Below, piece by piece: positions 1 to 64,000 of a stretch of DNA of 64,000 bases. Source of the DNA: Exiguobacterium sp. J17977 (GTDB taxonomy: Bacteria; Bacillota; Bacilli; Exiguobacteriales; Exiguobacteriaceae). Where the stretch lies: positions 1 through 64,000 of the forward strand of contig NZ_JAEQBB010000001.1 of the NCBI RefSeq assembly GCF_018616375.1. The letters run 5' to 3'. Numbering within the stretch: the stretch's first letter is position 1; every line of letters starts with the position of its first letter. Both the position numbers and the translations under genes were made by a program. Below the pieces are notes generated by a model, which did no database searches, was not told where the DNA came from, and saw only the letters and a list, made by a program, of their open reading frames with translations.

Positions 1-2
1 GC

Positions 3-59
3 GGCTCCGGGATTGCCTGCGGAAAGCGTGGGCGCCGGAAGGACGAGCGATTCTATTGA
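3..59 (+). CDS. C-terminal end of an unidentified protein (partial)
   Basis: Reading frame 3 is open from the window edge to a TGA at 57-59 and gives 18 residues rich in Gly, Arg and Lys, ending in ERFY. A strong intrinsic terminator follows 18 bases later, which is why I take this frame as the end of a real gene. The other two forward frames run through the terminator hairpin. Nothing in so short a fragment identifies the family, and the frame could still be chance. Confidence 0.3.
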   Translation, partial: GSGIACGKRGRRKDERFY

Positions 60-76
60 TGTTAGTCAACAAGCTG

Positions 77-100
77 ACGAGTCGCGAGACTCGTTTTTTA
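77..100 (+). terminator. Rho-independent terminator
   Basis: Seven-base arms ACGAGTC and GACTCGT with a GCGA tetraloop are followed by a run of six T. The T run is on the + strand, so it ends the gene entering from the left edge. The hairpin also sits just past the stop of the convergent lipM gene. Confidence 0.8.
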
Positions 101-928
101 ACGTTTCCAGACCCATTCGTCACTCTCGTACTTAGTGACGAGCTCCTGAATCTCTTGTTGTTGCGCCTCGGTGAACGTCAGCGGCTCGAACGTCAAATCG
201 AACGCGTCACGGAATCCGTCCGTGAACGCTGCGGCGACCTCATCGAACGCAACCGTCCGGCCGAGCGTCTCGTTCAACGAAACAGCTTTGTCGCCGAAAC
301 GGGCTTTCGCCTCAGCCTTTTCATCGGCTTCGAGGTTGAAGCAGTCGAACAAGACGTCATCGTCAATCGATAACGGGATTGAGCCGTGTTGCAGGACGGC
401 GCCCTGATGGCGCACTTGGGCGCTCCCGGCAATCTTTTTCCCGTCGACGGCGAGCTCATAGTACGAGGCGGCGTCGAAACAGACGGCCGACTTCGGTTTT
501 CGGAGCGCCTCGCGGTCGGCCTCGGTCAACGGTACCGAGAATTCGGCCGGAACGCCGAGCGCATGATAGCCGCGACGCACCCCTTCGGTCAGGAGGCGAT
601 AGCTCTCGATGACGTTCGTCGGCAAAGACGGCATCGTCTCAGGCAAGATGACGCTATACGTCAGCTCATCCGCGTGCAAGACGGCCCGCCCACCGGTCAA
701 ACGACGGACGACCGGGATGCCGTTCGAGGTGAGCGCCACGCGATCGAGGTCACGCGTTGCCCGCTGAAAGCGCCCGACGCTGATGGCGTGCGGGGCCCAA
801 GCGTAAAAACGGAGTGTCGGTTTCATGTCACCGCGTGCGACCCAGCCGGCGATGGCCTCGTCGATGGCCATATTCTCGGCCGGAGATAGCGGGGCGGTGT
901 GAAGCAAATGCCATGTCGTTCCAGTCAT
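98..928 (-). CDS. lipM: Octanoyltransferase LipM
   Basis: This 276-residue protein is the cytosolic octanoyl transferase that moves octanoate from acyl carrier protein to the glycine cleavage H protein, the first step of lipoate assembly in Bacillales. It has the biotin/lipoate-ligase fold signature RRLTGGRAVLH (residues 75-85) and the motif KSAVCFDAASYYELAVDGKKIAGSA starting near residue 146 (given here only to locate it). The cysteine falls at residue 150, the catalytic position known for Bacillus subtilis LipM, and it separates this enzyme from ATP-dependent LplA ligases. It lies 18 bases downstream of lipA on the same strand, so the two probably form an operon. Family assignment is firm; a ligase-type LplA is the only serious alternative and would lack the cysteine. 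Confidence 0.9.
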   Translation of the reverse strand: MTGTTWHLLHTAPLSPAENMAIDEAIAGWVARGDMKPTLRFYAWAPHAISVGRFQRATRDLDRVALTSNGIPVVRRLTGGRAVLHADELTYSVILPETMPSLPTNVIESYRLLTEGVRRGYHALGVPAEFSVPLTEADREALRKPKSAVCFDAASYYELAVDGKKIAGSAQVRHQGAVLQHGSIPLSIDDDVLFDCFNLEADEKAEAKARFGDKAVSLNETLGRTVAFDEVAAAFTDGFRDAFDLTFEPLTFTEAQQQEIQELVTKYESDEWVWKR

Positions 929-946
929 ATGTGTCTCTTCTTTCTC

Positions 947-1843
947 TTAGTCGATTGGCAACATCGTATGACGACGCGCCTTGTGGACTTGTTCGTCCGC
1001 GTGATATGAAGAACGGACGAGCGGTCCGGCCTCACAGTGGGAGAAGCCTTTCGCCAAGGCAATCTCTTTCAACTCGGCGAACTCGTCCGGGTGATAGTAG
1101 CGTTCGACGTCGAGATGTTTCTTCGTCGGCTGCAAGTATTGGCCGAGCGTGAGGATATCGACGTTGTGGGCCCGGAGGTCGTCCATCGCCTGAATCAATT
1201 CTTCTTTCGTCTCGCCGAGTCCGACCATGATGGACGATTTCGTCGGGATGTCCGGGTTCAGTTCTTTCGACCGTTTTAAAAATTCGAGCGTCCGGTCGTA
1301 CGTCGCTTTGGCACGGACTCTCGGCGTCAAACGACGGACCGTCTCCAAATTATGGTTCATGATATCTGGTCCGGCATCGATGAGCGTCTGGAGCGCCGAG
1401 AAGTCACCCATCATATCGGATGGGAGCACTTCGATCGATGTCTCCGGGTTCATGGCACGGACGGCGCGGACCGTCTCGGCGAACACCGTCGCCCCATAGT
1501 CGTTCAAGTCGTCGCGGGCGACGGCCGTGATGACGACATGTTTCAAGTTCATGAGGCGGACCGACTCGGCGACCCGTTTCGGTTCTTCCCAGTCAAGTTC
1601 GTTCGGCTTGCCCGTCGTGACCGCGCAGAAGCGGCAGGCACGCGTGCAGATGCTCCCAAGAATCATGAACGTCGCGGTGCGGCGCACGGCCCAACATTCA
1701 TGGATGTTCGGACATTTTGCTTCCTCACAGACCGTATGTAGGTTTTTCTCGCGCATCATCTTTTTGAGACCGGTGTAGGTCTCATTCGTGTTCAGTTTAA
1801 TCTTTAACCATTCCGGCTTTCGTTTCAGTTCCCCTCGTGCCAA
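947..1843 (-). CDS. lipA: Lipoyl synthase
   Basis: A radical SAM enzyme of 298 residues that inserts two sulfur atoms into protein-bound octanoyl groups to make lipoyl cofactor. The auxiliary cluster motif has Cys39, Cys44 and Cys50 (pattern C-x4-C-x5-C). The radical SAM cluster has Cys66, Cys70 and Cys73 (C-x3-C-x2-C). The conserved RSSYHADEQ segment is near the C-terminus. The start is a TTG at 1843-1841, chosen because a GGGGGA Shine-Dalgarno lies the right distance upstream and no ATG fits. It precedes lipM in a two-gene unit, so one transcript would supply octanoyl transfer and sulfur insertion. Confidence 0.95.
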
Positions 1844-2003
1844 GATGATTTCCCCCTTTTTGAAAGTTAACCCCTAACAAAAAGAGTTTACCAAAGATGA
1901 GGTGGAATTCGAACCAGCGAAATTATTGGCTTTGCCAATACAGGTCAGCTGTGTGTCAAAACAGAACATATATTTCAAAATGGTTACGCTTTCATGTGAA
2001 GTG

Positions 2004-2032
2004 TTGTTTCCCATTTTTTGAATTGCTATACT
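2004..2032 (+). promoter_or_regulatory. Sigma-A type promoter of nagZ
   Basis: A TTGTTT -35 box (2004-2009) and a TATACT -10 box (2027-2032) are separated by 17 bases. Transcription would start near 2039, leaving a leader of about 130 bases before the nagZ start codon. Confidence 0.7.
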
Positions 2033-2076
2033 GACGTTGACCACCTGAATAAGGACCATATGTAACTGATACGATC

Positions 2077-2131
2077 AGGCATGGGGTGAACGAGCGTTGG
2101 TGAGGCAACGCTTCTTCCTCCATGCCTTTTT
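2077..2131 (+). terminator. Terminator-like nested stem-loop in the nagZ leader
   Basis: An outer stem AGGCATGG (2077-2084) / CCATGCCT (2120-2127) is followed by TTTTTG. It encloses a second stem AGCGTTG (2093-2099) / CAACGCT (2106-2112). It lies between the nagZ promoter and the ribosome binding site, so it could act as an attenuator. I do not recognise a known riboswitch family in it. Confidence 0.6.
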
Positions 2132-2172
2132 GTTTGGGGGTCGGGGAAACTTTCAAAAAAGGAGTGGGGAAC

Positions 2173-4122
2173 ATGAACAAAGCATTGAACTGGACAGCGA
2201 CACTGGGGCTAACGACAGCGCTACTCGTCTCATCGGTCCCGATGGCGACTGCGGTCGTAGCGGAGGAGACGCCGGCAACGTCGATTGAGCAGCGTGTGGA
2301 CGCCAAGCTCGCGTCGATGACGCTTGAACAAAAGCTCGGTCAAATGATCATGCCAGACTTCCGATTATGGAACGGGGCGAACCATACGGCACTTGCGACA
2401 GATGTGGCGCGCGTCGTCGATCGGTTTGACCTCGGGGGTGTCATCTTGTTCGCGGAAAACGTGACCGAGACCGAACAGACGACGAAACTCGTCCACGACC
2501 TCCAAGAAGTCGTCAAACAAGACGAAAGCAACGACGTACCGCTCTTCATCACGATCGACCAAGAGGGTGGGATCGTGACTCGGCTCGGAACAGGCACGAA
2601 CTTGCCGGGCAACATGGCGCTCGGGGCGACACGGAGCAGCCAGTACGCATACGACGCGGGGAATATTATCGGTTCGGAGTTGAACGCTCTCGGGGTGAAC
2701 GTCAACTTCGGTCCGGTACTAGACGTCAACAACAACCCGGCCAACCCGGTCATCGGCGTCCGCTCGTTCTCGAGTGACCCAGAACTCGTCGGCGAGCTCG
2801 GCTCGGCGATGACGCAAGGGATTCAAGACCAAGGTGTCGCCGCGACGGCGAAGCATTTCCCGGGGCATGGTGATACGGCAACCGATTCGCATTACGGCCT
2901 GCCGATCGTCGACAAGTCACTCGAAGATTTGCGCGGTCTCGAATTGTTACCGTTTAAACGGGCCATCACCGAAGGCATCGATATGATTATGACCGGCCAC
3001 ATCGGGATGCCGCAAATCGAGGATGAGGTAATCAATTCGCCGCGCGGCACGTTCCCGCTCCCGGCGACACTGTCAGATGACGTCATCACAGGTGTCTTGC
3101 GTGAAGACATGGGCTATGAAGGCATCGTCATCACGGACGCCTTGAACATGCAGGCAATTTCTGACAACTTTACGGAAGCCGAAGCGGTCATCAAGACGTT
3201 CGAGGCTGGTGTCGATATCGCGCTCATGCCGACGATTCTCCGGTCGAATGCGGACGTTGTGAAGCTCGAGACAATCTTTGAAGAAGTCATGGCGGCCGTC
3301 GAGGATGGACGCTTATCAGAAGAACAGATTGATGCAGCGGTCGAGCGGATTTTGACGCTCAAAGCGAAACGCGGCATCTGGCAAGAGTCGGTCGACACGA
3401 CGACGCTCGAGGCGAAACTCGCTGAGGCGAATGCGGTCGTCGGCAGCGCCGAGCATAAAGCGAAAGAACGTGAAATCGCCGAGGCGGCCGTCACGCTCGT
3501 GAAAAACGACGACAAGACGCTTCCGTTCAAACCTAAAAAAGGTGAGACGGTCCTCGTCTTGTCACCGGCGAAAGATCAGACGGACAGCATGATTAAGACG
3601 ATCAAGTCGCTCGAGAAGAACGCCGGCAACATGAAAGACGTGAATGTCATCGCCGCGAACTATACGGCATCGACGAAGCACTTGGATCAAAACCCAGCAT
3701 TGAAAGAAAAACTCGACGCGGCCGACTATATCATCGTCGGTTCGAACGTGAACAACAGCGCCAAGCTGAAATCGACTTCGGCTGACAACTACGTACCGGC
3801 CGAAGTGTTCCGTTACGCGAATGAGACGGGTAAGAAGTCAGTCATGCTCAGTCTGCGCAACCCGTACGATGTGGCGGTTCAGCCGGATGCACCGGCCCAG
3901 CTCATCATCTACGGTTTCAAAGGTGACCCGAATGGACCGGACTCAGAGGCGGGCAATGCCAAATCGGCAGGACCGAACCTCCCGGCCGGCATCCGCGCCA
4001 TCTTCGGTGAAGTCAAGCCGACGGGCAAACTCCCGGTCGATGTGCCGACGTTCGAGAACGGCGTGTTCGGCGACGATCTGCATCTTGAATTCGGTGACGG
4101 ATTCCGCAACTGGAACAAGTAA
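2173..4122 (+). CDS. nagZ: Exported beta-N-acetylhexosaminidase NagZ, glycoside hydrolase family 3
   Basis: This 649-residue enzyme cleaves GlcNAc from GlcNAc-MurNAc fragments of peptidoglycan. A signal peptide spans roughly residues 1-28 (basic start MNKALNW, hydrophobic core, cleavage after an Ala/Val-rich stretch), so it acts outside the membrane as in B. subtilis. The GH3 barrel contains KHFPGHGDT at residues 227-235, followed by the Asp238-Ser-His240 acid/base dyad of Gram-positive NagZ. The nucleophile is Asp322 in ITDALNM. A C-terminal alpha/beta domain completes the usual length of about 640. I chose ATG 2173 because AAAAAAGGAG lies 8 bases upstream and the signal peptide begins there. 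It fits with the MurNAc operon at 10.5-15.4 kb: NagZ trims outside, and MurP/MurQ/MupG take over. Confidence 0.92.
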   Translation: MNKALNWTATLGLTTALLVSSVPMATAVVAEETPATSIEQRVDAKLASMTLEQKLGQMIMPDFRLWNGANHTALATDVARVVDRFDLGGVILFAENVTETEQTTKLVHDLQEVVKQDESNDVPLFITIDQEGGIVTRLGTGTNLPGNMALGATRSSQYAYDAGNIIGSELNALGVNVNFGPVLDVNNNPANPVIGVRSFSSDPELVGELGSAMTQGIQDQGVAATAKHFPGHGDTATDSHYGLPIVDKSLEDLRGLELLPFKRAITEGIDMIMTGHIGMPQIEDEVINSPRGTFPLPATLSDDVITGVLREDMGYEGIVITDALNMQAISDNFTEAEAVIKTFEAGVDIALMPTILRSNADVVKLETIFEEVMAAVEDGRLSEEQIDAAVERILTLKAKRGIWQESVDTTTLEAKLAEANAVVGSAEHKAKEREIAEAAVTLVKNDDKTLPFKPKKGETVLVLSPAKDQTDSMIKTIKSLEKNAGNMKDVNVIAANYTASTKHLDQNPALKEKLDAADYIIVGSNVNNSAKLKSTSADNYVPAEVFRYANETGKKSVMLSLRNPYDVAVQPDAPAQLIIYGFKGDPNGPDSEAGNAKSAGPNLPAGIRAIFGEVKPTGKLPVDVPTFENGVFGDDLHLEFGDGFRNWNK

Positions 4123-4125
4123 ACA

Positions 4126-4160
4126 AAACCGCGAGCGCCCTATGAGGGTGCTCGCGGTTT
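4126..4160. terminator. Bidirectional terminator between nagZ and the convergent gene
   Basis: Eleven-base arms AAACCGCGAGC and GCTCGCGGTTT enclose a GCCC/GGGT extension. The T-rich tail is present on both strands, so it can serve both convergent genes. Confidence 0.75.
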
Positions 4161-4161
4161 G

Positions 4162-4515
4162 TCATTTGAATAACGTATCAAGTAGCGCATAGTTGACGGC
4201 TTCGAACTCGCGGTCAAGGAGACCAATCGCTTTTTTCGCGTCATAACCGTTATAGACGACGTGCATGATGCCGTCTCGGCGTTTGCCGTAAAAATTGTAA
4301 GAGATGTTTGGCTCGGCGTCTAACGTGAGGCTGTATGAATAGCCGAATTGGTTCGGAAAGACGCGAAGCGTATAAGCAGATTCGTCAAGCCGATGTTGCT
4401 CCTGCAAATAGGCCTGTAACAAATCGCGATGTCGTGCTTCATCAATTTTGAAGAGCGTAAAAATCAGCACGACAGCGAATAGCGCAATAAGGGGAGCACG
4501 GTGCCGCTTCCTCAC
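4162..4515 (-). CDS. Small single-pass membrane protein of unknown function
   Basis: A 117-residue protein with a basic N-terminus (MRKRHRAP), one transmembrane helix at about residues 8-23, and a mostly beta-like extracellular domain with several Tyr and Asn. The start is a GTG at 4515 whose last bases form the TGA stop of degV, a GTGA overlap that indicates translational coupling. It is the last gene of the lipL-degV unit. The layout resembles the small DUF3139-type membrane proteins of Bacillota, but the similarity I can see is only in architecture, so I give no function. Confidence 0.6.
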   Translation of the reverse strand: MRKRHRAPLIALFAVVLIFTLFKIDEARHRDLLQAYLQEQHRLDESAYTLRVFPNQFGYSYSLTLDAEPNISYNFYGKRRDGIMHVVYNGYDAKKAIGLLDREFEAVNYALLDTLFK

Positions 4516-5357
4516 GCCTCGAAATAGCCGACGACGAGAAGGCCAGGGCCTGTGTGTGCCCCGATGGCCGAACCGACGATCGTCTTCGTGACGCTCGCCG
4601 GGTTCGCATGTTCCCGGAGCAACGCCTCGAATTGGTCGGCTTTGACCGGGTCGTCCCCGTGACCGATGAAGACGTGACCGCCTTCGACGAGCGGTTTCGA
4701 CTCGGTCATCCATTCGACGATGCGGCGCATCACTTTTTTGTGTCCGCGAATCTTCTCGATCGGGACGAGCTTACCGTCTTCGACCGTGAGAAGTGGTAAA
4801 ATCGTCAACAAGTCCCCGATGAACGCACTCGCTTTCGAGACACGGCCGCCGCGCATCAAATACTCGAGCGATTCGACCGTGAACAAATGACGGATCTTGC
4901 CGACGAGCGACGTCGCATAGGCGACCGTCTCGTCATACGTATGATCCTGTCCATATTCGGCGACTGTCTTGACGAACAGCCCTTGGCCGACAGACGCAGC
5001 ACGCGTATCGAGAATATGGAACGTGCTGTTCGGGTATTCTTCTTTAAGTAGGTTGCCGACCATGACGGCCGTCTGGTATGTACCCGAGAGCTCGCCCGAG
5101 AAAGCGAGATACAGGAATGGGATTTCTGATTCGAGGTGTTGGCGGAAACAGTGCTCGAGTCGGGCCGCCTCAATTTGGAACGTCTTCGGTGTCTTGCCGG
5201 TCCGCATCGCGTCGTACACGTCTTTCGGTTGAATCGTTTCCCCGTCTAAAAATTCTTCATTGTCGATGATAACGCCGAGCGGCAAAATCTCGAGGCCGTA
5301 CTCGACGACTTGATCTTTGGTCAAATCGGCTCCGGTATCGGTGATGAGTTTAAACAT
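4512..5357 (-). CDS. DegV family fatty-acid-binding protein
   Basis: A cytosolic 281-residue DegV-fold protein. Family members bind a single fatty acid, and in several Bacillota they present it to the FakA kinase (FakB role) for phosphorylation and entry into phospholipids. The opening FKLITDTGADL matches the family's TDSxxDL signature. The segment LAFSGELSGTYQ, with the fatty-acid carboxylate-binding Ser/Thr cluster, lies near residue 90. A basic RGGRVSKA segment is around residue 165. It starts 4 bases after lipL and overlaps the small membrane protein gene. Sitting behind an octanoyl transferase suggests a shared acyl-chain theme. No fakA is present in this window. Confidence 0.9.
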   Translation of the reverse strand: MFKLITDTGADLTKDQVVEYGLEILPLGVIIDNEEFLDGETIQPKDVYDAMRTGKTPKTFQIEAARLEHCFRQHLESEIPFLYLAFSGELSGTYQTAVMVGNLLKEEYPNSTFHILDTRAASVGQGLFVKTVAEYGQDHTYDETVAYATSLVGKIRHLFTVESLEYLMRGGRVSKASAFIGDLLTILPLLTVEDGKLVPIEKIRGHKKVMRRIVEWMTESKPLVEGGHVFIGHGDDPVKADQFEALLREHANPASVTKTIVGSAIGAHTGPGLLVVGYFEA

Positions 5358-5361
5358 GCAA

Positions 5362-6204
5362 TCACTCCTCTGCTAATTGTTGTTCAATGTCGCGAATCGG
5401 TTCATTGCGTTTCCACATCCGGTCGAGCTGGGTCGCGAGCGTCGCTTGTTCGGTCGCATCGAGCGAGCCGGGAATCAGCTGACTCACGCCACCGAGGACG
5501 GTGTAGGCGCGACGCAACACGTCGTCGACGGTGAGCGGAATTCCTAGTAAGTCTTCGAGCGACGCCATCGTCTCCGGGACGATTTCGGGATACGTGAAGC
5601 GCGTCGCTTCGCCCTGGATGGCTTGCGCATAAAAGTCACGGATGAGGGCGGCCCGTTCACTTCCGCTCTTGCGGACGCTCAAGTAAATCTGAACGGCGAC
5701 GCCGCCACGGACGCGGCGCTGTGAGATGCCGGCGAACTTTTTCCCGTCAATCGACAAATCGAAGCTGCCCGGGCAGTAGGAGCCGACGATCTCGCCAGGC
5801 ACGATTTTCGTCGTCACGTCTTGGAACATGAGTTGGATGAGTGACGTCATCGCCTCGTAGCCGCTATCGATTTGAATGCCGTCTTTCTCGGGTAAAATCA
5901 AAGATAAGTTCAACACGTCCGCGTCCAAGACGACGGCCAGTCCGCCTGAATTGCGGACGACGGGGCGGAAGCCGTGTTCATGCAGCAAGCGGATGCCGTC
6001 TTCCAAGTGGGGCAGACGGGCGTCTTGAATCCCGAGCACGACCGTGTTTAGATGAACCCAGGCCCGCAGGACGGCACCTGACGTCGCGGTCGAGGCACAG
6101 AGCGTGTCGTCCGTCGCGAACGATTGCTCGGCTTGGAACGCCGGACCGAGCGAAGACTGGTCAATGACACGGTAGGTCGGTTGTCGTAATAATGGATGGG
6201 TCAT
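5362..6204 (-). CDS. lipL: Octanoyl-[GcvH]:protein N-octanoyltransferase LipL
   Basis: This amidotransferase moves octanoyl or lipoyl groups from GcvH to the E2 subunits of the 2-oxoacid dehydrogenases, completing the LipM-LipA-LipL relay. It is 280 residues long with the ligase-fold motif RNSGGLAVVLD and the segment GEIVGSYCPGSFDLS. The cysteine (residue 144 from this start) is the family's acyl-thioester nucleophile. Two ATGs are possible, at 6210 and 6204. I prefer 6204 because the AAAAGGAA site is too close to the first. It heads a tight operon with degV and a small membrane protein. Confidence 0.9.
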   Translation of the reverse strand: MTHPLLRQPTYRVIDQSSLGPAFQAEQSFATDDTLCASTATSGAVLRAWVHLNTVVLGIQDARLPHLEDGIRLLHEHGFRPVVRNSGGLAVVLDADVLNLSLILPEKDGIQIDSGYEAMTSLIQLMFQDVTTKIVPGEIVGSYCPGSFDLSIDGKKFAGISQRRVRGGVAVQIYLSVRKSGSERAALIRDFYAQAIQGEATRFTYPEIVPETMASLEDLLGIPLTVDDVLRRAYTVLGGVSQLIPGSLDATEQATLATQLDRMWKRNEPIRDIEQQLAEE

Positions 6205-6241
6205 ATACATAATTCCTTTTCACATAAATAATTTCCTTCCC

Positions 6242-6250
6242 ATTATAGCA
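6242..6250 (-). promoter_or_regulatory. Extended -10 promoter for the lipL-degV operon
   Basis: On the minus strand the sequence TGCTATAAT is a perfect extended -10 element about 40 bases upstream of the lipL start. I see no good -35 box, which is usual for extended -10 promoters. Confidence 0.55.
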
Positions 6251-6310
6251 CGGGAGGAACAACGCGCTAGAAGTCGAATCCATCAATAATGAAACGTAGG
6301 GGGCAACGTC

Positions 6311-7606
6311 ATGTATACGTCACGAGGTCAATTGTCAGGCTCGAAAGTGTTCAAAGATCCGGTTCACCGTTATATATACGTCTATGATCATCTCGTCTGG
6401 GAATTAATCAATACGAAAGAGTTTCAACGGTTACGTCGTATCAAGCAGCTCGGGACGTCGTTTTTGACGTTCCACGGCGCCGAGCATACGCGCTTCCATC
6501 ATTCGCTCGGCGTCTATGAGATTGCCCGTCAGTTGATTGACCAGTTCCATGAGTATCCGGAATGGGACGACCGCAACCGCGAGCTGTTGCTCGCAGCGGC
6601 GCTGCTCCACGATGTCGGGCACGGTCCCTTCTCGCACGCGTTCGAGCACGTCTTTGCCGTTCGTCACGAGGTGTGGACCGAACGGATTATTCTCGGGGAC
6701 ACGGAAGTGAACAAAGTGCTGTCCGAGATGGGGGTCGGCTTCCCGGAAGAAGTGGCGGCCATCATCAATAAGACACATCCGAACCGATTGCTCGTCAACA
6801 TCCTCAGTTCTCAGCTCGACGTCGATCGGATGGACTATCTGCTCCGCGACGCCCATTTCGCCGGTGTCAGTTACGGCAAGTTCGACCTCGAGCGCATGCT
6901 TCGGGTGTTGCGCCCCGATGAGGATCAAGTCGTCGTCAAACAGTCAGGCATGCATACGATTGAGGACTATATCATGCGCCGCTATCAGATGTACTGGCAA
7001 GTGTATCTCCACCCGGCGACACGCTCGAGCGACCTGTTGCTCAAGGCCGTGCTCGAGCGGGCGCAAGAGCTGTATGCGTCGGGCTATACGTTCGACATGG
7101 TGCCGAAACACTTCTTACCGATTTTCAATCATGAGGACATGACGCTCGAGCATTATTTGAAGCTCGACGAGACGATCGTCTATTTCTATTTCCAAGAATG
7201 GATGGATGAGGCCGACCCAATTTTGGCCGACCTTGCGAGCCGGTTCGTCAACCGTCGCCTGTTGAAGTATAAGAACTTCCCGGAAGCGAACCGCGTCCGC
7301 TACATGGACCGCTTGCGTGCGACGATGGAGGCGATCGGGTTGCCGACGCGCTATTACTTGCTTGAGGACCAACTCAGCCAACTGCCATACGATTTGTATA
7401 AAGGCCACGGCACATATGAGGGCATCTACTTGCAGATGAACGACGGCGACCGTCGCGAAATCTCGGAAGTGTCGATGCTCGTCCAATCGATTTTGAACTC
7501 GCGGCAGTCGGACGAGAAGATTTATTATCCCGAGGACGTGCTCCTCAACTTGAAAGATTTCGCGTCAGAAAAAACATGGATGTTGTCAACGTTACGAGGA
7601 GAGTGA
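6311..7606 (+). CDS. HD-domain phosphohydrolase (YwfO type)
   Basis: A 431-residue cytosolic HD-superfamily metal-dependent phosphohydrolase of the YwfO type. It opens with the KVFKDPVHRYIYV signature and has the metal-binding HTRFHHSLGV segment near residue 60. The HD pair is His100-Asp101 in LLHDVGHGPFSH. A further conserved LDVDRMDYLLRDA segment follows. Relatives are dNTP triphosphohydrolase-like enzymes; the natural substrate of YwfO itself is uncertain to me. In B. subtilis ywfO lies close to ywfL (lipL), and here it is divergent from lipL, so the pairing is conserved. Start ATG 6311 follows an AGGGGGC site. Confidence 0.88.
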   Translation: MYTSRGQLSGSKVFKDPVHRYIYVYDHLVWELINTKEFQRLRRIKQLGTSFLTFHGAEHTRFHHSLGVYEIARQLIDQFHEYPEWDDRNRELLLAAALLHDVGHGPFSHAFEHVFAVRHEVWTERIILGDTEVNKVLSEMGVGFPEEVAAIINKTHPNRLLVNILSSQLDVDRMDYLLRDAHFAGVSYGKFDLERMLRVLRPDEDQVVVKQSGMHTIEDYIMRRYQMYWQVYLHPATRSSDLLLKAVLERAQELYASGYTFDMVPKHFLPIFNHEDMTLEHYLKLDETIVYFYFQEWMDEADPILADLASRFVNRRLLKYKNFPEANRVRYMDRLRATMEAIGLPTRYYLLEDQLSQLPYDLYKGHGTYEGIYLQMNDGDRREISEVSMLVQSILNSRQSDEKIYYPEDVLLNLKDFASEKTWMLSTLRGE

Positions 7607-7629
7607 ATCGTTGAAAAGGAAGTGACACC

Positions 7630-9216
7630 ATGGGGGTTGGCACATTGGTCGGCGGGGTCGGCATCTTCTTGCTCGGGATGATGCTGTTGACGGATACGTT
7701 AAAAAACATGGCCGGGGAGCGGCTCCGGCAGCGGTTGAACCGATTGGCGGAAGGGCCGGTCTCGGGTGCGTTTCTCGGGGCGACGATGACGGCGTTGTTT
7801 CAGTCGTCGACGGTGACGACGCTCATGACGATCAGCTTCGTCAGCGCCGGTCTGTTAACGTTCACCCAAGCGCTCACACTCGTCATCGGGGCGAACGCGG
7901 GCAGTGCGACGACCGGCTGGATTGTAGCACTCTTAGGCTATAACGTGGACATCCGCGAGCTGTTGCTCCCGCTCATCGGGGTCGGCATGGCGCTACGCTT
8001 GATCGGGCGGCGCGTCAAACGCATCGGCATGCTCATGGTCGGACTCGGTCTGATTTTCGTCGGCATCGGGACGCTCCAAGAGGCGATGCGCGACGTCGTC
8101 ACGTTCTCGTTCGCCGGTTGGGAAGCGGACACACCGCTGCATCAACTCGCGTTGCTCGGGACGGGCTTACTCATGACCGTCTTGTTGCAGTCCTCGAGCA
8201 TCGGTCTCGTCTTGACGATGACGGCGCTTGCGACCGATACAGTGACGCTCGCCCAAGCCTGTCTGCTCGTGCTTGGACAAAGTGCCGGGACGAGTCTCGT
8301 CGTCGCCATCGGATCAATCGGAGGCTGGAAATCGGCCCGCCGTATCGTCTTGGCGCACGTACTCGTCCATGGCTCGATTTTACTCATCGGCTGGCTGACG
8401 TTCCCGCTCTTGTTCGGTGTCGTGAATGGTGTGGCCGACCGGCTCAACTGGAACGAACTGTTGCGGCTCGCCTTGTTCCACACCTCGTTCCATCTGCTCG
8501 GGGTGTTCACGTTCCTGCCGTTTCATGAGGCGTTCAGCCGTCAGTTGCTCAAATGGATTCCGAGTCGGTCCGAGAAGTTGATCCGTTTTTTGAACCCGAA
8601 CATGGCCCGTATCCCGACGGTTGCGCTCGAGGCGGCCCGGCGCTCATTGATTGAGATTGAGCGCTATTTGGCCAAAGAGACGCAACTGTTACTGACCGAG
8701 GCCCGTAAACGCGACGATGAGCTCCAACTCGTCGAGAAGACACTTAGCGATGTCCGGGTGTTTTTGAGCACGATTCAATTGGAAGAAGGGCGAGGGCGCA
8801 ACGACTATGGCCAACATTTGTCGTTGCTCCATACAATCGATCACTTGGAGCGGTGGCTGTTCGTCATGCGGGAAGTCGAGCCGGTCGACGCGCTCCGCGA
8901 TACGGACTTCTTAGTCGCACGCCAGCTCGTCTTGCATGAGCTCGATATGGTCGATACGCTCAACCATCACACGCCGCCGGAAGAGTCGCGGCAGTGGAAG
9001 ACGGCCTCGAAACAGCTCGCCGAGTATCGGAAGGCGCACCGGGCCGAACTACTCGAAGAGACGGCGGCCAATCAGCTCGAGATGGACCAGACGATTCAAA
9101 AGGTGCAGGCCCTCCTCTGGCTCGACCGGATCGGCTATCACGTTTGGCGTGCGACGCGTCACCTCATTAAACCGACCGTCCCGAGCGAGCGGTTTGAAGT
9201 GAATTTGGAAGACTGA
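7630..9216 (+). CDS. Na+/phosphate cotransporter family membrane protein with PhoU-like tail
   Basis: This 528-residue protein has two inverted Na/Pi-cotransporter repeats. Each carries a glutamine-serine signature: TALFQSSTVTT near residue 55 and VLLQSSSIGL near residue 187. About eight or nine membrane helices fill residues 1-310, and a long soluble helical C-terminus resembles PhoU. Family members move phosphate with sodium or regulate phosphate entry. It begins 23 bases after the HD gene with its own AAAAGGAAGTG site, so co-transcription with that gene is likely. The substrate is inferred from the family only. Confidence 0.85.
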   Translation: MGVGTLVGGVGIFLLGMMLLTDTLKNMAGERLRQRLNRLAEGPVSGAFLGATMTALFQSSTVTTLMTISFVSAGLLTFTQALTLVIGANAGSATTGWIVALLGYNVDIRELLLPLIGVGMALRLIGRRVKRIGMLMVGLGLIFVGIGTLQEAMRDVVTFSFAGWEADTPLHQLALLGTGLLMTVLLQSSSIGLVLTMTALATDTVTLAQACLLVLGQSAGTSLVVAIGSIGGWKSARRIVLAHVLVHGSILLIGWLTFPLLFGVVNGVADRLNWNELLRLALFHTSFHLLGVFTFLPFHEAFSRQLLKWIPSRSEKLIRFLNPNMARIPTVALEAARRSLIEIERYLAKETQLLLTEARKRDDELQLVEKTLSDVRVFLSTIQLEEGRGRNDYGQHLSLLHTIDHLERWLFVMREVEPVDALRDTDFLVARQLVLHELDMVDTLNHHTPPEESRQWKTASKQLAEYRKAHRAELLEETAANQLEMDQTIQKVQALLWLDRIGYHVWRATRHLIKPTVPSERFEVNLED

Positions 9217-9219
9217 AAA

Positions 9220-9254
9220 AGCGACCGCCCCTCCGAGATGGAAGGGCGGTCGCT
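9220..9254. terminator. Bidirectional terminator
   Basis: Eleven-base arms AGCGACCGCCC and GGGCGGTCGCT separate the Na/Pi gene from the convergent tautomerase gene. A-rich sequence on the left and T-rich sequence on the right suit termination from both sides. Confidence 0.7.
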
Positions 9255-9258
9255 GTGT

Positions 9259-9447
9259 TTACTTCTTATCCGCGTGCATGACACCGGCTTGACCGTAGTG
9301 CGTCGCGTCCATCTCTTCGATGAAGACGGTGATGTTTTCTTTCGGCGCGTTCGTCGTCTCGGAGACGGCGTCCGTCACTTTTTCAATCAACGCACGTTTT
9401 TGTTCGACCGTGCGGCCTGGGAGCATTTTAACCGTTACGTATGGCAT
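9259..9447 (-). CDS. 4-oxalocrotonate tautomerase family enzyme
   Basis: A 62-residue subunit of the 4-oxalocrotonate tautomerase superfamily. After Met removal the N-terminal residue is Pro, the catalytic base that shuttles protons in keto-enol tautomerisation. The sequence begins PYVTVKMLPGRT and contains the family's QKRALIEKVTDAV helix and VFIEEM strand. The length is typical of the hexameric small-subunit enzymes. The start is ATG 9447, supported by an AAAGGAGG site. No aromatic degradation genes are near, so the physiological substrate is unknown, as with the B. subtilis homologue YwhB. Confidence 0.9.
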   Translation of the reverse strand: MPYVTVKMLPGRTVEQKRALIEKVTDAVSETTNAPKENITVFIEEMDATHYGQAGVMHADKK

Positions 9448-9610
9448 ATTGTTTCCTCCTTTTAGTTCGTTCTCTTTCATTTTAGAGAAAGTCGCGCAGA
9501 CTGGGAAGAACAAAGTCGGCACTTCCGCGATGCTCCCTAAATTTGCAGGTGCGAAATATGTGAAAACGGGGTAAGGAACAAGACAGACTAGTCGTAGGAG
9601 GAACAGGCGC

Positions 9611-10468
9611 ATGAAATGGAAGGGCAGACAAGCAAGTCGGAACGTCGAGGATCGACGGGGACAACGTGTCGGAGGGAAAGGTATCGCAGGCATTGGAGGA
9701 GGCTTCGGTCTCATCTTGGTCATCGTCTTCACATTGCTCAATGGCGGCAATCCGGGCGATATTGTCAACAATATCGGACTCGGAGAACCGGAACAGACCT
9801 CTGGAACGTATGAAGGCTCGGCACGGGAAGAAGAGATGGCCGATTTCGTGTCGGTCGTGCTACGGGATACCGAGGAAGTGTGGACTGATATCTTTGCCGA
9901 GAACGGCTTGACGTATCGGGAGCCGACGCTCGTCATCTATAAAGACCAAGTCGAATCTGCGTGCGGCATCGCTGGATCAGCGGTCGGGCCGTTCTACTGT
10001 CCGGGTGACCAAAAACTATACATCGATTTAAGTTTTTATGATGACCTCAGTCAACAGTTTAACGCACCGGGTGACTTCGCGATGGCGTACGTCGTCGCCC
10101 ATGAGGTCGGTCACCACGTCCAGACGTTGCTAGGCACGACGGACGAGATTATGCCGCTCCGCAACGAGATGAGTGAGACCGAGTTCAACAAATATTTGGT
10201 TCGCTTCGAACTCCAGGCCGATTACTATGCGGGCGTTTGGGCCCACCACGCCCAAGGGATGGGCTATCTCGAGGCCGGTGACGTCGAAGAGGCGATGAAT
10301 GCGGCGCATCAAATCGGGGATGACACGCTTCAAAAACAGGCACGCGGCTATGTGACGCCGGATTCGTTCACGCACGGCACATCCGAGCAACGGAAACGTT
10401 GGTTCGATAAAGGGTTCCAAAACGGGACGATTCAAGGCGGCGATACGTTCAACGCCAAAAACTTATAA
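9611..10468 (+). CDS. Membrane-anchored neutral zinc metallopeptidase (YpfJ family)
   Basis: A 285-residue protein with a basic, Arg-rich N-terminus and a single membrane helix at about residues 27-43. The catalytic domain faces outward. The zinc-binding HEVGHHVQ motif lies near residue 165, and a downstream FELQADYYAGVWAH segment supplies the third ligand and structural residues. Two conserved Cys residues (in ACGIAG and FYCPGD) could form a disulfide. The family is widespread but its natural substrates are unknown. RBS TAGGAGGAA precedes ATG 9611. It is a single-gene unit with its own terminator. Confidence 0.88.
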   Translation: MKWKGRQASRNVEDRRGQRVGGKGIAGIGGGFGLILVIVFTLLNGGNPGDIVNNIGLGEPEQTSGTYEGSAREEEMADFVSVVLRDTEEVWTDIFAENGLTYREPTLVIYKDQVESACGIAGSAVGPFYCPGDQKLYIDLSFYDDLSQQFNAPGDFAMAYVVAHEVGHHVQTLLGTTDEIMPLRNEMSETEFNKYLVRFELQADYYAGVWAHHAQGMGYLEAGDVEEAMNAAHQIGDDTLQKQARGYVTPDSFTHGTSEQRKRWFDKGFQNGTIQGGDTFNAKNL

Positions 10469-10473
10469 CGATG

Positions 10474-10499
10474 AGGTCAAGCGATGGCTTGACCTTTTT
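10474..10499 (+). terminator. Rho-independent terminator
   Basis: AGGTCAAGC and GCTTGACCT arms with a GATG loop are followed by TTTTT. Confidence 0.85.
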
Positions 10500-10510
10500 C
10501 CATGTCCAAG

Positions 10511-10540
10511 TTGGCTTGTGAAGAAAGAATCCGCTATCAT
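10511..10540 (+). promoter_or_regulatory. Promoter of the MurR-type regulator gene
   Basis: TTGGCT (10511-10516) and TATCAT (10535-10540) are spaced by 18 bases, about 35 bases before the regulator start codon. Confidence 0.55.
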
Positions 10541-10576
10541 GGAAACAGAAACTAGAAGTAGGAAGGGGATGACCCG

Positions 10577-11425
10577 ATGGAATCCTTACTCAAAAAAATC
10601 GAATTCGCCAAAAGCGAGATGACGTCCGTGGAGAAAAAAATCGCCGACTATATTTTATCCCACTCGACGCTCGTCCCAAATATGACGACGAAAGAGCTCG
10701 CTCAAAAGACGGACGTGTCCGAGGCGAGTATCGTCCGCTTTGCGCGTGTCGTCGGCATCGATAGCTTCAAGGCGTTCAAACTTGCCCTCGTCAAAGACTT
10801 GGCGATCACCGAGACGACGCTCACCGACTTCAACGTGTTGCAGCAGAAAGATACACCGTACGATTCGTTCCAAAAAGTCATCCATGTGAACAAGATGGCC
10901 ATCGAGGCATGTGCCGAGGCGATGGACAAGCGTGAGCTCGAGCATGCGATTGATACGTTCGCGCGAGCCAACCGAGTCGTATTTTATGGAGTCGGCGGCT
11001 CGTCGACGGCTGCGTACGACGCGCAATATAAATTCACGAAGCTCGGCTATGCGGCCCAGACATCGCAAGATTTCCATTACATGTTGTCGCTCATCCCGCA
11101 TCTCGGACCGAACGACGTCTTCGTCGCCATCAGCACGTCGGGCCGGACGAAAGACGTGCTCGAACTCGTCCGCTTCGCCAAGAAGAAAGGGGTACCGGTC
11201 GTCGCCATCACGGACCTCGATAAATCGCCGCTCTATCGGGAAGCGGACGTCCGACTCTGCACGCCGAGCGTTGAACGCGACTTCCGGATTGCGAGCATCG
11301 CGTCGCGGATGACACAGTTGACGATTATCGACACACTTTATATGGGGCTGTTGCACCGCAAAGGCGAGGGATTGATTGATCGCTACGCCGAGGCGCGTGA
11401 CGAGATGGTGAAGTTGCGCCGATGA
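10577..11425 (+). CDS. MurR/RpiR family transcriptional regulator
   Basis: This 282-residue regulator has an N-terminal RpiR-type helix-turn-helix (TSVEKKIADYIL, then TTKELAQKTDVSEASIVRFAR near residues 37-57). A C-terminal SIS sugar-phosphate binding domain follows, with VVFYGVGGSST and ISTSGRTKDVLE motifs. Such regulators sense phosphosugars. Placed immediately ahead of murQ-murP-mupG, the likely effector is MurNAc-6-phosphate. An inverted repeat (11961-11973) in front of murQ is the obvious candidate target. Its stop overlaps the GNAT gene by 4 bases. Confidence 0.88.
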   Translation: MESLLKKIEFAKSEMTSVEKKIADYILSHSTLVPNMTTKELAQKTDVSEASIVRFARVVGIDSFKAFKLALVKDLAITETTLTDFNVLQQKDTPYDSFQKVIHVNKMAIEACAEAMDKRELEHAIDTFARANRVVFYGVGGSSTAAYDAQYKFTKLGYAAQTSQDFHYMLSLIPHLGPNDVFVAISTSGRTKDVLELVRFAKKKGVPVVAITDLDKSPLYREADVRLCTPSVERDFRIASIASRMTQLTIIDTLYMGLLHRKGEGLIDRYAEARDEMVKLRR

Positions 11426-11877
11426 TTCATGTCTATGACGCAACGTGGCGCGATAAGGTGGCAACGTTTCTCTTACGACAACGGTCGTTCGCCGCGTTAA
11501 ACGGACAGACACCCGAGACGTTCCGGGACGAGAATCTGACCGACTTTGAAGCCGAAGGGACCGTCAGCCTCGTCTTTGCGGACGGGGATGTCATCGCCGT
11601 CGCCGACTTGTTGAAGCAACACCCGGTCGACGGCTCACTTTGGCTCGGACTATTTGTCGTCGATGAACGGCTGCACGGGACTGGCATTGCGACACGCTTG
11701 TATGAACAGCTCGAACACGCATATATGCGTCCGTTCCAAACCGTGTTCCGACTCGGGGTCTTGCCTCACAATGAGCGGGCGCGCCACTTTTGGGAGCGGC
11801 AAGGCTATGTGTATGAAAAAGATTCCGTCACGGCACGGGGCGATCACGTCCACGTGCTGAAAAAAGTCATCGACTAA
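11422..11877 (+). CDS. GNAT family N-acetyltransferase
   Basis: A 151-residue GNAT protein. The acetyl-CoA binding region is at residues 74-100 (LWLGLFVVDERLHGTGIATRLYE), with a slightly degenerate R/Q-x-x-G-x-G/A loop. The C-terminal motif B, NERARHFWERQGYV, is clear. It starts inside the stop codon of the RpiR-type regulator (ATGA overlap) and is closed by a terminator, so it belongs to the regulator's transcript. Its substrate is unknown. Acetylation of an amino sugar or muropeptide would fit the surroundings but is only a guess. Confidence 0.8.
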   Translation: MIHVYDATWRDKVATFLLRQRSFAALNGQTPETFRDENLTDFEAEGTVSLVFADGDVIAVADLLKQHPVDGSLWLGLFVVDERLHGTGIATRLYEQLEHAYMRPFQTVFRLGVLPHNERARHFWERQGYVYEKDSVTARGDHVHVLKKVID

Positions 11878-11878
11878 A

Positions 11879-11907
11879 GCGCTCGGTCCACTAGGGCCGG
11901 GCGTTTT
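11879..11907 (+). terminator. Rho-independent terminator
   Basis: Arms CGCTCGGTCC and GGGCCGGGCG with an ACTA loop are followed by TTTTT, separating the regulator unit from murQ. Confidence 0.75.
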
Positions 11908-11916
11908 TCTATAGAT

Positions 11917-11946
11917 GTATACACGTATACAAATCTACATGTATAC
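11917..11946. promoter_or_regulatory. Triple GTATAC motif, candidate operator
   Basis: Three GTATAC hexamers lie at 11917-11922, 11925-11930 and 11941-11946. The first two form the near-palindrome TGTATACACGTATACA. The spacing and symmetry look like a GntR- or TetR-type operator upstream of the murQ promoter. The binding protein is not identified. Confidence 0.4.
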
Positions 11947-11960
11947 GCTTGACCCGTAAT

Positions 11961-11973
11961 GAAATTTTATTTC
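11961..11973. promoter_or_regulatory. Candidate RpiR/MurR operator
   Basis: GAAATTTTATTTC is an inverted repeat with arms GAAAT and ATTTC, located 20 bases upstream of the murQ -35 box. A second ATTTC half site (12003-12007) falls inside the promoter spacer. RpiR-type repressors commonly use TGAAAT-type dyads, so the divergent half sites fit the adjacent regulator. Confidence 0.5.
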
Positions 11974-11992
11974 CTTATTTTTTTAAATAAGT

Positions 11993-12020
11993 TTGACTTT
12001 TAATTTCAAGTTAGTACAAT
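11993..12020 (+). promoter_or_regulatory. Promoter of murQ-murP-mupG
   Basis: TTGACT (11993-11998) and TACAAT (12015-12020) with a 16-base spacer, close to consensus for the vegetative sigma factor. Confidence 0.75.
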
Positions 12021-12049
12021 AAAATTAGAGAGAAGAAAGGATGGTGGCG

Positions 12050-12934
12050 ATGTTAGACAAACTGGCTACTGAAAGACGAAATGAACGAACGATGCACTTG
12101 GACGAGATGGCGGTCGAGGAGTTCCTCGCAGTGATGAACGAGGAAGATCAATCGGTCCCACACGTCATTAAAGAACAACTGTCGGTCATTGCCGACGTGA
12201 CGAAGCGTGCCATCGCATCCTTCAAACAAGGCGGGCGTTTGATTTATATCGGCGCAGGGACGAGCGGGCGGCTCGGCATCTTAGACGCGGCGGAATGCGT
12301 GCCGACGTTCGGCGTGTCACCGGATATGGTCGTCGGACTCATCGCCGGGGGCGAGCGGGCGCTCATCAAAGCCGTCGAGGGAGCAGAGGACAGCAAGGAT
12401 TTGGCAGTCAATGATTTGAAAGCGCTTCACTTGAATGAGAAAGACACCGTCATCGGGATTGCCGCGAGCGGACGGACACCGTACGTCATCGGCGGGCTCG
12501 ATTACGCCCGTGAGGTCGGCGCGACGACAGCCGCGCTATCGTGTAACAAAGGTTCAAAAATCAGCGAACACGCCGAGTTCAAAATCGAAGTCGAGACGGG
12601 ACCAGAAGTATTGACCGGATCGACCCGTTTGAAAGCAGGGACGGCGCAAAAACTCGTCCTCAACATGATCTCGACGGCGTCGATGATTGGGGTAGGGAAA
12701 GTGTATCAAAACTTGATGGTCGACGTGCAGCCGACAAACGAAAAGTTGGAAGTGCGGGCCAAACGGATGATTGCGGAAGCGACAGGGGTCGATGAACAGA
12801 CGGCCGCGCGTTATTTCGATTCATCCGGTGGTCACGTCAAGACGGCGATCGTCATGATTTTAGCCGACGTCCCGCATGCGGAGGCAGTCGAGCGATTAGA
12901 GCGTGCGAACGGATTCGTCCGTGACGCACTATAA
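12050..12934 (+). CDS. murQ: N-acetylmuramic acid 6-phosphate etherase
   Basis: This 294-residue cytosolic enzyme splits the lactyl ether of MurNAc-6-phosphate to give GlcNAc-6-phosphate and D-lactate. It is a SIS-domain protein with the phosphosugar loop YIGAGTSGRLG near residue 70, followed by LDAAECVPTFG, which carries the catalytic Glu. A second conserved segment, GVGKVYQNLMVDV, is near residue 215. A C-terminal UBA-like helical tail completes the normal length. An ATG exists at 12041 but abuts the AAAGG site. The ATG at 12050 gives a 9-base spacing, so I use it. murP begins 12 bases after the stop. Confidence 0.95.
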   Translation: MLDKLATERRNERTMHLDEMAVEEFLAVMNEEDQSVPHVIKEQLSVIADVTKRAIASFKQGGRLIYIGAGTSGRLGILDAAECVPTFGVSPDMVVGLIAGGERALIKAVEGAEDSKDLAVNDLKALHLNEKDTVIGIAASGRTPYVIGGLDYAREVGATTAALSCNKGSKISEHAEFKIEVETGPEVLTGSTRLKAGTAQKLVLNMISTASMIGVGKVYQNLMVDVQPTNEKLEVRAKRMIAEATGVDEQTAARYFDSSGGHVKTAIVMILADVPHAEAVERLERANGFVRDAL

Positions 12935-12946
12935 GGGGGATTCGAG

Positions 12947-14320
12947 ATGAAGAAAGAAGAGGTTCTGGCACATGCGATATTAGAGCATGTCGGGGGGAAA
13001 GATAACATTCGTCAACTCGCGCACTGTATGACGCGTGTGCGTCTCGCGCTCAAAGATCCGACGAAAGCGGATCTCGCCGCATTGAAACAAATCGATGGTG
13101 TCATGGGTGTCATCGATGACGAGACGTTGCAAATCGTCGTTGGCCCGGGGACGGTCAACCGCGTGGCGGACCATCTCAGCCGTGAGACGGGGCTCGCCAT
13201 CGGGGAGGAATCGGTCGATGCGAACTTGACGCCGGACGAACGGGCGGCCATCGAACGTCAAAAAGTAAAAGATAAACAGAAGTCGCCGTTCAAGCGCTTC
13301 TTGCGTCGCTTAGGGAATATCTTCATTCCGCTCATTCCAGGTCTTGTCGCTTCAGGTATCATTAACGGGGGAGCCAACTTCGCGAAGAACGCCGGGGTCG
13401 ACCCGACCGAAACGTGGATGCAAATCCTCTTATTGCTCGGTAGCACGGTCTTTGCTTACCTCGCCATCCTCGTCGGTTGGAACACGGCGAAAGAGTTCGG
13501 TGGCACGCCGGTACTCGGTGCCATCGCCGGGGGGATTCTCTTCAACCCGATGCTCGCCGACATCACCATTTATGGGGAACCGCTCGTCGTCGGACGGGGT
13601 GGATTGTTCGGGGTCATCTTTGCAGCTTGGCTCATGACGTACATCGAGAAACACGTGCGTCGCTTCATGCCGACAGCAGTCGATATCATCTTTACACCGC
13701 TGCTCACGGTCCTCGTCGTCGGTTTCACGGCGCTCTATGCGATCATGCCGGTCGCAGGCGTATTGTCAGATGGGATCATGCAAGGACTGAACGCCGTGCT
13801 TGAAATCGGTGGTCCGGTCGCTGGCGCCGTACTCGCTGGCTTCTTCTTGCCGCTCGTCATGGTCGGATTGCATCACGGACTCACACCGATTCACTTGGAA
13901 CTCTTGAACACGGTCGGGAACACGGCACTCTTGCCGATCTTGGCGATGGCTGGTGCTGGACAAGTCGGGGCAGCACTCGCGATTTTCGTGAAGACGCGCA
14001 ACCAACGCCTCCGTAACATCATCAAAGGGGCCATCCCGGTCGGATTCCTCGGAATCGGCGAGCCGCTCCTTTACGGTGTCACCCTTCCGCTTGGCCGTCC
14101 GTTCTTGACGGCTTGTATGGGAGCCGCGGTCGGCGGTGCGTTCCAAGCGACGATGAAGACGGCAGCGCTCGGGATTGGGGTCTCTGGTCTCTCGCTCACG
14201 CCGCTCATCGACAACGGTATGTACTTGACGTATATTGGAGGTCTCGTGATTTCGTATACGGCTGGCTTCATCTTCACGTATTTCTTCGGCTTCAAAGAAG
14301 AAATGGCAGACGGGATTTAA
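12947..14320 (+). CDS. murP: PTS system MurNAc-specific EIIBC component
   Basis: A membrane transporter-kinase of 457 residues that imports and 6-phosphorylates MurNAc, or GlcNAc-MurNAc disaccharide as in Staphylococcus. The EIIB domain (residues 1-90) has its phosphorylation site Cys27 in LAHCMTRVRL. The EIIC domain has about ten helices, beginning with the NIFIPLIPGLVASG signature and including the substrate-loop motif PIGFLGIGEPLLYGV-like region near residue 365. No EIIA domain is fused, so a general EIIA must supply phosphate. It sits between murQ and mupG, which fixes the substrate class. The exact preference between mono- and disaccharide is inferred; mupG nearby favours the disaccharide. 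Confidence 0.9.
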   Translation: MKKEEVLAHAILEHVGGKDNIRQLAHCMTRVRLALKDPTKADLAALKQIDGVMGVIDDETLQIVVGPGTVNRVADHLSRETGLAIGEESVDANLTPDERAAIERQKVKDKQKSPFKRFLRRLGNIFIPLIPGLVASGIINGGANFAKNAGVDPTETWMQILLLLGSTVFAYLAILVGWNTAKEFGGTPVLGAIAGGILFNPMLADITIYGEPLVVGRGGLFGVIFAAWLMTYIEKHVRRFMPTAVDIIFTPLLTVLVVGFTALYAIMPVAGVLSDGIMQGLNAVLEIGGPVAGAVLAGFFLPLVMVGLHHGLTPIHLELLNTVGNTALLPILAMAGAGQVGAALAIFVKTRNQRLRNIIKGAIPVGFLGIGEPLLYGVTLPLGRPFLTACMGAAVGGAFQATMKTAALGIGVSGLSLTPLIDNGMYLTYIGGLVISYTAGFIFTYFFGFKEEMADGI

Positions 14321-14326
14321 CAACCG

Positions 14327-14351
14327 AGGCGGCTCTCTGGAGTCGCCTTTT
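14327..14351 (+). terminator. Internal terminator between murP and mupG
   Basis: AGGCGGCTC and GAGTCGCCT (one G-T pair) are followed by TTTT. It probably reduces mupG transcription relative to murQ-murP rather than ending the operon, as no new promoter is obvious before mupG. Confidence 0.6.
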
Positions 14352-14374
14352 CATTTGACGAGGAGGGCTTTCTG

Positions 14375-15427
14375 ATGAAAGGATTATCGGTTTATTTGAG
14401 TGAACCGCTCACACCACAGTTCAAGACATGGGTCGGACGCATGCGAGAGATCGGCTTTGCATCGCTGTTCACGTCACTTCATATTCCAGAGGATGACACG
14501 TCGGTGTATACAGAACGGCTTCGTGACCTCGGGACGCTCGCCCGAGAGCTCGACATGGAACTGTTCGCCGATATCGCACCAACGTCGCTCGCCGCACTCG
14601 GCAAGACGTGGGACGATGCCCATACGCTCACCGAATGGGGCGTGACGGGGCTGCGTGTCGATTACGGTGTGACGCCGAAACAAGTCGCCGATTTGTCGAC
14701 CCGGATGACGGTCGCCTTGAACGCGAGCACGTTGTCTGAAACAGAACTCATAGAGATGAAGCAACATGGCCTCGTGACGGACAATGTCGAGGCGTGGCAC
14801 AATTTCTATCCGCGACCGGAGACGGGACTCGACCGAGCTTGGTTCGATGCCAAGAACGACTGGCTGAAGCGACAGGGTTTGAGCGTCCAGGCATTCATTC
14901 CCGGGGACGGGACATTGCGCGGACCGCTGTTCGAACGGCTGCCGACGCTCGAGGATCATCGCCCGTTTTCAACGTTCGCCTGCTACATGGACCTCATGGA
15001 TTCGGTCGATCGCATCTTGATTGGCGATCCGGGACTTGCTGACGAGACGATTGAACAGTTCGCCTCGCACGCTGACGAGATGCTCGTCCTTCGGGCCGAA
15101 GCGGAGACAACGATTGAAGCCGCCTTCTATCGTGTCCAGACGAACCGGATGGACCCGGCCCGTGACGTCGTCCGCTCGGTCGAATCGAGGGGCTATGGCC
15201 GTCCGGGGGACCGCTTGCTCGAGCCGATGGCAGCAAAACCTCGTCCGCTCGGAACGATCACGGTCGATAACGCGAAGTACGGCCGTTATGCCGGCGAGCT
15301 GCAAGTGACGAAACGCGATTTGGTGGCGGACGAACGGGTCAACGTTCTGGGCCGCGTCATCGAGGCAGACCGGCCGCTCATCCGGGCGATCGGGCCGGGC
15401 ACGAAGTTTCGAATCGAGTGGTGCTGA
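14375..15427 (+). CDS. mupG: 6-phospho-N-acetylmuramidase MupG (DUF871)
   Basis: A 350-residue protein of the DUF871 family. Its Staphylococcus aureus member MupG is a cytosolic glycosidase that cleaves MurNAc-6-phosphate-GlcNAc into its two sugars. The N-terminal TIM barrel begins MKGLSVYLSE and contains conserved LFADIAPTSL and GLRVDYG segments. A C-terminal cyclophilin-like beta domain begins around residue 230. Strong RBS GAGGAGG. Its place after murP shows that the imported substrate is probably a phosphorylated disaccharide, cut here and then passed to MurQ. Unlike many Gram-positive homologues it has the murQ/murP genes beside it, which strengthens the call. Confidence 0.88.
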   Translation: MKGLSVYLSEPLTPQFKTWVGRMREIGFASLFTSLHIPEDDTSVYTERLRDLGTLARELDMELFADIAPTSLAALGKTWDDAHTLTEWGVTGLRVDYGVTPKQVADLSTRMTVALNASTLSETELIEMKQHGLVTDNVEAWHNFYPRPETGLDRAWFDAKNDWLKRQGLSVQAFIPGDGTLRGPLFERLPTLEDHRPFSTFACYMDLMDSVDRILIGDPGLADETIEQFASHADEMLVLRAEAETTIEAAFYRVQTNRMDPARDVVRSVESRGYGRPGDRLLEPMAAKPRPLGTITVDNAKYGRYAGELQVTKRDLVADERVNVLGRVIEADRPLIRAIGPGTKFRIEWC

Positions 15428-15436
15428 CGTTCCGGA

Positions 15437-15466
15437 TTGCCACATTCCCTCGTCTTTGTGTACAGT
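15437..15466 (+). promoter_or_regulatory. Promoter of the ywhD-like gene
   Basis: TTGCCA (15437-15442) and TACAGT (15461-15466) are spaced by 18 bases, directly downstream of mupG. Confidence 0.55.
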
Positions 15467-15484
15467 AGAGAGGGAGGGAATGCC

Positions 15485-15988
15485 ATGAAAGAGATTAATT
15501 TTAATATCGTCGCTGACGATTCGACCGATGGCCACGGCGGTTTTGGGGTCGGTTCGCTCAGTTTGAACAATATGTCTCCCGTCATCATCGATGTCGAGGC
15601 GGGGACCGCGGTCATCGATATGGGGGCCATGCATGCCAAATCGGCGATCGAGAAACGCATCAAGTTTTTGACGGAGCGGGAAGCGGTGCCGAACGGCAAA
15701 CCGTATTGGATTGTCTGGGTCACGGTCGGACGAAAGCCGGAAGGGTTCTATTACGGCGGTGTCGCAGCTTGCGACATGTCCATCGACCTCGAGGCACGTC
15801 GCGGCTATAAACTGTTGCCGTATCACGTCAACCAGATGGACAAGTCGCTCAAAGGCCGTATTCTCATCGATATGATGGACGCACCGTCACGCGACGTGCT
15901 CGCTGCTTTCTTGAAAGAGCATCGTCCTGAGATTTGGGAACAATCGACTGAATTACAAACCGAGCTCGAACGCTTAGGCGCCGAGTAA
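15485..15988 (+). CDS. YwhD family protein
   Basis: A 167-residue soluble protein matching the YwhD family of Bacillales. It has conserved stretches near the start (DDSTDGHGGFGVG, then LSLNNMSPVIIDVE) and a central AVIDMGAMHAKSAIEK segment. No signal peptide or membrane helix is visible. The function of the family is unknown to me. ATG 15485 follows an AGGGAGGG site and is preferred over upstream in-frame codons, which overlap the promoter. It is a monocistronic unit between its own promoter and a perfect terminator. In B. subtilis the gene lies near speE-speB, which here are 5 kb downstream. Confidence 0.8.
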   Translation: MKEINFNIVADDSTDGHGGFGVGSLSLNNMSPVIIDVEAGTAVIDMGAMHAKSAIEKRIKFLTEREAVPNGKPYWIVWVTVGRKPEGFYYGGVAACDMSIDLEARRGYKLLPYHVNQMDKSLKGRILIDMMDAPSRDVLAAFLKEHRPEIWEQSTELQTELERLGAE

Positions 15989-16024
15989 AAAGATTGGACC
16001 GTTTCGGTCTCCAATCTTTTTTGT
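15988..16024 (+). terminator. Rho-independent terminator
   Basis: AAAAGATTGGA and TCCAATCTTTT arms enclose a CCG-TTT-CGG inner stem and are followed by TTTG. Confidence 0.9.
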
Positions 16025-16082
16025 TTTCATGTGTCCTGATTTGGGAACATGAACTTGTTATCATGTTGTGATTCCCCCGTAA

Positions 16083-16112
16083 TTGTATGAAAATTCAGCA
16101 TTATGCTATACT
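16083..16112 (+). promoter_or_regulatory. Promoter of the dicarboxylate/amino acid symporter gene
   Basis: TTGTAT (16083-16088) and TATACT (16107-16112), 18-base spacer, 34 bases before the start codon. Confidence 0.6.
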
Positions 16113-16145
16113 AAACGCACTGTGTAAAAGAGAAAGGGTGACACG

Positions 16146-17408
16146 ATGAGTGAAACTAAGAAAATTATGATTGGCCTCCTGTTGGGGGTGGCCGTCGGTC
16201 TAGGATTGGCCGCATTGCCAGGGAACATTTACGATGTGACGAACACGTATCTTCTCTCGCCGGTCGGAACCGTATTTTTGAACTTGATTAAAATGCTAGT
16301 CGTCCCGATCGTCTTCTTCTCGATCATTCTTGGCGTCATGGGTCTCGGGGACCCGAAAGAGCTTGGACGCGTCGGTACGAAATCATTGCTCTTCTTCTTG
16401 ACGACAACGGCCATCGCCATTGTGTTGGCTCTCGGTGTCGCTCAAATCATCAAGCCAGGTGATCGTGGGGACTTCCCGACGACAGGTCTTGAGTTTGATG
16501 CCTCAGGTTCGGAAGAGTCGTCGAACATCGTGCAGACGTTCGTTAACATGATTCCAACGAATCCGGTCCAAGCGCTCGCCGAAGGCAACATGCTTCAAAT
16601 CATCGTCTTTGCGGCACTCATCGGATTCGCGATGATTGCGCTCGGTGAAAAAGCACGTACATGGCGCCGATTCGTCAAACAAGGCGATCGCATCATGATG
16701 TACTTGATTCATTTGGTCATGAAGCTCGCGCCATACGGTGCCTTCGCCTTGATCGCCTCGGCCATCGGTGGCATCGGCCTCGACGCCGTATACGCGATGG
16801 GCTGGTATATGTTCGCCGTCGTCTTGACGCTGTTCTTGCACTCGGTCGTTGTGTACGGTGGCGCAGTAGCATTAATCGGAAAAATGAATCCGATTTTCTT
16901 CTTTAAAAACTTCTACGAGGCGATGACGTTCGCATTCTCGACATCGTCGTCGAACGCGACGTTACCGGTCTCGATGGAAGTGGCTCAGACGAAACTCGGC
17001 GTCCCACGCTCAATCTCGTCATTCGTCCAACCGCTCGGTGCGACGGTCAATATGGACGGGACGGCTATCATGCAAGGGGTCGCGACGATTTTCATCGCCC
17101 AAGTGTTCAACGCTGATTTGACGATCACAGAGCTCGCTACGGTCGTCATCACTGCGGTACTCGCCTCAATCGGGACGGCGGGTGTACCAGGTGTCGGACT
17201 TGTCATGCTCGCGCTCGTCTTACAATCCGTCAACTTACCGGTCGAAGGGATTGCCCTGATCATCGGTGTCGACCGTGTGCTCGATATGCTCCGGACATCG
17301 GTCAATATTACAGGTGACGCCGCGTGTGCGGTCGTCGTCTCGAAACTCGAAGAGAAACATCTTCCTGCAGTCGACGAAGACTCGTGGGATGAAGTGGATG
17401 CAAAATAA
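16146..17408 (+). CDS. Glutamate/aspartate-type cation symporter (DAACS family)
   Basis: This 420-residue inner-membrane transporter of the dicarboxylate/amino acid:cation symporter family would take up glutamate, aspartate or C4-dicarboxylates with Na+ or H+. It has eight transmembrane segments and two hairpins. The first hairpin carries the serine-rich STSSSNATLPVS motif (near residue 260). The NMDGTA motif, which binds cation, is near residue 302. The second hairpin and the NITGDAACAVVVS segment, with the substrate-binding Asp and the Asn/Gly residues, end the core. The final Asp/Glu-rich tail is cytosolic. The Asp in ITGD fits acidic amino acid transport. The presence of MDGT suggests Na+ coupling, but specificity cannot be fixed from sequence alone. 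Confidence 0.88.
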   Translation: MSETKKIMIGLLLGVAVGLGLAALPGNIYDVTNTYLLSPVGTVFLNLIKMLVVPIVFFSIILGVMGLGDPKELGRVGTKSLLFFLTTTAIAIVLALGVAQIIKPGDRGDFPTTGLEFDASGSEESSNIVQTFVNMIPTNPVQALAEGNMLQIIVFAALIGFAMIALGEKARTWRRFVKQGDRIMMYLIHLVMKLAPYGAFALIASAIGGIGLDAVYAMGWYMFAVVLTLFLHSVVVYGGAVALIGKMNPIFFFKNFYEAMTFAFSTSSSNATLPVSMEVAQTKLGVPRSISSFVQPLGATVNMDGTAIMQGVATIFIAQVFNADLTITELATVVITAVLASIGTAGVPGVGLVMLALVLQSVNLPVEGIALIIGVDRVLDMLRTSVNITGDAACAVVVSKLEEKHLPAVDEDSWDEVDAK

Positions 17409-17411
17409 TCT

Positions 17412-17446
17412 AAAGGCTGACCCGGTTCATACCGGGCCAGCCTTTT
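17412..17446 (+). terminator. Rho-independent terminator
   Basis: AAAGGCTG-CCCGG and CCGGG-CAGCCTTT arms with a small internal mismatch are followed by TTTC, just after the symporter gene. Confidence 0.8.
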
Positions 17447-17469
17447 CAAATGAAGTGAGGTTTTACTAA

Positions 17470-18003
17470 ATGGAATGGGAAGTGCTGCCAATCCCGCTGT
17501 TTGTCGTGGTCAGCATCATCTTAAACAGCATCATCGCCATCGCGGGCGTGTTACCGAGCGCCTTTTTGACGGCGCTGAACGTTCAGATCCTAGGCTTTGG
17601 ACCAGGCGTCGCCGTTTCCTTTGTTGGTGAGGCATTCGGCGCCGTACTCAGTTTCGTCCTGTATCGTAAGGCGCTCCATCGCTACACGTCACCGGACGGG
17701 AAGCGACTACGGCGTCTCCGTGAGGCCGAAGGGGTCGAGGCATGGTTCCTCGTCCTCGGTCTCCGGCTGTTGCCGTTCGTACCGTCCGGTCTCGTCACAC
17801 TGTCGGCCGCATTCAGCCGGATGTCGCTCCCATCGTTCGCCGTGGCGAGCACGATTGGAAAAGTGCCAGCGCTCTTGGTGGAGGCGCTGGCGGTCACGGC
17901 CGTCCTGACCGTGGCGAGCGGGTGGCAACTCGGTCTCGTCGCCGTTCTCGCCGTCTTATACGCAGTGTGGCGCTTGTCTCAGAGGAGCGGCGAGAAGATA
18001 TGA
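17470..18003 (+). CDS. VTT-domain (TVP38/TMEM64, DedA-like) membrane protein
   Basis: A 177-residue polytopic membrane protein with the VTT-domain layout: an N-terminal helix, a re-entrant stretch around AGVLPSAFLTALN and FVGEAFGAVLSFVLYRK, then the conserved LRLLPFVPSGLVTLSAAFSRM segment near residue 105. Relatives act in lipid scrambling or flipping and membrane homeostasis. No exact substrate can be read from sequence. RBS GTGAGG lies upstream of ATG 17470. Its last 25 bases overlap the 3' end of the convergent cardiolipin synthase gene, so no terminator separates them. Confidence 0.8.
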   Translation: MEWEVLPIPLFVVVSIILNSIIAIAGVLPSAFLTALNVQILGFGPGVAVSFVGEAFGAVLSFVLYRKALHRYTSPDGKRLRRLREAEGVEAWFLVLGLRLLPFVPSGLVTLSAAFSRMSLPSFAVASTIGKVPALLVEALAVTAVLTVASGWQLGLVAVLAVLYAVWRLSQRSGEKI

Positions 18004-19508
18004 CAGAACGCTTCGACGAAGCGTTTGCCGTTCGATTTCTTGCGCATCATCGACCAGTCGACGAGAATCGATTCATCAAAGTCGTTCAAGAACGCTTGAT
18101 GCAACTCTTGGATAGATGACGTCTCGAACTGGGCGATGGTCATCTCATGGTTCAAATACATGCTCCGAAAATCAAAGTTAGCCGTCCCGACGAGCGCAAT
18201 CTTGCCATCGATGAGGACGGTTTTTGCGTGGATAAAATGACGATTGTATTTATAAATCCGGATGTTCCGTTTGAGCAGTTGCTCGAAATAATACTCGGTC
18301 GCATGAAAGCTGAACCATTCGTCGCCTTTTCCGGGGACGACGATCCGGACGTCGATGCCGCGTTTGCCGGCGACTTCTAACAGCGCGAGCATCTCCGGTG
18401 GGGGAATCAAATAAGGAGTTGTCATCCAAATCGATTCTTTTGCCTCCATCAATAGAGCCATGAGTCCGTCCCGAATCGTTACATCTTTCCCGGGGGAGGT
18501 GACGAGCAGTTGCGTCGCCCCGTTGTCGGGTTGCGGTTCACCGATAAAGTATTGCGGTAAGTGTTTGCTGTCAGCAAACAAGTCCCACGTCTCTTTGTCG
18601 TCCTCATGCCCCGCATATAGCCAATTTTCGACGAACAGGCGCTGCAGTTCCCGGACGAGGGGTCCTTCGAGGCGCAGGTGCGTATCACGCCAAAATCCGA
18701 GCTTTTTATGTTTGCCCAAATATTCATCTCCGACGTTCAGACCACCCGTATAGGCGATTCGCCCGTCGATGACGATCAACTTCTGATGATTGCGGAAGTT
18801 GGCGTTAAACACGAGCAGCGGATGGACGACCGGGTCGAACGCTTGGACGTGGACACGGGACTCGCGGAGCGGTTCGATGAAATCTTCATTGATTTCCTGA
18901 CTGCCGAGCCCGTCATACAAGAACCGGACGGTGACGTTCTCATTCGAGCGCTTAATCAAGGCGTCGCGGATTTTGAGCGAAATCTCATCGGTCCGAAACA
19001 GGTAATATTGGACATGGATGTGATGCGTCGCTTGCTCGATGTCGTGGAGCACCGCTTCGAACTTGGCCTCCCCGTTGACGAGCAGTTTCGTCGAAGTGTG
19101 GCCGTCCGCACCGGTCGCCCCTAGTTTTTCGAGCGTGCGCGTGAGCGGATACCGATCGGACACGTCGTTGGACGTCTCGATGCGTTCCGCTTCAATCGCT
19201 TGCCGGAACATGCGAATCTCGGTCGAAGTCTGCTTAATCCGACGATGGCGTCGCGGCGTCCGTCCGAACAATACCCAGGCGAGGGCGCCGAGGAACGGGA
19301 TGAACAGGACGGCGAGTAGCCAAGCGAGTTTGGCCTGAGGTTGGACCTGGTCGAATAAAATATACCAGCCGACGAGGAGCGGCGCCACGATGGCGAGACC
19401 GATCAAGAATGGAATCAATCCGTCCACGGAATAGAGGACGAGGAGAAGGAGGAGGCCGAGTACAATCATGGTGAGGAGTTGCCAGACGCGTCGTTTCAAC
19501 ACGTACAC
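17979..19508 (-). CDS. cls: Cardiolipin synthase
   Basis: A membrane enzyme of 509 residues that condenses two phosphatidylglycerol molecules to cardiolipin and glycerol. Two N-terminal transmembrane helices (residues 9-27 and 33-55) are followed by two phospholipase-D-type active sites. These are HQKLIVIDGRIAYTGG (near residue 240) and HAKTVLIDGKIALVGT (near residue 420), each with the H-x-K-x4-D signature. The length and the paired HKD motifs match the Bacillota Cls family. The 3' end overlaps the convergent VTT gene. Both act on membrane lipids, though they are transcribed towards each other. Confidence 0.92.
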   Translation of the reverse strand: MYVLKRRVWQLLTMIVLGLLLLLVLYSVDGLIPFLIGLAIVAPLLVGWYILFDQVQPQAKLAWLLAVLFIPFLGALAWVLFGRTPRRHRRIKQTSTEIRMFRQAIEAERIETSNDVSDRYPLTRTLEKLGATGADGHTSTKLLVNGEAKFEAVLHDIEQATHHIHVQYYLFRTDEISLKIRDALIKRSNENVTVRFLYDGLGSQEINEDFIEPLRESRVHVQAFDPVVHPLLVFNANFRNHQKLIVIDGRIAYTGGLNVGDEYLGKHKKLGFWRDTHLRLEGPLVRELQRLFVENWLYAGHEDDKETWDLFADSKHLPQYFIGEPQPDNGATQLLVTSPGKDVTIRDGLMALLMEAKESIWMTTPYLIPPPEMLALLEVAGKRGIDVRIVVPGKGDEWFSFHATEYYFEQLLKRNIRIYKYNRHFIHAKTVLIDGKIALVGTANFDFRSMYLNHEMTIAQFETSSIQELHQAFLNDFDESILVDWSMMRKKSNGKRFVEAFCHIFSPLL

Positions 19509-19575
19509 CTTCTTTCTGTTCAGTTGTCATCACTGAATTCATTCCACCGTTTACACATTGTTAATCTAAAATTAC

Positions 19576-19600
19576 GTTTCACGATATGGGCGAAGGGAAT
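19576..19600 (+). promoter_or_regulatory. Sigma-B-like promoter of the small lipoprotein gene
   Basis: GTTTCA (19576-19581) and GGGAAT (19595-19600) with a 13-base spacer resemble the general stress consensus GTTTAA / GGGTAT. I see no better vegetative promoter in this 130-base gap. Confidence 0.4.
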
Positions 19601-19640
19601 TATCGTAACTGTACGACATAACGTAAAAGGGGTGTTAGCG

Positions 19641-19787
19641 ATGAAGAAAAAAGGTGCATTGGCCGCGTCGCTCTTAGCGACAGGCATCATTCTCGGGGCT
19701 TGCGGGGGAGCAGACGAAGAACCGATGGATAATAACGACACGGAAATGCAAGAGAACGATGATGATATGGAAGAGAACGACGACTAA
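19641..19787 (+). CDS. Small acidic lipoprotein
   Basis: A 48-residue protein with a lipoprotein signal peptide: MKKK start, hydrophobic core and lipobox LGAC, so lipid would be attached to Cys21. The mature part is only 28 residues and is almost wholly Asp, Glu, Asn and Met. Such tiny acidic lipoproteins are seen in many Bacillota and have no assigned role. Start ATG 19641 has an AAAGGGG site 8 bases upstream. It stands alone with a possible stress promoter and shares a terminator region with the convergent EAL gene. The low-complexity tail could bind cations, but that is speculation. Confidence 0.7.
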   Translation: MKKKGALAASLLATGIILGACGGADEEPMDNNDTEMQENDDDMEENDD

Positions 19788-19820
19788 AAAACGGCCTCGA
19801 GCGCTTGCTCGTGGCCGTTC
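19785..19820 (-). terminator. Terminator of the EAL gene
   Basis: AACGGCC (19790-19796) and GGCCGTT (19813-19819), with an inner GAGC/GCTC stem. On the minus strand the hairpin runs into TTTTTT, so it mainly ends the EAL transcript, while it also follows the small lipoprotein gene. Confidence 0.75.
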
Positions 19821-19823
19821 GTC

Positions 19824-20744
19824 TTAAATGGCGTACGGGGAAGGCTTCCCGAAGTAATACCCTTGGGCCAAATCGAAGCCGAGTTCACGACAGACGTCGA
19901 CTTCTTCGGCGCGTTCGATGCCTTCGGCGAGAATCGTGATGCCCATCGATTTGGTCAATTGACGTACATTTTTCAAAAATGCCCGCTTTTCGGCGTCCTG
20001 ATCGCAAAACGAGATGTACGACCGATCGATTTTGACATAGTCCGGTTCGAGCCGTTTCAACATATCGAGCGTCGAGAAACCGGCCCCGACATCGTCGAGG
20101 GCGACTTTCATGCCGCGCTTCTTATATGTAGAAAAGACGTGCTGCAAGTGAGCGACGTCCTGTACTTTCTCCGTCTCGACGACTTCAAAGATGAAGCGGT
20201 CAGGACTGAGTCCGTATTGGTCGATAATCTCGAACGTGTGTTGCAAGCAATAGTCTGGATTATAAATCGTCGACGGCAAGAAGTTGATGAACGTCTTCTC
20301 GTGCGGGGCGACGGCATGATGAGTTGCTTTAATCGCCTCGGCGCGGGCGCGTTGGTCGAGCTTCGAGTGCAGGCCGAACCGGTTGGCCGCGCGGAATAAC
20401 TCTCCTGGGGAGATGTTATTGCGACTGCGGAGCAACGCCTCATAACCGAACCGTTCGCCCGTATCGAGATGGACGATCGGTTGCAAGTGACTTTCAAAGT
20501 CACCGTGTTGAATGAGTTCGATCGTATCGCGATTGGCGATCTGTTCAAGCAGATTCTGCGCCGAGATGATGGCAGTTTGTCGTTTCGTCGTCAAATCGAC
20601 GCAATACACATCGTCTTCAACGGTGGTGAGCCGCTCGGTCAATTCATCAAAGGAATCGTATGGATGCGATTGTTCATTGACGACGACTAAGCCGCGTTCA
20701 AAGAATGGGATGTTCGTGGAGCAGGCAGTACACGGAGACCACAT
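19824..20744 (-). CDS. EAL-domain cyclic di-GMP phosphodiesterase
   Basis: A cytosolic protein of 306 residues. Residues 1-70 are a short N-terminal region beginning MWSPCTACSTN, with a C-x-x-C pair. The rest is an EAL domain that hydrolyses cyclic di-GMP to pGpG. The catalytic set looks complete: EALLR signature, INFLPSTI (Asn), EVVETE (Glu), ALDDVGAGFS (two Asp), VKIDRS (Lys) and ILAEGIE (Glu). The C-terminal YYFGKPSP motif is typical. No GGDEF partner or membrane segment is present. The N-terminal Cys pair could bind metal or sense redox. RBS AAAGGAG is 7 bases before the ATG. It is transcribed divergently from speE. Confidence 0.88.
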   Translation of the reverse strand: MWSPCTACSTNIPFFERGLVVVNEQSHPYDSFDELTERLTTVEDDVYCVDLTTKRQTAIISAQNLLEQIANRDTIELIQHGDFESHLQPIVHLDTGERFGYEALLRSRNNISPGELFRAANRFGLHSKLDQRARAEAIKATHHAVAPHEKTFINFLPSTIYNPDYCLQHTFEIIDQYGLSPDRFIFEVVETEKVQDVAHLQHVFSTYKKRGMKVALDDVGAGFSTLDMLKRLEPDYVKIDRSYISFCDQDAEKRAFLKNVRQLTKSMGITILAEGIERAEEVDVCRELGFDLAQGYYFGKPSPYAI

Positions 20745-20841
20745 AGGATCACTCCTTTCAGATGATGAAATACTCTGTCTCTAGTTTATCGGATAAAACT
20801 CACATAAAACTCACACGACGGGACAAATAAATAAAAAAATC

Positions 20842-20870
20842 GTGCAAAATGCGGACAGTTTTTGTATACT
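20842..20870 (+). promoter_or_regulatory. Promoter of speE-speB
   Basis: A good TATACT -10 box (20865-20870) with a weak GTGCAA -35 box 17 bases upstream. The leader before speE would be about 70 bases long. Confidence 0.5.
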
Positions 20871-20948
20871 TCCTATCGTATGAATAAGAAGCGCCTCAAA
20901 ACGCCACTCGCATACGAACAACTTTTTAATCAGAAAGGGGTTCTATCG

Positions 20949-21788
20949 ATGGACCAAAAATTAAAATTATGGTTTACGGAGCACCAGACAGAAGATTACG
21001 GAATCACGTTCCGTGTAAACCACGTTTATGAGAGCGAACAAACGGAGTTTCAACGACTAGAAATGGTCGAAACGGACGAGTTCGGAACAATGTTGTTACT
21101 TGACGGAATGGTCATGACGACGGATAAGGACGAATTCGTCTATCACGAGATGGTGGCTCACGTCCCACTCTTTACGCACCCGAATCCGAAGCACGTGCTC
21201 GTAGTCGGCGGCGGAGACGGCGGCGTCATCCGTGAGATTATGAAACACCCATCAGTCGAAAAAGCAGTTCTCGTCGACATCGACGGGAAAGTCATTGAAT
21301 ATTCGAAGAAATACTTACCAAATATCGCAGGTGAACTCGACAACCCGCGCGTTGAGGTCATCGTCGGCGACGGCTTCATGCATATCGCCGAGTCTGAGAA
21401 CGAGTACGATGTCATCATGGTCGACTCGACAGAACCGGTCGGCCCAGCGGCCAACTTGTTCACGAAAGGATTCTACGCTGGCATTTCGAGAGCGCTTAAA
21501 GAAGATGGCATCTTCGTCGCACAGACGGATAACCCGTGGTTCACGCCAGAGCTTATCCAAACGGTTCAACGTGACGTGAAAGAGATTTTCCCAATCACGA
21601 AGTTGTACACGGCGAACGTACCGACGTACCCGAGCGGCATGTGGACGTTCACAATCGGTTCGAAGCAGTACGACCCGGAAGCAGTCGCACCGGAGCGGTT
21701 CCACGACATCGAGACGAAGTACTACACGCCGAAGCTTCACAATGCGGCCTTCGTCCTTCCTAAATTCGTGGAGGACTTGACGAAATGA
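20949..21788 (+). CDS. speE: Polyamine aminopropyltransferase (spermidine synthase)
   Basis: This 279-residue cytosolic enzyme transfers the aminopropyl group of decarboxylated SAM to putrescine. The Rossmann fold carries the nucleotide motif [15 protein letters not shown] (near residue 78), and the putrescine/dcSAM Asp residues lie in VDIDGKVIE and [11 protein letters not shown]. The gatekeeping loop DSTEP is characteristic. ATG 20949 is chosen over an upstream in-frame start because it has the AGAAAGGGG site and matches family length. Its stop overlaps the speB start (ATGA), so the two are translationally coupled. Confidence 0.92.
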
Positions 21789-22666
21789 TTAAACGTTTCG
21801 ATGAAGCCTACTCGGGCAAAGTGTTTATCGCCAGTTTGCCGGAAGTCGCAGACGCGAAGACGGTCCTTTACGGCATGCCGATGGACTGGACGGTCAGCTT
21901 CCGTCCGGGATCGCGTTTCGGTCCGAACCGGATCCGTGAAGTCTCAATCGGTCTTGAAGAGTACAGCCCGTACTTAGATGGAGACTTGAGTGAAGCTGCC
22001 GTCTATGACGCCGGTGACATCCCACTTCCGTTCGGGAACGCCCAGAAGTCGCTCGACATGATTGAGTCATTCGTCAAGGACGTCATCCAAGCAGGCAAGT
22101 TCCCGCTCGGTATGGGTGGGGAACACCTCGTCACTTGGCCGGTCATCAAGGCGATGCATGATGCGTACGGCGACGATTTCGTCATTCTTCACTTCGATGC
22201 GCACACGGATCTCCGTGACGAATACGAGGGCGAGCCGTTGTCGCACTCGACACCGCTCAAAAAAGCGGCCAACTTGATTGGACCATCGAACTGTTACTCG
22301 TTCGGGATTCGTTCTGGGATGAAAGAAGAGTTCGACTGGGTCAAAGAAGTCGGCTATAACATGTATAAATATGAAGTGATCGAGCCGCTCAAACGCGTGT
22401 TGCCGACGCTCGCCGGGAAGAAAGTGTACGTCACGATCGACATCGACGTCCTCGACCCATCGGCAGCACCGGGAACGGGCACGCAAGAAATCGGCGGTAT
22501 CACGACGAAGGAATTGCTTGAAGCGGTCCACGCTATCGCAAACTCCGACGTCGACGTCATCGGCGCCGACCTCGTCGAAGTGTCACCGGCGTACGACCAG
22601 TCGGACATGACGGCCATCGCCGCCGCGAAGATTCTCCGTGAGATGATGATCGGGTTCGTGAAGTAA
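21785..22666 (+). CDS. speB: Agmatinase
   Basis: A dinuclear manganese ureohydrolase of 293 residues that converts agmatine to putrescine and urea, feeding SpeE directly. Metal ligands are visible in GMGGEHLVT (His), [12 protein letters not shown] (Asp, His, Asp) and [19 protein letters not shown] (two Asp). The family's ending, [16 protein letters not shown], is intact. No arginine decarboxylase (speA) is in this window. The mpsC-like gene begins 3 bases after the stop, so it shares the transcript. Confidence 0.93.
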
Positions 22667-22668
22667 CG

Positions 22669-23037
22669 ATGCCGAAAAAAGGTCAGCTCGAGATGGAGCT
22701 GAGTGCTCGCATCACCCAATGGGAGAAAGAGTATCTCGGACGCGGTTCCTTGACGTGTAAAGCAGACCTGCTCCGCGACTTGGCCATCGTGACGCTCCAA
22801 GGCGTCTTGACCCCGGCTGAGTACGAACTGGCCGCCAAGTCGGCCGGGCGCGAGCAATTGAAGAAATACCGCAACAATCTCGTCGAGTCGGGTCGTCCGC
22901 AACTCGAGGCCATCGTGCACGAGGTGCTCGGCCGGCGGCTCATCTCGCTCCACACGGACATCAGCACGAAGACGGGGGAACGCCTCATCGTCTTTCGCCT
23001 TGATTCCGCGTGGGACAGTGGGATTGACAAGCCGTGA
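22669..23037 (+). CDS. MpsC-type (DUF2294) protein
   Basis: A 122-residue soluble protein with the DUF2294 / MpsC domain: LTCKADLLRDLAIVTLQGVLTPAEYELAA-type segments in the middle and a C-terminal RRLISLHTDIS with GERLIVFRLD. The domain is named for a Na+-translocating, membrane-potential-generating system. The MpsAB proteins of that system are also known for bicarbonate supply. It follows speB by 3 bases, but the next gene downstream is an SbtA-like bicarbonate permease, which fits the family better. The -35 box of the downstream promoter lies inside its last codons. Confidence 0.75.
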   Translation: MPKKGQLEMELSARITQWEKEYLGRGSLTCKADLLRDLAIVTLQGVLTPAEYELAAKSAGREQLKKYRNNLVESGRPQLEAIVHEVLGRRLISLHTDISTKTGERLIVFRLDSAWDSGIDKP

Positions 23038-23052
23038 CGACGTTTTTACACT
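23024..23052 (+). promoter_or_regulatory. Strong promoter inside the 3' end of the DUF2294 gene
   Basis: Consensus TTGACA (23024-23029) and TACACT (23047-23052) with a 17-base spacer. Transcription would begin near 23059, giving a leader of about 175 bases ahead of the SbtA-like gene. Confidence 0.8.
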
Positions 23053-23059
23053 AGAAAGC

Positions 23060-23187
23060 AGATACGTGTCAGGATTGATGAAGCGAGCTTCGGAGCGCTT
23101 CCTCGTCGTCTTGACCCGGAGCTGAACGAATAATAAACCGACAGTTGTCGGCTAGACGGAGCGAACGCGTTCGAGCCGTCGGCATGC
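23060..23187 (+). promoter_or_regulatory. Structured RNA leader, candidate riboswitch
   Basis: Between the promoter and the terminator the transcript can fold into several stems. An outer stem GTCAGG (23068-23073) / CTTGAC (23110-23115) encloses GAAGC/GCTTC capped by GCT-TCGG-AGC. A hairpin CCGAC (23138-23142) / GTCGG (23147-23151) follows. A hairpin GACGG (23155-23159) / CCGTC (23176-23180) contains the palindrome CGAACGCGTTCG. A second GTCGG at 23178-23182 can also pair with CCGAC, which offers two exclusive folds. I do not recognise a described riboswitch class in it. Confidence 0.55.
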
Positions 23188-23217
23188 AGCGCACACCTTT
23201 CTTTGGTGTGCGCTTTT
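23188..23217 (+). terminator. Leader terminator upstream of the SbtA-like gene
   Basis: AGCGCACACC (23188-23197) and GGTGTGCGCT (23205-23214), loop TTTCTTT, then TTTT. It ends only about 20 bases before the start codon, a position typical of an attenuator. Confidence 0.85.
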
Positions 23218-23236
23218 GTCGTCTAGGAGGAAATGT

Positions 23237-24187
23237 ATGGAACTATTGACGTTTTTATTGACGAGCGCCCCGGTGCTCCTGTTCGTGACCGGTGTGATTG
23301 CTGCTCTCGGCAAATCAAATTTACGAATCCCGGAGTCGCTCAGCATCACGCTCAACTTGTATTTACTGCTCGCCATCGGGTTGAAAGGGGGAATCGGGCT
23401 CGCCTCGGTGTCGATGGACGAGTTGGCGCTCCCGCTAGCAGTGACGCTCGTCGTCGGCATCATCTTGCCGCTCATCGCTTTCGGGTTCGGCGCGCTGCTC
23501 AAGTTCACGTTCCCGGAGCGAATTTCCATGGCGGCCACGTTCGGATCGGTCTCACTCGTGACGTACGTCGCCGCGACGGCCCAGCTCGAACGTCTCGGCA
23601 TCAGTTATGAGCCGTTCATGACGACGCTCGTCGTCGTGCTCGAGATTCCGGGTCTCGTCGTGGCGCTGCTCTTGTACAACCAGAGCCGCGTCCTCGGGAT
23701 TACGGCGGCCCCGACCCAATCGTTCACGGTCATCCGTGACAGCCTGCTCTCCAAGAGTATTCTGCTCTTGTTGGCTGGTCTCGTCGTCGGAATCGTCACG
23801 CCGGATACATCGGCGCTCGAACCTTTCTTCATCGACTTGTTCCCAGGCGTGTTGCTGTTGTTCCTGCTCAGTCTGGGCGTCAAGGTCGGTCATCAGTTGA
23901 AGGCGGTACCATCCTATGGTCTCAAATTTTTGGTCATCGGCATGACGTTCCCACTCATTGGGGCCGTCATCGGCTACATTGCGGCCGGGATGGCCGGGCT
24001 ATCGGACGGGGGGACGATCCTCTTCATGACGCTCGCCGCGAGCGGGTCGTATATCGCCGCCCCGGCCATGCTTCAGGCGTCGGTGCCCGAAGCGGAACCG
24101 TCGTTTTATTTGACGCTCGCCCTCGCTGTCACGTTCCCGTTCAATCTGCTCGTCGGCATTCCATTGTTCATTTCTATCGTCACCTGA
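23237..24187 (+). CDS. SbtA-like sodium-dependent bicarbonate permease family protein
   Basis: A 316-residue membrane protein with about ten helices in two inverted halves, matching the SbtA family (sodium-dependent bicarbonate transport in cyanobacteria). Family features seen are SITLNLYLLLAIGLKGG near residue 36, the first-half FGSVSLVTYVAATAQLE, the second-half LFMTLAASGSYIAAPAML near residue 255, and two internal glycine-rich crossings. ATG 23237 is set by the AGGAGG site 6 bases upstream. A near-start ATG at 23233 is out of frame. The adjacent MpsC-type gene and the structured leader hint at control by ions or inorganic carbon. Bicarbonate as substrate is a family inference. Confidence 0.82.
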   Translation: MELLTFLLTSAPVLLFVTGVIAALGKSNLRIPESLSITLNLYLLLAIGLKGGIGLASVSMDELALPLAVTLVVGIILPLIAFGFGALLKFTFPERISMAATFGSVSLVTYVAATAQLERLGISYEPFMTTLVVVLEIPGLVVALLLYNQSRVLGITAAPTQSFTVIRDSLLSKSILLLLAGLVVGIVTPDTSALEPFFIDLFPGVLLLFLLSLGVKVGHQLKAVPSYGLKFLVIGMTFPLIGAVIGYIAAGMAGLSDGGTILFMTLAASGSYIAAPAMLQASVPEAEPSFYLTLALAVTFPFNLLVGIPLFISIVT

Positions 24188-24226
24188 AAACAGGCCTGGT
24201 CTCCATTCGAGACCAGGCCTGTTTTC
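24186..24226. terminator. Perfect bidirectional terminator
   Basis: Eighteen-base arms (24186-24203 and 24209-24226) with a CATTC loop, A-tract on one side and T-tract on the other, shared by the convergent permease and repeat-protein genes. Confidence 0.9.
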
Positions 24227-24977
24227 ATTGATTCACTTTTTGTTCTTCCATACATTTCAACGCTGCCGTCCAGCTGCCGAATAGGGCGTTGATGGTCGAC
24301 GTGCTCGGCACGTTGCGCCCTTCGGCCCATTTCCGATAATGGAGGATGCTGAAGTGTGATAACTCTTGTTTAGCAACGCGGAGCGCCTCGATGACGTCCT
24401 CTTCATCCCATTTCCGCTTCGGCGGGGCGATATCGAGGACGAATAAGGCGTAGCTCCATGACCCGTACTTCCGGGCGATGGTTGCGACCGTCGGATAGCC
24501 GCGCTCTTGGGCCCAGATGGCGTAATGCTGAGATGTGAGACGTTCGAGTTCCTCGGACGCTTCAATCAACGCTTGGATAATTCGTTCTTCATTGTTTTTC
24601 GCCGCGGTCGTCTGAAGTTTGGCTTCCCGGAGCGCGTTTGACCAAGAGCCGAACCGGCTGCTGATTAACGTCAGCGACGGGGAACGTGTTACTTTCGACC
24701 ACTCCCGATACGTTTGGCTCGTGAAGAGCGAAAGTTCCTCAGCGGCTTGATTCAATGCCTGAAGGATATCCTCATCTGAATAGTAATGGAACGACATTTG
24801 AATTTGGGCGGCGACGAGTGCTTCGCGCCAAGACCCGAACTGGTGGATAACGGTGGAAAGGGACGGTACGTTTTTGGTTTGCGACCAAACGCTGTACCGT
24901 TTTGAATCGAGCTCGGCATGTTCTTGAGCAGCTAACTGCAACGCTTGTACGATTTGAGGGCGTGTCCATTTTTTCAT
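24225..24977 (-). CDS. Protein of four homing-endonuclease-associated repeats (HNH_repeat), no nuclease domain
   Basis: This 250-residue protein consists almost only of four tandem repeats of about 54 residues. Each has the pattern (D/E)-x-I-x-x-AL at its start, then Y-x-x-W, P-S/T, a short helix, and F/Y-GSW-x-x-AL at the end. Repeat centres (GSW) are near residues 50, 109, 168 and 229. These match the repeats found beside HNH/homing endonucleases (HNH_repeat), which are helical DNA-binding units. No HNH, GIY-YIG or LAGLIDADG domain is present. ATG 24977 follows an AAAGGAG site. A second such protein lies at 29340-29924. A role as DNA-binding regulator is inference. Confidence 0.78.
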   Translation of the reverse strand: MKKWTRPQIVQALQLAAQEHAELDSKRYSVWSQTKNVPSLSTVIHQFGSWREALVAAQIQMSFHYYSDEDILQALNQAAEELSLFTSQTYREWSKVTRSPSLTLISSRFGSWSNALREAKLQTTAAKNNEERIIQALIEASEELERLTSQHYAIWAQERGYPTVATIARKYGSWSYALFVLDIAPPKRKWDEEDVIEALRVAKQELSHFSILHYRKWAEGRNVPSTSTINALFGSWTAALKCMEEQKVNQ

Positions 24978-25396
24978 CTTGGTGTCTCTCCTTTGGAGGG
25001 AGACGCAGCGAGCGTCTCGGAAGGTCTCTTGGTGTGAATGAACAGCTTGTATTGGTTGAAGAGTCAACGAGCTAGTCAAAAAGAATGCTGTCGATCGATG
25101 TTTACCTCCTTATGCGATGTTTTAGACGAGATGCAAAATAATGTAAACGATACCCAATTCGGGTTATGTATATTCCCATTTCCCGTTTGTCCGACAATTA
25201 TTCATTATGTGAAAGAAATCATGATAATAATTTCGTGAACTCCTTTGTTGCCATCCATGTCGTTAATGAGAAAAAGCTTGTTTTATCTTTAAATTTGTCG
25301 AGAAGAGTCGGGTAGTTTACTAGCATCGACGCATCTTTGCGCATTCCAACCCACACCACGAACGAACAACTCAGACTCTTGGAGGTGCGAACTACC
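24978..25396. other. Divergent intergenic region between the repeat protein and the dehydratase gene
   Basis: About 420 bases, AT-rich from 25120 to 25340, with no convincing gene. Near the minus-strand gene there is a hairpin GAGACGC-AGCGA-GCGTCTC (25000-25018), next to a TCTCCCTCC stretch that can pair with the AAAGGAGAGA ribosome binding site. On the + strand TTGTCG and TTACTA with a 16-base spacer could be a promoter for the dehydratase operon. The leftward and rightward transcripts both begin here. Confidence 0.45.
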
Positions 25397-27316
25397 ATGG
25401 CAACACTTGTGAACGTGTATCGGAAGAACCAACGAAATTTGCTGTTCTTATGTCTCGACATCTTAATCGTCTCATTTGTCCTCTATGTGACGTTCGAATT
25501 GCTGTTCTCGACACTCACGTCGTACGCAGCGCTCGAATCGAACGAAATGTTGACGATGGTCGCCATCAAAATCATCAGCTTCAGTCTCGTCGGGACGGTG
25601 TTAAAAATCCATCGCATCGACTGGCGCTACGCCTCGGTCCATGAGATGAAACAAGTCGCCATCGCCTTATTGAGCAGTGACTTGGTGTTGTACGCCTACA
25701 ACCAGTTCCACTTCGGGGCAGGGCTCGGCATGATGATCGCCGTCCAAGGGTTGCTCGCCTTCAACTTGATTTTATTCACGCGATTCTTGGCTCGTAACCA
25801 CGTCTTCGATGTGTTCAAACCACACTCCAACCACCCCGGACGAAAAGCGCTCATCATCGGTGCCGGTGATTCGGGCCAGTTGATCGTCCGTGAGTTGAAA
25901 GAACATCGCACGACCGTCCTCTGCGTCGTCGGACTGCTCGATGACGATCCACATCTTCAATCGCTTTACGTGCACGGGGTGCCGGTGCTCGGGATGACGG
26001 ACGATTTAGAGCGCATCATCCAAGAGCATGGGATTGAAGTCGTGATTTTGGCCATCCCGAGCCTGTCCTATGCGCGACGTCTGGCCTTGCTCAAACGGAT
26101 TGAGAAGACGGGCGCAGAATCCCATGCGTTACCGATGATTTCGGAGCTCGCGACCGGAAAGGTGTCCATTAGTGAAATCCGTGAAGTGAAAATCGAGGAC
26201 TTGCTCGGCCGAGAGCCGGTCCAGTTGGACATATCTGGAATATCTAGTCATGTGGAAGGCGCGACGATACTCGTCACAGGTGCCGGTGGATCGATCGGTT
26301 CGGAACTGTGCCGCCAGCTCATCAAATTCGCCCCGGCTGAAATGATTCTCCTCGGTCACGGCGAGAACAGTATTTATTTGATTGAACGAGAGTTGCGCGA
26401 ACTCGGGATGGAGACGGTGCTTCATCCCGTCATCGGGGACGTGCAGGACGAGGCCCGGCTTGAAGAGGTGTTCCGGATGTATAAACCGGAGATCGTCTAT
26501 CACGCCGCCGCACACAAACACGTTCCTCTCATGGAGGGCAACCCGCTCGAAGCCGTCAAAAACAATATTTACGGAACGAAACATATGGTCGACGTCGCGG
26601 CCCGGCATAAAGTAAATCGCTTCATCATGATTTCGACGGATAAGGCGGTCAACCCGACAAATGTGATGGGTTCGACGAAACGCATCGCCGAGATGGTTGT
26701 TCAAGAAAAGGCACGTGCCAGCGACACGATTTTCGCGGTCGTGCGTTTCGGGAACGTCCTCGGCAGCCGCGGCTCGGTCGTCCCGTTGTTTAAAGAACAG
26801 ATTTTACGCGGGGGACCGGTCACCGTCACCGACGCCGAGATGACCCGTTACTTCATGACCATTCCGGAAGCGAGTCGCCTTGTCATTCAAGCGAGTGTCT
26901 TAGCGCGAGGCGGTGAAGTGTTCGTGCTCGATATGGGTGACCCGGTCAAAATCATCGATTTGGCGAAAAAGATGATCGAGTTGAGCGGCTTCACGACCGA
27001 CCAAATCGGCATCGAGGTTACAGGGATTCGCCCCGGTGAGAAGTTGTACGAAGAACTGTTGGCTGAAAGTGAGCTCGGTCCGGAAGCGAACGTCTTCCCG
27101 AAAATCTTCGTCGGTCAGACCCGCCCGTTCAAAACCGTCTCCTCCGTCTTGCATCTGATTGAAACGTTTCGTGATGACCGTGACGCGTTGATGTATCTAT
27201 TGCTGTTCATCGCCAACAGTGACGACCTCGACCGAGACATCGAACGGCTGTTCACACACGGAGTGAAACGGATGCGTCCTCATATCGCCGCGTCACGTCT
27301 CGCCGATGGGAACTGA
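25397..27316 (+). CDS. Membrane nucleotide-sugar 4,6-dehydratase (CapD/EpsC type)
   Basis: A 639-residue protein. Residues 1-120 hold four transmembrane helices, 130-260 a Rossmann-like CoA-binding-type domain (IIGAGDSGQLIVREL), and 285-620 an extended SDR domain. The SDR domain starts with ILVTGAGGSIGSEL and carries STDKAVNPTNVMGSTKR, the conserved region of inverting UDP-GlcNAc 4,6-dehydratases. A conserved PGEKLYEELL segment is near the end. It makes a 4-keto-6-deoxy sugar nucleotide, the substrate that the DegT aminotransferase two genes downstream would aminate. ATG 25397 follows GGAGGT. First gene of the amino-sugar cassette. Confidence 0.88.
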   Translation: MATLVNVYRKNQRNLLFLCLDILIVSFVLYVTFELLFSTLTSYAALESNEMLTMVAIKIISFSLVGTVLKIHRIDWRYASVHEMKQVAIALLSSDLVLYAYNQFHFGAGLGMMIAVQGLLAFNLILFTRFLARNHVFDVFKPHSNHPGRKALIIGAGDSGQLIVRELKEHRTTVLCVVGLLDDDPHLQSLYVHGVPVLGMTDDLERIIQEHGIEVVILAIPSLSYARRLALLKRIEKTGAESHALPMISELATGKVSISEIREVKIEDLLGREPVQLDISGISSHVEGATILVTGAGGSIGSELCRQLIKFAPAEMILLGHGENSIYLIERELRELGMETVLHPVIGDVQDEARLEEVFRMYKPEIVYHAAAHKHVPLMEGNPLEAVKNNIYGTKHMVDVAARHKVNRFIMISTDKAVNPTNVMGSTKRIAEMVVQEKARASDTIFAVVRFGNVLGSRGSVVPLFKEQILRGGPVTVTDAEMTRYFMTIPEASRLVIQASVLARGGEVFVLDMGDPVKIIDLAKKMIELSGFTTDQIGIEVTGIRPGEKLYEELLAESELGPEANVFPKIFVGQTRPFKTVSSVLHLIETFRDDRDALMYLLLFIANSDDLDRDIERLFTHGVKRMRPHIAASRLADGN

Positions 27317-27345
27317 ACGCCACTATGAGCGAGGAGGGGAGAACG

Positions 27346-28188
27346 ATGGTCGATCAAACAGTGCTCATCGTCGGCGTCGCCAGCTTTCAAGGGTTCCATC
27401 TGGCACGTCGACTGTTACAAGAAGGGTTTGATGTCGTCGGCATCGATGATGAGGGACGACACAAGACGAGAATCGCCAAACAACGTCTCTACGTCTTGAC
27501 GCACCCGCAGTTTCACTTGATTCGCACAACACTCGCGAACAAGACGGTCATGCGCAGCATTTTGAATCGACATGAACCGCATCACATCATCTTATGTTCG
27601 ACCCGTACCGTCGACGACCCGCTCGAACGTTATGAGCTGATGAAGCGATATATCGCACTGCATACGAAACGTGTCCCGCTCAAGTCGTTCATCACGTTTG
27701 ACCTCCCGATACAGGAAGTGAACGAAGAAGGTCCCGCCATCCATCTCTTCACGGAAGACGTCTTCGGCCCTTGGGACGATGCCACGACACTCGTATCCAA
27801 AGCGATCGTCGCCGTCGACCGCGGGGTCCGTCTCTCCGGCTATTATGCGACGGATATCATCAACGTCTCCTATATCGACGACGTCGTCGAGTCGGTCGTT
27901 CGACTATTGCGTTTGGTTCAAACGGGGCTGTCACCCGTCGGTTACTTTCAAATCTCGGCCTCGGACTACGTGAACGTTCAAACGTTACTGTCCGATGTCG
28001 GCCATATCCTCAACAAGTCAGCCAAGACGTCGCTACCGATGCGGGCATCGGTGCTTCGCCAGTCGGACATCCCGACGCTCGATACGTTGATTGGCTTCAG
28101 CCCGAGCACATCGTTATTTGAAGCACTCGAGCAAGTCGTCGACTGGTATATCTCGTATAAAAACATGATGAAGGAGGGCATCAAATGA
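27346..28188 (+). CDS. Degenerate NAD-dependent epimerase-like protein
   Basis: A 280-residue extended-SDR relative. Its first 40 residues (VLIVGVASFQGFHLARRLL, then VVGIDDEG) and the later VFGPWDD and INVSYIDDVVESVVRLL segments align with UDP-glucuronate 4-epimerases. The dinucleotide motif is altered (GVASFQG in place of GxxGxxG). The middle part that should hold the catalytic Ser and Y-x-x-x-K is shortened: after FITFDLPIQEVNEEGP the sequence goes straight to the VFGPW segment. I therefore expect no epimerase activity. ATG 27346 has GAGGAGGGGA upstream and gives a better start than 27325. Its stop overlaps the aminotransferase start (ATGA). Confidence 0.72.
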   Translation: MVDQTVLIVGVASFQGFHLARRLLQEGFDVVGIDDEGRHKTRIAKQRLYVLTHPQFHLIRTTLANKTVMRSILNRHEPHHIILCSTRTVDDPLERYELMKRYIALHTKRVPLKSFITFDLPIQEVNEEGPAIHLFTEDVFGPWDDATTLVSKAIVAVDRGVRLSGYYATDIINVSYIDDVVESVVRLLRLVQTGLSPVGYFQISASDYVNVQTLLSDVGHILNKSAKTSLPMRASVLRQSDIPTLDTLIGFSPSTSLFEALEQVVDWYISYKNMMKEGIK

Positions 28189-29327
28189 ACATCTTATTAT
28201 CGAAGCCGCATATGTCCGGACGTGAGATGGCTTATATCGAAGAGGCGTTCGCTAGCAATTGGATTGCACCGCTCGGCCCGAACGTCAATGCGTTTGAAGC
28301 GGAAGTGGCCGCTTACACGGACCATCCTCACGCCTTGGCGACAAGCTCGGGCACGGCTGCCCTCCATTTGGCGTTACTTACCCTCGGTGTCGGAATGAAT
28401 GACACGGTCTTCTGTCAATCGCTCACGTTCGTGGCATCGGTCAACCCGATCCGTTATGTCGGGGCCATCCCGGTGTTTATCGACTCGGAAACGACGACGT
28501 GGAACATGTCACCGGACGCGCTCCGGAAAGCGTTCGTTCAAGCGGCGACGAAAGGGAAACTTCCGAAAGCGGTCATCGTCGTGCATCTCTACGGCGTCGT
28601 CGCAAAAATCGGCGAGATTCGCCACATCTGCCGCGAATACGGTGTCCCGTTGATTGAAGATGCGGCCGAATCACTCGGCTCGACATGGCACGGGCAGATG
28701 ACGGGCACGATCGGTGACATCGGCTTCTATTCGTTCAACGGCAATAAAATCATTACGACGTCAGGCGGTGGCATGCTGATGGTGCCGAATGAAGAAACGA
28801 GACAGTTAGCGCTCAAATTGGCCACGCAAGCCCGGGAAGATGCCCCGCATTATGAGCATGAACAAGTCGGATATAACTATCGGTTGAGTAACGTCTCGGC
28901 CGGGATCGGCCGGGGCCAGCTCGAAGTGATCGAACAACGCGTCCAAGCGAGACGTCGCGTCTTCGCCCGTTACGAGCGCATGTTCCGGCAACTCGGGACG
29001 ACGTATCAACAAGAAGTCCCGTATTCACGGGCCAATCGTTGGCTCACGGCCATGCAGCTGGATCAGACCGAGTTGCACCGTGACACGTTGATGGAGCGTC
29101 TCGCCACGGCCGGAATCGAGTCGCGTCCCGTCTGGAAGCCGATGCACTTACAACCCGTTTACCGCGATGCGGAATACGTGACGGTCGACGGGGACGATGT
29201 CAGTCGCCGCCTCTTCGAAAACGGCATCTGTCTTCCCTCGGGATCCGATTTGACGATTGGGGAACAACAGCAGGTCATCCAGACGGTACTCGATACACGT
29301 ACGATCGTGACCGAACAAAGTGTCTGA
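28185..29327 (+). CDS. DegT/DnrJ/EryC1 family sugar aminotransferase
   Basis: This 380-residue PLP enzyme aminates 4-keto nucleotide sugars, usually with glutamate as donor. The opening KPHMSGREMAYIEEAF and the PLP lysine in FYSFNGNKIITTSGGGML (Lys near residue 187) are diagnostic. EDAAESLGS, with the PLP-ring-stacking Asp, lies about 25 residues before it. It resembles PglE/EpsN enzymes that make UDP-4-amino-4,6-dideoxy-GlcNAc, matching the dehydratase upstream. It overlaps the degenerate epimerase gene by 4 bases and is followed after 12 bases by a repeat-protein gene. Confidence 0.9.
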   Translation: MNILLSKPHMSGREMAYIEEAFASNWIAPLGPNVNAFEAEVAAYTDHPHALATSSGTAALHLALLTLGVGMNDTVFCQSLTFVASVNPIRYVGAIPVFIDSETTTWNMSPDALRKAFVQAATKGKLPKAVIVVHLYGVVAKIGEIRHICREYGVPLIEDAAESLGSTWHGQMTGTIGDIGFYSFNGNKIITTSGGGMLMVPNEETRQLALKLATQAREDAPHYEHEQVGYNYRLSNVSAGIGRGQLEVIEQRVQARRRVFARYERMFRQLGTTYQQEVPYSRANRWLTAMQLDQTELHRDTLMERLATAGIESRPVWKPMHLQPVYRDAEYVTVDGDDVSRRLFENGICLPSGSDLTIGEQQQVIQTVLDTRTIVTEQSV

Positions 29328-29339
29328 GGAGGACGAACG

Positions 29340-29924
29340 ATGAACCGGGAAGCAGAGATTATCCAGTCGCTTCGAGCCGCTGCATCTCTGACTCCGACCC
29401 TCACTGTCAAACAATATCAGCTCTGGAGCCGAGACCGAGACGTCCCGACGTTCCTCGACGTTCTCAATTTTTATGGGTCATGGACCGGTGCGTTGAAAGC
29501 GGCCGGTCTCGTCGAATCCCGCAAACAATATACCCAACAAGAACTCGTCGCAGCGCTTCGGCTCGCACTTGAACAAGAAGGGAGATTGACGAGCACCCAC
29601 TATCAACAGTGGGCCAAAGGTCAAACCGCCCCTTCCCTAGGTGATATTATTTCCCATTTCGGGTCTTGGAGTCTGGCCGTGAAAACGGTCGAGCGTTTAG
29701 AAGAACTCCATTTTACGGTCCAACCAGAACGTGAAAAAGCAGAAATCGTCCAATCGTTACTCGAAGCAAGCCGGGTCGTGGTCCCATTCAACGCCGTCAC
29801 GTATCAGAAATGGGCCAAACGACATAAACGACCGAGTGTCGCCAAAATATCGCGACGGTATGGATCTTGGAAACGGGCACTCGCCGAATTGGAGCTTCGT
29901 GAGTCGTGCAATGGGAAGAAGTGA
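29340..29924 (+). CDS. Protein of three homing-endonuclease-associated repeats, within the amino-sugar operon
   Basis: A 194-residue protein made of three repeats of about 54-57 residues, each ending in F/Y-GSW-x-x-A-L/V (GSW near residues 46, 103 and 172). Each repeat also carries the mid-repeat Y-x-x-W and P-S/T motifs seen in the paralogue at 24225-24977. A basic ending (KKRALAELEL-type, then NGKK) fits nucleic acid contact. No nuclease domain is present. It begins 12 bases after the aminotransferase stop with a GAGGAGG site, so it is co-transcribed with sugar genes. That is unexpected for a DNA-binding repeat protein, and its role is unknown. Confidence 0.78.
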   Translation: MNREAEIIQSLRAAASLTPTLTVKQYQLWSRDRDVPTFLDVLNFYGSWTGALKAAGLVESRKQYTQQELVAALRLALEQEGRLTSTHYQQWAKGQTAPSLGDIISHFGSWSLAVKTVERLEELHFTVQPEREKAEIVQSLLEASRVVVPFNAVTYQKWAKRHKRPSVAKISRRYGSWKRALAELELRESCNGKK

Positions 29925-29943
29925 ACATGGAGGAGGAATCACG

Positions 29944-30084
29944 ATGAACGGAGCATTTGTCATCTCGTTAGATTTTGAATTGAACTGCAACATCTTGGAG
30001 GGAGGGAAACGCCATGGGCCGACCAATCGTGTTGCTCATCGGGGAACATCGCACATCCGCCTACGTCTATCAGGCGATTCGTAA
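29944..30084 (+). pseudogene. Truncated polysaccharide deacetylase N-terminus (remnant)
   Basis: A start ATG with a very good GGAGGAGGA site opens with MNGAFVISLDFEL, the N-terminal signature of a polysaccharide deacetylase family. After about 15 codons the similarity stops, and the frame reads through the ribosome binding site and start of the next gene, ending at 30084 after 46 residues. The likely history is a deletion that removed the body of a deacetylase gene and left its translation start. A functional leader peptide coupling translation to the next gene is the alternative. Confidence 0.5.
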
Positions 30085-30667
30085 TTTAGGGGTGACCCAT
30101 GTGATTCAAGAAGACGGTCCGAGCGAACATCGACCCGAATCGATCAATCATTGGCTGACACACGCCTATGTCCGGTCGATGGCGCCCCTCATGCGCGTAT
30201 CGAGCCGGGCACGGATTCGAGAACTGAAAGGACGCTATCCGTTGAACGATGAGCCGATTCCGTTCCATCACATCCTCCGGGTCACTTCCTTGAACGATAC
30301 GAAGACGACGATGTGGCTCGACCGTCTCGACCCGCAACTCATCGTCACCCATGAGACGGGACCGATTGACCCGAGTGTCCTCGCCCGATTCGACTGTCCG
30401 GTGTTGACGGTCAAACCGTCAATCGCTGAAGGACAGATTGAGGCGTACTGGGCGTTCCGGGCCAAACCGGACGTCTGTGAGACACGAATCGAACAGTGGA
30501 CCGAGCGGGGATGGTCCGTGGTCGACCGTGCCGTGCTCTATATCGGCGGGACGGATAACTTTGCCACGTACCCGTATTTGCAGCTCACGACGGCGCTTCC
30601 GCTCTTGAGACGGCACATCGAGCTGTTGTTAAAGGAAGACGTGTATGACCGCCGAACGGCGAAATAA
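30014..30667 (+). CDS. Divergent formyltransferase-like protein
   Basis: A 217-residue protein whose layout follows the formyltransferase fold: LLIGEHRTSAYVYQAI at the start, DPQLIVTHETGPIDPSVLARF, then a region aligning with the catalytic loop, and a terminal dimer-like helix. Where active enzymes carry N-x-H-P-S-x-x-P, this one reads TVKPSIAEG, so the catalytic Asn and His are Thr and Lys. Sugar formyltransferases acting on 4-amino sugars are common after DegT aminotransferases, and the context fits that family, but this copy is probably inactive or has a new role. Start ATG 30014 follows GGAGGGAGG. Confidence 0.6.
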   Translation: MGRPIVLLIGEHRTSAYVYQAIRNLGVTHVIQEDGPSEHRPESINHWLTHAYVRSMAPLMRVSSRARIRELKGRYPLNDEPIPFHHILRVTSLNDTKTTMWLDRLDPQLIVTHETGPIDPSVLARFDCPVLTVKPSIAEGQIEAYWAFRAKPDVCETRIEQWTERGWSVVDRAVLYIGGTDNFATYPYLQLTTALPLLRRHIELLLKEDVYDRRTAK

Positions 30668-30694
30668 CGGCCAAAGCGCGATGCTTTGGCCGTT
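30666..30694. terminator. Bidirectional terminator
   Basis: AACGGCCAAAGC (30666-30677) and GCTTTGGCCGTT (30683-30694) with a GCGAT loop sit between the end of the sugar cassette and the convergent MerR gene. Confidence 0.75.
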
Positions 30695-30698
30695 TCGT

Positions 30699-31463
30699 TT
30701 AGCTTTGGGTGATGCAGAAGTGTTGAATGGCATCGTTGTAGTAGACAGCCAGCCCTGGGGCGTACTTGTCATAAAATGCGGTGAAGCGCTCGTCCATGAC
30801 GTACATCTGTCCGAGCCCGCTGAACATGTCGAGCGAGCAGTCATAGAACTGGTCGTTGATGAACGCGTGATTCGCCTGGACGGCCGCTTGGACACGCGGG
30901 TCTTCGACCGGGACACCGGCAGTGAACAAGTCGACGAGCGGCTTGACGAGATCGACTTGCTGTTGACTGAGGGCTTCCCAGTCTTCTTTCGTACGTTTGT
31001 CGGCGCGTGCACGTGACGTCTTGTACGCCTCGCTCTCACCCCAGCGCTCCACGACTTCGGACTCGTGTTTCGCTTCATGGGCTTTCAGTTCGTCGAACGA
31101 CAGACCGTTGAACAATGATTTGTCTTCCATTGGAATTCCTCCTCTCAGTGAGGTGAGCGTCGATTCCGCCGTCTCGGCGAGTGTCGCGAAATAGGCGGCC
31201 TTCGCGCGCAACGCGGTCACTTGTTCTTCGAGGGCACGGGTCCGGTCGAACGGTTCGGCCTCGAGCAACGCCTGAATCGTCTCGAGCGGAAAGTCGAGCG
31301 AGCGATACAGCAGAATCGTCTGCAACCGCGCGGCGTCATGTGACGAGTAACGACGATATCCGTTGGCGTCACGCTCGGCAACAAGCAGACCGACCGCGTC
31401 ATAGTGCCTGAGCGTCCGTGTGGTCGTGCCGGCGAGTGTGGCGAGCTGTTGAATCGTATACAT
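30699..31463 (-). CDS. MerR family regulator with TipAS antibiotic-binding domain
   Basis: This 254-residue regulator has an N-terminal MerR winged helix (YTIQQLATLAGTTTRTLRHYDAVGLL, residues 2-27) and a dimerisation coiled coil at about 75-105. A C-terminal TipAS domain (about residues 120-250) has the ending typical of that family, ...YNDAIQHFCI. TipA-type proteins bind thiopeptides or other drugs and activate efflux genes, often autoregulating. The gene is preceded by a promoter with a 15-base dyad in its spacer. No exporter gene lies next to it; the upstream GNAT gene on the same strand is the only neighbour. Confidence 0.87.
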   Translation of the reverse strand: MYTIQQLATLAGTTTRTLRHYDAVGLLVAERDANGYRRYSSHDAARLQTILLYRSLDFPLETIQALLEAEPFDRTRALEEQVTALRAKAAYFATLAETAESTLTSLRGGIPMEDKSLFNGLSFDELKAHEAKHESEVVERWGESEAYKTSRARADKRTKEDWEALSQQQVDLVKPLVDLFTAGVPVEDPRVQAAVQANHAFINDQFYDCSLDMFSGLGQMYVMDERFTAFYDKYAPGLAVYYNDAIQHFCITQS

Positions 31464-31484
31464 GTCCTCACCTCCTTGGATTCA

Positions 31485-31514
31485 GCGTACACGTTGACGT
31501 CGCGTCAAGGTCAA
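31485..31514 (-). promoter_or_regulatory. MerR-type promoter with dyad operator
   Basis: On the minus strand TTGACC (31514-31509) and TACGCT (31490-31485) are spaced by 18 bases. The spacer carries the dyad TTGACG-CGA-CGTCAA (31508-31494). An operator inside an over-long spacer is the hallmark of MerR-activated promoters, so this is a likely autoregulatory site. Confidence 0.6.
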
Positions 31515-31975
31515 GCTTCTTTTTCAAACAAGGAAAAACCATCCCGTTCGCCGATATAACGGAAGCCGAAGCGGGGATAATAGGCGTTTAAAAACGAGTT
31601 CGTGGCGACACAGTCGAGGCGAACCCGGTCTGACGTCGCTGCGAGCGCATAACGCATCAACTGTTCGCCGACTTGTTGGCCCTTCATACGGTCGTCGACG
31701 ACGAGCCGATGTAAATAGACGGCACCCTGGGAATCGTCCCATAAATTCTCATCCCAAGCCGTCGGCGGAATCAAACTGACCGACCCGGTGATGGTTCCAT
31801 TTGTTTCGTATACATACACGGTCCCGTTCGTGACGTCATGGGTCACGAAATCGGTCCGGCTCGGTTCTAAATATTTCACCCATTGCGTTTTTCCGGCTGC
31901 CTGAAACGCTTGGGCTTTTGTTAAAATCAGTTGATCGATCGCGGAAAGATCGGCCCGTGTGGCCAAACGGATCAT
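31511..31975 (-). CDS. GNAT family N-acetyltransferase
   Basis: A 154-residue GNAT enzyme. Residues 85-105 (AVYLHRLVVDDRMKGQQVGEQLM) form the acetyl-CoA pyrophosphate loop, with a Q-x-V-G variant of the usual R/Q-x-x-G-x-G/A. The C-terminal FLNAYYPRFGFRYIGE matches motif B. The substrate is unknown. It is transcribed in the same direction as, and ahead of, the TipAS-type regulator, whose promoter overlaps its last codons. Start ATG 31975 gives the normal family length. Confidence 0.8.
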   Translation of the reverse strand: MIRLATRADLSAIDQLILTKAQAFQAAGKTQWVKYLEPSRTDFVTHDVTNGTVYVYETNGTITGSVSLIPPTAWDENLWDDSQGAVYLHRLVVDDRMKGQQVGEQLMRYALAATSDRVRLDCVATNSFLNAYYPRFGFRYIGERDGFSLFEKEA

Positions 31976-32047
31976 ATAAGTCGCCTCACTTTCATTTCAT
32001 TTCAAATTCGTGTAGGGTACACGGTGAGTAAGCTGTTGAAACACTCT

Positions 32048-32076
32048 TTGTATTGATTTCGAATTTTTGTTAAGAT
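32048..32076 (+). promoter_or_regulatory. Promoter of the alpha-glucosidase gene
   Basis: TTGTAT (32048-32053) and TAAGAT (32071-32076) with a 17-base spacer. The following operator would sit just downstream of the transcription start. Confidence 0.6.
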
Positions 32077-32090
32077 AAACGTAGTGCATC

Positions 32091-32106
32091 GTGCAAACGA
32101 TTGCGC
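32091..32106. promoter_or_regulatory. cre / LacI-family operator
   Basis: GTGCAAACGATTGCGC is a LacI-family dyad with a central CG. Its core TGCAAACGATTGCG matches the CcpA cre consensus TGWAANCGNTNWCA except for the last base. Downstream of a promoter it would repress, by CcpA or by a maltose-type repressor. Confidence 0.65.
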
Positions 32107-32188
32107 TAATGCGATATAAAGACAACAGCACTGATATTAGTATATAGGATGCACAGTGAGTTTAGGGATAAGGGAGTATCATTGACAC

Positions 32189-33916
32189 ATGCAACTTTTA
32201 CAACGTGACCAACACACAAAAGGTAAGTTACAAACAGAAACGAAGACACTGAAACGCAACTGGTGGAAAGAAGCCGTCGCGTATCAAATCTACCCGCGCA
32301 GCTTCTACGATGCGAACGGAGATGGAATCGGCGATATTCAAGGTATCATCGATAAGCTCGACTATTTGAAAGACCTCGGCGTTGACGTCATCTGGATTTG
32401 CCCGATGTATAAGTCGCCGAACGATGACAACGGCTATGACATTAGCGACTATCAGGACATCATGGATGAGTTCGGAACGATGGAAGACTTCGACCGTCTT
32501 TTACAAGAAGTCCATGCGCGTGGCATGAAGCTGTTGCTCGACCTCGTCGTCAACCATACGTCGGACGAACACCCATGGTTCATCGAATCGAAGAGCTCGA
32601 AAGACAACCCGAAACGCGACTGGTACATTTGGCGCGACGGAAAACCGGACGGCTCGAAGCCAAACAACTGGGAGTCCATTTTCGGCGGGTCGGCTTGGGA
32701 GTTCGATGAGACGACGGAGCAATATTTCTTGCACGTCTTCTCGAAGAAGCAGCCGGACCTCAACTGGGAGAATGCCGAGATGCGTCAGACGATCTATAAT
32801 ATGATCAACTGGTGGCTCGACAAAGGCATCGACGGCTTCCGTGTCGATGCGATCAGTCACATCCGCAAACACCCATCGTTCGGCGATTTGCCGAACCCGG
32901 AAGGTCTCGACTTCGTGCCATCGTTCGAGATGCACATGAACGTCGACGGGATTCACGGCTACTTGGAAGAACTTCGTGATGAGACGTTCAACAAGCACGA
33001 CATCATGACGGTCGGTGAAGCGAACGGCGTGTCGCCTGACGACGCTCACCTGTGGGTCGGCGAGAAGGAAGGCAAGATGAACATGGTGTTCCAATTCGAA
33101 CACATGGGTCTTTGGCGCGAAGACGCCGAGTCGAAACTCGACGTCGTCCATTTGAAGAACGTCCTCACGAAATGGCAAAAAGGCCTCGAGGAAGACGGCT
33201 GGAACGCCCTCTACGTCGAGAACCACGACCAGACACGGACCGTGTCGTCATGGGGCGATGACGAGCGCTATTGGAAAGAGAGCGCGAAATCGATTGCGAT
33301 GATGTATTTCCTCATGCAAGGGACGCCATTCATCTATCAAGGTCAAGAGATCGGCATGACGAACGTGAAGTTCGACTCAATCGACCAGTACGACGATATT
33401 GCGACGCGCAACCGCTATTACATCGGTCTCGAACATGGTAAGAGCCATGAAGAGATGATGGACATCACGTGGAACTCGTCACGGGACAACACGCGCACAC
33501 CGATGCAGTGGAGCGATGCGCCGAACGCGGGCTTCACGTTCGCTGAGACGCCTTGGTTCGGCATCAACCCGAACTACACGGACATCAACGTCGATGCCCA
33601 GCTCGAAGACGACGACTCGATTCTCAACTTCTATAAAGAAATGATTCGTCTTCGCAAGCAAGACGAGACGTTCGTCTATGGGACGTATGACATTGTCTTA
33701 CCGGAGCACCCGGAGATTTACGCGTACACGCGCACGCTTGGTGACTCGCAATACCTCGTCATGACGAACTTGACGGGAGAGGAAGCGATTTTTGCGACGG
33801 AGCTCACGTTGCGCTCACAAGATGTGGTCTTGAAAAACATGCCGCTCGAGCCGCATGATGAAACGACACTCGTCCACTTGAAGCCGTTCGAGGGTCGCGT
33901 CTATAAAATGAGTTAA
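32189..33916 (+). CDS. Alpha-glucosidase, glycoside hydrolase family 13
   Basis: A 575-residue cytosolic GH13 enzyme close to oligo-1,6-glucosidase/maltase proteins. All four GH13 regions are present: DLVVNHTSDEH, GFRVDAIS with the nucleophile Asp, TVGEANG with the acid/base Glu, and VENHDQTR with the third carboxylate. The residue after the nucleophile is Ala. Alpha-1,6-specific relatives usually have Val there and alpha-1,4-specific ones Ala or Thr, so maltose or malto-oligosaccharides are the more likely substrates. The enzyme proper starts at KRNWWKEAVAYQIYPRSFYD, about residue 22. The 21-residue extension comes from ATG 32189, the only start behind the AAGGGAG site. No transporter is adjacent. 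Confidence 0.88.
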   Translation: MQLLQRDQHTKGKLQTETKTLKRNWWKEAVAYQIYPRSFYDANGDGIGDIQGIIDKLDYLKDLGVDVIWICPMYKSPNDDNGYDISDYQDIMDEFGTMEDFDRLLQEVHARGMKLLLDLVVNHTSDEHPWFIESKSSKDNPKRDWYIWRDGKPDGSKPNNWESIFGGSAWEFDETTEQYFLHVFSKKQPDLNWENAEMRQTIYNMINWWLDKGIDGFRVDAISHIRKHPSFGDLPNPEGLDFVPSFEMHMNVDGIHGYLEELRDETFNKHDIMTVGEANGVSPDDAHLWVGEKEGKMNMVFQFEHMGLWREDAESKLDVVHLKNVLTKWQKGLEEDGWNALYVENHDQTRTVSSWGDDERYWKESAKSIAMMYFLMQGTPFIYQGQEIGMTNVKFDSIDQYDDIATRNRYYIGLEHGKSHEEMMDITWNSSRDNTRTPMQWSDAPNAGFTFAETPWFGINPNYTDINVDAQLEDDDSILNFYKEMIRLRKQDETFVYGTYDIVLPEHPEIYAYTRTLGDSQYLVMTNLTGEEAIFATELTLRSQDVVLKNMPLEPHDETTLVHLKPFEGRVYKMS

Positions 33917-33919
33917 TCC

Positions 33920-33947
33920 AAGACAGGGGCATTTCCCTGTCTTTTTT
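33920..33947 (+). terminator. Rho-independent terminator
   Basis: AAGACAGGG and CCCTGTCTT arms with a GCATTT loop are followed by TTTT. Confidence 0.9.
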
Positions 33948-34006
33948 GCGTACAGGGAAATGACGAGAGAACACGAATTCATTAAAGAAGACGAGGAGGG
34001 ATTGGC

Positions 34007-34666
34007 ATGAGACTGTTATTGACGTCGGCAGGTATTAAAAATGAACGAATCAAACAAGCGTTGCTCGAGTTGTTAGGAAAACCGATCGAGGAGTGTACTG
34101 CCCTCTGTATCCCGACCGCAATTTACGCGTTGCCGGGCGGGACGAATCACGCCTGGAACTTTTTCAACGGGGATTTTTCGACGCCGATGTGTGAGTTAGA
34201 GTGGAAATCGGTCGGGGTCCTCGAGTTGTCAGCCCTTCCAAGCCTCGATGAAGCGGTTTGGAGACCGGCGTTCGATGAGGCGGATGTGCTGTTGGTCAAC
34301 GGGGGCGACCCGCTGTTCTTGCATTATTGGATGAAGCAGTCGGGTGTCGCGCAGCTGTTGGCGGACTGGAAGGGTGTCTATGTCGGCTTGAGCGCCGGCA
34401 GTATGGTCATGACCCCGCGGATTGGCGAGGAGTTTGTCGGTTGGCAGGCCCCGGGTGAGCAGGGAGATGGGACGCTGGGCTATGTCGATTTCTCGATTTT
34501 CCCTCATCTCGATCACGAAATGTTGCCAGAAAACACGTCTGCGCATGCAACGGAATGGGCAAAGACGTTGGCTGATCCGAGCTATGCCATTGATGACGAA
34601 ACGGCGATTCGAGTCGTCGATGGACGTGTCGATGTAATTTCAGAGGGGAAATGGCTAAAGTTTTAA
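34007..34666 (+). CDS. Peptidase E-like serine peptidase (family S51)
   Basis: A 219-residue cytosolic protein of the S51 family, whose members are dipeptidase E (N-terminal Asp dipeptides) or cyanophycinase. The nucleophile Ser is in VGLSAGSMVM (near residue 130). The upstream VLLVNGGDPLFLHYW and downstream FSIFPHLDHE segments are the remaining conserved blocks. Fold and active site are class-I glutamine-amidotransferase-like. The length is typical. It has its own RBS (GAGGAGG) and terminator and so is a single-gene unit. The actual peptide substrate is unknown. Confidence 0.87.
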   Translation: MRLLLTSAGIKNERIKQALLELLGKPIEECTALCIPTAIYALPGGTNHAWNFFNGDFSTPMCELEWKSVGVLELSALPSLDEAVWRPAFDEADVLLVNGGDPLFLHYWMKQSGVAQLLADWKGVYVGLSAGSMVMTPRIGEEFVGWQAPGEQGDGTLGYVDFSIFPHLDHEMLPENTSAHATEWAKTLADPSYAIDDETAIRVVDGRVDVISEGKWLKF

Positions 34667-34676
34667 CGAAACGAGC

Positions 34677-34708
34677 GACCACGGATTCTCACATCGGTGG
34701 TCTTTTTT
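34677..34708 (+). terminator. Rho-independent terminator
   Basis: GACCACGGA and TCGGTGGTC arms are followed by TTTTTT. Confidence 0.8.
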
Positions 34709-34852
34709 GCAATGCGTACTCTCTGCATCCGCATCTCGTAAAATTACTCGTAGCCGACGTGTGAAGCACACATGAACCGGGAAAGAAAATGTTAGCGATT
34801 CCGGACCGTTCGCGAGATATGGTACGATGGGACAGCGGAAAGGGGAATCACC

Positions 34853-35272
34853 ATGGCAATTGAACCGAAACGCGTACGTGTGCGCCAGAAGACGACAATC
34901 AGTGAGATCGCGGAACCAATCGAGCTGCAAGCCGATGGGCTCTATTATGAATTGAAGACCGGCTTCATCATCACGTTCGACCAAGAACGAGAAGACGGCG
35001 TCGTCCCGACGACAATCAAATATACGACAGGCCGGCTCGCGCTCATCTGTAAAGGACCGATTGAGATGAATCATTCTTTTATCGAAGGGCGTCTGACGCA
35101 GAGCTTATATAAAAACCCATACATGTCGATGACGATGGCGACGACGACGGAGCGACTCGATGTCGCGGACGGCCGTTGCCGCTTCGTATACGAGTTATCG
35201 ATGAATGAGGACGTGGCGGGCAGTTATGACGTCGACGTCACATGGACGTTTGAAGGAGGAGACGAAGGATGA
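34853..35272 (+). CDS. YwiB family protein (DUF1934)
   Basis: A 139-residue soluble protein matching the DUF1934 / YwiB family, a small calycin-like beta barrel. Visible features are a beta-rich body with KRVRVRQKTTIS, GLYYELKTGFIITFDQ and the RLDVADGRCRFVYELSM strands. B. subtilis YwiB sits before argS, and here the next gene is unrelated. The function is unknown; a barrel of this type could bind a small ligand. Its last four bases overlap the following gene's start, so the two are coupled. RBS GGAAAGGGG precedes ATG 34853. Confidence 0.8.
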   Translation: MAIEPKRVRVRQKTTISEIAEPIELQADGLYYELKTGFIITFDQEREDGVVPTTIKYTTGRLALICKGPIEMNHSFIEGRLTQSLYKNPYMSMTMATTTERLDVADGRCRFVYELSMNEDVAGSYDVDVTWTFEGGDEG

Positions 35273-35697
35273 ATTTTGCAGAACGCGTGAAAAAAATTGA
35301 AGAAATGTTGAACGAAGATTGGTTCGAGATGCTCGAGACGAACGAGGACGAGTATGAAGAGTGGCGTGGCCGCCTCGAGGACCATGCTGAGCAGGTCATC
35401 GGGCACTACGACAACGAGACTGGCGTCGATATGGACTCGGTCGATAAACTGCTTCAGCTGAACGATGAGTTCCCGCTTCTCTATGGAGAAGACACGGTCC
35501 GATTGTACGTCGCGTTGATTGAGGCGCGGCCTGAGGACAAGTCGGTGTACGAACGCTATATCGATTATTTGGCGGCCATCGGTGACGCGACGCATGAGGA
35601 ATTTTTACGCTTCCATACGCTCGTCGAGGCAGGCCGTTTAGACGAGGCACGTACGCTCGCCCCACAGATGCCAAAACGACTAGGATTAGAAGACTGA
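35269..35697 (+). CDS. Acidic helical protein of unknown function
   Basis: A 142-residue, strongly acidic protein, mostly predicted helix, with no signal peptide, membrane segment or motif I recognise. It opens MNFAERVKKIEEMLNEDWFEML and has a repeated pattern of amphipathic helices that could form a small TPR-like solenoid. It overlaps the ywiB-like gene by 4 bases (ATGA) and is followed at once by a terminator, so the pair is a two-gene unit. Function cannot be assigned. Confidence 0.65.
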   Translation: MNFAERVKKIEEMLNEDWFEMLETNEDEYEEWRGRLEDHAEQVIGHYDNETGVDMDSVDKLLQLNDEFPLLYGEDTVRLYVALIEARPEDKSVYERYIDYLAAIGDATHEEFLRFHTLVEAGRLDEARTLAPQMPKRLGLED

Positions 35698-35721
35698 CCC
35701 GCAATCGCTTGCGGGTTTTTT
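35697..35721 (+). terminator. Rho-independent terminator
   Basis: ACCCGCAA and TTGCGGGT arms with a TCGC loop are followed by TTTTT; it overlaps the last base of the preceding gene. Confidence 0.9.
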
Positions 35722-35830
35722 GCTAGCCGATTCTATGGAAAAGGCGACATCTCGTCTTTGGAACGTCTGTTTTCAACGTGAATCGGCTTCGTTATGATGA
35801 AAAGAGACCAATCAATTAGGGGGACGTCAG

Positions 35831-36346
35831 ATGCTACAGCTCGTCAAAACAACGATGGCGCAACAAGCGCAAGTACTCGAATTTTTAAAAGAATGGCGCG
35901 AACTGGGCGAGACGATCGTCCCGAACGCGGTCGACCGCGATGCGTCTGACTTTGCGTCCTACGTCAAACAGATCCGTGATAAAGAGATACGGGTGAACAA
36001 CGTCAGTTGGGTGCCGAGCACGACGTATTGGCTGACGAATGGGGACGAATTGCTCGGGGCGGCGAACATCCGTCACGAATTGAATGACAACTTGCTCAAT
36101 TTCGGGGGCCACATCGGATACGGTATCAAGCCGAGTGCCCGCGGACGAGGTTTGGCGACGAAACAGCTCGAACTCGCGCTCGAGAAGGCAAAAGAACTCG
36201 GCATCGAGCGGGCGTTGATCACGTGTGACCGGACGAACGTGGCATCACGCCAAGTCATCTTGAATAACGGAGGAATACCGGACACGCCGTTCACGGCGGA
36301 AGGCGGGAAAATCGTCGAGCGGTTTTGGATTGAACTGAAAGGGTGA
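35831..36346 (+). CDS. GNAT family N-acetyltransferase
   Basis: A 171-residue GNAT enzyme. The acetyl-CoA loop is intact (GYGIKPSARGRGLATKQLELAL, near residue 97, R-G-x-G-x-A), followed by GIERALITCDRTNVASRQVILNNGG, the second conserved block of this subgroup. Substrate unknown. Strong RBS, AGGGGGACG, before ATG 35831. The integral membrane protein gene follows after only 6 bases, so the two are probably co-transcribed, although I see no functional link. Confidence 0.82.
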   Translation: MLQLVKTTMAQQAQVLEFLKEWRELGETIVPNAVDRDASDFASYVKQIRDKEIRVNNVSWVPSTTYWLTNGDELLGAANIRHELNDNLLNFGGHIGYGIKPSARGRGLATKQLELALEKAKELGIERALITCDRTNVASRQVILNNGGIPDTPFTAEGGKIVERFWIELKG

Positions 36347-36352
36347 CACGAG

Positions 36353-37069
36353 ATGGCGAACTGGATCGTGGTCTATTTGGCGCTCATCAATTTTTTCGGC
36401 ATCTATTTGTTTCCACGGGACCGGGTGCCGTCTCAAAAATGGTTCTCGTTTTCGAGCGGGATCGCCATCACCTACTTTTTCATGTATCTCTTGCCGTCCT
36501 TGAACAAGCGGCAAGACACGCTCCGGGTCGAATGGCTCGACCTGGCCCTGCCGTCCGAGATTTACGTCATCAGCCTGCTCGGCTTCACCGTCTTTTACGG
36601 GACGATGCGGGTCGTGCGGACGCCGTATTTCAAAGATGAGACGATCGACCAGAACGTGTCGTATTGGCTCCAAGTTACGCTGTTGACGGCGTACATGTCG
36701 TTCTCGGCATACGTCGTCACGGCGACATCGGTCACGTTCGTCGCCCGTAGCTTCTACGCGACGGCACTCGGCGTCCACTTCCTCGCCGTCGGCCACGATT
36801 TGTATCGCCATTACGGAGAACGCTACATCCGGCAAGGTCGCTATTTGTTGAGCGGCGGGATTCTCGTCGGCGGGTTCTTCTCCCGATTCGTCGAGTTGCC
36901 GCCCCATATCGAGGCGATTTTATTCGCCTTCGTCGCCGGGGCGATGATTCTGAATATCGTCAAATTCGAACTCCCGGCCGACCGTAACCTCCACTTTCGG
37001 ACGTTCGTCCTCGCCGTCGTGTGCTATGGCGGTCTGCTCTTGATGTTGAAGCACGTCCTCTATTTCTAA
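36353..37069 (+). CDS. Polytopic membrane protein of unknown function
   Basis: A 238-residue protein with seven or eight predicted membrane helices (for example residues 4-22, 32-48, 60-80, 98-125, 160-180, 185-205 and 210-236). The conserved-looking SLNKRQDTLRVEW loop and VGHDLYRHYGERYIRQGRY segment are charged and probably cytoplasmic. Some ZIP-type metal transporters have a similar His/Asp-containing region, but the match is not good enough for a name. It follows the GNAT gene by 6 bases, with the fadF promoter immediately downstream. Confidence 0.7.
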   Translation: MANWIVVYLALINFFGIYLFPRDRVPSQKWFSFSSGIAITYFFMYLLPSLNKRQDTLRVEWLDLALPSEIYVISLLGFTVFYGTMRVVRTPYFKDETIDQNVSYWLQVTLLTAYMSFSAYVVTATSVTFVARSFYATALGVHFLAVGHDLYRHYGERYIRQGRYLLSGGILVGGFFSRFVELPPHIEAILFAFVAGAMILNIVKFELPADRNLHFRTFVLAVVCYGGLLLMLKHVLYF

Positions 37070-37084
37070 TCTTCCCTTAATAAA

Positions 37085-37104
37085 ATGAATGACTGTTCAT
37101 TCAT
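37085..37104. promoter_or_regulatory. FadR-type operator
   Basis: ATGAATGACTGTTCATTCAT is a 20-base palindrome (arms ATGAATGA and TCATTCAT). It closely follows the TGAATGA-N4-TCATTCA consensus of the TetR-family fatty acid repressor FadR of Bacillus. It overlaps the -35 region of the fadF promoter. Confidence 0.75.
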
Positions 37105-37117
37105 TATTTGATATACT
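37089..37117 (+). promoter_or_regulatory. Promoter of fadF
   Basis: TATACT (37112-37117) with ATGACT as -35 (37089-37094), 17-base spacer. The -35 box lies inside the FadR-type palindrome, so repression would block polymerase binding. Confidence 0.6.
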
Positions 37118-37160
37118 AAACCCAAGATTGAATCCGTTTTCATAAGGGGGAGTTTTGGGG

Positions 37161-39290
37161 ATGTCGACATTTTTAATCGTCAACTGGATTCTATTCTTGC
37201 TCGTCCTCGGCTATGGACTATATTTGTTTGCGTCGCTGGTCTATCAGCGCTATACGTTCATCAAGCTCGGGAAACAGGCAGAATGGAGTCAAACGAATAA
37301 AGAGCGGCTCGAACAGGTCATGATCAACGTGTTCGGCCAAAAGAAATTATTGAAAGACAAGAAGAGCGGCATCATTCACGTCATGATGTTCTATGGGTTC
37401 ATCCTCGTCCAGTTCGGGGCCATCGACTTTATCTGGAAAGGGCTTGCCGTCGGGACGCGTTTCCCGCACATCCCGCTCGGTCCGCTCTATCCGATTTTCA
37501 CGTTCATGCAAGAAATCGTCATGCTCATGATTCTCGTCGCGGTCGTTTGGGGATTCTACCGCCGTTACATCGAGAAGCTCGTGCGCTTAAAACGAAACTT
37601 CTTGGCCGGACTCGCTCTCATCTTTATCGGTGGGCTGATGGTATCGGTCTTGTTCGGGAACGGGTTCTACCTCGTCTATAAGGAAGAACTTCCGATGTGG
37701 GGCGAACCTGTCGCGACACTCATCGGGTCGGCGTTCGCTTGGGTGCCAGGCGGTGTCGCCTTCGCCTTGTTCGTCGTCTTCTGGTGGTTACATCTCTTGT
37801 TCTTGCTCAGCTTCATGATTTATATCCCGCAAGGCAAGCATGCCCACTTGATTGCCGGGACGCTCAACGTCTGGCTCGGCCGGACGCACCAGGTCGGTCG
37901 TCTCGCCCCGGTTGATTTCTCGGCGATGGAAGAGGCCGAGGAGTCGGACGAAGAAGTCGTCTTCGGCGTCAATAAAATCGAAGACTTCAACCAAAAACAA
38001 CTTGTCGATTTGTATGCCTGTGTCGAGTGCGGCCGCTGTACGAACGTCTGCCCGGCGACCGGTACCGGAAAAATGCTGTCGCCGATGGACCTCATCGTCA
38101 AGCTGCGCGACCATATGAATATGAAAGGGGCCGCCGTCACCCGGAAGTCACCGTGGGCACCGGCGCTCTTGTTCCAAAATACGCAAGGGGCCGAGATTGC
38201 AGCCGCGGCCCAAGACGGACACATGCTCGTCGCCGATGAGTTGATCGGCAATGTCATCACCGAAGAAGAGATTTGGGCATGTACGACGTGCCGCAACTGT
38301 GAAGACCAATGCCCGGTCATGAACGAGCACGTCGACAAGATTATTGATTTGCGCCGTTACCTCGTCATGATGGAAGGCAAGATGGATCCAGAGGCGCAAC
38401 GTACGGTAGCCAATATCGAACGGCAAGGCAACCCGTGGGGGATGAACCGGAAAGAGCGCGAGAACTGGCGCAAAGACCGAGAAGAACTCGTCATCCCGAC
38501 GGCGAAAGAGAAGAAGAAGGCCGGTGAAGAGTTCGAATTCCTCTTCTGGGTCGGGGCGATGGGCTCGTATGACAGCCGCAGCCAAAAAGTCGCACAAAGC
38601 TTTGCGAGCGTCTTAAACAAAGCCGGCGTCTCGTTCGCCATCCTCGGCAACGAAGAGAAGAACTCGGGCGATACGCCACGTCGCATCGGGAACGAGCTGT
38701 TGTTCCAAGAGCTCGCCGAGGCGAACATCAAACTATTCGAGAAGTATGGGGTCACGAAAATCGTCACGGTCGACCCGCATGCGTATAACACGTTCAAAAA
38801 CGAATATCCGGACTTCGGGCTCACGGGTGTGAAAGTGTATCACCATACCGAGCTCCTCGCTGAGCTGCTCGATACGGGCCGGGTCAAACCGGACTTCTCC
38901 GTGAACGAGCGTGTCGTCTATCACGATTCGTGCTATCTCGGACGCTATAACGGCATTTATGACGCGCCGCGCTTCGTCTTGGAACGTATCCCGGGCGTCG
39001 AGCTCGTCGAGGCGGAACGGAACCGTGAGAACGGCATGTGTTGCGGCGCCGGCGGCGGTCTCATGTGGCAAGAAGAGAAAGTCGGGACGCGCGTCAACGT
39101 GGCCCGGACCGAGCAGTTGCTCGAGACGAAACCGACGGTCATTGGCTCGGCGTGTCCGTACTGCTTGACGATGCTATCGGACGGGACGAAAGCGAAAGAA
39201 GTCGATGAGACGGTCGGTACGTTCGACGTCGTCGAACTGCTCGATCGCGCCCTGGCCCCACTCGAAGTACCTGAACCGCTCGTTCAATAA
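37161..39290 (+). CDS. fadF: Membrane iron-sulfur oxidoreductase FadF (heterodisulfide-reductase type)
   Basis: A 709-residue membrane redox protein. The first 240 residues carry about six transmembrane helices with likely heme-binding His residues (IIHVMMFYGF and HLLFLLSF). A ferredoxin domain follows with CVECGRCTNVCPATG (near residue 290) and CTTCRNCEDQCPVM (near residue 373), two [4Fe-4S] sites. Two CCG-type domains follow, the second including HDSCYLGRYNG and MCCGAGGGLMW. B. subtilis FadF/YwjF has this layout and is taken to pass electrons from acyl-CoA dehydrogenase/ETF to the quinone pool in beta-oxidation. The FadR-type operator upstream supports that role. ATG 37161 is preferred over TTG 37155 by spacing. 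Confidence 0.88.
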   Translation: MSTFLIVNWILFLLVLGYGLYLFASLVYQRYTFIKLGKQAEWSQTNKERLEQVMINVFGQKKLLKDKKSGIIHVMMFYGFILVQFGAIDFIWKGLAVGTRFPHIPLGPLYPIFTFMQEIVMLMILVAVVWGFYRRYIEKLVRLKRNFLAGLALIFIGGLMVSVLFGNGFYLVYKEELPMWGEPVATLIGSAFAWVPGGVAFALFVVFWWLHLLFLLSFMIYIPQGKHAHLIAGTLNVWLGRTHQVGRLAPVDFSAMEEAEESDEEVVFGVNKIEDFNQKQLVDLYACVECGRCTNVCPATGTGKMLSPMDLIVKLRDHMNMKGAAVTRKSPWAPALLFQNTQGAEIAAAAQDGHMLVADELIGNVITEEEIWACTTCRNCEDQCPVMNEHVDKIIDLRRYLVMMEGKMDPEAQRTVANIERQGNPWGMNRKERENWRKDREELVIPTAKEKKKAGEEFEFLFWVGAMGSYDSRSQKVAQSFASVLNKAGVSFAILGNEEKNSGDTPRRIGNELLFQELAEANIKLFEKYGVTKIVTVDPHAYNTFKNEYPDFGLTGVKVYHHTELLAELLDTGRVKPDFSVNERVVYHDSCYLGRYNGIYDAPRFVLERIPGVELVEAERNRENGMCCGAGGGLMWQEEKVGTRVNVARTEQLLETKPTVIGSACPYCLTMLSDGTKAKEVDETVGTFDVVELLDRALAPLEVPEPLVQ

Positions 39291-39292
39291 AA

Positions 39293-39324
39293 AACAAGGC
39301 ACGGTCCGCGGACCGTGCCTTGTT
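39293..39324. terminator. Bidirectional terminator
   Basis: Fifteen-base arms AACAAGGCACGGTCC and GGACCGTGCCTTGTT around a GC centre, between convergent fadF and hemAT. Confidence 0.85.
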
Positions 39325-39330
39325 CTGTCG

Positions 39331-40629
39331 TTAGCGCATCTCAGCAGTGGCCAGTAAAGAAGACGTCAAGTGTGATAAGCCTTGCGTCGTCTCATTGATG
39401 GCGGAGATTGTCTCGACCATTTGACCGAGGTCTTGCTTATTGCGTTCAAAGGATAGGACGTAATTGCCCATCTCGTCTTTGACAGTCGAGAAACCGGCTT
39501 TGACGGCACCGAGTTGACGCATCGCCTCGTCATTCGTCCGATGCATCTGGCCCATCTGGTCGAGCAGGGCGGCGATGTTCGTCTCATTCTCGTGGATGAG
39601 GACGTTGATTTGACTGCTCAATTGTTTCGCGTTCTCGGCGAGCGTCCGCACTTCGGTCGCGACGACGGCGAAACCTTTGCCGTGTTCACCGGCCCGGGCC
39701 GCTTCGATTGATGCGTTCAACGCCAACAAGTTCGTCTGGTTGGCGATCTGTTCGATGCTCCGAGTCATGCTGACGATTTCTTGCGAGCCGTCCTTGAGCG
39801 CGGTGATGCGGTCGAGTGAGGCGTCGACGTACGTCGCTGACTGTTTGAACTCGGATTCCATCTGTTCGATTTGCTCGCCGTTCGTATGCGTCAAGCTCAT
39901 CAAGTGACGGCTCATCTTCTCCGTCTGCTCGGTCTCGGACAACACTTGATGGGCTCGCTTGCTCGTCTCGGACATGGCGTGACCGGTCTGTTCCATCGTT
40001 GTCGCGACTTCCGTGCTGACGCGGCTGACATCGTTCAATAACGTCGCGCGAGCGACGTTTGCCGATTCAATCTCATCGAGACGCGCATCGACGTACTGCT
40101 CAGTGACGATTTGGGCGTCCAAGTTCATCGCATGGGACAACGCGAGGAGCGATTCGGTCAATGTGGCCGGGTCGTGTTGGTACGTCTCGACGATTTTTGG
40201 GACGAGCAACGTGTTGAAAGCGGAATACGTCGCGAGGAACCAGACGACCGGTACCGCATAGTGGTGATGCGTCTGGCCCATCCGTTTGCGCATGGCGAGG
40301 AACTTGTCATCGATGTTCCCGGTCAATAGGCTACGGAAATAGTCAGCGAACACTTTTTTTAGTCGCTCGCGTGTCGACGAGGCGTTGGCAATTTGGACCA
40401 TCTCGGGTTGCAACATCAAGTGGTCGAGGACGTTTTCGAGGACATCGTCTAATACTGACTCGACGAGCGGGGCCATTGCTTGCAGTCGTTTTACTTGCGA
40501 CGACGTATAGCCCATATAATGCGTGCGACCGTTCAAATTAGGATTGGTCGGGCGTGCGGTCGTCGACACATCAGGGAAACCGATTGATGCGGTGTAGGCG
40601 GTAGATTTTGATTTACGGAACAGTGCCAT
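39331..40629 (-). CDS. hemAT: HemAT-type globin-coupled chemotaxis transducer
   Basis: A soluble oxygen sensor of 432 residues, the exact length of B. subtilis HemAT. Residues 35-185 form a globin-like domain. The proximal heme ligand aligns with His121 in [15 protein letters not shown], a position close to His123 of B. subtilis. The rest is a methyl-accepting signalling domain with the highly conserved hairpin tip [24 protein letters not shown]-type region and [20 protein letters not shown]. There are no transmembrane helices. It would signal to CheA/CheW in aerotaxis. No che genes are in this window. The three consecutive His residues are unusual and the true ligand needs structural support. 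Confidence 0.88.
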
Positions 40630-40802
40630 GTTTCATTCTCCTTTTTCTCGTACAGCTAAAATAGCGTTCTATTCTATATCGGCAAACATGTGAAAAAACT
40701 GAGAAATCGATGTGCGATGAAGCTTGTTGTTTTTGCACTAGAAGCGGGAAAGAGAAGAAAGAAAGATTGGCTCGGCCATTTTTGAGAAATGAGGTGTCCG
40801 TT

Positions 40803-42122
40803 GTGAAGAACGCGGTCGTGTTATTGACGATTGTCAGTGCCCTCAGCAGTCAAATCTTGCCCCAAATTTTATTTTTGTCCATCATGGCAGTCGAAGACGG
40901 CGTCGGGCGATTGATTCCATTCTTGATTTTCTATGTCGCGAGCATGTCGGGGCTGTTACTGTGGGTGTATGTCATCGGACGGCTAGGTTCGAAACGGACG
41001 TTCTTAGTGGCGCTCTCCATCTTGGTCGCGGGCCTTGTCTGCTTCTTGTGGCCGTTCGATTGGGCGATTGAAGTGAGCGCATTTTTAGTCGGTGTCGGGT
41101 CGATTGGTGTCGGGTCGATTATGACGACGATTCTATCCCAGTTGAAAGAACTGTCCGGCGCGGATGAGTCGACGGAGCAGGGAGGGAGTTCGCTCCCGCT
41201 CGTACTCGCCCTCGTCGCTTGGATTGTCGTTTTCTCCTATGTGCTGAGCCGATCGTATGACGGCGCCGTCATTCTCTTTCTCGTCAGTCTAATCTTGCCG
41301 TGGCTGTTCGTGAGACAGTTACCGCTCGAGAAAACGGCAACGTGGACGTGGGCGACCGAGAAGTTCGTGCGTGCTTTCATCGCCGTCACCGTGTTCACGT
41401 TGGTGAGCCGTCTCCTCAGCCTGTTGGAAGGGGCGAGCGGGTACGTGGAAATCTTTTTATTGATGATTATTTTGCTCGGCTACGTCGGATGGGTGCTGTT
41501 TCAAGACCGGACGCGGACATACGTCAGCGCGACTAAGACGCGCCAAGTCCAACTGCTGGCGTTCGTCGTCGGGTTATTTGGCGGCTGGACGTTAATTGGC
41601 GCCGTATTCGTCAGTCTAGCGCTATATTCGTTTCAAGTGCTCTTATTCTATGTGTTTCTTCCGTTCTTGGCAGGGGTCATCGGCTGGATTTTATTGAACC
41701 GTGTGTTTGACGTGGCGCGTCATCCGTATTACGTCTTGCTCGTCACGTCGCTGATGTTCTTCCTCGGTTTTTTGGAGCCGCTCGTGTTCATCCCTGTCTT
41801 GTTTGTGAGCGGGTACGTCCAGACGATGTATGCGAGTGCGGGTCACGTCTATTTGTACGCATCTTACGGGGACAATAAAGAGTTCGCCTCGCTGCTCTTG
41901 CAACTATGGAAACGGTTCGGGATGGTCGTCGCCTATTCCGCACTCATGGTCGGATTGCTCGGCTACGGTCTGTATACCGGGCAGTCGGTCAATGCAGAGT
42001 TGTCTTTCAAAATCCCGCGCGAATGGATGCTTGGGGTGCTCGGACTGACCTGGATTTTCAACGTCGGATTGATTACGCTCTATTGGTTACGCATCCAAAA
42101 GACCGTCAAAACATCAAAATAA
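40803..42122 (+). CDS. Polytopic transporter-like membrane protein of unknown function
   Basis: A 439-residue protein with about twelve predicted membrane helices and short loops, similar in architecture to MFS carriers. No clear MFS motif A is visible; the closest is GRLGSKRTFLVAL (near residue 60), which has the charged inter-helix loop of motif A in weak form. The start is GTG 40803, seven bases behind GAGGTG, preferred because an upstream frame would add a long Cys-rich soluble leader with no RBS. It is a single-gene unit ahead of rpoE. Substrate unknown. Confidence 0.65.
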   Translation: MKNAVVLLTIVSALSSQILPQILFLSIMAVEDGVGRLIPFLIFYVASMSGLLLWVYVIGRLGSKRTFLVALSILVAGLVCFLWPFDWAIEVSAFLVGVGSIGVGSIMTTILSQLKELSGADESTEQGGSSLPLVLALVAWIVVFSYVLSRSYDGAVILFLVSLILPWLFVRQLPLEKTATWTWATEKFVRAFIAVTVFTLVSRLLSLLEGASGYVEIFLLMIILLGYVGWVLFQDRTRTYVSATKTRQVQLLAFVVGLFGGWTLIGAVFVSLALYSFQVLLFYVFLPFLAGVIGWILLNRVFDVARHPYYVLLVTSLMFFLGFLEPLVFIPVLFVSGYVQTMYASAGHVYLYASYGDNKEFASLLLQLWKRFGMVVAYSALMVGLLGYGLYTGQSVNAELSFKIPREWMLGVLGLTWIFNVGLITLYWLRIQKTVKTSK

Positions 42123-42202
42123 TTTCCTCTAGCTTTTTCATATCGGTTTTGTTTATAATGAGGAGTGATGTTTAACTAGTGACGGAAAAGGAGTGTCCTT
42201 TA

Positions 42203-42682
42203 ATGAATAAATCGTTGATCGATTTTGTTTACGAAATTCTTCAAAAGACTGGCGAGCAACCAGTGTCATTTGATGAGATTCGTGAGCTGATCAGACAAAA
42301 CTATACGTTCGCAAGTGAAGAGGAAGAGCTCGAGAAAATCGCGCAACTCTACACGGACATGAACATCGACGGACTATTCGTCAACTTGGGAGCTAACCGT
42401 TGGGCGCTTCGTGTTTGGTATCCGTTCGATAAGTCAGACGAAGATCTCGTTATCGAAGCACGCCAACGCGGTGAGCTCGATGAGTTCGAAGAAGAGATCG
42501 ATGAGACGGATGAAGGCATCGTCGACATTGAAGACGACCTTGACGTCTTTGCAAAGGGTGAAGATTTTGACGCATCTGAGTTCGATGCCGAGGATGAAGC
42601 CGAAAAAGTGGAAGGCCTTGACGAGTTCGAGGACGAAGACTTGGACGACGACCTCGACCTTGAAGACGAGGATGATTTATAA
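42203..42682 (+). CDS. rpoE: RNA polymerase delta subunit
   Basis: A 159-residue delta subunit found only in Bacillota. The N-terminal HARE-HTH domain (NKSLIDFVYEILQKTGEQPVSFDEI-type start, then LFVNLGANRWALRVW) occupies residues 1-85. The remainder is an unstructured tail dominated by Asp and Glu, the acidic tail that displaces RNA from polymerase and speeds recycling. The ATG at 42203 is 9 bases after AAAGGAG and matches the family's N-terminus. The gene is followed by a terminator and then the pyrG attenuator, the order typical of Bacillales. Confidence 0.95.
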   Translation: MNKSLIDFVYEILQKTGEQPVSFDEIRELIRQNYTFASEEEELEKIAQLYTDMNIDGLFVNLGANRWALRVWYPFDKSDEDLVIEARQRGELDEFEEEIDETDEGIVDIEDDLDVFAKGEDFDASEFDAEDEAEKVEGLDEFEDEDLDDDLDLEDEDDL

Positions 42683-42737
42683 GAGACCGCAAAAAGCCGG
42701 GCATTTGTCCCGGCTAGGCGTGTCTCTTTTTCTTTTT
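42681..42737 (+). terminator. Rho-independent terminator of rpoE
   Basis: Nested stems: AAGAGAC (42681-42687) with GTCTCTT (42722-42728), and AGCCGGG with CCCGGCT inside. TTTTCTTTTTT follows. Confidence 0.8.
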
Positions 42738-42767
42738 TGACAGTTGAAAAAAAGAAAAAATAATGAC

Positions 42768-42797
42768 TTGACGACTGCATCGTCTCTGACGTAAATT
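42768..42797 (+). promoter_or_regulatory. Promoter of pyrG
   Basis: TTGACG (42768-42773) and TAAATT (42792-42797) with an 18-base spacer. The transcript would begin at G42804, six bases after the -10 box. Confidence 0.65.
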
Positions 42798-42803
42798 AGT
42801 CAT

Positions 42804-42880
42804 GGGCTAGTTTAGCACGTAACGATGCAGCAAAAGTGTCCTCCATTTCAGTGGGGGCACTTTTGCTTTTTTTGTTTTTT
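42804..42880 (+). promoter_or_regulatory. pyrG CTP-sensing attenuator (reiterative transcription type)
   Basis: The predicted transcript starts GGGC (42804-42807), as in B. subtilis pyrG, where low CTP makes polymerase stutter and add extra G residues. An intrinsic terminator follows: AGCAAAAGTG (42829-42838) and CACTTTTGCT (42858-42867), then a T run. Its 5' arm contains the pyrimidine stretch TCCTCC (42839-42844), to which a poly-G 5' end could pair, disrupting the terminator. This matches the known mechanism in layout, although the individual bases differ. Confidence 0.75.
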
Positions 42881-42902
42881 CGTTTCCCGTTGTGGCATTT
42901 AA

Positions 42903-44513
<1,611 letters not shown>

Positions 44514-44519
44514 GTGGCA

Positions 44520-44548
44520 GGTCACAGTCTATGACTGTGGCCTTTTTT
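44520..44548 (+). terminator. Rho-independent terminator of pyrG
   Basis: GGTCACAGTC and GACTGTGGCC arms around TAT are followed by TTTTTT. Confidence 0.88.
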
Positions 44549-44646
44549 CTCGGGCAAAAGACTGATACGCGCAACAGCTTCAGGTGGATACATGTTGCCT
44601 GAAATGCGGGTACACTAATAGTAGAACAGGGAGAGGGCGATGCGAC

Positions 44647-45477
44647 ATGCGAGAACGAACTATGATTTATGCAGGATACGGCGGGGCGCTCGTCACGCTC
44701 AGCCTGTTGCCGTTCGTCGTCTTACCGACACTATTATTGCCGTATCAACTCGGGTGGACCGGGGTTGTGCTACTCGCACTGTCAATCGGTCTATTGCGGT
44801 CGATTCGTGAGGGCTCGAACACGTATTTAAAACAGATGCTCAAAGTCACGTTCACGTTGTTCTTGTTGTTCGTCTTCGTCTATTACGTCTCGTTCGGACT
44901 CGTCTTATATGACTCGTACGGGCTCGAACGGTTACTCGACCAGTATGGCGACCAAGCGATGTGGGTGTTCGCCGCCTTCAGTTTCCTGCAGCCGATCGCG
45001 CTCCCGGTCCCAGAGGCCGTCAGTGTCCCGATTGGCAGTGTCGCCCTCGGTCCGCTCCGGGCGGCCTTAATCGGCAGTGTCGCGACGACGCTCGGCATCC
45101 TCGTCATGTATGGGCTGGCCCGGTTTGGACGTGAGCGGGTGATGCGGCTCATCGACGCCGACAAGCTCGCGACGTATGATCGCTACGTGGACAAGTACGG
45201 TCTTGGCGTGTTGCTTGTCTTGTTCATCATCCCGATTTTGCCTGATGAGGTCATCTGTCTCGCGGCCGGGTTCAGCCGGGTGCCATTCCCGCGATTCGCT
45301 TTGATTGCCATCGGCGCGAAGCTCGTCACGTCGTTCGGTCTCGCCTACTCGGTCTCGCTCGGTGAACTGTTTATCACCGGCGCGAGTCCGTTCGCCGTCG
45401 TCTCGGTGACGGCAAGTCTGTTGCTCGTCATTTTGGCGCTCGTCTGGCGGAAACGGAAAAAAGGGAATTCGAACTGA
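44647..45477 (+). CDS. VTT-domain (TVP38/TMEM64) membrane protein
   Basis: A 276-residue polytopic membrane protein. After three N-terminal helices it has the VTT core: FSFLQPIALPVPEAVSVPIG (a re-entrant loop with conserved Pro-Glu), LIGSVATTLGILVMYGLARFGRE and the second loop LFIIPILPDEVICLAAGFSR. Helices continue to the basic C-terminus WRKRKKGNSN. It is the second VTT protein in the window (the other is at 17470-18003) and is larger. Family roles are in lipid transport or membrane homeostasis. I chose ATG 44647, behind GGGAGAGGG; 44662 is also possible. Confidence 0.78.
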   Translation: MRERTMIYAGYGGALVTLSLLPFVVLPTLLLPYQLGWTGVVLLALSIGLLRSIREGSNTYLKQMLKVTFTLFLLFVFVYYVSFGLVLYDSYGLERLLDQYGDQAMWVFAAFSFLQPIALPVPEAVSVPIGSVALGPLRAALIGSVATTLGILVMYGLARFGRERVMRLIDADKLATYDRYVDKYGLGVLLVLFIIPILPDEVICLAAGFSRVPFPRFALIAIGAKLVTSFGLAYSVSLGELFITGASPFAVVSVTASLLLVILALVWRKRKKGNSN

Positions 45478-45519
45478 CGCCTTGAAAGAGTAGAGAGCAT
45501 AGATAGAGAGGACGAGGGT

Positions 45520-46068
45520 ATGGTTTGCGATAAAGAGTTAGTGATTCGGCCGATTGAGGCACGCGATTTGAATCGATTATGGGAATTGATCTATAAGGAT
45601 GAGGCGCCAGAATTCAAAAAATGGGACGCGCCGTATTTTGAACATCGGGCGCAGACGTACGAGGTGTATTGTCAGAGCGCGGACGAACACGTCGGCCGTG
45701 ACGACATGTGGGTCATCGAGGTCGATGGGACCGTCTATGGGACGGTTTCCTTCTATTATGAGGATGCGGGCAAGAACTGGCTTGAGGTCGGGATCATCCT
45801 CCATCAAGCCGACCGCTGGAATCGTGGCATCGGCACGCGGGCGCTCAAGCTGTGGGTCGGCCATCTGTTTCAGACATTGCCGACGGTCCGGATCGGATTG
45901 ACGACGTGGTCGGGCAATGAGCGGATGATGAAAGTGGCCGAGAAGATCGGCATGCAACTCGAAGGTCGGATTCGTCAGGTGCGCGTCGTCGACGACGTGC
46001 GTTACGACTCGATTCGCATGGGCATACTGCGGGAAGAATGGATAACAGAAAGCGCTAAGTCTCGGTAG
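45520..46068 (+). CDS. GNAT acetyltransferase, ribosomal-protein acetyltransferase-like
   Basis: A 182-residue GNAT of the RimJ/RimL-like branch. The segment LEVGIILHQADRWNRGIGTRALKLWV (near residue 88) is the acetyl-CoA site, with R-G-I-G-T. The following TTWSGNERMMKVAEKIGMQLEGRIR block is typical of enzymes acetylating N-terminal amines or small amines. The substrate is unknown. The last bases form part of a terminator shared with the convergent AraC gene. Start codon 45520 follows a GAGGACGAGGG site. Confidence 0.8.
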   Translation: MVCDKELVIRPIEARDLNRLWELIYKDEAPEFKKWDAPYFEHRAQTYEVYCQSADEHVGRDDMWVIEVDGTVYGTVSFYYEDAGKNWLEVGIILHQADRWNRGIGTRALKLWVGHLFQTLPTVRIGLTTWSGNERMMKVAEKIGMQLEGRIRQVRVVDDVRYDSIRMGILREEWITESAKSR

Positions 46069-46084
46069 AGGCTTAGCGCTTTTC
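46050..46084. terminator. Bidirectional terminator overlapping the GNAT stop codon
   Basis: AAGCGCTAAG (46050-46059) and CTTAGCGCTT (46072-46081) with a CTC/GAG inner stem, then TTT. The left arm lies within the last codons of the GNAT gene. Confidence 0.8.
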
Positions 46085-46838
46085 ACGTGTGGAACAATTG
46101 GCGGTATTGGAGCGGAGTCATTTGTTTGTACGTCTTGAACGTGTTGATATAAGCCGTGCACGAGGCGAAGCGATATTTCTCGCCGATGGTACAAATCGGC
46201 AAATTCGTTCCGAGCAAATCGGCGATGGACGCATCGATGCGGCGGCGCCGGATTCGTTCCGGTACACTTTCGCCGACCTCCTGTTTGAACAGGGCCGACA
46301 AATAATTGTTCGATAACCCGATTTGTCGAGCGATCCAAGGGAGCGATAGTTCCGACTCTTTCAAATGGTCTTCAATCAAATGAATGGTCGTCGTGACATT
46401 CGGGTTCGTCGACACGGGAGGGGATAGGAACGCCATCATCTTCGTCAAATACTCGACAATGACGGGGATGGCATAGATGAAGTCGAGCGTCGTCGTCAGC
46501 TCGTCGATTAAGGTGAGCAGCGCACTCGTATAGTACAGGGCGGTCTGGACGTTTGGGTTATCGACTGGAATCAGACGGATGACGTGATAGACGAGGCCGC
46601 GGTAGTAGAAACGGACACTCATGTACTCATCGGAGACCGGAAGTTTCAATAGGTCGAGGGTCAATGTTTCAAGCAGTTGCTCGGCCCGAATCGAGCGGGC
46701 GCTGCGGAGCGCACTCACGATTTGTTGGTCAAGTATATAAAAGTTATCCACATGCTGAAAATCATCGAACAAGTTTTTGTCACGATGAAGGTGATTTAGA
46801 AATTGGCGTTTGATTTTGTTTTGCATCGGATGAGTCAC
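46083..46838 (-). CDS. AraC family transcriptional regulator
   Basis: A 251-residue protein. The N-terminal two-thirds is a helical domain without a clear cupin signature. Residues 155-250 form an AraC double helix-turn-helix: SLPWIARQIGLSNNYLSALFKQEVGESVPERIRRRRIDAS-type first unit and ICTIGEKYRFASCTAYINTFKTYKQMTPLQYRQ second unit. The second unit normally reads GFxDxSYFxRxFKK; here the Asp/Ser positions are ASCT, so it is a diverged version. Targets are unknown. A small coiled-coil protein gene lies 27 bases upstream on the same strand. Confidence 0.8.
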   Translation of the reverse strand: MTHPMQNKIKRQFLNHLHRDKNLFDDFQHVDNFYILDQQIVSALRSARSIRAEQLLETLTLDLLKLPVSDEYMSVRFYYRGLVYHVIRLIPVDNPNVQTALYYTSALLTLIDELTTTLDFIYAIPVIVEYLTKMMAFLSPPVSTNPNVTTTIHLIEDHLKESELSLPWIARQIGLSNNYLSALFKQEVGESVPERIRRRRIDASIADLLGTNLPICTIGEKYRFASCTAYINTFKTYKQMTPLQYRQLFHT

Positions 46839-46865
46839 TTCTTTCGTCGTACGATCGGAAACCGT

Positions 46866-47078
46866 TTAGTTATTTCGTGGAACGTTCCGTTTGGTCGCTT
46901 GTTTTAACTCGGCGATTTCGCGAACAAGCACTTCCTCACGAGAACGGGTTGATGATTCGAGGTGGTGTTCGAGTTCCTTACTTTTTTGTCGATACGTTTC
47001 AGCGACTTCTTTCGTACGCTGTTGATACTGAGTGAGCTGTTTGTTGTACGCATCGAGATCAATTGGCTTTTTCGTCAT
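46866..47078 (-). CDS. Small coiled-coil protein of unknown function
   Basis: A 70-residue, highly charged protein with no hydrophobic segment. Heptad-like spacing of Leu, Tyr, Val and Ile from residue 6 to 60 (with QQRTKEVAETYRQKSKELEHH in the middle) predicts a continuous coiled coil. RBS GAAAGGGG lies upstream of ATG 47078. I do not recognise a family. It could be co-transcribed with the AraC-type regulator gene downstream. Confidence 0.55.
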   Translation of the reverse strand: MTKKPIDLDAYNKQLTQYQQRTKEVAETYRQKSKELEHHLESSTRSREEVLVREIAELKQATKRNVPRNN

Positions 47079-47303
47079 ACATCATATGCCCCTTTCAAAA
47101 GACGGTCAAACAGACAGGCGTGGCGCAAGCAAGGCTTGGCCCGCAGTCTCGTCGAGGAAACGGCCTCTTTCCTTAGCTTACGAAGGGGACGATGGCTTGG
47201 AAAGTTAGGTCAACACGAAAGGAGCGGTGAAAAAGATGAAAAATGTGACGGAATTGTGTCTGTGCCATACTTCTATCGTCACATCATCACATGATGAGGA
47301 AAA
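47079..47303. other. Intergenic region with possible structured leader
   Basis: About 225 bases between the small coiled-coil gene and the flavin oxidoreductase terminator. It holds GC-rich patches with short inverted repeats on the coiled-coil gene's side, and a short open frame on the + strand listed separately. I see no clear promoter. Confidence 0.35.
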
Positions 47304-47325
47304 CAACAAAAAACCGCAGACATGA
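47236..47325 (+). CDS. Possible 29-residue peptide
   Basis: ATG 47236 has an AAAGGAG site 11 bases upstream and opens a frame of 29 codons (MKNVTELCLCHTS, then an Asn/Lys-rich end) that stops at 47325. The stop lies inside the terminator hairpin of the convergent oxidoreductase gene. No family is recognisable, and the composition is not decisive. A real small peptide is possible but unproven. Confidence 0.2.
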   Translation: MKNVTELCLCHTSIVTSSHDEENNKKPQT

Positions 47326-47336
47326 AGTCTGCGGTT
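47304..47336 (-). terminator. Terminator of the flavin oxidoreductase gene
   Basis: AACCGCAGAC (47312-47321) and GTCTGCGGTT (47327-47336). On the minus strand the hairpin is followed by TTTTTTGTTG. Confidence 0.8.
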
Positions 47337-47342
47337 GATGGC

Positions 47343-48458
47343 TTATTTGACGGCTTGGTCTTTGATTGGGAACCAGCCAGCACGTGTTGTGATGGCGTTC
47401 CAGAGCGGAGCCGGGACGGCGAGTTCGGCTTGTTTGTTCAAGTCGAGTTCAGTCTCGATTTCGTCTTCACGACCGTCTTTCACTTTCTCGAGCCAATCCG
47501 GGTCGATAATCAGTTCGCGGCCGAGCGCGGCGAGGTCGATGACGTTCAGTGCATCTTCGACTTGACCTGGGCGCTGGAGCTGTCCGACTCCGATGAGCGG
47601 GACAGCACCGTTGATGCGTTTAGCAATGCGATCAATCGACCGCTCCGTCACGTTCTCGTTCCGCATTGAACCGATATTGAAGTTCCAGAGCGAGGCGTGG
47701 AGGTAGTCGAGGTTTTCTTCGAGCAACATATCGATCAATACGTCCGTATCGTCGAGCGTGATGCCTGGCTCTTCGACTTCTTCAGGCGAGAAGCGGTAGC
47801 CGATTAAGAAATCGTCCGCGCCTTCAGCTGCACGCTTGACCGAGCGAATGACTTCACGCGGGAATGTGAGGCGTGCGTTTACGTCGCCACCGAAGCGATC
47901 GTCGCGTCGATTCGAGTGAGGTGAGAAGAACTGTTGAATCAAATACGTGTTCGCACCGTGAATCTCGACACCGTCAAAACCGGCCTCAATGGCACGACGT
48001 GTTGCTTCGCCGAACGCCTCGATGATGGCTTCGACTTCTTCAGTCTCAAGGGCGCGTGGTGTGGCGGCACCTTCTCGAACCGGTGCGATGGCGCTGGCGC
48101 TCACCGGTTGTTCGTTCGGAACGAGTTCCGGAGGAGACATGCGTCCTGCATGGAAGATTTGAAGAATCGCTTTTGCGCCTTCCGCTCTCAAACTTTCAGC
48201 GAGCTGACGAAGCCCAGGGATGAATTTGTCGTCATTCACACCAAAGGCGTTCGGGAACCCTTTGCCGTCTTCGGTCACGTAAGCACATGCCGTGATGGCG
48301 AGGCCGACGTTCTTCGCCCGCTTCCGGTAATAGGCGAGTTCGTGTTCCGACACTTCACCCGTCGGTTCTGACGAATAATGGGTCATCGGCGCAAGTACGA
48401 GCCGATTGTGGAGCTCGACGCCGTTTTTGAATTGGAAAGGTTGTAACATGCGTTTCAT
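47343..48458 (-). CDS. NADH:flavin oxidoreductase / Old Yellow Enzyme family
   Basis: A 371-residue FMN-dependent TIM-barrel enzyme. It begins MLQPFQFKNGVELHNRLVLAPMTHYSS-like, with the FMN-binding Pro-Met/Thr pair. The substrate-binding HGANTYLIQQFFSPHSN region is near residue 170, with the typical His and Asn. The phosphate-binding GVGQLQRPGQ and LAALGRELIIDPDW segments are near residues 297 and 320. The likely role is reduction of activated alkenes or quinones with NAD(P)H; the substrate is not readable. ATG 48458 is set by AAGGAGGAG seven bases upstream, so codons further upstream are not used. The closest B. subtilis relatives are the YqiG-type NADH-dependent flavin oxidoreductases. Confidence 0.88.
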   Translation of the reverse strand: MKRMLQPFQFKNGVELHNRLVLAPMTHYSSEPTGEVSEHELAYYRKRAKNVGLAITACAYVTEDGKGFPNAFGVNDDKFIPGLRQLAESLRAEGAKAILQIFHAGRMSPPELVPNEQPVSASAIAPVREGAATPRALETEEVEAIIEAFGEATRRAIEAGFDGVEIHGANTYLIQQFFSPHSNRRDDRFGGDVNARLTFPREVIRSVKRAAEGADDFLIGYRFSPEEVEEPGITLDDTDVLIDMLLEENLDYLHASLWNFNIGSMRNENVTERSIDRIAKRINGAVPLIGVGQLQRPGQVEDALNVIDLAALGRELIIDPDWLEKVKDGREDEIETELDLNKQAELAVPAPLWNAITTRAGWFPIKDQAVK

Positions 48459-48590
48459 AAAAAAACTCCTCCTTGTTGGTGATACCTTGAAGTCTAGTCT
48501 TCTCTTTTTAAAAATGCGAGCGGGACGCTTTCGGAGGAGCAGGTTGCACACTTCGTGAGCGGGTCGGTGGTTGAATGCTAGAGAATGGGG

Positions 48591-48681
48591 TATAATACAG
48601 GAGAAAAGTTGATAACCGGTTGGAGACTACAGAGAGACCACGACATGGGGGGCGAAGCCTTGTTTTGTTGTGGTCTCTTTT
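48591..48681 (+). promoter_or_regulatory. glpD promoter and antitermination leader
   Basis: A perfect TATAAT -10 box (48591-48596) precedes a leader with an intrinsic terminator. AGAGACCAC (48633-48641) and GTGGTCTCT (48670-48678) are followed by TTTT, 40 bases before the glpD start. In B. subtilis glpD is switched on by GlpP-glycerol-3-phosphate preventing termination at such a leader. The same layout here suggests the same control. Confidence 0.65.
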
Positions 48682-48720
48682 CGTATACATCGAACCGGAT
48701 TCATTATAGGAGGGGACAAG

Positions 48721-50376
48721 ATGGAAATTAAAAATTTCTCAGCAAAAGAACGTGCCAAACGATATGAACAGTTAACAGGTGAGCGTCACGACGTGCTCGT
48801 CGTCGGCGGAGGTATCACCGGTGCCGGCATCGCGCTCGATGCCGCGTCTCGCGGAATGAAGACGGCCGTGCTCGAGATGCAAGATTTCGCAGCCGGGACG
48901 TCGAGTCGCTCGACGAAACTCGTCCATGGAGGCTTGCGCTATTTGAAACAGTTCGAAGTCGCGCTCGTCGCCGAAGTCGGGAAAGAACGCGCCATCGTTT
49001 ATGAGAACGGACCACACGTCACGACGCCGGAACGCATGCTATTGCCGATGCATAAAGGCGGCACGTTCGGACCGCTCTCTACAGCGGTCGGCTTGATGGT
49101 GTACGACTTCTTGGCCGGCGTCAAACGCGCCGAGCGCCGCTTGATGTTGAAACCGGATGAGGTCATTCAAAAAGCACCGCTCGTCAAAAAAGACGGCCTC
49201 GTCGGTGGCGGCTATTACGTCGAATATCGGACGGATGACGCCCGGATGACGATTGAAGTCGCGAAAGAGGCGGCCAACCACGGTGCCCTCCTCATGAACT
49301 ATTCGAAAGTGACCGGTCTCATCTATGAGCAAGGCAAAGTCGTCGGTGTCCATGTCGAAGACCAAATCGACGGTAAGACGTACGACGTCTATGCGAAGAA
49401 AGTCATCAACGCGACCGGACCTTGGGTCGACGTGCTCCGTGAACAGGACGGCTCGAATAAAGGGAAGATGCTCCGCTTGACGAAAGGGATTCACCTCGTC
49501 ATCGACCAGTCGAAATTCCCGCTCAAACAAGCCATCTATTTCGATACACCGGACGGCCGGATGGTGTTCGCGATTCCGCGTGACGGCAAGGCGTACGTCG
49601 GGACGACGGATACGTTCTTCGATAAGGATAAAGCCCATCCGCGCATGACTACCGAGGACCGCGACTATATTTTAGAAGCGATTCATTATATGTTCCCAGA
49701 CGTGAACGTGACAGCCGATGACGTCGAGTCGAGCTGGGCTGGGATTCGTCCGCTCATCTATGAGGAAGGCAAAGACCCGTCTGAGATTTCACGGAAAGAT
49801 GAGGTTTGGCAGTCGGAGAGCGGCTTAATCACAATTGCCGGTGGGAAGTTGACCGGTTACCGCAAGATGTCAGAGACCGTCGTCGATTTGGTGGCGAAAC
49901 TACTCAAACAAGAAGAAGGCATCGTCTTCCTCGCCTCGCGCACGAAGCATATGCCGATGTCGGGCGGCCATGTTGGTGGTTCGAAAGGGTTCGATGACTT
50001 CTTGACGAAGAAGAAGGCTGAATTGAAAAATCTAGGTCTCGATGACGTCAAAGCCGAGCAACTCGTCCGTCTATACGGATCGAACATCGACCGTGTCATC
50101 GAGCGGATGGATTCGAACGCGTACGACCTTCCGGAGTTCGTCTACGCACAACTTATTTACGGCATCGAAGAAGAGTCGGTCGTTCGGGCCATCGACTTCC
50201 TCGTCCGTCGTACCGGGGCGATGTTCTTTGACATCGACTTCGTCCGTAACTATAAAGACGGCGTGCTCCGTTGCATGGCCGACGTCTTCAAATGGTCTGA
50301 TGCCCGTCTCGCAGAAGAGCGGGCCGAGGTCGAGAAAGAAATCGATCTCGCTGTCGTACCTGTGACCGTCGAATAA
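48721..50376 (+). CDS. glpD: Aerobic glycerol-3-phosphate dehydrogenase
   Basis: A membrane-associated FAD enzyme of 551 residues that oxidises glycerol-3-phosphate to dihydroxyacetone phosphate and passes electrons to quinones. It has the FAD Rossmann motif [21 protein letters not shown] (split here; residues 26-45), followed by [15 protein letters not shown]. The FAD-contacting GTTDTFF and the C-terminal [12 protein letters not shown] segment are intact, and the C-terminal cap domain is complete. ATG 48721 follows AGGAGGGG. The leader terminator upstream points to glycerol-induced antitermination. No glpF/glpK/glpP gene is in the window. Confidence 0.95.
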
Positions 50377-50380
50377 CGAT

Positions 50381-50414
50381 AAAAAGGAACCTCGTCGCGG
50401 CGAGGTTCCTTTTT
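50381..50414. terminator. Perfect bidirectional terminator
   Basis: Fourteen-base arms AAAAAGGAACCTCG and CGAGGTTCCTTTTT between glpD and the convergent gene. Confidence 0.9.
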
Positions 50415-50835
50415 ATATGCCCAATTCTTCATAATACGCCATGATGCGTTCGTCGAGCGCCTCGACGACGTCCGGATCAGCGAACAGATACAAATAAAGA
50501 TATGTGCCGTCTTCGCGATATATGTCCGTTTCAAGTGTTAGCGTGGTCGGGCGTCCCTCGAAGATGACCTCGATGGTACCGAGTGCGTGCTGGTTCATTT
50601 CGTCGAGTGCCGGATTAGACGCCAGCTTTTTAATGCGGGCGACGTCACTGTCTGCGATGGGCTCATCGAACGTCTCGGACAACACGGCGAACGTCTCTGG
50701 CAAATCCTCGAGATCGGTCTCGACGGCCGCGGCGAGTCGTATCTCTTCTTGTTCTTCCCCGAAGACGTTCACTACGAGGGCGACCATGCTTCCGATCGCC
50801 AAGACGAACAATACGTATAACAAATATTGTTTCAT
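50413..50835 (-). CDS. Membrane-anchored protein of unknown function
   Basis: A 140-residue protein with a hydrophobic N-terminal helix (QYLLYVLFVLAIGSMVALVV, residues 3-22) serving as a signal anchor or uncleaved signal. The outer part is acidic, with an alternating pattern suggesting an alpha/beta domain (for example IEVIFEGRPTTLTLETDIY). No motif is recognisable. It stands alone, convergent with glpD. The function is unknown. Confidence 0.6.
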   Translation of the reverse strand: MKQYLLYVLFVLAIGSMVALVVNVFGEEQEEIRLAAAVETDLEDLPETFAVLSETFDEPIADSDVARIKKLASNPALDEMNQHALGTIEVIFEGRPTTLTLETDIYREDGTYLYLYLFADPDVVEALDERIMAYYEELGI

Positions 50836-50947
50836 AATTTCGCTCCAATTCGTTTCATGTGTTCAGTATATCAGCGTACCCGGTGTTTAGAAATAGGGAG
50901 ACAATGGTATTGAAAAAGATGGAAATGAGAAAGGCGGGAGAGTTACG

Positions 50948-51298
50948 ATGAAACGAGCATTTACGATTGGTGGCGTCGTCCTCGTCTTGATTCTCGGATG
51001 GCGGTTTATCGATACAGATCGGCTGTTCGCCGATGTCTATTATACAAAAGTGCCGAGCGCAAACGTCACCGACCAAGGAAAGACGCATACGTATGAAACG
51101 ATTGGCTATGATGAGTACGGCAAGAAACGACCAATCACGTTCGAGGCACCGGTCCGGTTGGCCGAAGGCGATTTTTTGAAACTGTATGTGAAAGACGAGC
51201 GGACGGTGACCGCCTACGATCCGGTACCTGAGTCGGAAGTACCGGCCCAGTTGAAGGATGAACAGACCGAGGAGCCGTTATCGATTCCGTTGCCTTGA
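50948..51298 (+). CDS. YxeA family (DUF1093) protein
   Basis: A 116-residue exported or membrane-anchored protein with a hydrophobic helix at residues 4-20. The YxeA signature follows: YYTKV at the start of the mature part, YETIGYDEYGKKRPITFEA in the middle, and a short beta domain to the end. The family is a single OB-like beta domain of unknown function found in Bacillota and often encoded near transporters; here the next gene is spo0F. ATG 50948 follows AGGCGGGAG, and the gene seems monocistronic. Confidence 0.75.
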   Translation: MKRAFTIGGVVLVLILGWRFIDTDRLFADVYYTKVPSANVTDQGKTHTYETIGYDEYGKKRPITFEAPVRLAEGDFLKLYVKDERTVTAYDPVPESEVPAQLKDEQTEEPLSIPLP

Positions 51299-51378
51299 TT
51301 TCAAAATAGGTCCGTCGCCAAACGAAATTGGATTTGGTATGGTTATACTAGTGCAAACTATGGAGAGAAGGTAGATGG

Positions 51379-51741
51379 ATGTCACGGATGTTGATTGCAG
51401 ACGACCAAGACGGGATTCGGTTGATGTTGGCGCAAGTGTTCCAAAACCTCGGCATCGAGGTCGACACGGCGAACGACGGACAGAACGCTTGGGAAAAGCT
51501 CGAACAGAACGGATACGATTTAGTATTGCTCGATATGAACATGCCCCGCATGTTCGGCCATGAAGTACTACGTAACATGCGACAACGCGACATCGATACC
51601 CCGGTCATGATCATGACCGCGTTCGGGGAAAAATCGACACTCGAAGAAGTGCAACGGCTTGGCATTACCGCGCAATTTGAAAAGCCGTTCGATATTTATC
51701 GGATGATTGAAAAAGTGAAAGAAGTCCTCAAAATCACGTGA
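51379..51741 (+). CDS. spo0F: Spo0F-type single-domain response regulator
   Basis: A 120-residue receiver without output domain. The acidic pocket is Asp8/Asp9, the phosphorylated Asp is Asp52 in LVLLDMNMP, the conserved Thr is in MIMTAFGE, and the Lys is in FEKPFD. In B. subtilis Spo0F is the phosphotransfer intermediate from kinases to Spo0B/Spo0A, and it sits, as here, beside fbaA. The sequence and locus make it the Spo0F orthologue. The presumed host is not known to form endospores, so the protein probably relays another signal. RBS AGAGAAGG precedes ATG 51379. Confidence 0.85.
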   Translation: MSRMLIADDQDGIRLMLAQVFQNLGIEVDTANDGQNAWEKLEQNGYDLVLLDMNMPRMFGHEVLRNMRQRDIDTPVMIMTAFGEKSTLEEVQRLGITAQFEKPFDIYRMIEKVKEVLKIT

Positions 51742-51761
51742 TTCGTCACGAAGATGACATA

Positions 51762-51775
51762 TGTAAACGCTTGCG
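51762..51775. promoter_or_regulatory. Candidate cre site upstream of fbaA
   Basis: TGTAAACGCTTGCG matches the CcpA cre consensus TGWAANCGNTNWCA except for the last base. It is similar to the site at 32092-32105. It lies about 40 bases before the fbaA -35 box, a position suited to activation. Confidence 0.5.
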
Positions 51776-51802
51776 CAGAGCCATTTCTATGCCCGAATAG
51801 CA

Positions 51803-51831
51803 TAGGCACACGTTTCGACGTGTGTTATAAT
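51803..51831 (+). promoter_or_regulatory. Promoter of fbaA with a palindrome in the spacer
   Basis: TAGGCA (51803-51808) and an extended TGTTATAAT -10 (51823-51831) with 17-base spacing. The spacer contains CACACGTTTCGACGTGTG (51807-51824), an inverted repeat with seven-base arms, so a repressor could bind between the two boxes. Confidence 0.6.
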
Positions 51832-51898
51832 GGGAACGAATTGCACGGGGGCATTTTTCCCAAAGTGCACAATAGCGAACAGACAGGAGGATGTCATT

Positions 51899-52753
51899 AT
51901 GCCATTAGTATCAATGACAGAAATGCTTAACAAAGCATTCGAAGGCAAGTATGCAGTAGGCCAATTCAACATCAACAACCTCGAGTGGACGCAAGCGATT
52001 CTTCGCGCTGCGGAAGACGAGAAATCACCAGTTATCCTCGGTGTATCAGAAGGTGCAGCGAAGTACATGGGTGGCTTCACAACAGTTGTTAAAATGACTG
52101 AAGGTCTCATGCACGACTACAACATCACTGTTCCAGTTGCAATCCACCTCGACCACGGTTCATCTTTCGACAAGTGTAAAGCAGCAATCGACGCTGGTTT
52201 CACGTCTGTTATGATCGACGGTTCACACCACCCGATCGAAGAGAACATCGAAATGACGAAACAAGTCGTTGAATACGCACACGCTAAAGGTGCTTCAGTT
52301 GAAGCGGAAGTCGGCACAGTCGGCGGCGAAGAAGACGGCGTTGTTGGCGGCGTACAATACGCTGACCTCGACGAGTGCGTACGTGTCGTCAAAGAAGCGA
52401 AAGTTGACGCTCTTGCAGCGGCACTCGGTTCTGTACACGGAGAATACCAAGGCGAGCCTAAACTCGGCTTCAAAGAGATGGAAGAAATCGCAGAAGCGAC
52501 TAAAACTCCACTCGTTCTTCACGGCGGTTCAGGTATTCCTGAGCACCAAATCAAAAAAGCAATCGAGCTCGGTCACAGCAAAATCAACGTTAACACAGAG
52601 TGCCAACAAGAATGGACTCGTGCCGTACGTGAGAAGCTCAACACGGACTCGAAAGTATATGACCCACGTAAAGTCATCGGCCCTGGTGTCGAAGCGATCT
52701 ATAACGTCGTTACTGGCAAAATGCGTGAGTTCGGTTCAAGCAACCAAGCATAA
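51899..52753 (+). CDS. fbaA: Class II fructose-bisphosphate aldolase
   Basis: A 284-residue zinc aldolase cleaving fructose-1,6-bisphosphate to two triose phosphates in glycolysis, and running in reverse in gluconeogenesis. Zinc ligands and the active site are visible: [13 protein letters not shown] (His and Asp), [14 protein letters not shown] (Glu), [12 protein letters not shown] (His) and [11 protein letters not shown] (His). Codon use is skewed to preferred codons, unlike its neighbours, as expected for a highly expressed gene. ATG 51899 lies behind AGGAGG. It has its own promoter and terminator, separating it from tal. Confidence 0.95.
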
Positions 52754-52765
52754 TCCTGTCACATC

Positions 52766-52798
52766 AGTCGGTTCTCCCTGTGAGGACCGGCTTTTTTT
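52766..52798 (+). terminator. Rho-independent terminator of fbaA
   Basis: AGTCGGTTCTC and GAGGACCGGCT arms (with G-T pairs), then TTTTTTT. Confidence 0.85.
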
Positions 52799-52927
52799 AT
52801 TGAATGTTGCTCATTGGAGCGATGCTCGCCATCGCCGCCTTGACGTAAAGGGTGTAGCAATTCCACGACAATTTCCTCATAATAAGGAGTGTAAGCGATC
52901 ACAACACCATTCGAGGAGGAATTGGAC

Positions 52928-53578
52928 ATGCGTTTTTTCATTGACACGGCAAACGTGGAAGACATCAAGAAAGCTCATCAGATGGGCGTCATCGGGGGCG
53001 TGACGACGAATCCATCGCTCGTCGCCAAAGAAGGCGTCGATTTCCATACACGACTACGCGAAATCTGTGAGATCGTCGGGGATCTCTCAGTCAGCGCGGA
53101 AGTTATTGCGCTCGACGCAGCGGGTATGGTGGAAGAAGGAAAGGAACTTGCGGCCATCGCGCCGAATATTACTGTCAAGGTACCGATGACGCCAGCAGGG
53201 ATGGAAGCGGTCAATACGTTTTCACAGCTCGGCATCAAGACGAACGTGACGCTCATCTTTAACGCCAACCAAGCGCTACTCGCGGCTCGGGCCGGTGCGT
53301 CATACGTCTCGCCATTCATCGGTCGTTTAGATGATATCGGTCAAGATGGTCTCGATCTCGTCGAGACGATTGCCAATATCTTTGCCATCCATGGCATCGA
53401 TACAGAGATCATCGCAGCTTCCGTTCGCCATCCGGTCCACGTGACGAAGGCGGCCCTCCTTGGAGCCGACATCGCCACGGTGCCATACAAAGTCATCGAA
53501 CAGATGATGAAACATCCGCTCACTGACAAAGGGATCGAGCAATTCTTAGCGGATTGGAACAACGCTCAATCCAAATAA
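52928..53578 (+). CDS. tal: Transaldolase-like / fructose-6-phosphate aldolase
   Basis: A 216-residue single-domain TIM barrel of the short transaldolase family (B. subtilis YwjH type). The Schiff-base Lys is in [12 protein letters not shown] (near residue 84), preceded by [12 protein letters not shown] and [12 protein letters not shown]. The end carries [31 protein letters not shown]-type residues. It moves dihydroxyacetone units in the pentose phosphate pathway, or acts as a fructose-6-phosphate aldolase; sequence does not decide. ATG 52928 follows GGAGGA by 7 bases and is better than TTG 52922. Confidence 0.88.
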
Positions 53579-53604
53579 GCTTGTCGCAGAAAGGTTTGAT
53601 CTTC

Positions 53605-54858
53605 GTGGAAATTCTCCATATCGTAGGACAGCAGAAACTTGAAGGAACAGTTGACATTAGCGGTGCCAAACAGAGCGCCTTGCCTTGTCTCGTCGCAGCA
53701 CTTTTGACAGAAGAACCGGTGACGATTGAGAACGTCCCTGTCATCGAGGACGTCGAAGTGATGCTCAGTCTATTACAAGAACTCGGCGTCGCGATTGAAC
53801 GGGACGGGGAACGGATGACGCTTCATGCAAAAGATGCCGTCGCCATGCCGTTGCTCGGCTCCGAGACGCGTAAAGTCCGAGCCGCTGTCTATTTGCTCGG
53901 GGTGTTCGCGGCTCGCTTTGGGAAAGGAGCCGTGGGGCTTCCCGGTGGATATGCGATTGGTCCACGACCGATCGATTTACATTTGAAGGCACTCGAACGT
54001 CTCGGGATTAAAGTCGAGAACGAGTCGGGACTGTATCATGTGAACGCCGAAAAGCTGGAAGGGAATCGCATCTATCTCGACCTCCGTTCGTTCGGGGCGA
54101 CGGTGAGTGCCATGCTCGCAGCCGTGCTCGCTGATGGAACGACCGTCATCGAGAATGCGGCCATCGACCCAGAAATCGTCGACGTCGCCACGATGCTCAC
54201 TTCGATGGGGGCCCACGTTATCGGGGCGGGCACCGACGAGATTCGCATCAAAGGGGTCGACAAACTCCACGGCTGTACACACACGCTCATTCCCGATCGA
54301 TTAGAGGCTGGGACGTTCATGATTTATGGCGCGGTCGCGGGCGAAGTGACAGTACGCAACGTCATTCCGACCCACTTAGAAGGCGTCATTCAAAAACTAT
54401 TGGATTACGGGGCCGACGTCGAAGTCGGGGAAGAGACGATCACGGTGCGGGCGAACGCCTTCGAACCAATCGATATTCGTGTCTTCCATTACTCGGGTTA
54501 TCCGACCGACTTACAACCGATCATGTCGGCCGCGCTGTTGAAAGCGAACGGGACGAGTATCGTCACCGATAAGCTGTACGCCCAACGTTTCCGTCATATT
54601 GCGGAAATGCGGCGCATGAACGCGCAGATTACGCTCGAGGACGCTTCGGCTGTCATCCGTGGTGGGACAACGCTCGCCAATGCGGAGATGGAATGTGCGG
54701 ACGCACGGAGCGGGGCAGCCCTCGCTTTAGCGGGACTTCAAGCGAGTGGCGAGTCCACCGTAATCCACGCGGAAAAATTGAACGATTCATATGTCGATTT
54801 CGTCGGCAAACTAAAACAACTCGGCGCGCTCGTCTGGGTCGATGAGGTGTCCGAGTAA
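53605..54858 (+). CDS. MurA-like protein (UDP-GlcNAc enolpyruvyltransferase fold) lacking catalytic residues
   Basis: The locus and sequence match MurA2/MurAB, the EPSP-synthase-fold enzyme that starts peptidoglycan synthesis by adding enolpyruvate to UDP-GlcNAc. The protein is 417 residues, full length, with GTG 53605 as start behind AGAAAGG. Several family residues are changed. The catalytic Cys (Cys115 in E. coli) is Tyr116 in [11 protein letters not shown], codon TAT at 53950-53952. The Lys22-Asn23 pair is Lys22-Gln23 (SGAKQSALP). The Arg of the terminal HIDRGY motif is Asp394 in KLNDSYVDF. The catalytic Asp in YPTDLQ, the Arg in GPRP and the fold are kept. I expect no MurA activity and no fosfomycin binding; a substrate-binding or regulatory role is possible. 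Another MurA must exist elsewhere. Confidence 0.85.
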
Positions 54859-54874
54859 AAGGGGGAGAATTCGG

Positions 54875-55843
54875 GTGGAACGTAGTTTATCAATGGAATT
54901 GGTCCGAGTCACAGAAGCGGCAGCGCTATCTTCGGCTCGTTGGATGGGTAAAGGCTTGAAAGAAGAGGCAGATGACGCGGCGACGACCGCGATGCGTGAA
55001 GTGTTCGATACGATTCCGATGAAAGGAGTCGTCGTCATCGGGGAAGGCGAGATGGACGAGGCGCCGATGCTCTACATCGGTGAGAAAGTCGGGAACGGCT
55101 ATGGCTCACGCCTCGACGTCGCCGTCGATCCGCTCGAAGGGACGAGCATCGTCGCGACGGGAACGTGGGGAGCACTCGCCGTGCTCGCCGTCGCCGATGC
55201 GGGTGATTTATTGCACGCGCCAGACATGTATATGGATAAAATCGCTGTCGGTCCGGAAGCGGCCGGGTTGATCAGTCTCGACAACTCGATTGAAGAGAAT
55301 ATCGCCATCGTCGCCAAGGCGAAGAACAAGAACGTCGAAGACGTCGTCGTCACGATTTTACATCGTGACCGTCACGAAGAGATGATTCAACGCGTTCGTG
55401 CCACGGGTGCCCGCATCAAGTTGATTCCCGACGGAGACGTGGCTGCGGCCATCAACACGGCGTTCCCGAAAACGGGCGTCGACTTGTTGCTCGGCTCTGG
55501 CGGTGCGCCGGAAGGTGTCATCGCGGCCGTCGCGATGAAGTGTCTCGGCGGTGACTTCCAAGGTCGCCTGCTTCCTGAAGACGAAGCCCAAGAGAAGCGT
55601 TGCCAAGACATGGGCATCGCCGATACAGGCCGGATTTTACTATTGGACGACCTCGTCAAAGGAGAAGATTGCATCTTCGCCGCGACGGGTGTGACGGACG
55701 GGGAGTTGCTCCGCGGCGTCCAGTTCACTGGACAAGGCGGTCAGACGCACTCGGTCGTCATGCGTGCCAAGTCAGGGACGGTCCGTTTCGTCGAAGGCAT
55801 CCACTCCTTGAAGAAAAAACCGAAAATGGTCATGAAACCTTAA
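54875..55843 (+). CDS. glpX: Class II fructose-1,6-bisphosphatase
   Basis: A 322-residue gluconeogenic phosphatase of the GlpX type. The N-terminus [17 protein letters not shown] is nearly the B. subtilis sequence. The metal/phosphate site motifs are [14 protein letters not shown] (two Glu and Asp), the DPLEGTS loop (Asp, Glu) near residue 93, and GSGGAPEGV near residue 210. The Li+-sensitive phosphatase fold is complete. Start GTG 54875 is 7 bases after AAAGGGGGAG. Its place between murA2 and rho is conserved, and it shares its 5' neighbourhood with the MurA-like gene (16-base gap). Confidence 0.94.
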
Positions 55844-55851
55844 TTCTCTCG

Positions 55852-55882
55852 AGCTGTGGACATTGCGTCCACAGCTTTTTTG
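55852..55882 (+). terminator. Rho-independent terminator of glpX
   Basis: AGCTGTGGAC and GTCCACAGCT arms with an ATTGC loop, then TTTTTT. Confidence 0.88.
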
Positions 55883-55944
55883 ATGTGTTTCTTCATATTT
55901 AACATGCGGATAGAACGGGAATGGAAGAGGAGGAGGTGGGTGTG

Positions 55945-56871
55945 ATGATTGAAGTGGAATCGCTCGTCAAAACGTTCGGGGACGTGCCGGCCGTCGATGG
56001 AATCTCGTTCTCGGTGCAAGAAGGAGAGATTTTCGCTTTCCTTGGACCGAACGGGGCCGGCAAGTCGACGACCGTGCAAATGTTGACGACGCTCGTACGA
56101 CCGACCGAAGGGAAAGCGCGGGTAAACGGATTCGATGTCGTCAAACAAGAGAAGGACGTCCGCTTGTCCATCGGTGTCGCCCTGCAAGAGACCGGAATCG
56201 ATAAAGTATTGACCGGGCGGGAACTGCTCGTCCTGCAAGGGCGGTTGTTCAAGATGACAAAACAAGAGGCGGAGACGCGCGCCGAGGAACTGCTCCGTGT
56301 CGTCTCACTCACGGAAGCGGCCGACCGGAGAAGCGGGACGTATTCGGGCGGGATGCGGCGCCGGCTCGATTTGGCGCTCACGCTCGTCCATCGACCGACC
56401 GTCTTGTTTTTAGATGAACCGACGACGGGGCTCGACCCGGCGAGCCGCATCGAGATTTGGAACGAGGTGAGACGACTCAACGAAGAGTTCGGTACGACGA
56501 TTTTCTTGACGACCCAGTACTTAGAGGAAGCAGATGAACTAGCCGACCGAATTGCCATCATCAATCATGGGAAAATCGTCAGTGAAGGAACGGCCGAGGC
56601 GCTGAAACGACTCGTCGGCGGCGAGACGATTGCGATGACGTTTCACAGCAATCAAGAGGCGGCCGCAGCCGCTGCGCTGTTCGGTCATGCGGCGACCGGG
56701 CAACACGTGGCGTTCGAGCTCGTCGACCATACGCTGATGGAAGTCGTGCGCCAGCTCGATGAGCGGTCGCTTCAACCGGAAAGTCTGACCGTGAAGCAAC
56801 CGTCGCTCGATGACGTCTTTTTGAAAGTGACCGGCGAGTCATACGAAGGAGGTGTGCCCGATGTGGACTGA
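55945..56871 (+). CDS. ABC transporter ATP-binding protein (DrrA type)
   Basis: A 308-residue ATPase of the drug/polysaccharide ABC exporter class. It has Walker A FLGPNGAGKSTT (near residue 36), the Q-loop, an ABC signature in modified form YSGGMRRRLDL, Walker B VLFLDEPTTGLD and the H-loop-like TTQYLEEADEL. The DrrA-type C-terminal extension ends in QPSLDDVFLKVTG. It pairs with the permease gene that overlaps it by 11 bases. Export of a drug or lipid is inferred. ATG 55945 follows GAGGAGGAGGTG. Confidence 0.9.
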   Translation: MIEVESLVKTFGDVPAVDGISFSVQEGEIFAFLGPNGAGKSTTVQMLTTLVRPTEGKARVNGFDVVKQEKDVRLSIGVALQETGIDKVLTGRELLVLQGRLFKMTKQEAETRAEELLRVVSLTEAADRRSGTYSGGMRRRLDLALTLVHRPTVLFLDEPTTGLDPASRIEIWNEVRRLNEEFGTTIFLTTQYLEEADELADRIAIINHGKIVSEGTAEALKRLVGGETIAMTFHSNQEAAAAAALFGHAATGQHVAFELVDHTLMEVVRQLDERSLQPESLTVKQPSLDDVFLKVTGESYEGGVPDVD

Positions 56872-57631
56872 GACATGGCTCTTCACGAAACGGAGTCTCG
56901 TCACGACGATTCGAAATCCGTTTTCGTTCATCCCTAACTTGATTATCTCGGTGTTCTTCCTACTCGTGTATACGAGCGGATTGTCGAGCGTCGCTTCGCT
57001 TCCTCAGTTTGATGGGAGCGCCTATTTGAACTTCATCTTACCTGTCTCCATCGTGTCCGGGGCGGTCGGCGGGGCGGGGGGGACGGGACAGGCGCTCGTC
57101 CGTGATATTGAGAGCGGCTACTTCGCCCGCTTGCTTCTGACTCCGGCGACGCGGACGGCGATTGTGCTCGGACCGATGATTGCCGGGATGCTGCAACTGC
57201 TCGTCCAGACGCTCCTCATTTTCGGGGTGGCGTTCTTGCTCGGTTTGTCGATTCCGGTCGGTCTGCCTGGCTTCTTGTTCACGGTGCTGCTTGCCATCGG
57301 ATTCGGCCTTGGTTTTGCCGGCTACTCGGTCGGTGTCGCGTTGAAGACACGGAACGCTCAGGCTGCACAAGCCGGGACCCTTTTATTTTTCCCGCTCATC
57401 TTCTTGTCAACGACGTTCGTCCCGAAAGAGTTGATTGAGGCGGAATGGCTCAAAGTAGCGGCGACGTTTAATCCGACGACGTATATTTTTGAAGGGATGC
57501 GTGCCGTCTTGACACAACCGACAATTGACTGGAGCGCGTTATCGGCCGGACTTGCCGTTGCCGGGGCGATGAGCGTCATCATGGTCGTGTTCGCGGCGAC
57601 GAACGCACGCGGTGCCTTGAAACAAAAATGA
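56861..57631 (+). CDS. ABC transporter permease (DrrB / ABC-2 type)
   Basis: This 256-residue ABC-2 permease has six membrane helices. Recognisable features are the amphipathic N-terminal stretch (WTETWLFTKRSLVTTIRNP), the ESGYFARLLLTPATRT loop typical of DrrB-like exporters, and the conserved PLIFLSTTFVPKELI and FNPTTYIFEGMRAV segments near the end. It forms the membrane channel with the ATPase encoded just upstream. ATG 56861 overlaps that gene and has AAGGAGGT. Substrate unknown. Confidence 0.87.
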   Translation: MWTETWLFTKRSLVTTIRNPFSFIPNLIISVFFLLVYTSGLSSVASLPQFDGSAYLNFILPVSIVSGAVGGAGGTGQALVRDIESGYFARLLLTPATRTAIVLGPMIAGMLQLLVQTLLIFGVAFLLGLSIPVGLPGFLFTVLLAIGFGLGFAGYSVGVALKTRNAQAAQAGTLLFFPLIFLSTTFVPKELIEAEWLKVAATFNPTTYIFEGMRAVLTQPTIDWSALSAGLAVAGAMSVIMVVFAATNARGALKQK

Positions 57632-57658
57632 CGAGCAAGGGATTCAGCCCCGCTCGTC
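57630..57658 (-). terminator. Terminator-like hairpin between convergent genes
   Basis: GACGAGC (57630-57636) and GCTCGTC (57652-57658), with AGGG/CCC inside. On the minus strand the hairpin is followed by CATTTTTG, so it could end the downstream minus-strand gene; it overlaps both stop regions. Confidence 0.45.
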
Positions 57659-58042
57659 CTGGTCAATCATGAACGTCACAATCAAAAACAGAATAAAACT
57701 GATTAAGGAGACCGTGCCCCCGATGATGAAGTAGACGAGGGTGACGGTCTCATTCCATTGGAACGGGTTCATCGTGTAAAACCACATCCCGCTCGTCAAG
57801 CCGATTGATCCGATGACAGCCGTCCACCCGTGAATCGTAACGAGTAATTGGTTCCGGACCGCATACAAGCGATAGAAGACTCCCCAGGCGAAGACCGATA
57901 GCCAACCGGCGAGCAGAATGTGGGCATGAATCGGACGAAAGGCATAACTGCCGGCACCCGACATGTGCGATCCGAGTACCGTTCCGATGACACCGAAAAC
58001 GGCAGCGAGGCGAATCAAACGAAGACTCCAAATCTTTTCCAT
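57644..58042 (-). CDS. Small heme-copper-oxidase subunit I-like membrane protein
   Basis: A 132-residue protein with four predicted membrane helices. Its FRPIHAHILLAGWLSVFAWGVFYRLY stretch (listed only as a landmark) contains two His one residue apart and resembles the first heme-ligand helix of cbb3-type oxidase subunit I; the following TIHGWTAVIGSIGL segment gives a second His. It is far shorter than a catalytic subunit (about 450 residues) and has no CuB site. Similar 4-helix stand-alone proteins occur in Bacillota with unknown role. Start ATG 58042 is preferred, 12 bases after AAGGAG. Confidence 0.6.
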   Translation of the reverse strand: MEKIWSLRLIRLAAVFGVIGTVLGSHMSGAGSYAFRPIHAHILLAGWLSVFAWGVFYRLYAVRNQLLVTIHGWTAVIGSIGLTSGMWFYTMNPFQWNETVTLVYFIIGGTVSLISFILFLIVTFMIDQDERG

Positions 58043-58113
58043 GGCATAGAACAACTCCTTCGACGTGATGGCTTTATCGTATCGAAGCCAGATGAACAGA
58101 AGATGAACGAACA

Positions 58114-58150
58114 CAAAAAAACGACCCAGTTCCTATGAACCGGGTCGTTT
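58114..58150 (-). terminator. Terminator of the NlpC/P60 gene
   Basis: AAACGACCC-GTTC (58119-58132) and GAAC-GGGTCGTTT (58137-58150). On the minus strand the hairpin ends in TTTTTTTGTG. Confidence 0.85.
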
Positions 58151-58161
58151 GATCGTTTGAA

Positions 58162-58857
58162 TTAAAGGTATGATCCTGCACCGACATAACGTGGTGCCCA
58201 GTAACCTGATGTGAAGCTCGCGTATTTAACGCCGCCTGTTTCAGAGTTGATCATTTGTGTTTTGCTGAGTGCCATTCCAACGTGTTGAATCGTGCTTCCG
58301 TTGTGTGAGAAGAACACGAGGTCGCCGGCTTGAATCGCTGACTTCGAAACTTTTTTCGAGTTTGCGTATTGCGAGCGTGAATCACGTGGGATCGATTTGT
58401 TGATCGCTTTCTTGTAAACGTGACCTGTGTAACCTGAGCAGTCAAAGCCTGAAGTTGTCGTTCCACCGTAACGGTAAGGTGTGCCGAGGTACTTCTTCGA
58501 TTCAGCGACAAGTTTCGTACGAGCGCTTGATGCAGAAGACGTTGTTACTTTAGTGGCAGTTGCTGTGTTTGCTTTCAAGTACGTGTAAGTAGATGAAGCT
58601 GAGATATAACGGTGAGTCCCTTTGTAGTTGATTTTGTAGAACGAACCAACCTTACCAAGGTATGTATAGCGTTGGCCTTTGTTCATCGTTGCTGAAACTT
58701 TCGATGTGAGCGACGGTGCTGTGCGGATGTTCAAGCCGTTGACTTTCGAGTAAGCGAATGTTCCAGTAGCGGCTTCTGCTTGTTCACCTGTTGTGAAAGC
58801 AAGACCCGAGAAAGCGAGAGTGGCAGCGACGATGATAGATGCGAAACGCTTTAACAT
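58162..58857 (-). CDS. Secreted NlpC/P60 peptidoglycan endopeptidase with SH3 domain
   Basis: A 231-residue secreted protein. A signal peptide covers residues 1-29 (MLKRFASIIVAATLAFSG core, cleavage after AEA). A bacterial SH3 domain at about 33-95 (NGLNIRTAPSLTSKV signature) binds cell wall. A Ser/Thr-rich linker leads to an NlpC/P60 domain from about 115. The catalytic Cys is in SGFDCSGYTG, the His in STIQHVGMAL, and the third polar residue is downstream. It cuts stem peptides (typically D-Glu to diaminopimelate). Codons are AT-biased compared with neighbours, as in highly expressed exported genes. A WalR-like box lies about 175 bases upstream. Confidence 0.92.
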   Translation of the reverse strand: MLKRFASIIVAATLAFSGLAFTTGEQAEAATGTFAYSKVNGLNIRTAPSLTSKVSATMNKGQRYTYLGKVGSFYKINYKGTHRYISASSTYTYLKANTATATKVTTSSASSARTKLVAESKKYLGTPYRYGGTTTSGFDCSGYTGHVYKKAINKSIPRDSRSQYANSKKVSKSAIQAGDLVFFSHNGSTIQHVGMALSKTQMINSETGGVKYASFTSGYWAPRYVGAGSYL

Positions 58858-59235
58858 AGTGTATTTCCCTCCGTTTTTTAAAATAAAACCCTAAGTGGCT
58901 GTATATGATCGATGTGTGTAAACTAAGTTAGAGCACAAGTTGCGGATATTACCCGGTTTCCTGTGCAAATAAACTATATCATGCGCAAGACCGATGGCAT
59001 TTTTCAATCACAAGACAAAAACAGTTTTCTTGTAACATATTTGAAACAATATGCGAGAATAGAGACTTATTTGTTACATACATAGTAAAAAGGCTGTTAT
59101 GTTTTCAACAACAGGGGAATAGACTGACATAAAGCCGTTTTTCCAACAGTGACGGTTTAACGGAAGTGTGATTAGATGAATGAGGAATGAACGTTTACTT
59201 TTGAAATATAGAATCATGAAAGACAGGTGACTTGA
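58858..59235. other. Divergent intergenic region between NlpC/P60 and rho
   Basis: About 380 AT-rich bases with the divergent promoters of the endopeptidase (left) and rho (right). On the minus strand TATAGT (58978-58973) could be the endopeptidase -10 box. I looked for a cyclic di-AMP riboswitch, common before such hydrolases, and its conserved blocks are absent. No gene is apparent. Confidence 0.45.
59032..59048 (-). promoter_or_regulatory. WalR-like box
   Basis: On the minus strand TGTTTC-AAATA-TGTTAC is a direct repeat close to the WalR consensus TGTWAH-N5-TGTWAH (one mismatch in the first half). WalRK controls many cell-wall hydrolases, and the next gene on this strand is one. Confidence 0.45.
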
Positions 59236-60576
59236 ATGAGTCAAACGACTGAACCGGTTAAAAACTACACGCTTCGTGAACTCGAGACGAAGACGTTGAA
59301 AGAGTTATATGAGATCGCGAAAGAAGTGAACGTGCCCCAGTATCGCGAGGCACGGAAACGTGAGCTCATGTTCCGGATATTGAAATCACAGGCAGAATCA
59401 AAAGATCTTTATTTTCTCGAAGGGATCCTTGAAATCATTCCGCCTAACCCACAGTCGCAAAACGATGGCGGTTTTGGTTTCCTGCGCCCCATCAATTACT
59501 CGCAATCGTCTGAAGATATTTATATCGCGGCGTCACAAATTCGTCGCTTCAATCTCCGAAACGGCGACCTCGTGACGGGGAAAGTGCGGAAGCCGAAAGA
59601 GAATGAACGGTTCCAGGGCCTCCTCAGTGTCGAGGCGGTTAACGGCGAGACGACGGACTCGACGCGCAACCGGGACTACTTCCCGGCGCTCACGCCGATT
59701 TATCCGGAGCGACAGATGGTGCTCGAGACGGAGCCGAATCATTTGTCGGTCCGCGTCATGGACATGATTGCGCCCGTCGGTTTCGGACAACGCGGTTTGA
59801 TCGTTGCGCCGCCTAAGGCAGGGAAGACGTCTCTTTTAAAAGAGATTGCCAACTCGATTACGACGAACCATCCGAACGTCGAGTTAATCATTCTGTTGAT
59901 TGATGAGCGGCCGGAAGAAGTGACGGACATTCAACGTTCGGTGCCGGGCGCAGACGTCGCCTACTCGACGTTTGACGAGACACCGGAGAACCATGCCCGC
60001 ATCTCGGAACTCGTGCTCGAACGGGCGATGCGCCTCGTCGAGCATAAGAAGGACGTTGTCATCTTGCTCGACTCGATCACGCGTCTGACGCGGGCGTACA
60101 ACTTGTCCGTCCCGCCGAGCGGACGAACGCTCTCCGGTGGGATTGACCCGGCCGCGTTTCATAAACCGAAGAAATTCTTCGGGGCGGCCCGTAATATCGA
60201 GGACGGCGGCAGTTTGACGATTCTTGGCACCGCCCTCGTCGATACCGGTTCGCGCATGGATGACGTCATCTATGAAGAGTTCAAAGGAACGGGCAACATG
60301 GAGCTGCACCTCGACCGCAAACTGGCGGAACGTCGGATTTTCCCGGCCATCGACATTCGTCGTTCGGGAACGCGCAAGGAAGAATTGCTGCTCGGCAAAG
60401 GCGAACTCGACTCGCTTTGGACGATTCGTCGCACGATGAACGAGTCGCCAGACTTCGTCGATCAGTTCTTGCGCCGGGTCCGCGAGACGAAAACGAACCT
60501 CGACTTTTTTGCGGCGCTTGAGGCCGATAAGAAAAAGAGTCGACGCCCGGTGAAAAAAACGAAAACGGACTTGTAA
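59236..60576 (+). CDS. rho: Transcription termination factor Rho
   Basis: This 446-residue hexameric RNA helicase ends transcription at C-rich sites. The N-terminal RNA-binding domain begins [19 protein letters not shown] and includes the GGFGFLRP oligonucleotide-binding stretch. The ATPase domain has Walker [13 protein letters not shown] (near residue 192), Walker [12 protein letters not shown], and the SGGIDP Q-loop segment with [11 protein letters not shown] 59236 follows GACAGGTG. It heads the rho - rpmE2 - tdk - prfA gene order conserved in Bacillales. Confidence 0.96.
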
Positions 60577-60658
60577 ATCCGTGAACCGGGTGCTATTATA
60601 TTCTAGTGAACTTTCTCTAGGTTGAAAGAATACTTAGGGCAGAAGGAGTTGAAAAGCA

Positions 60659-60901
60659 ATGAAACAAGGAATCCACCCAGAATACCGTAAAGTCGTATTC
60701 ATGGACTCGACGACTGAGTTCAAATTCATCTCTGGTTCGACTCGTTACTCTAACGAGACAATCACGATGGAAGATGGTAACGAATACCCACTCATCCGTG
60801 TCGATGTATCTTCTGATTCGCACCCATTCTACACAGGTCGCCAGAAATTCGCATCTGCGGACGGTCGTATCGAGCGCTTCAACAAGAAGTACCAACGCTA
60901 A
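60659..60901 (+). CDS. rpmE2: Ribosomal protein L31 type B
   Basis: An 80-residue L31 of the zinc-free type B. It starts [16 protein letters not shown] and lacks the two C-x-x-C motifs of type A. Instead it has the FISGSTRYS and [10 protein letters not shown] segments. The Cys-less form does not need zinc. In B. subtilis the zinc-binding paralogue occupies this locus, so the type B here is a variation on the usual pattern. RBS AGAAGGAG lies upstream, and a strong terminator follows. Confidence 0.94.
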
Positions 60902-60919
60902 TCGTCAACTTGTATGCAC

Positions 60920-60950
60920 ACCGCCTAGGGATTGCCCTTGGCGGTTTTTA
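60920..60950 (+). terminator. Rho-independent terminator of rpmE2
   Basis: ACCGCC-TA-GGG and CCC-TT-GGCGGT arms with ATTG loop, then TTTTATTTTTT. Confidence 0.85.
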
Positions 60951-61038
60951 TTTTTTCTAGATAGAAGTCAACCCTTTTTCTTCAAGAAAAAGATGGGTAT
61001 AATCGGGAAGCGATTAATGAAGGAGAGGGCGAAGTAAA

Positions 61039-61650
61039 ATGATGCATGTGACGAACCGTTACGGTTGGATAGAAGTGATTTGTGGAAGTATGTTTTCTGG
61101 GAAATCGGAGGAACTCATCCGCCGTGTCCGTCGGGCGCATTACGGGAAAATCCCTGTCCAAGTATTTAAACCAGGAATCGATGACCGTTACCACGAAGAG
61201 AACGTCGTCTCCCATAGCGGCAACTCGGTCATGGCCGTCCCGATTCAATCGAGTCAAGAGTTATACGACGCGGTGCGCGAAGAGACGCAAGTCATCGCTA
61301 TCGACGAGGTCCAATTTTTCGATGAAGGCATCGTCGACGTCATCGAGCAATTAGCGTCAGAAGATAAACGTGTCATCTGCGCCGGCCTCGACATGGACTT
61401 CCGAGGGGAGCCGTTCACGATGATGCCAGAGCTGTTGTCACGTGCCGAGTTCGTCACGAAACTGCAGGCCATCTGTCTGTCATGCGGGGCCCCGGCTTCC
61501 CGGACGCAACGATTGATTGACGGGGAACCGGCCCGCTTCGAGGATCCGGTCATCTTGGTCGGTGCGTCGGAGTCGTACGAACCGCGTTGCCGCCATTGTC
61601 ATGACGTCCCGAATAAACCACGCCCGGTCCGCCACACAGTGGCCGACTGA
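61039..61650 (+). CDS. tdk: Thymidine kinase
   Basis: A 203-residue type II thymidine kinase that salvages thymidine with ATP. The P-loop is [11 protein letters not shown] (near residue 16). A Walker-B-like DEVQFF segment holds the catalytic Glu. The lasso domain has a zinc site made of CLSC and CRHC (near residues 148 and 185), as in Bacillus. It lies between rpmE2 and prfA as in B. subtilis. The AAGGAG site is 13 bases upstream of the first of two adjacent ATGs. Confidence 0.94.
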
Positions 61651-61655
61651 CGTCA

Positions 61656-61683
61656 ACGGACCGCCCTCGGCGGTTCGTTTTTT
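61656..61683 (+). terminator. Rho-independent terminator of tdk
   Basis: ACGGACCGCC and GGCGGTTCGT with a CTC loop, then TTTTTT; the prfA promoter begins at its end. Confidence 0.8.
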
Positions 61684-61691
61684 GCTATAAT
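61683..61691 (+). promoter_or_regulatory. Extended -10 promoter of prfA
   Basis: TGCTATAAT directly after the tdk terminator, 38 bases before the prfA start codon; no clear -35 box. Confidence 0.55.
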
Positions 61692-61729
61692 GAAGACAGT
61701 TCGATTTGACGGAGAAAGGACGGATCATC

Positions 61730-62800
61730 ATGTTTGACCGTTTGAGCGTATTAGAAGAACGCTATATGCAATTAAATGAGATGCTCGCTGACCCTGAAGT
61801 GCTCAGCGATGCGAATAAATTACGACAATATTCAAAAGAACAGTCGCAACTCGAAGAGACGGTACAGGCGTATCGTCACTATAAAGAGACGAGCACGGCG
61901 TATAAAGAAGCGAAAACGATGCTCGAGGATCGCACGCTCGATGCCGAGATGCGTGAGCTCGCCAAAGAGGAGATGTCACTCCTTGAGCCGGAAGTGAAGG
62001 CGCTCGAGGCGAAACTGCGCGTCTTGTTGTTACCGAAAGATCCGAACGACGACAAGAACGTCATCGTCGAGATTCGCGGGGCAGCCGGTGGGGACGAGGC
62101 GGCACTGTTCGCGGTCGACCTGTATAAGATGTACACCCGGTTCGCCGAGCGGCAGAACTGGAAGGCCGAATTGATTGACGCCAACTATACAGAACTCGGC
62201 GGCTTCAAAGAAGTGACGTTCTTGATTAACGGGGCGGGTGCCTATTCGAAACTGAAGTTCGAGAACGGAGCGCATCGGGTCCAACGTGTCCCATCGACCG
62301 AGTCGGGTGGACGGATTCATACGTCGACGGCGACGGTCGCTGTGTTGCCGGAAGCAGAGGACGTCGAAGTGCACATCGATATGAAAGACGTCCGCGTCGA
62401 CACGTTCACATCGTCGGGGCCAGGTGGCCAGTCGGTCAACACGACCCAATCGGCCGTGCGCTTGACGCACATCCCGTCGGGGCTCGTCGTCTCGTGTCAG
62501 GACGAGAAGTCGCAACATAAAAACAAGGACAAGGCGCTCAAAGTACTCCGGGCTCGCCTGTATGACAAGATGCAGAGCGAACACCTTCAAGAATTGTCGG
62601 CGCAACGAAAGTCTGCGGTCGGAACGGGAGACCGCTCGGAGCGGATTCGGACGTATAATTTCCCGCAGAGCCGTGTGACCGATCACCGCATCGGTTTGAC
62701 GCTCCAAAAGCTCGACCGCGTCCTCGCCGGAGAACTTGAAGATATCATCGACGCCCTCGTCATGGACGAACAGGCCCGTCTGATGGAGGATGTCGATTGA
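61730..62800 (+). CDS. prfA: Peptide chain release factor 1
   Basis: A 356-residue class I release factor reading UAA and UAG. The catalytic GGQ is in [14 protein letters not shown] (near residue 231), modified by the downstream PrmC. The stop-codon recognition tripeptide region is [12 protein letters not shown] (near residue 189), where RF1 proteins carry a P-x-T motif. The N-terminal coiled coil and the C-terminal SRVTDHRI segment complete the family. ATG 61730 is 9 bases after AAAGGA. Its last four bases overlap prmC. Confidence 0.96.
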
Positions 62801-63672
62801 TGCGGATTGCAGCGAAGCTGAAACAAGCGGAACGGGAGCTTGCGGCCGCGGGGCGTGACGCCTCGACGGCGGAGTGGTGGCTCATGCACGTCCTTGACGT
62901 CGATCGGACGGGACTGCTCATCCGTTTGTCTGACGAATTGACGCCGGAAGAGACGGCGTCGTTTGACGCCGGGCTCGAGCGTCTTTTGGCCGGCGAGCCG
63001 GTCCAACATTTGATTGGTCACGCCCCGTTTTATGGACGGATGTTCGAGGTCAATCGTGACGTCTTGATTCCGCGTCCGGAAACGGAAGAGCTGATTGAAT
63101 GGCTCGTCGAGCATGTGCATAACGTCTCCGACGATGACATCGTCGACATCGGGACAGGGAGCGGCGCGATTGCCGTCACGCTCAGTCTCGAGCTCGGTGT
63201 CCGTGTCCAAACGGTCGATATTTCCCGGGAAGCGATTGCGGTCGCCAAACGAAATGCAGCGACGCTCGGTGCCGACGTCATCTTCCATGAAGGCGATTGC
63301 CTGTCACCGATTGCTGACGACTCGATTCGTGTCCTCGTCTCGAATCCGCCTTATATTGAGGCGGACGAACTGCTCGATGAGACGGTGGCGGGATATGAGC
63401 CCCACCTCGCCTTATTCGGCGGAGCGGACGGGCTCGACTTTTATCGAACAATCATTGCCGACTCGATGCGCGTCCTGTGTGCCGATTGGCAATTGATTGT
63501 ATTTGAAATCGGGTATAATCAAGGACAAGTTGTGAAATCGTACCTGTCCGAACGTTATCCTGAAGCAGAAACGGGTATTTTAAAAGATATAAACGGCAAA
63601 GACCGAATCGTCTACGCCGTGAGGGAAGGGATTGCGCATGGAAACGAAATGGATCAAGCCGACAGAAGTTGA
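62797..63672 (+). CDS. prmC: Peptide chain release factor N5-glutamine methyltransferase
   Basis: This 291-residue SAM-dependent methyltransferase modifies the Gln of the GGQ motif of release factors. An N-terminal helical domain (residues 1-80) is followed by a Rossmann core with [17 protein letters not shown] (SAM site, near residue 115) and the signature NPPYIEADE (near residue 185), which binds the Gln. It overlaps prfA by an ATGA and the next gene by 35 bases, so the three are one transcript. Confidence 0.95.
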
Positions 63673-64000
63673 GGAAGGGGTACGTCTCTTGAAGGCTGGC
63701 GAGGTGATTGCCATCCCGACGGAGACCGTCTACGGACTCGCCGGAGATGCGACGAACGATGTCGCCATCAAAAAGATTTTCGAGGCGAAAGGAAGACCAT
63801 CGGACAACCCGCTCATCGTCCACGTCGCCACGGTCGAACAGGCCGAACATTTCGCGCAAACCATCCCGCCGGTCGCGAGACGCTTAATGGACGCGTTTTG
63901 GCCCGGTGCCTTGACCATCATCTTACCGTCGAACGGTCGGGCGTCGTCACTCGTGACGGCTGGTCTTGATTCGATTGGATTGCGGATGCCGGACCATCCG
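63638..64000 (+). CDS. ywlC: Threonylcarbamoyl-AMP synthase (Sua5/YwlC), 5' part
   Basis: 121 codons of a Sua5-type protein that runs off the right edge. It opens IPTETVYGLAGDATND, the family's first motif binding ATP/threonine, and continues with KIFEAKGRPSDNPLIVHVA and FWPGALTIILP. It makes threonylcarbamoyl-AMP for the t6A37 modification of ANN-decoding tRNAs. ATG 63638 overlaps prmC and follows AGGGAAGGG. Sua5 proteins of this type have about 340 residues, so roughly a third is visible. Confidence 0.93.
   Translation, partial: METKWIKPTEVEEGVRLLKAGEVIAIPTETVYGLAGDATNDVAIKKIFEAKGRPSDNPLIVHVATVEQAEHFAQTIPPVARRLMDAFWPGALTIILPSNGRASSLVTAGLDSIGLRMPDHP

Follow-up and report, generated by a model that had tools for sequence, protein, structure and literature searches.

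The murZ locus and its product

The stretch of DNA analyzed here, a 64-kb window, carries at the murZ (murAB) position a forward-strand gene (53605-54858, GTG start) for a 417-amino acid MurA-fold protein without the catalytic Cys. Its translation yields 417 residues with no internal stops, and a second in-frame start candidate, TTG, lies 51 bases upstream of the GTG. The neighboring genes are also on the forward strand: fbaA, encoding a class II fructose-bisphosphate aldolase (51899-52753; a conserved neighbor, for which the homologous gene of locus L279 was named); a tal/mipB-type gene (TIGR00875; 52928-53578), 26 bases upstream of murZ; glpX, encoding a class II fructose-bisphosphatase (54887-55843), 28 bases downstream; and rho (59236-60576; named by eye), a conserved downstream neighbor. 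Terminator-like hairpins on the same strand lie 3' of fbaA (52766-52792) and 3' of glpX (55851-55877), both from a consensus scan that returned 10 such sites in the 64-kb window against 5.0 expected, and they are possible upstream and downstream limits of a tal-murZ-glpX unit. The window has the gene order spo0F-fbaA-tal-murZ-glpX-rho, as do two loci of a sister genus and two of outgroup Bacilli, and this synteny in four further loci bears out the conserved murA2/murZ locus proposed in the original prediction. The interval between glpX and rho (55921-58857 in the window) holds, as read by eye, a cell-wall hydrolase of the SH3-NlpC/P60 type as well as a pair of ABC transporter genes; the hydrolase is also present in the two sister-genus loci, where the ABC pair is absent, and the two outgroup loci have neither in this interval.

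The product matches the EPSP synthase family (EPSP_synthase, PF00275) and passes the NCBIfam murA model TIGR01072 (459.7 bits, cut-off 392.7). Against the MurZ-type model NF009470 it scores 471.4 bits, below the cut-off of 552, and a canonical Bacilli MurZ (L200) passes that model with 738 bits. Three family members exceed the cut-off in the window's genome: the murZ-position gene, a canonical MurA1, and a third copy that reads as AroA-type. The search for another MurA in the genome, suggested originally, thus recovered a canonical Cys-type MurA1, whose gene adjoins genes resembling, by eye, atpD, atpC and an mreB relative. The same altered murZ-position gene is seen in records of Exiguobacterium profundum and Exiguobacterium sp. 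s124.

Catalytic residues across the order

The active site of the product departs from that of canonical MurA at several positions. Lys22 is kept and is followed by Gln23 (codons at 53668-53673, forward strand), where all 82 canonical MurA sequences have Asn; Tyr116 (TAT, 53950-53952, forward strand) replaces the catalytic Cys (E. coli Cys115); and Asp394-Ser395 (54784-54789, forward strand) replace Arg-Gly (E. coli Arg397-Gly398). Lys22-Gln23, Tyr116 and Asp394 (54784-54786) were read by translation exactly as first described. The altered murZ gene occurs in all 38 genomes of the order that we examined (19 of the window's genus and 19 of the sister genus), where it spans residues 1 to 414-417 without a single internal stop, in keeping with the earlier view of an open frame that reflects neither decay nor a single sequencing error. 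Tyr occupies the catalytic Cys position in 38/38 genomes, Lys22 is kept while Asn23 is replaced by Gln in 38/38, and Gly395, in the E. coli Gly398 column, is Ser in 38/38. The Arg that contacts the PEP phosphate (Arg397 equivalent) is lost from every genome, its place being taken by Asp in 18, Asn in 1, Gln in 18 and Lys in 1. Conservation across the clade therefore holds for Tyr116, for Gln23 and for the absence of the Arg, but not for Asp394 itself. Position 394 appears to have been released from constraint, with Asp as one of four replacements, and drift at this position would be expected if PEP binding has been lost. For Gln23 the 38 genomes divide evenly between CAG (19) and CAA (19), and for Tyr116 37 use TAT and one uses TAC; this synonymous turnover points to selection on the residues rather than on the bases alone.

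We read 23 MurA1 copies from the 38 genomes, and in the same columns these hold Lys, Asn and Cys in 23/23 and Arg in 22/23, the sole copy without Arg having a frameshift close to its end. That copy (L063; G004:C13:57609-58845) comes from a genome listed with 8% contamination, and the frameshift near its 3' end is probably an assembly artefact; it was left out of the 82-row canonical set and of the dN/dS analysis described below.

Sequencing or assembly error and pseudogene formation were considered as sources of the altered gene and were ruled out by its intact presence in 38/38 genomes. An isolated mutation was also ruled out, the contrasting case being that of G559, a clostridial genome in which one MurA shows the Cys to Tyr change by itself and whose siblings keep the Cys. 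The situation raised originally as evidence against a pseudoenzyme, in which close relatives keep the Cys and this copy alone is mutated, is excluded by Tyr in all 38 genomes.

Distinctiveness among MurA proteins

The canonical set of 82 sequences comprised 22 Exiguobacterium MurA1, 40 MurZ-type sequences of other Bacilli and 20 MurA1-type sequences of other Bacilli; these 60 rows from other Bacilli are not a random sample, having been chosen from a listing of at least 121 genomes, the MurZ-type rows mostly by score. Within this set 74 columns are strictly invariant, of which 21 show departures in the Exiguobacterium MurZ clade. Twelve columns (23, 102, 116, 129, 168, 188, 233, 297, 362, 367, 394 and 395) are changed in all 38 rows, and any single row differs from the invariant residue in 15 to 18 of the 74. 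When each of the 60 rows from other Bacilli was left out in turn, it showed at most two departures. One MurZ-type sequence (L235; G040:C1:131807-133048) carries Glu where E. coli has Gly118, a position that tolerates nothing in an E. coli saturation scan.

A PGGY-type pattern, which sees the Tyr alone and is blind to other losses and other spellings of the loop, was used to scan other bacteria. Across 398 Bacilli genomes (145 genera) it occurred in 39, namely the 38 of this order and one in a protein other than MurA. A sample of the phylum (299 genomes) gave three: that of the window, the clostridial G559, and one in which the stretch examined gave no match to MurA. Applied to genome contigs the pattern was too loose to serve as a census, at least 120 stretches matching, and among the 120 listed two were MurA relatives, both from Exiguobacterium. 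The MurA encoded by the G559 gene (L284/L287, G559:C137) is canonical, with Lys-Asn and Arg in place, except for its Cys to Tyr change; its apparent orthologs in sibling genomes (L289 and L290; G607 and G677) keep the Cys, and the change is either isolated or an assembly error. A second altered MurA paralog was found in 4/4 genomes searched of one clostridial genus (L288, L291, L292 and L293, from G654, G559, G677 and G607), with Cys115 replaced by Asp and Arg397 kept in 4/4, and with Lys22 kept and Asn23 replaced by Tyr in the 3/3 that cover the site; one of these (L291) exceeds the NCBI murA cut-off. IMG/VR contigs classed as viral, and L282, also carry Cys-bearing MurA genes, with a MurA match in 10 of 13 stretches. 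Four of these 10 genes are truncated where the contig or stretch ends, and the genes on such contigs are possibly host flanks.

Descent and selection

By tree and synteny, the gene at 53605-54858 is a vertical MurAB/MurZ copy. In a quick tree of 83 rows, with Exiguobacterium rows thinned from 38 to 15 for MurZ and from 22 to 8 for MurA1, the altered clade nests within MurZ (SH-aLRT support is 100 for the MurZ side and, for two nests within it, 97 and 98); long-branch error is possible in such a tree, and the locus order agrees with the placement. The stem of the clade is the longest branch, at 2.1 changes per column (site), followed by one of 1.1, and the stem of Exiguobacterium MurA1 measures 0.34 changes per column. 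The ratio of MurZ to MurA1 distance has a median of 1.33 among other Bacilli (136 pairs, largest 4.31) and of 2.88 between Exiguobacterium and other Bacilli (68 pairs, 2.18 to 5.04). It is 4.0 to 4.4 between the two Exiguobacterium genera (3 pairs), and 1.5, 5.6 and 6.5 in three pairs within the window's genus. Median dN/dS in the window's genus is 0.041 for altered murZ vs 0.018 for MurA1, as calculated with our own script for 18 genomes, of whose 153 pairs 62 were used after the 91 outside dS 0.02-1.0 had been dropped. Altered murZ has thus undergone a burst of change followed by purifying selection that is looser than that on MurA1.

Predicted structure and the UDP-GlcNAc site

A structure model built from a 13-row alignment has a mean pLDDT of 90.9 and a pTM of 0.91 (a run with 3 closely related rows gave pLDDT 44 and was discarded); the stretch with pLDDT below 50 is 117-120, within the catalytic loop. 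A fold search places MurA chains in its first 34 rows (Z 52.5-58.2, 1.2-2.0 Å, 404-416 residues aligned), which agrees with the earlier description of a MurA-like protein with an intact fold. The top match, 9a7b (Z 58.2), is a deposited MURA2-MURA1 model from crosslinking. Ligand-bound MurA structures match at Z of about 57-58 and 1.2-1.4 Å, and unliganded entries score slightly lower (1dlg 54.4, 4e7g 53.9, 4eii 53.4); this closed-like match says little about the resting state, since closed forms may be common among predicted MurA structures. Matches outside the family include NikO (Z 44.8) and AroA (Z 40.4).

Five residues that bind UDP-GlcNAc or act on it (Arg91, Arg120, Ser162, Gly164 and Asp305) have kept equivalents in 38/38 altered sequences, as have Lys22, Arg331 and Arg371 in the altered clade. 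The equivalent of Val163, which lines the diphosphate pocket of MurA (PMC10500568), is Val in 80/82 canonical rows and Phe in 38/38 altered ones, so that UDP-GlcNAc binding is perhaps altered too, a point against an adaptor role. An E. coli saturation scan reports no viable substitution at MurA Cys115, Asp included (PMC9842644), while MurA C115D is described as active in vitro and C115E as inactive (PMC4790336). Eight of the ten least tolerant E. coli MurA positions are kept in the altered clade, including Ser162, Gly164, Arg120 and Asp231, and the two that are changed are Cys115 and Gly398. At Gly398 the table of the scan permits Thr and its text Ser (PMC9842644), so Ser395 alone need not abolish activity. 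Asn23 and Arg397 lie outside the ten least tolerant positions in the same report (PMC9842644), which counts against a loss of activity.

Judged by these residues together, altered MurZ has very probably lost UDP-GlcNAc enolpyruvyl transfer, and a residue test provisionally places it outside the functional transferase family (EC 2.5.1.7). Nucleotide-sugar binding may have been retained where enolpyruvate transfer has not. The phosphonate of fosfomycin is reported to be held by Lys22, Arg120 and Arg397 (PMC4790336), and altered MurZ is expected to be blind to the drug, as originally suggested; no consequence for the organism would follow, since a MurA1 of the Cys type remains in the cell.

The ReoM/ReoY/ClpCP pathway and the escape columns

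Several reports connect MurZ with the stability of MurA. In Listeria, loss of murZ is reported to stabilize MurA in a manner non-additive with loss of clpC, reoM or reoY, and to rescue a lethal reoM T7A allele, the Discussion terming the role of MurZ in MurA degradation "entirely unclear" (PMC7286690); murZ loss-of-function also recurs among suppressors of prkA mutants (PMC8528326). In E. faecalis, loss of MurAB is described as protecting MurAA from proteolysis and IreB as binding and inhibiting MurAB, and the proposal is made of a complex with the composition MurAA-2IreB-MurAB (PMC12077105). MurAA-MurAB is among four high-scoring paralog dimer models from in-cell crosslinking of B. subtilis (PMC10090944), and a dead Pseudomonas MurA(C117S) is reported still to activate its partner LpxC (PMC9995270). 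Some points in the literature count against an adaptor role: in the available text of the MurZ reports we found no separation of the regulatory role from catalysis, and sporulation of B. anthracis is stated to require MurAB, a need that its authors tie to cell-wall synthesis (PMC12700454). For the present genus, "murADEI" transcripts of E. sibiricum are reported to be up at -2.5 °C, the murA copy being unspecified (PMC2615787). The main text of PMC11383924 makes no mention of MurA.

Genes of this pathway are present in the order. IreB/ReoM and ReoY were each found in 38/38 genomes, and the four ReoM copies that we read have a PRHNDAR Arg stretch and, near the N terminus, a Thr. In the window's genome, the one genome searched, there are two frames for PASTA-domain proteins (655 and 716 amino acids). 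Two Clp_N proteins (819 and 867 amino acids) were found in this same genome, again the one searched, with a search that missed its B. subtilis control, and one of the two reads as ClpC.

Altered MurZ retains part of the MurZ signature: 19 of 43 columns that mark MurZ vs MurA1 are kept in the clade, and 4 of 46 that mark MurA1 have been gained. Listeria MurA variants N197D and S262L, both on exposed helices, are reported to escape ReoM-dependent degradation (PMC8959180). By alignment with Listeria MurA (PDB 3r38) and residue count, Asn197 corresponds to column 196 and Ser262 to column 260; our predicted model shows helices at columns 189-200 and 255-268. At column 196 (Thr196 in the window; codon 54190-54192, forward strand), 41/42 MurA1 have Asn, and 40/40 canonical MurZ and 38/38 altered sequences have Thr. 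Glu259 (codon 54379-54381, forward strand), which adjoins the second escape column, is likewise of MurZ type, being found in 39/40 canonical MurZ and in 38/38 of the altered clade. Column 260 itself is Gly in 19 and Ser in 19 of the altered sequences and holds no MurZ-specific residue, which counts against an adaptor role. Kept MurZ residues are not significantly enriched at the escape helices (4/5 vs 15/38 elsewhere, Fisher P 0.15; columns 189-200 and 253-266, the second stretch beginning two residues before the predicted helix), nor significantly depleted near the catalytic motifs (P 0.23). Purified ReoM is reported to bind the N197D and S262L variants as well as wild type (PMC8959180), so columns 196 and 260 represent no proven contact. 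The sequence signal for an adaptor is no more than suggestive.

A proposed role for altered MurZ and its alternatives

From the loss of catalytic residues, the conservation throughout the clade, the purifying selection, the MurA fold of the model and the pathway genes, all computed here, we infer inactivity, ligand binding and an adaptor role for altered MurZ. The explanation that we favor, and consider evenly balanced between true and false, is that the protein has lost UDP-GlcNAc enolpyruvyl transfer and has been retained for the non-catalytic job of MurZ, namely setting the degradability of MurA1 via ReoM/ReoY/ClpCP; were the transferase loss granted, the chance of an adaptor role would be a little over one half. 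The kept contacts suggest that altered MurZ, folding like MurA, may still bind UDP-GlcNAc. By analogy with its relatives it would pair with the working MurA1, directly and/or via a ReoM (IreB) dimer. Within such a complex, unphosphorylated ReoM together with ReoY would hand MurA1 to ClpCP, and phosphorylation of ReoM by the PASTA kinase would free it. A dead MurZ would in this way set the degradability of MurA1 and, through it, the flux into peptidoglycan. Among the three functions first offered for the protein (binding UDP-GlcNAc, regulating the active MurA, or new chemistry), regulation of the working MurA is thus favored by inference. A rate of change about four times that of MurA1 between the two genera counts against it, as a tight adaptor might change less. 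We regard as rather doubtful the more specific proposal that Exiguobacterium MurZ is a UDP-GlcNAc-sensing pseudoenzyme adaptor that reports precursor level to ReoM/ReoY/ClpCP and thereby controls whether the sole working MurA is destroyed; its likelihood is lowered by Phe at the Val163 position in 38/38. If the proposal is true, regulation and catalysis, joined in other MurZ proteins, would here have been separated in nature.

Retained UDP-GlcNAc contacts could also serve a different end. The protein may be a pseudoenzyme that binds UDP-GlcNAc and either simply buffers this nucleotide sugar or regulates a target other than MurA1 turnover, such as MurG, GlmS/GlmR or some further consumer of the pool; MurA partners outside the ReoM pathway are reported, LpxC in one study (PMC9995270) and, by its title, MurG in another (PMC9975281). 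We consider this unlikely, as it leaves the known MurZ-MurA link unused, the neighboring sugar-phosphate genes hint at no partner, and the pocket Val163 is changed. The invariance of Tyr116 and Gln23, which show no drift, would fit a new enzyme with another acceptor or donor and Tyr116 as its fixed new catalytic group. Such an enzyme could draw on the kept equivalents of Lys22, Arg91, Arg120, Asp305, Arg331 and Arg371 and on a fold that takes other acceptors, as the NikO and AroA matches illustrate and as does a liverwort MurA reported to make EPSP (PMC11588093). It is made decidedly unlikely by the freedom of the Arg397 position (Asp, Asn, Gln or Lys), which argues against PEP as donor, by the Gly398 to Ser change and by nearby genes that hint at no new pathway.

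Less likely again is a slow but active, fosfomycin-insensitive MurA that backs up MurA1. AroA performs the same kind of chemistry without the Cys, a precedent for such an enzyme, and the equivalents of the general base Asp305, of Lys22 and of Arg120 are kept. The activity of C115D also speaks for it, but C115E is inactive (PMC4790336), Cys115 is irreplaceable in the E. coli scan (PMC9842644), and three active-site losses occur jointly in 38/38 genomes. The strong divergence from other MurZ might finally suggest a decaying gene or an assembly error; with the gene free of internal stops in 38/38 genomes, dN/dS of about 0.04 and synonymous turnover at the key codons, this explanation can practically be dismissed.

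Significance and comparison with known systems

These observations bear on why many Bacillota retain two MurA copies and on how losing the second stabilizes the first. Catalysis has apparently been discarded while the protein remains under purifying selection, which suggests that a second function is by itself worth retaining, and altered MurZ may offer a reagent for studying this function without an enzymatic background. Automatic annotation can mislead here: with a product over the murA cut-off, these genomes are likely to be credited with two working MurA enzymes. Our search of the open-access literature, in which some queries were swamped by words beginning with "mura", found neither a MurA pseudoenzyme nor the altered Exiguobacterium MurZ.

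Altered MurZ most resembles MurAB/MurZ, the secondary UDP-GlcNAc 1-carboxyvinyltransferase of Bacillota, of which it is an ortholog by tree and synteny and with which it shares 19 of 43 MurZ-signature residues and several of the contacts to UDP-GlcNAc in a fold of equal kind and length; it differs in having lost the Cys, Asn23, Arg397 and Gly398 equivalents and in falling under the NF009470 cut-off. With the MurZ of Listeria and Enterococcus that takes part in ReoM/ReoY/ClpCP turnover it has in common its gene position and the pathway partner genes, but those proteins are also enzymes, whereas the enzymatic part of Exiguobacterium MurZ has apparently been lost. Like Pseudomonas MurA(C117S), in which a regulatory partner function is kept, it has no Cys nucleophile; the Pseudomonas protein is a mutant made in the laboratory from a Gram-negative enzyme whose partner is likewise Gram-negative, and Exiguobacterium MurZ is a natural paralog. 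The C115D-type MurA of Mycobacterium, Chlamydia and Borrelia offers a further parallel as a natural replacement of Cys115 with expected fosfomycin insensitivity. In that type the Asp is reported to retain activity (PMC4790336), whereas Tyr together with Gln23, and without Arg397, would be expected not to.
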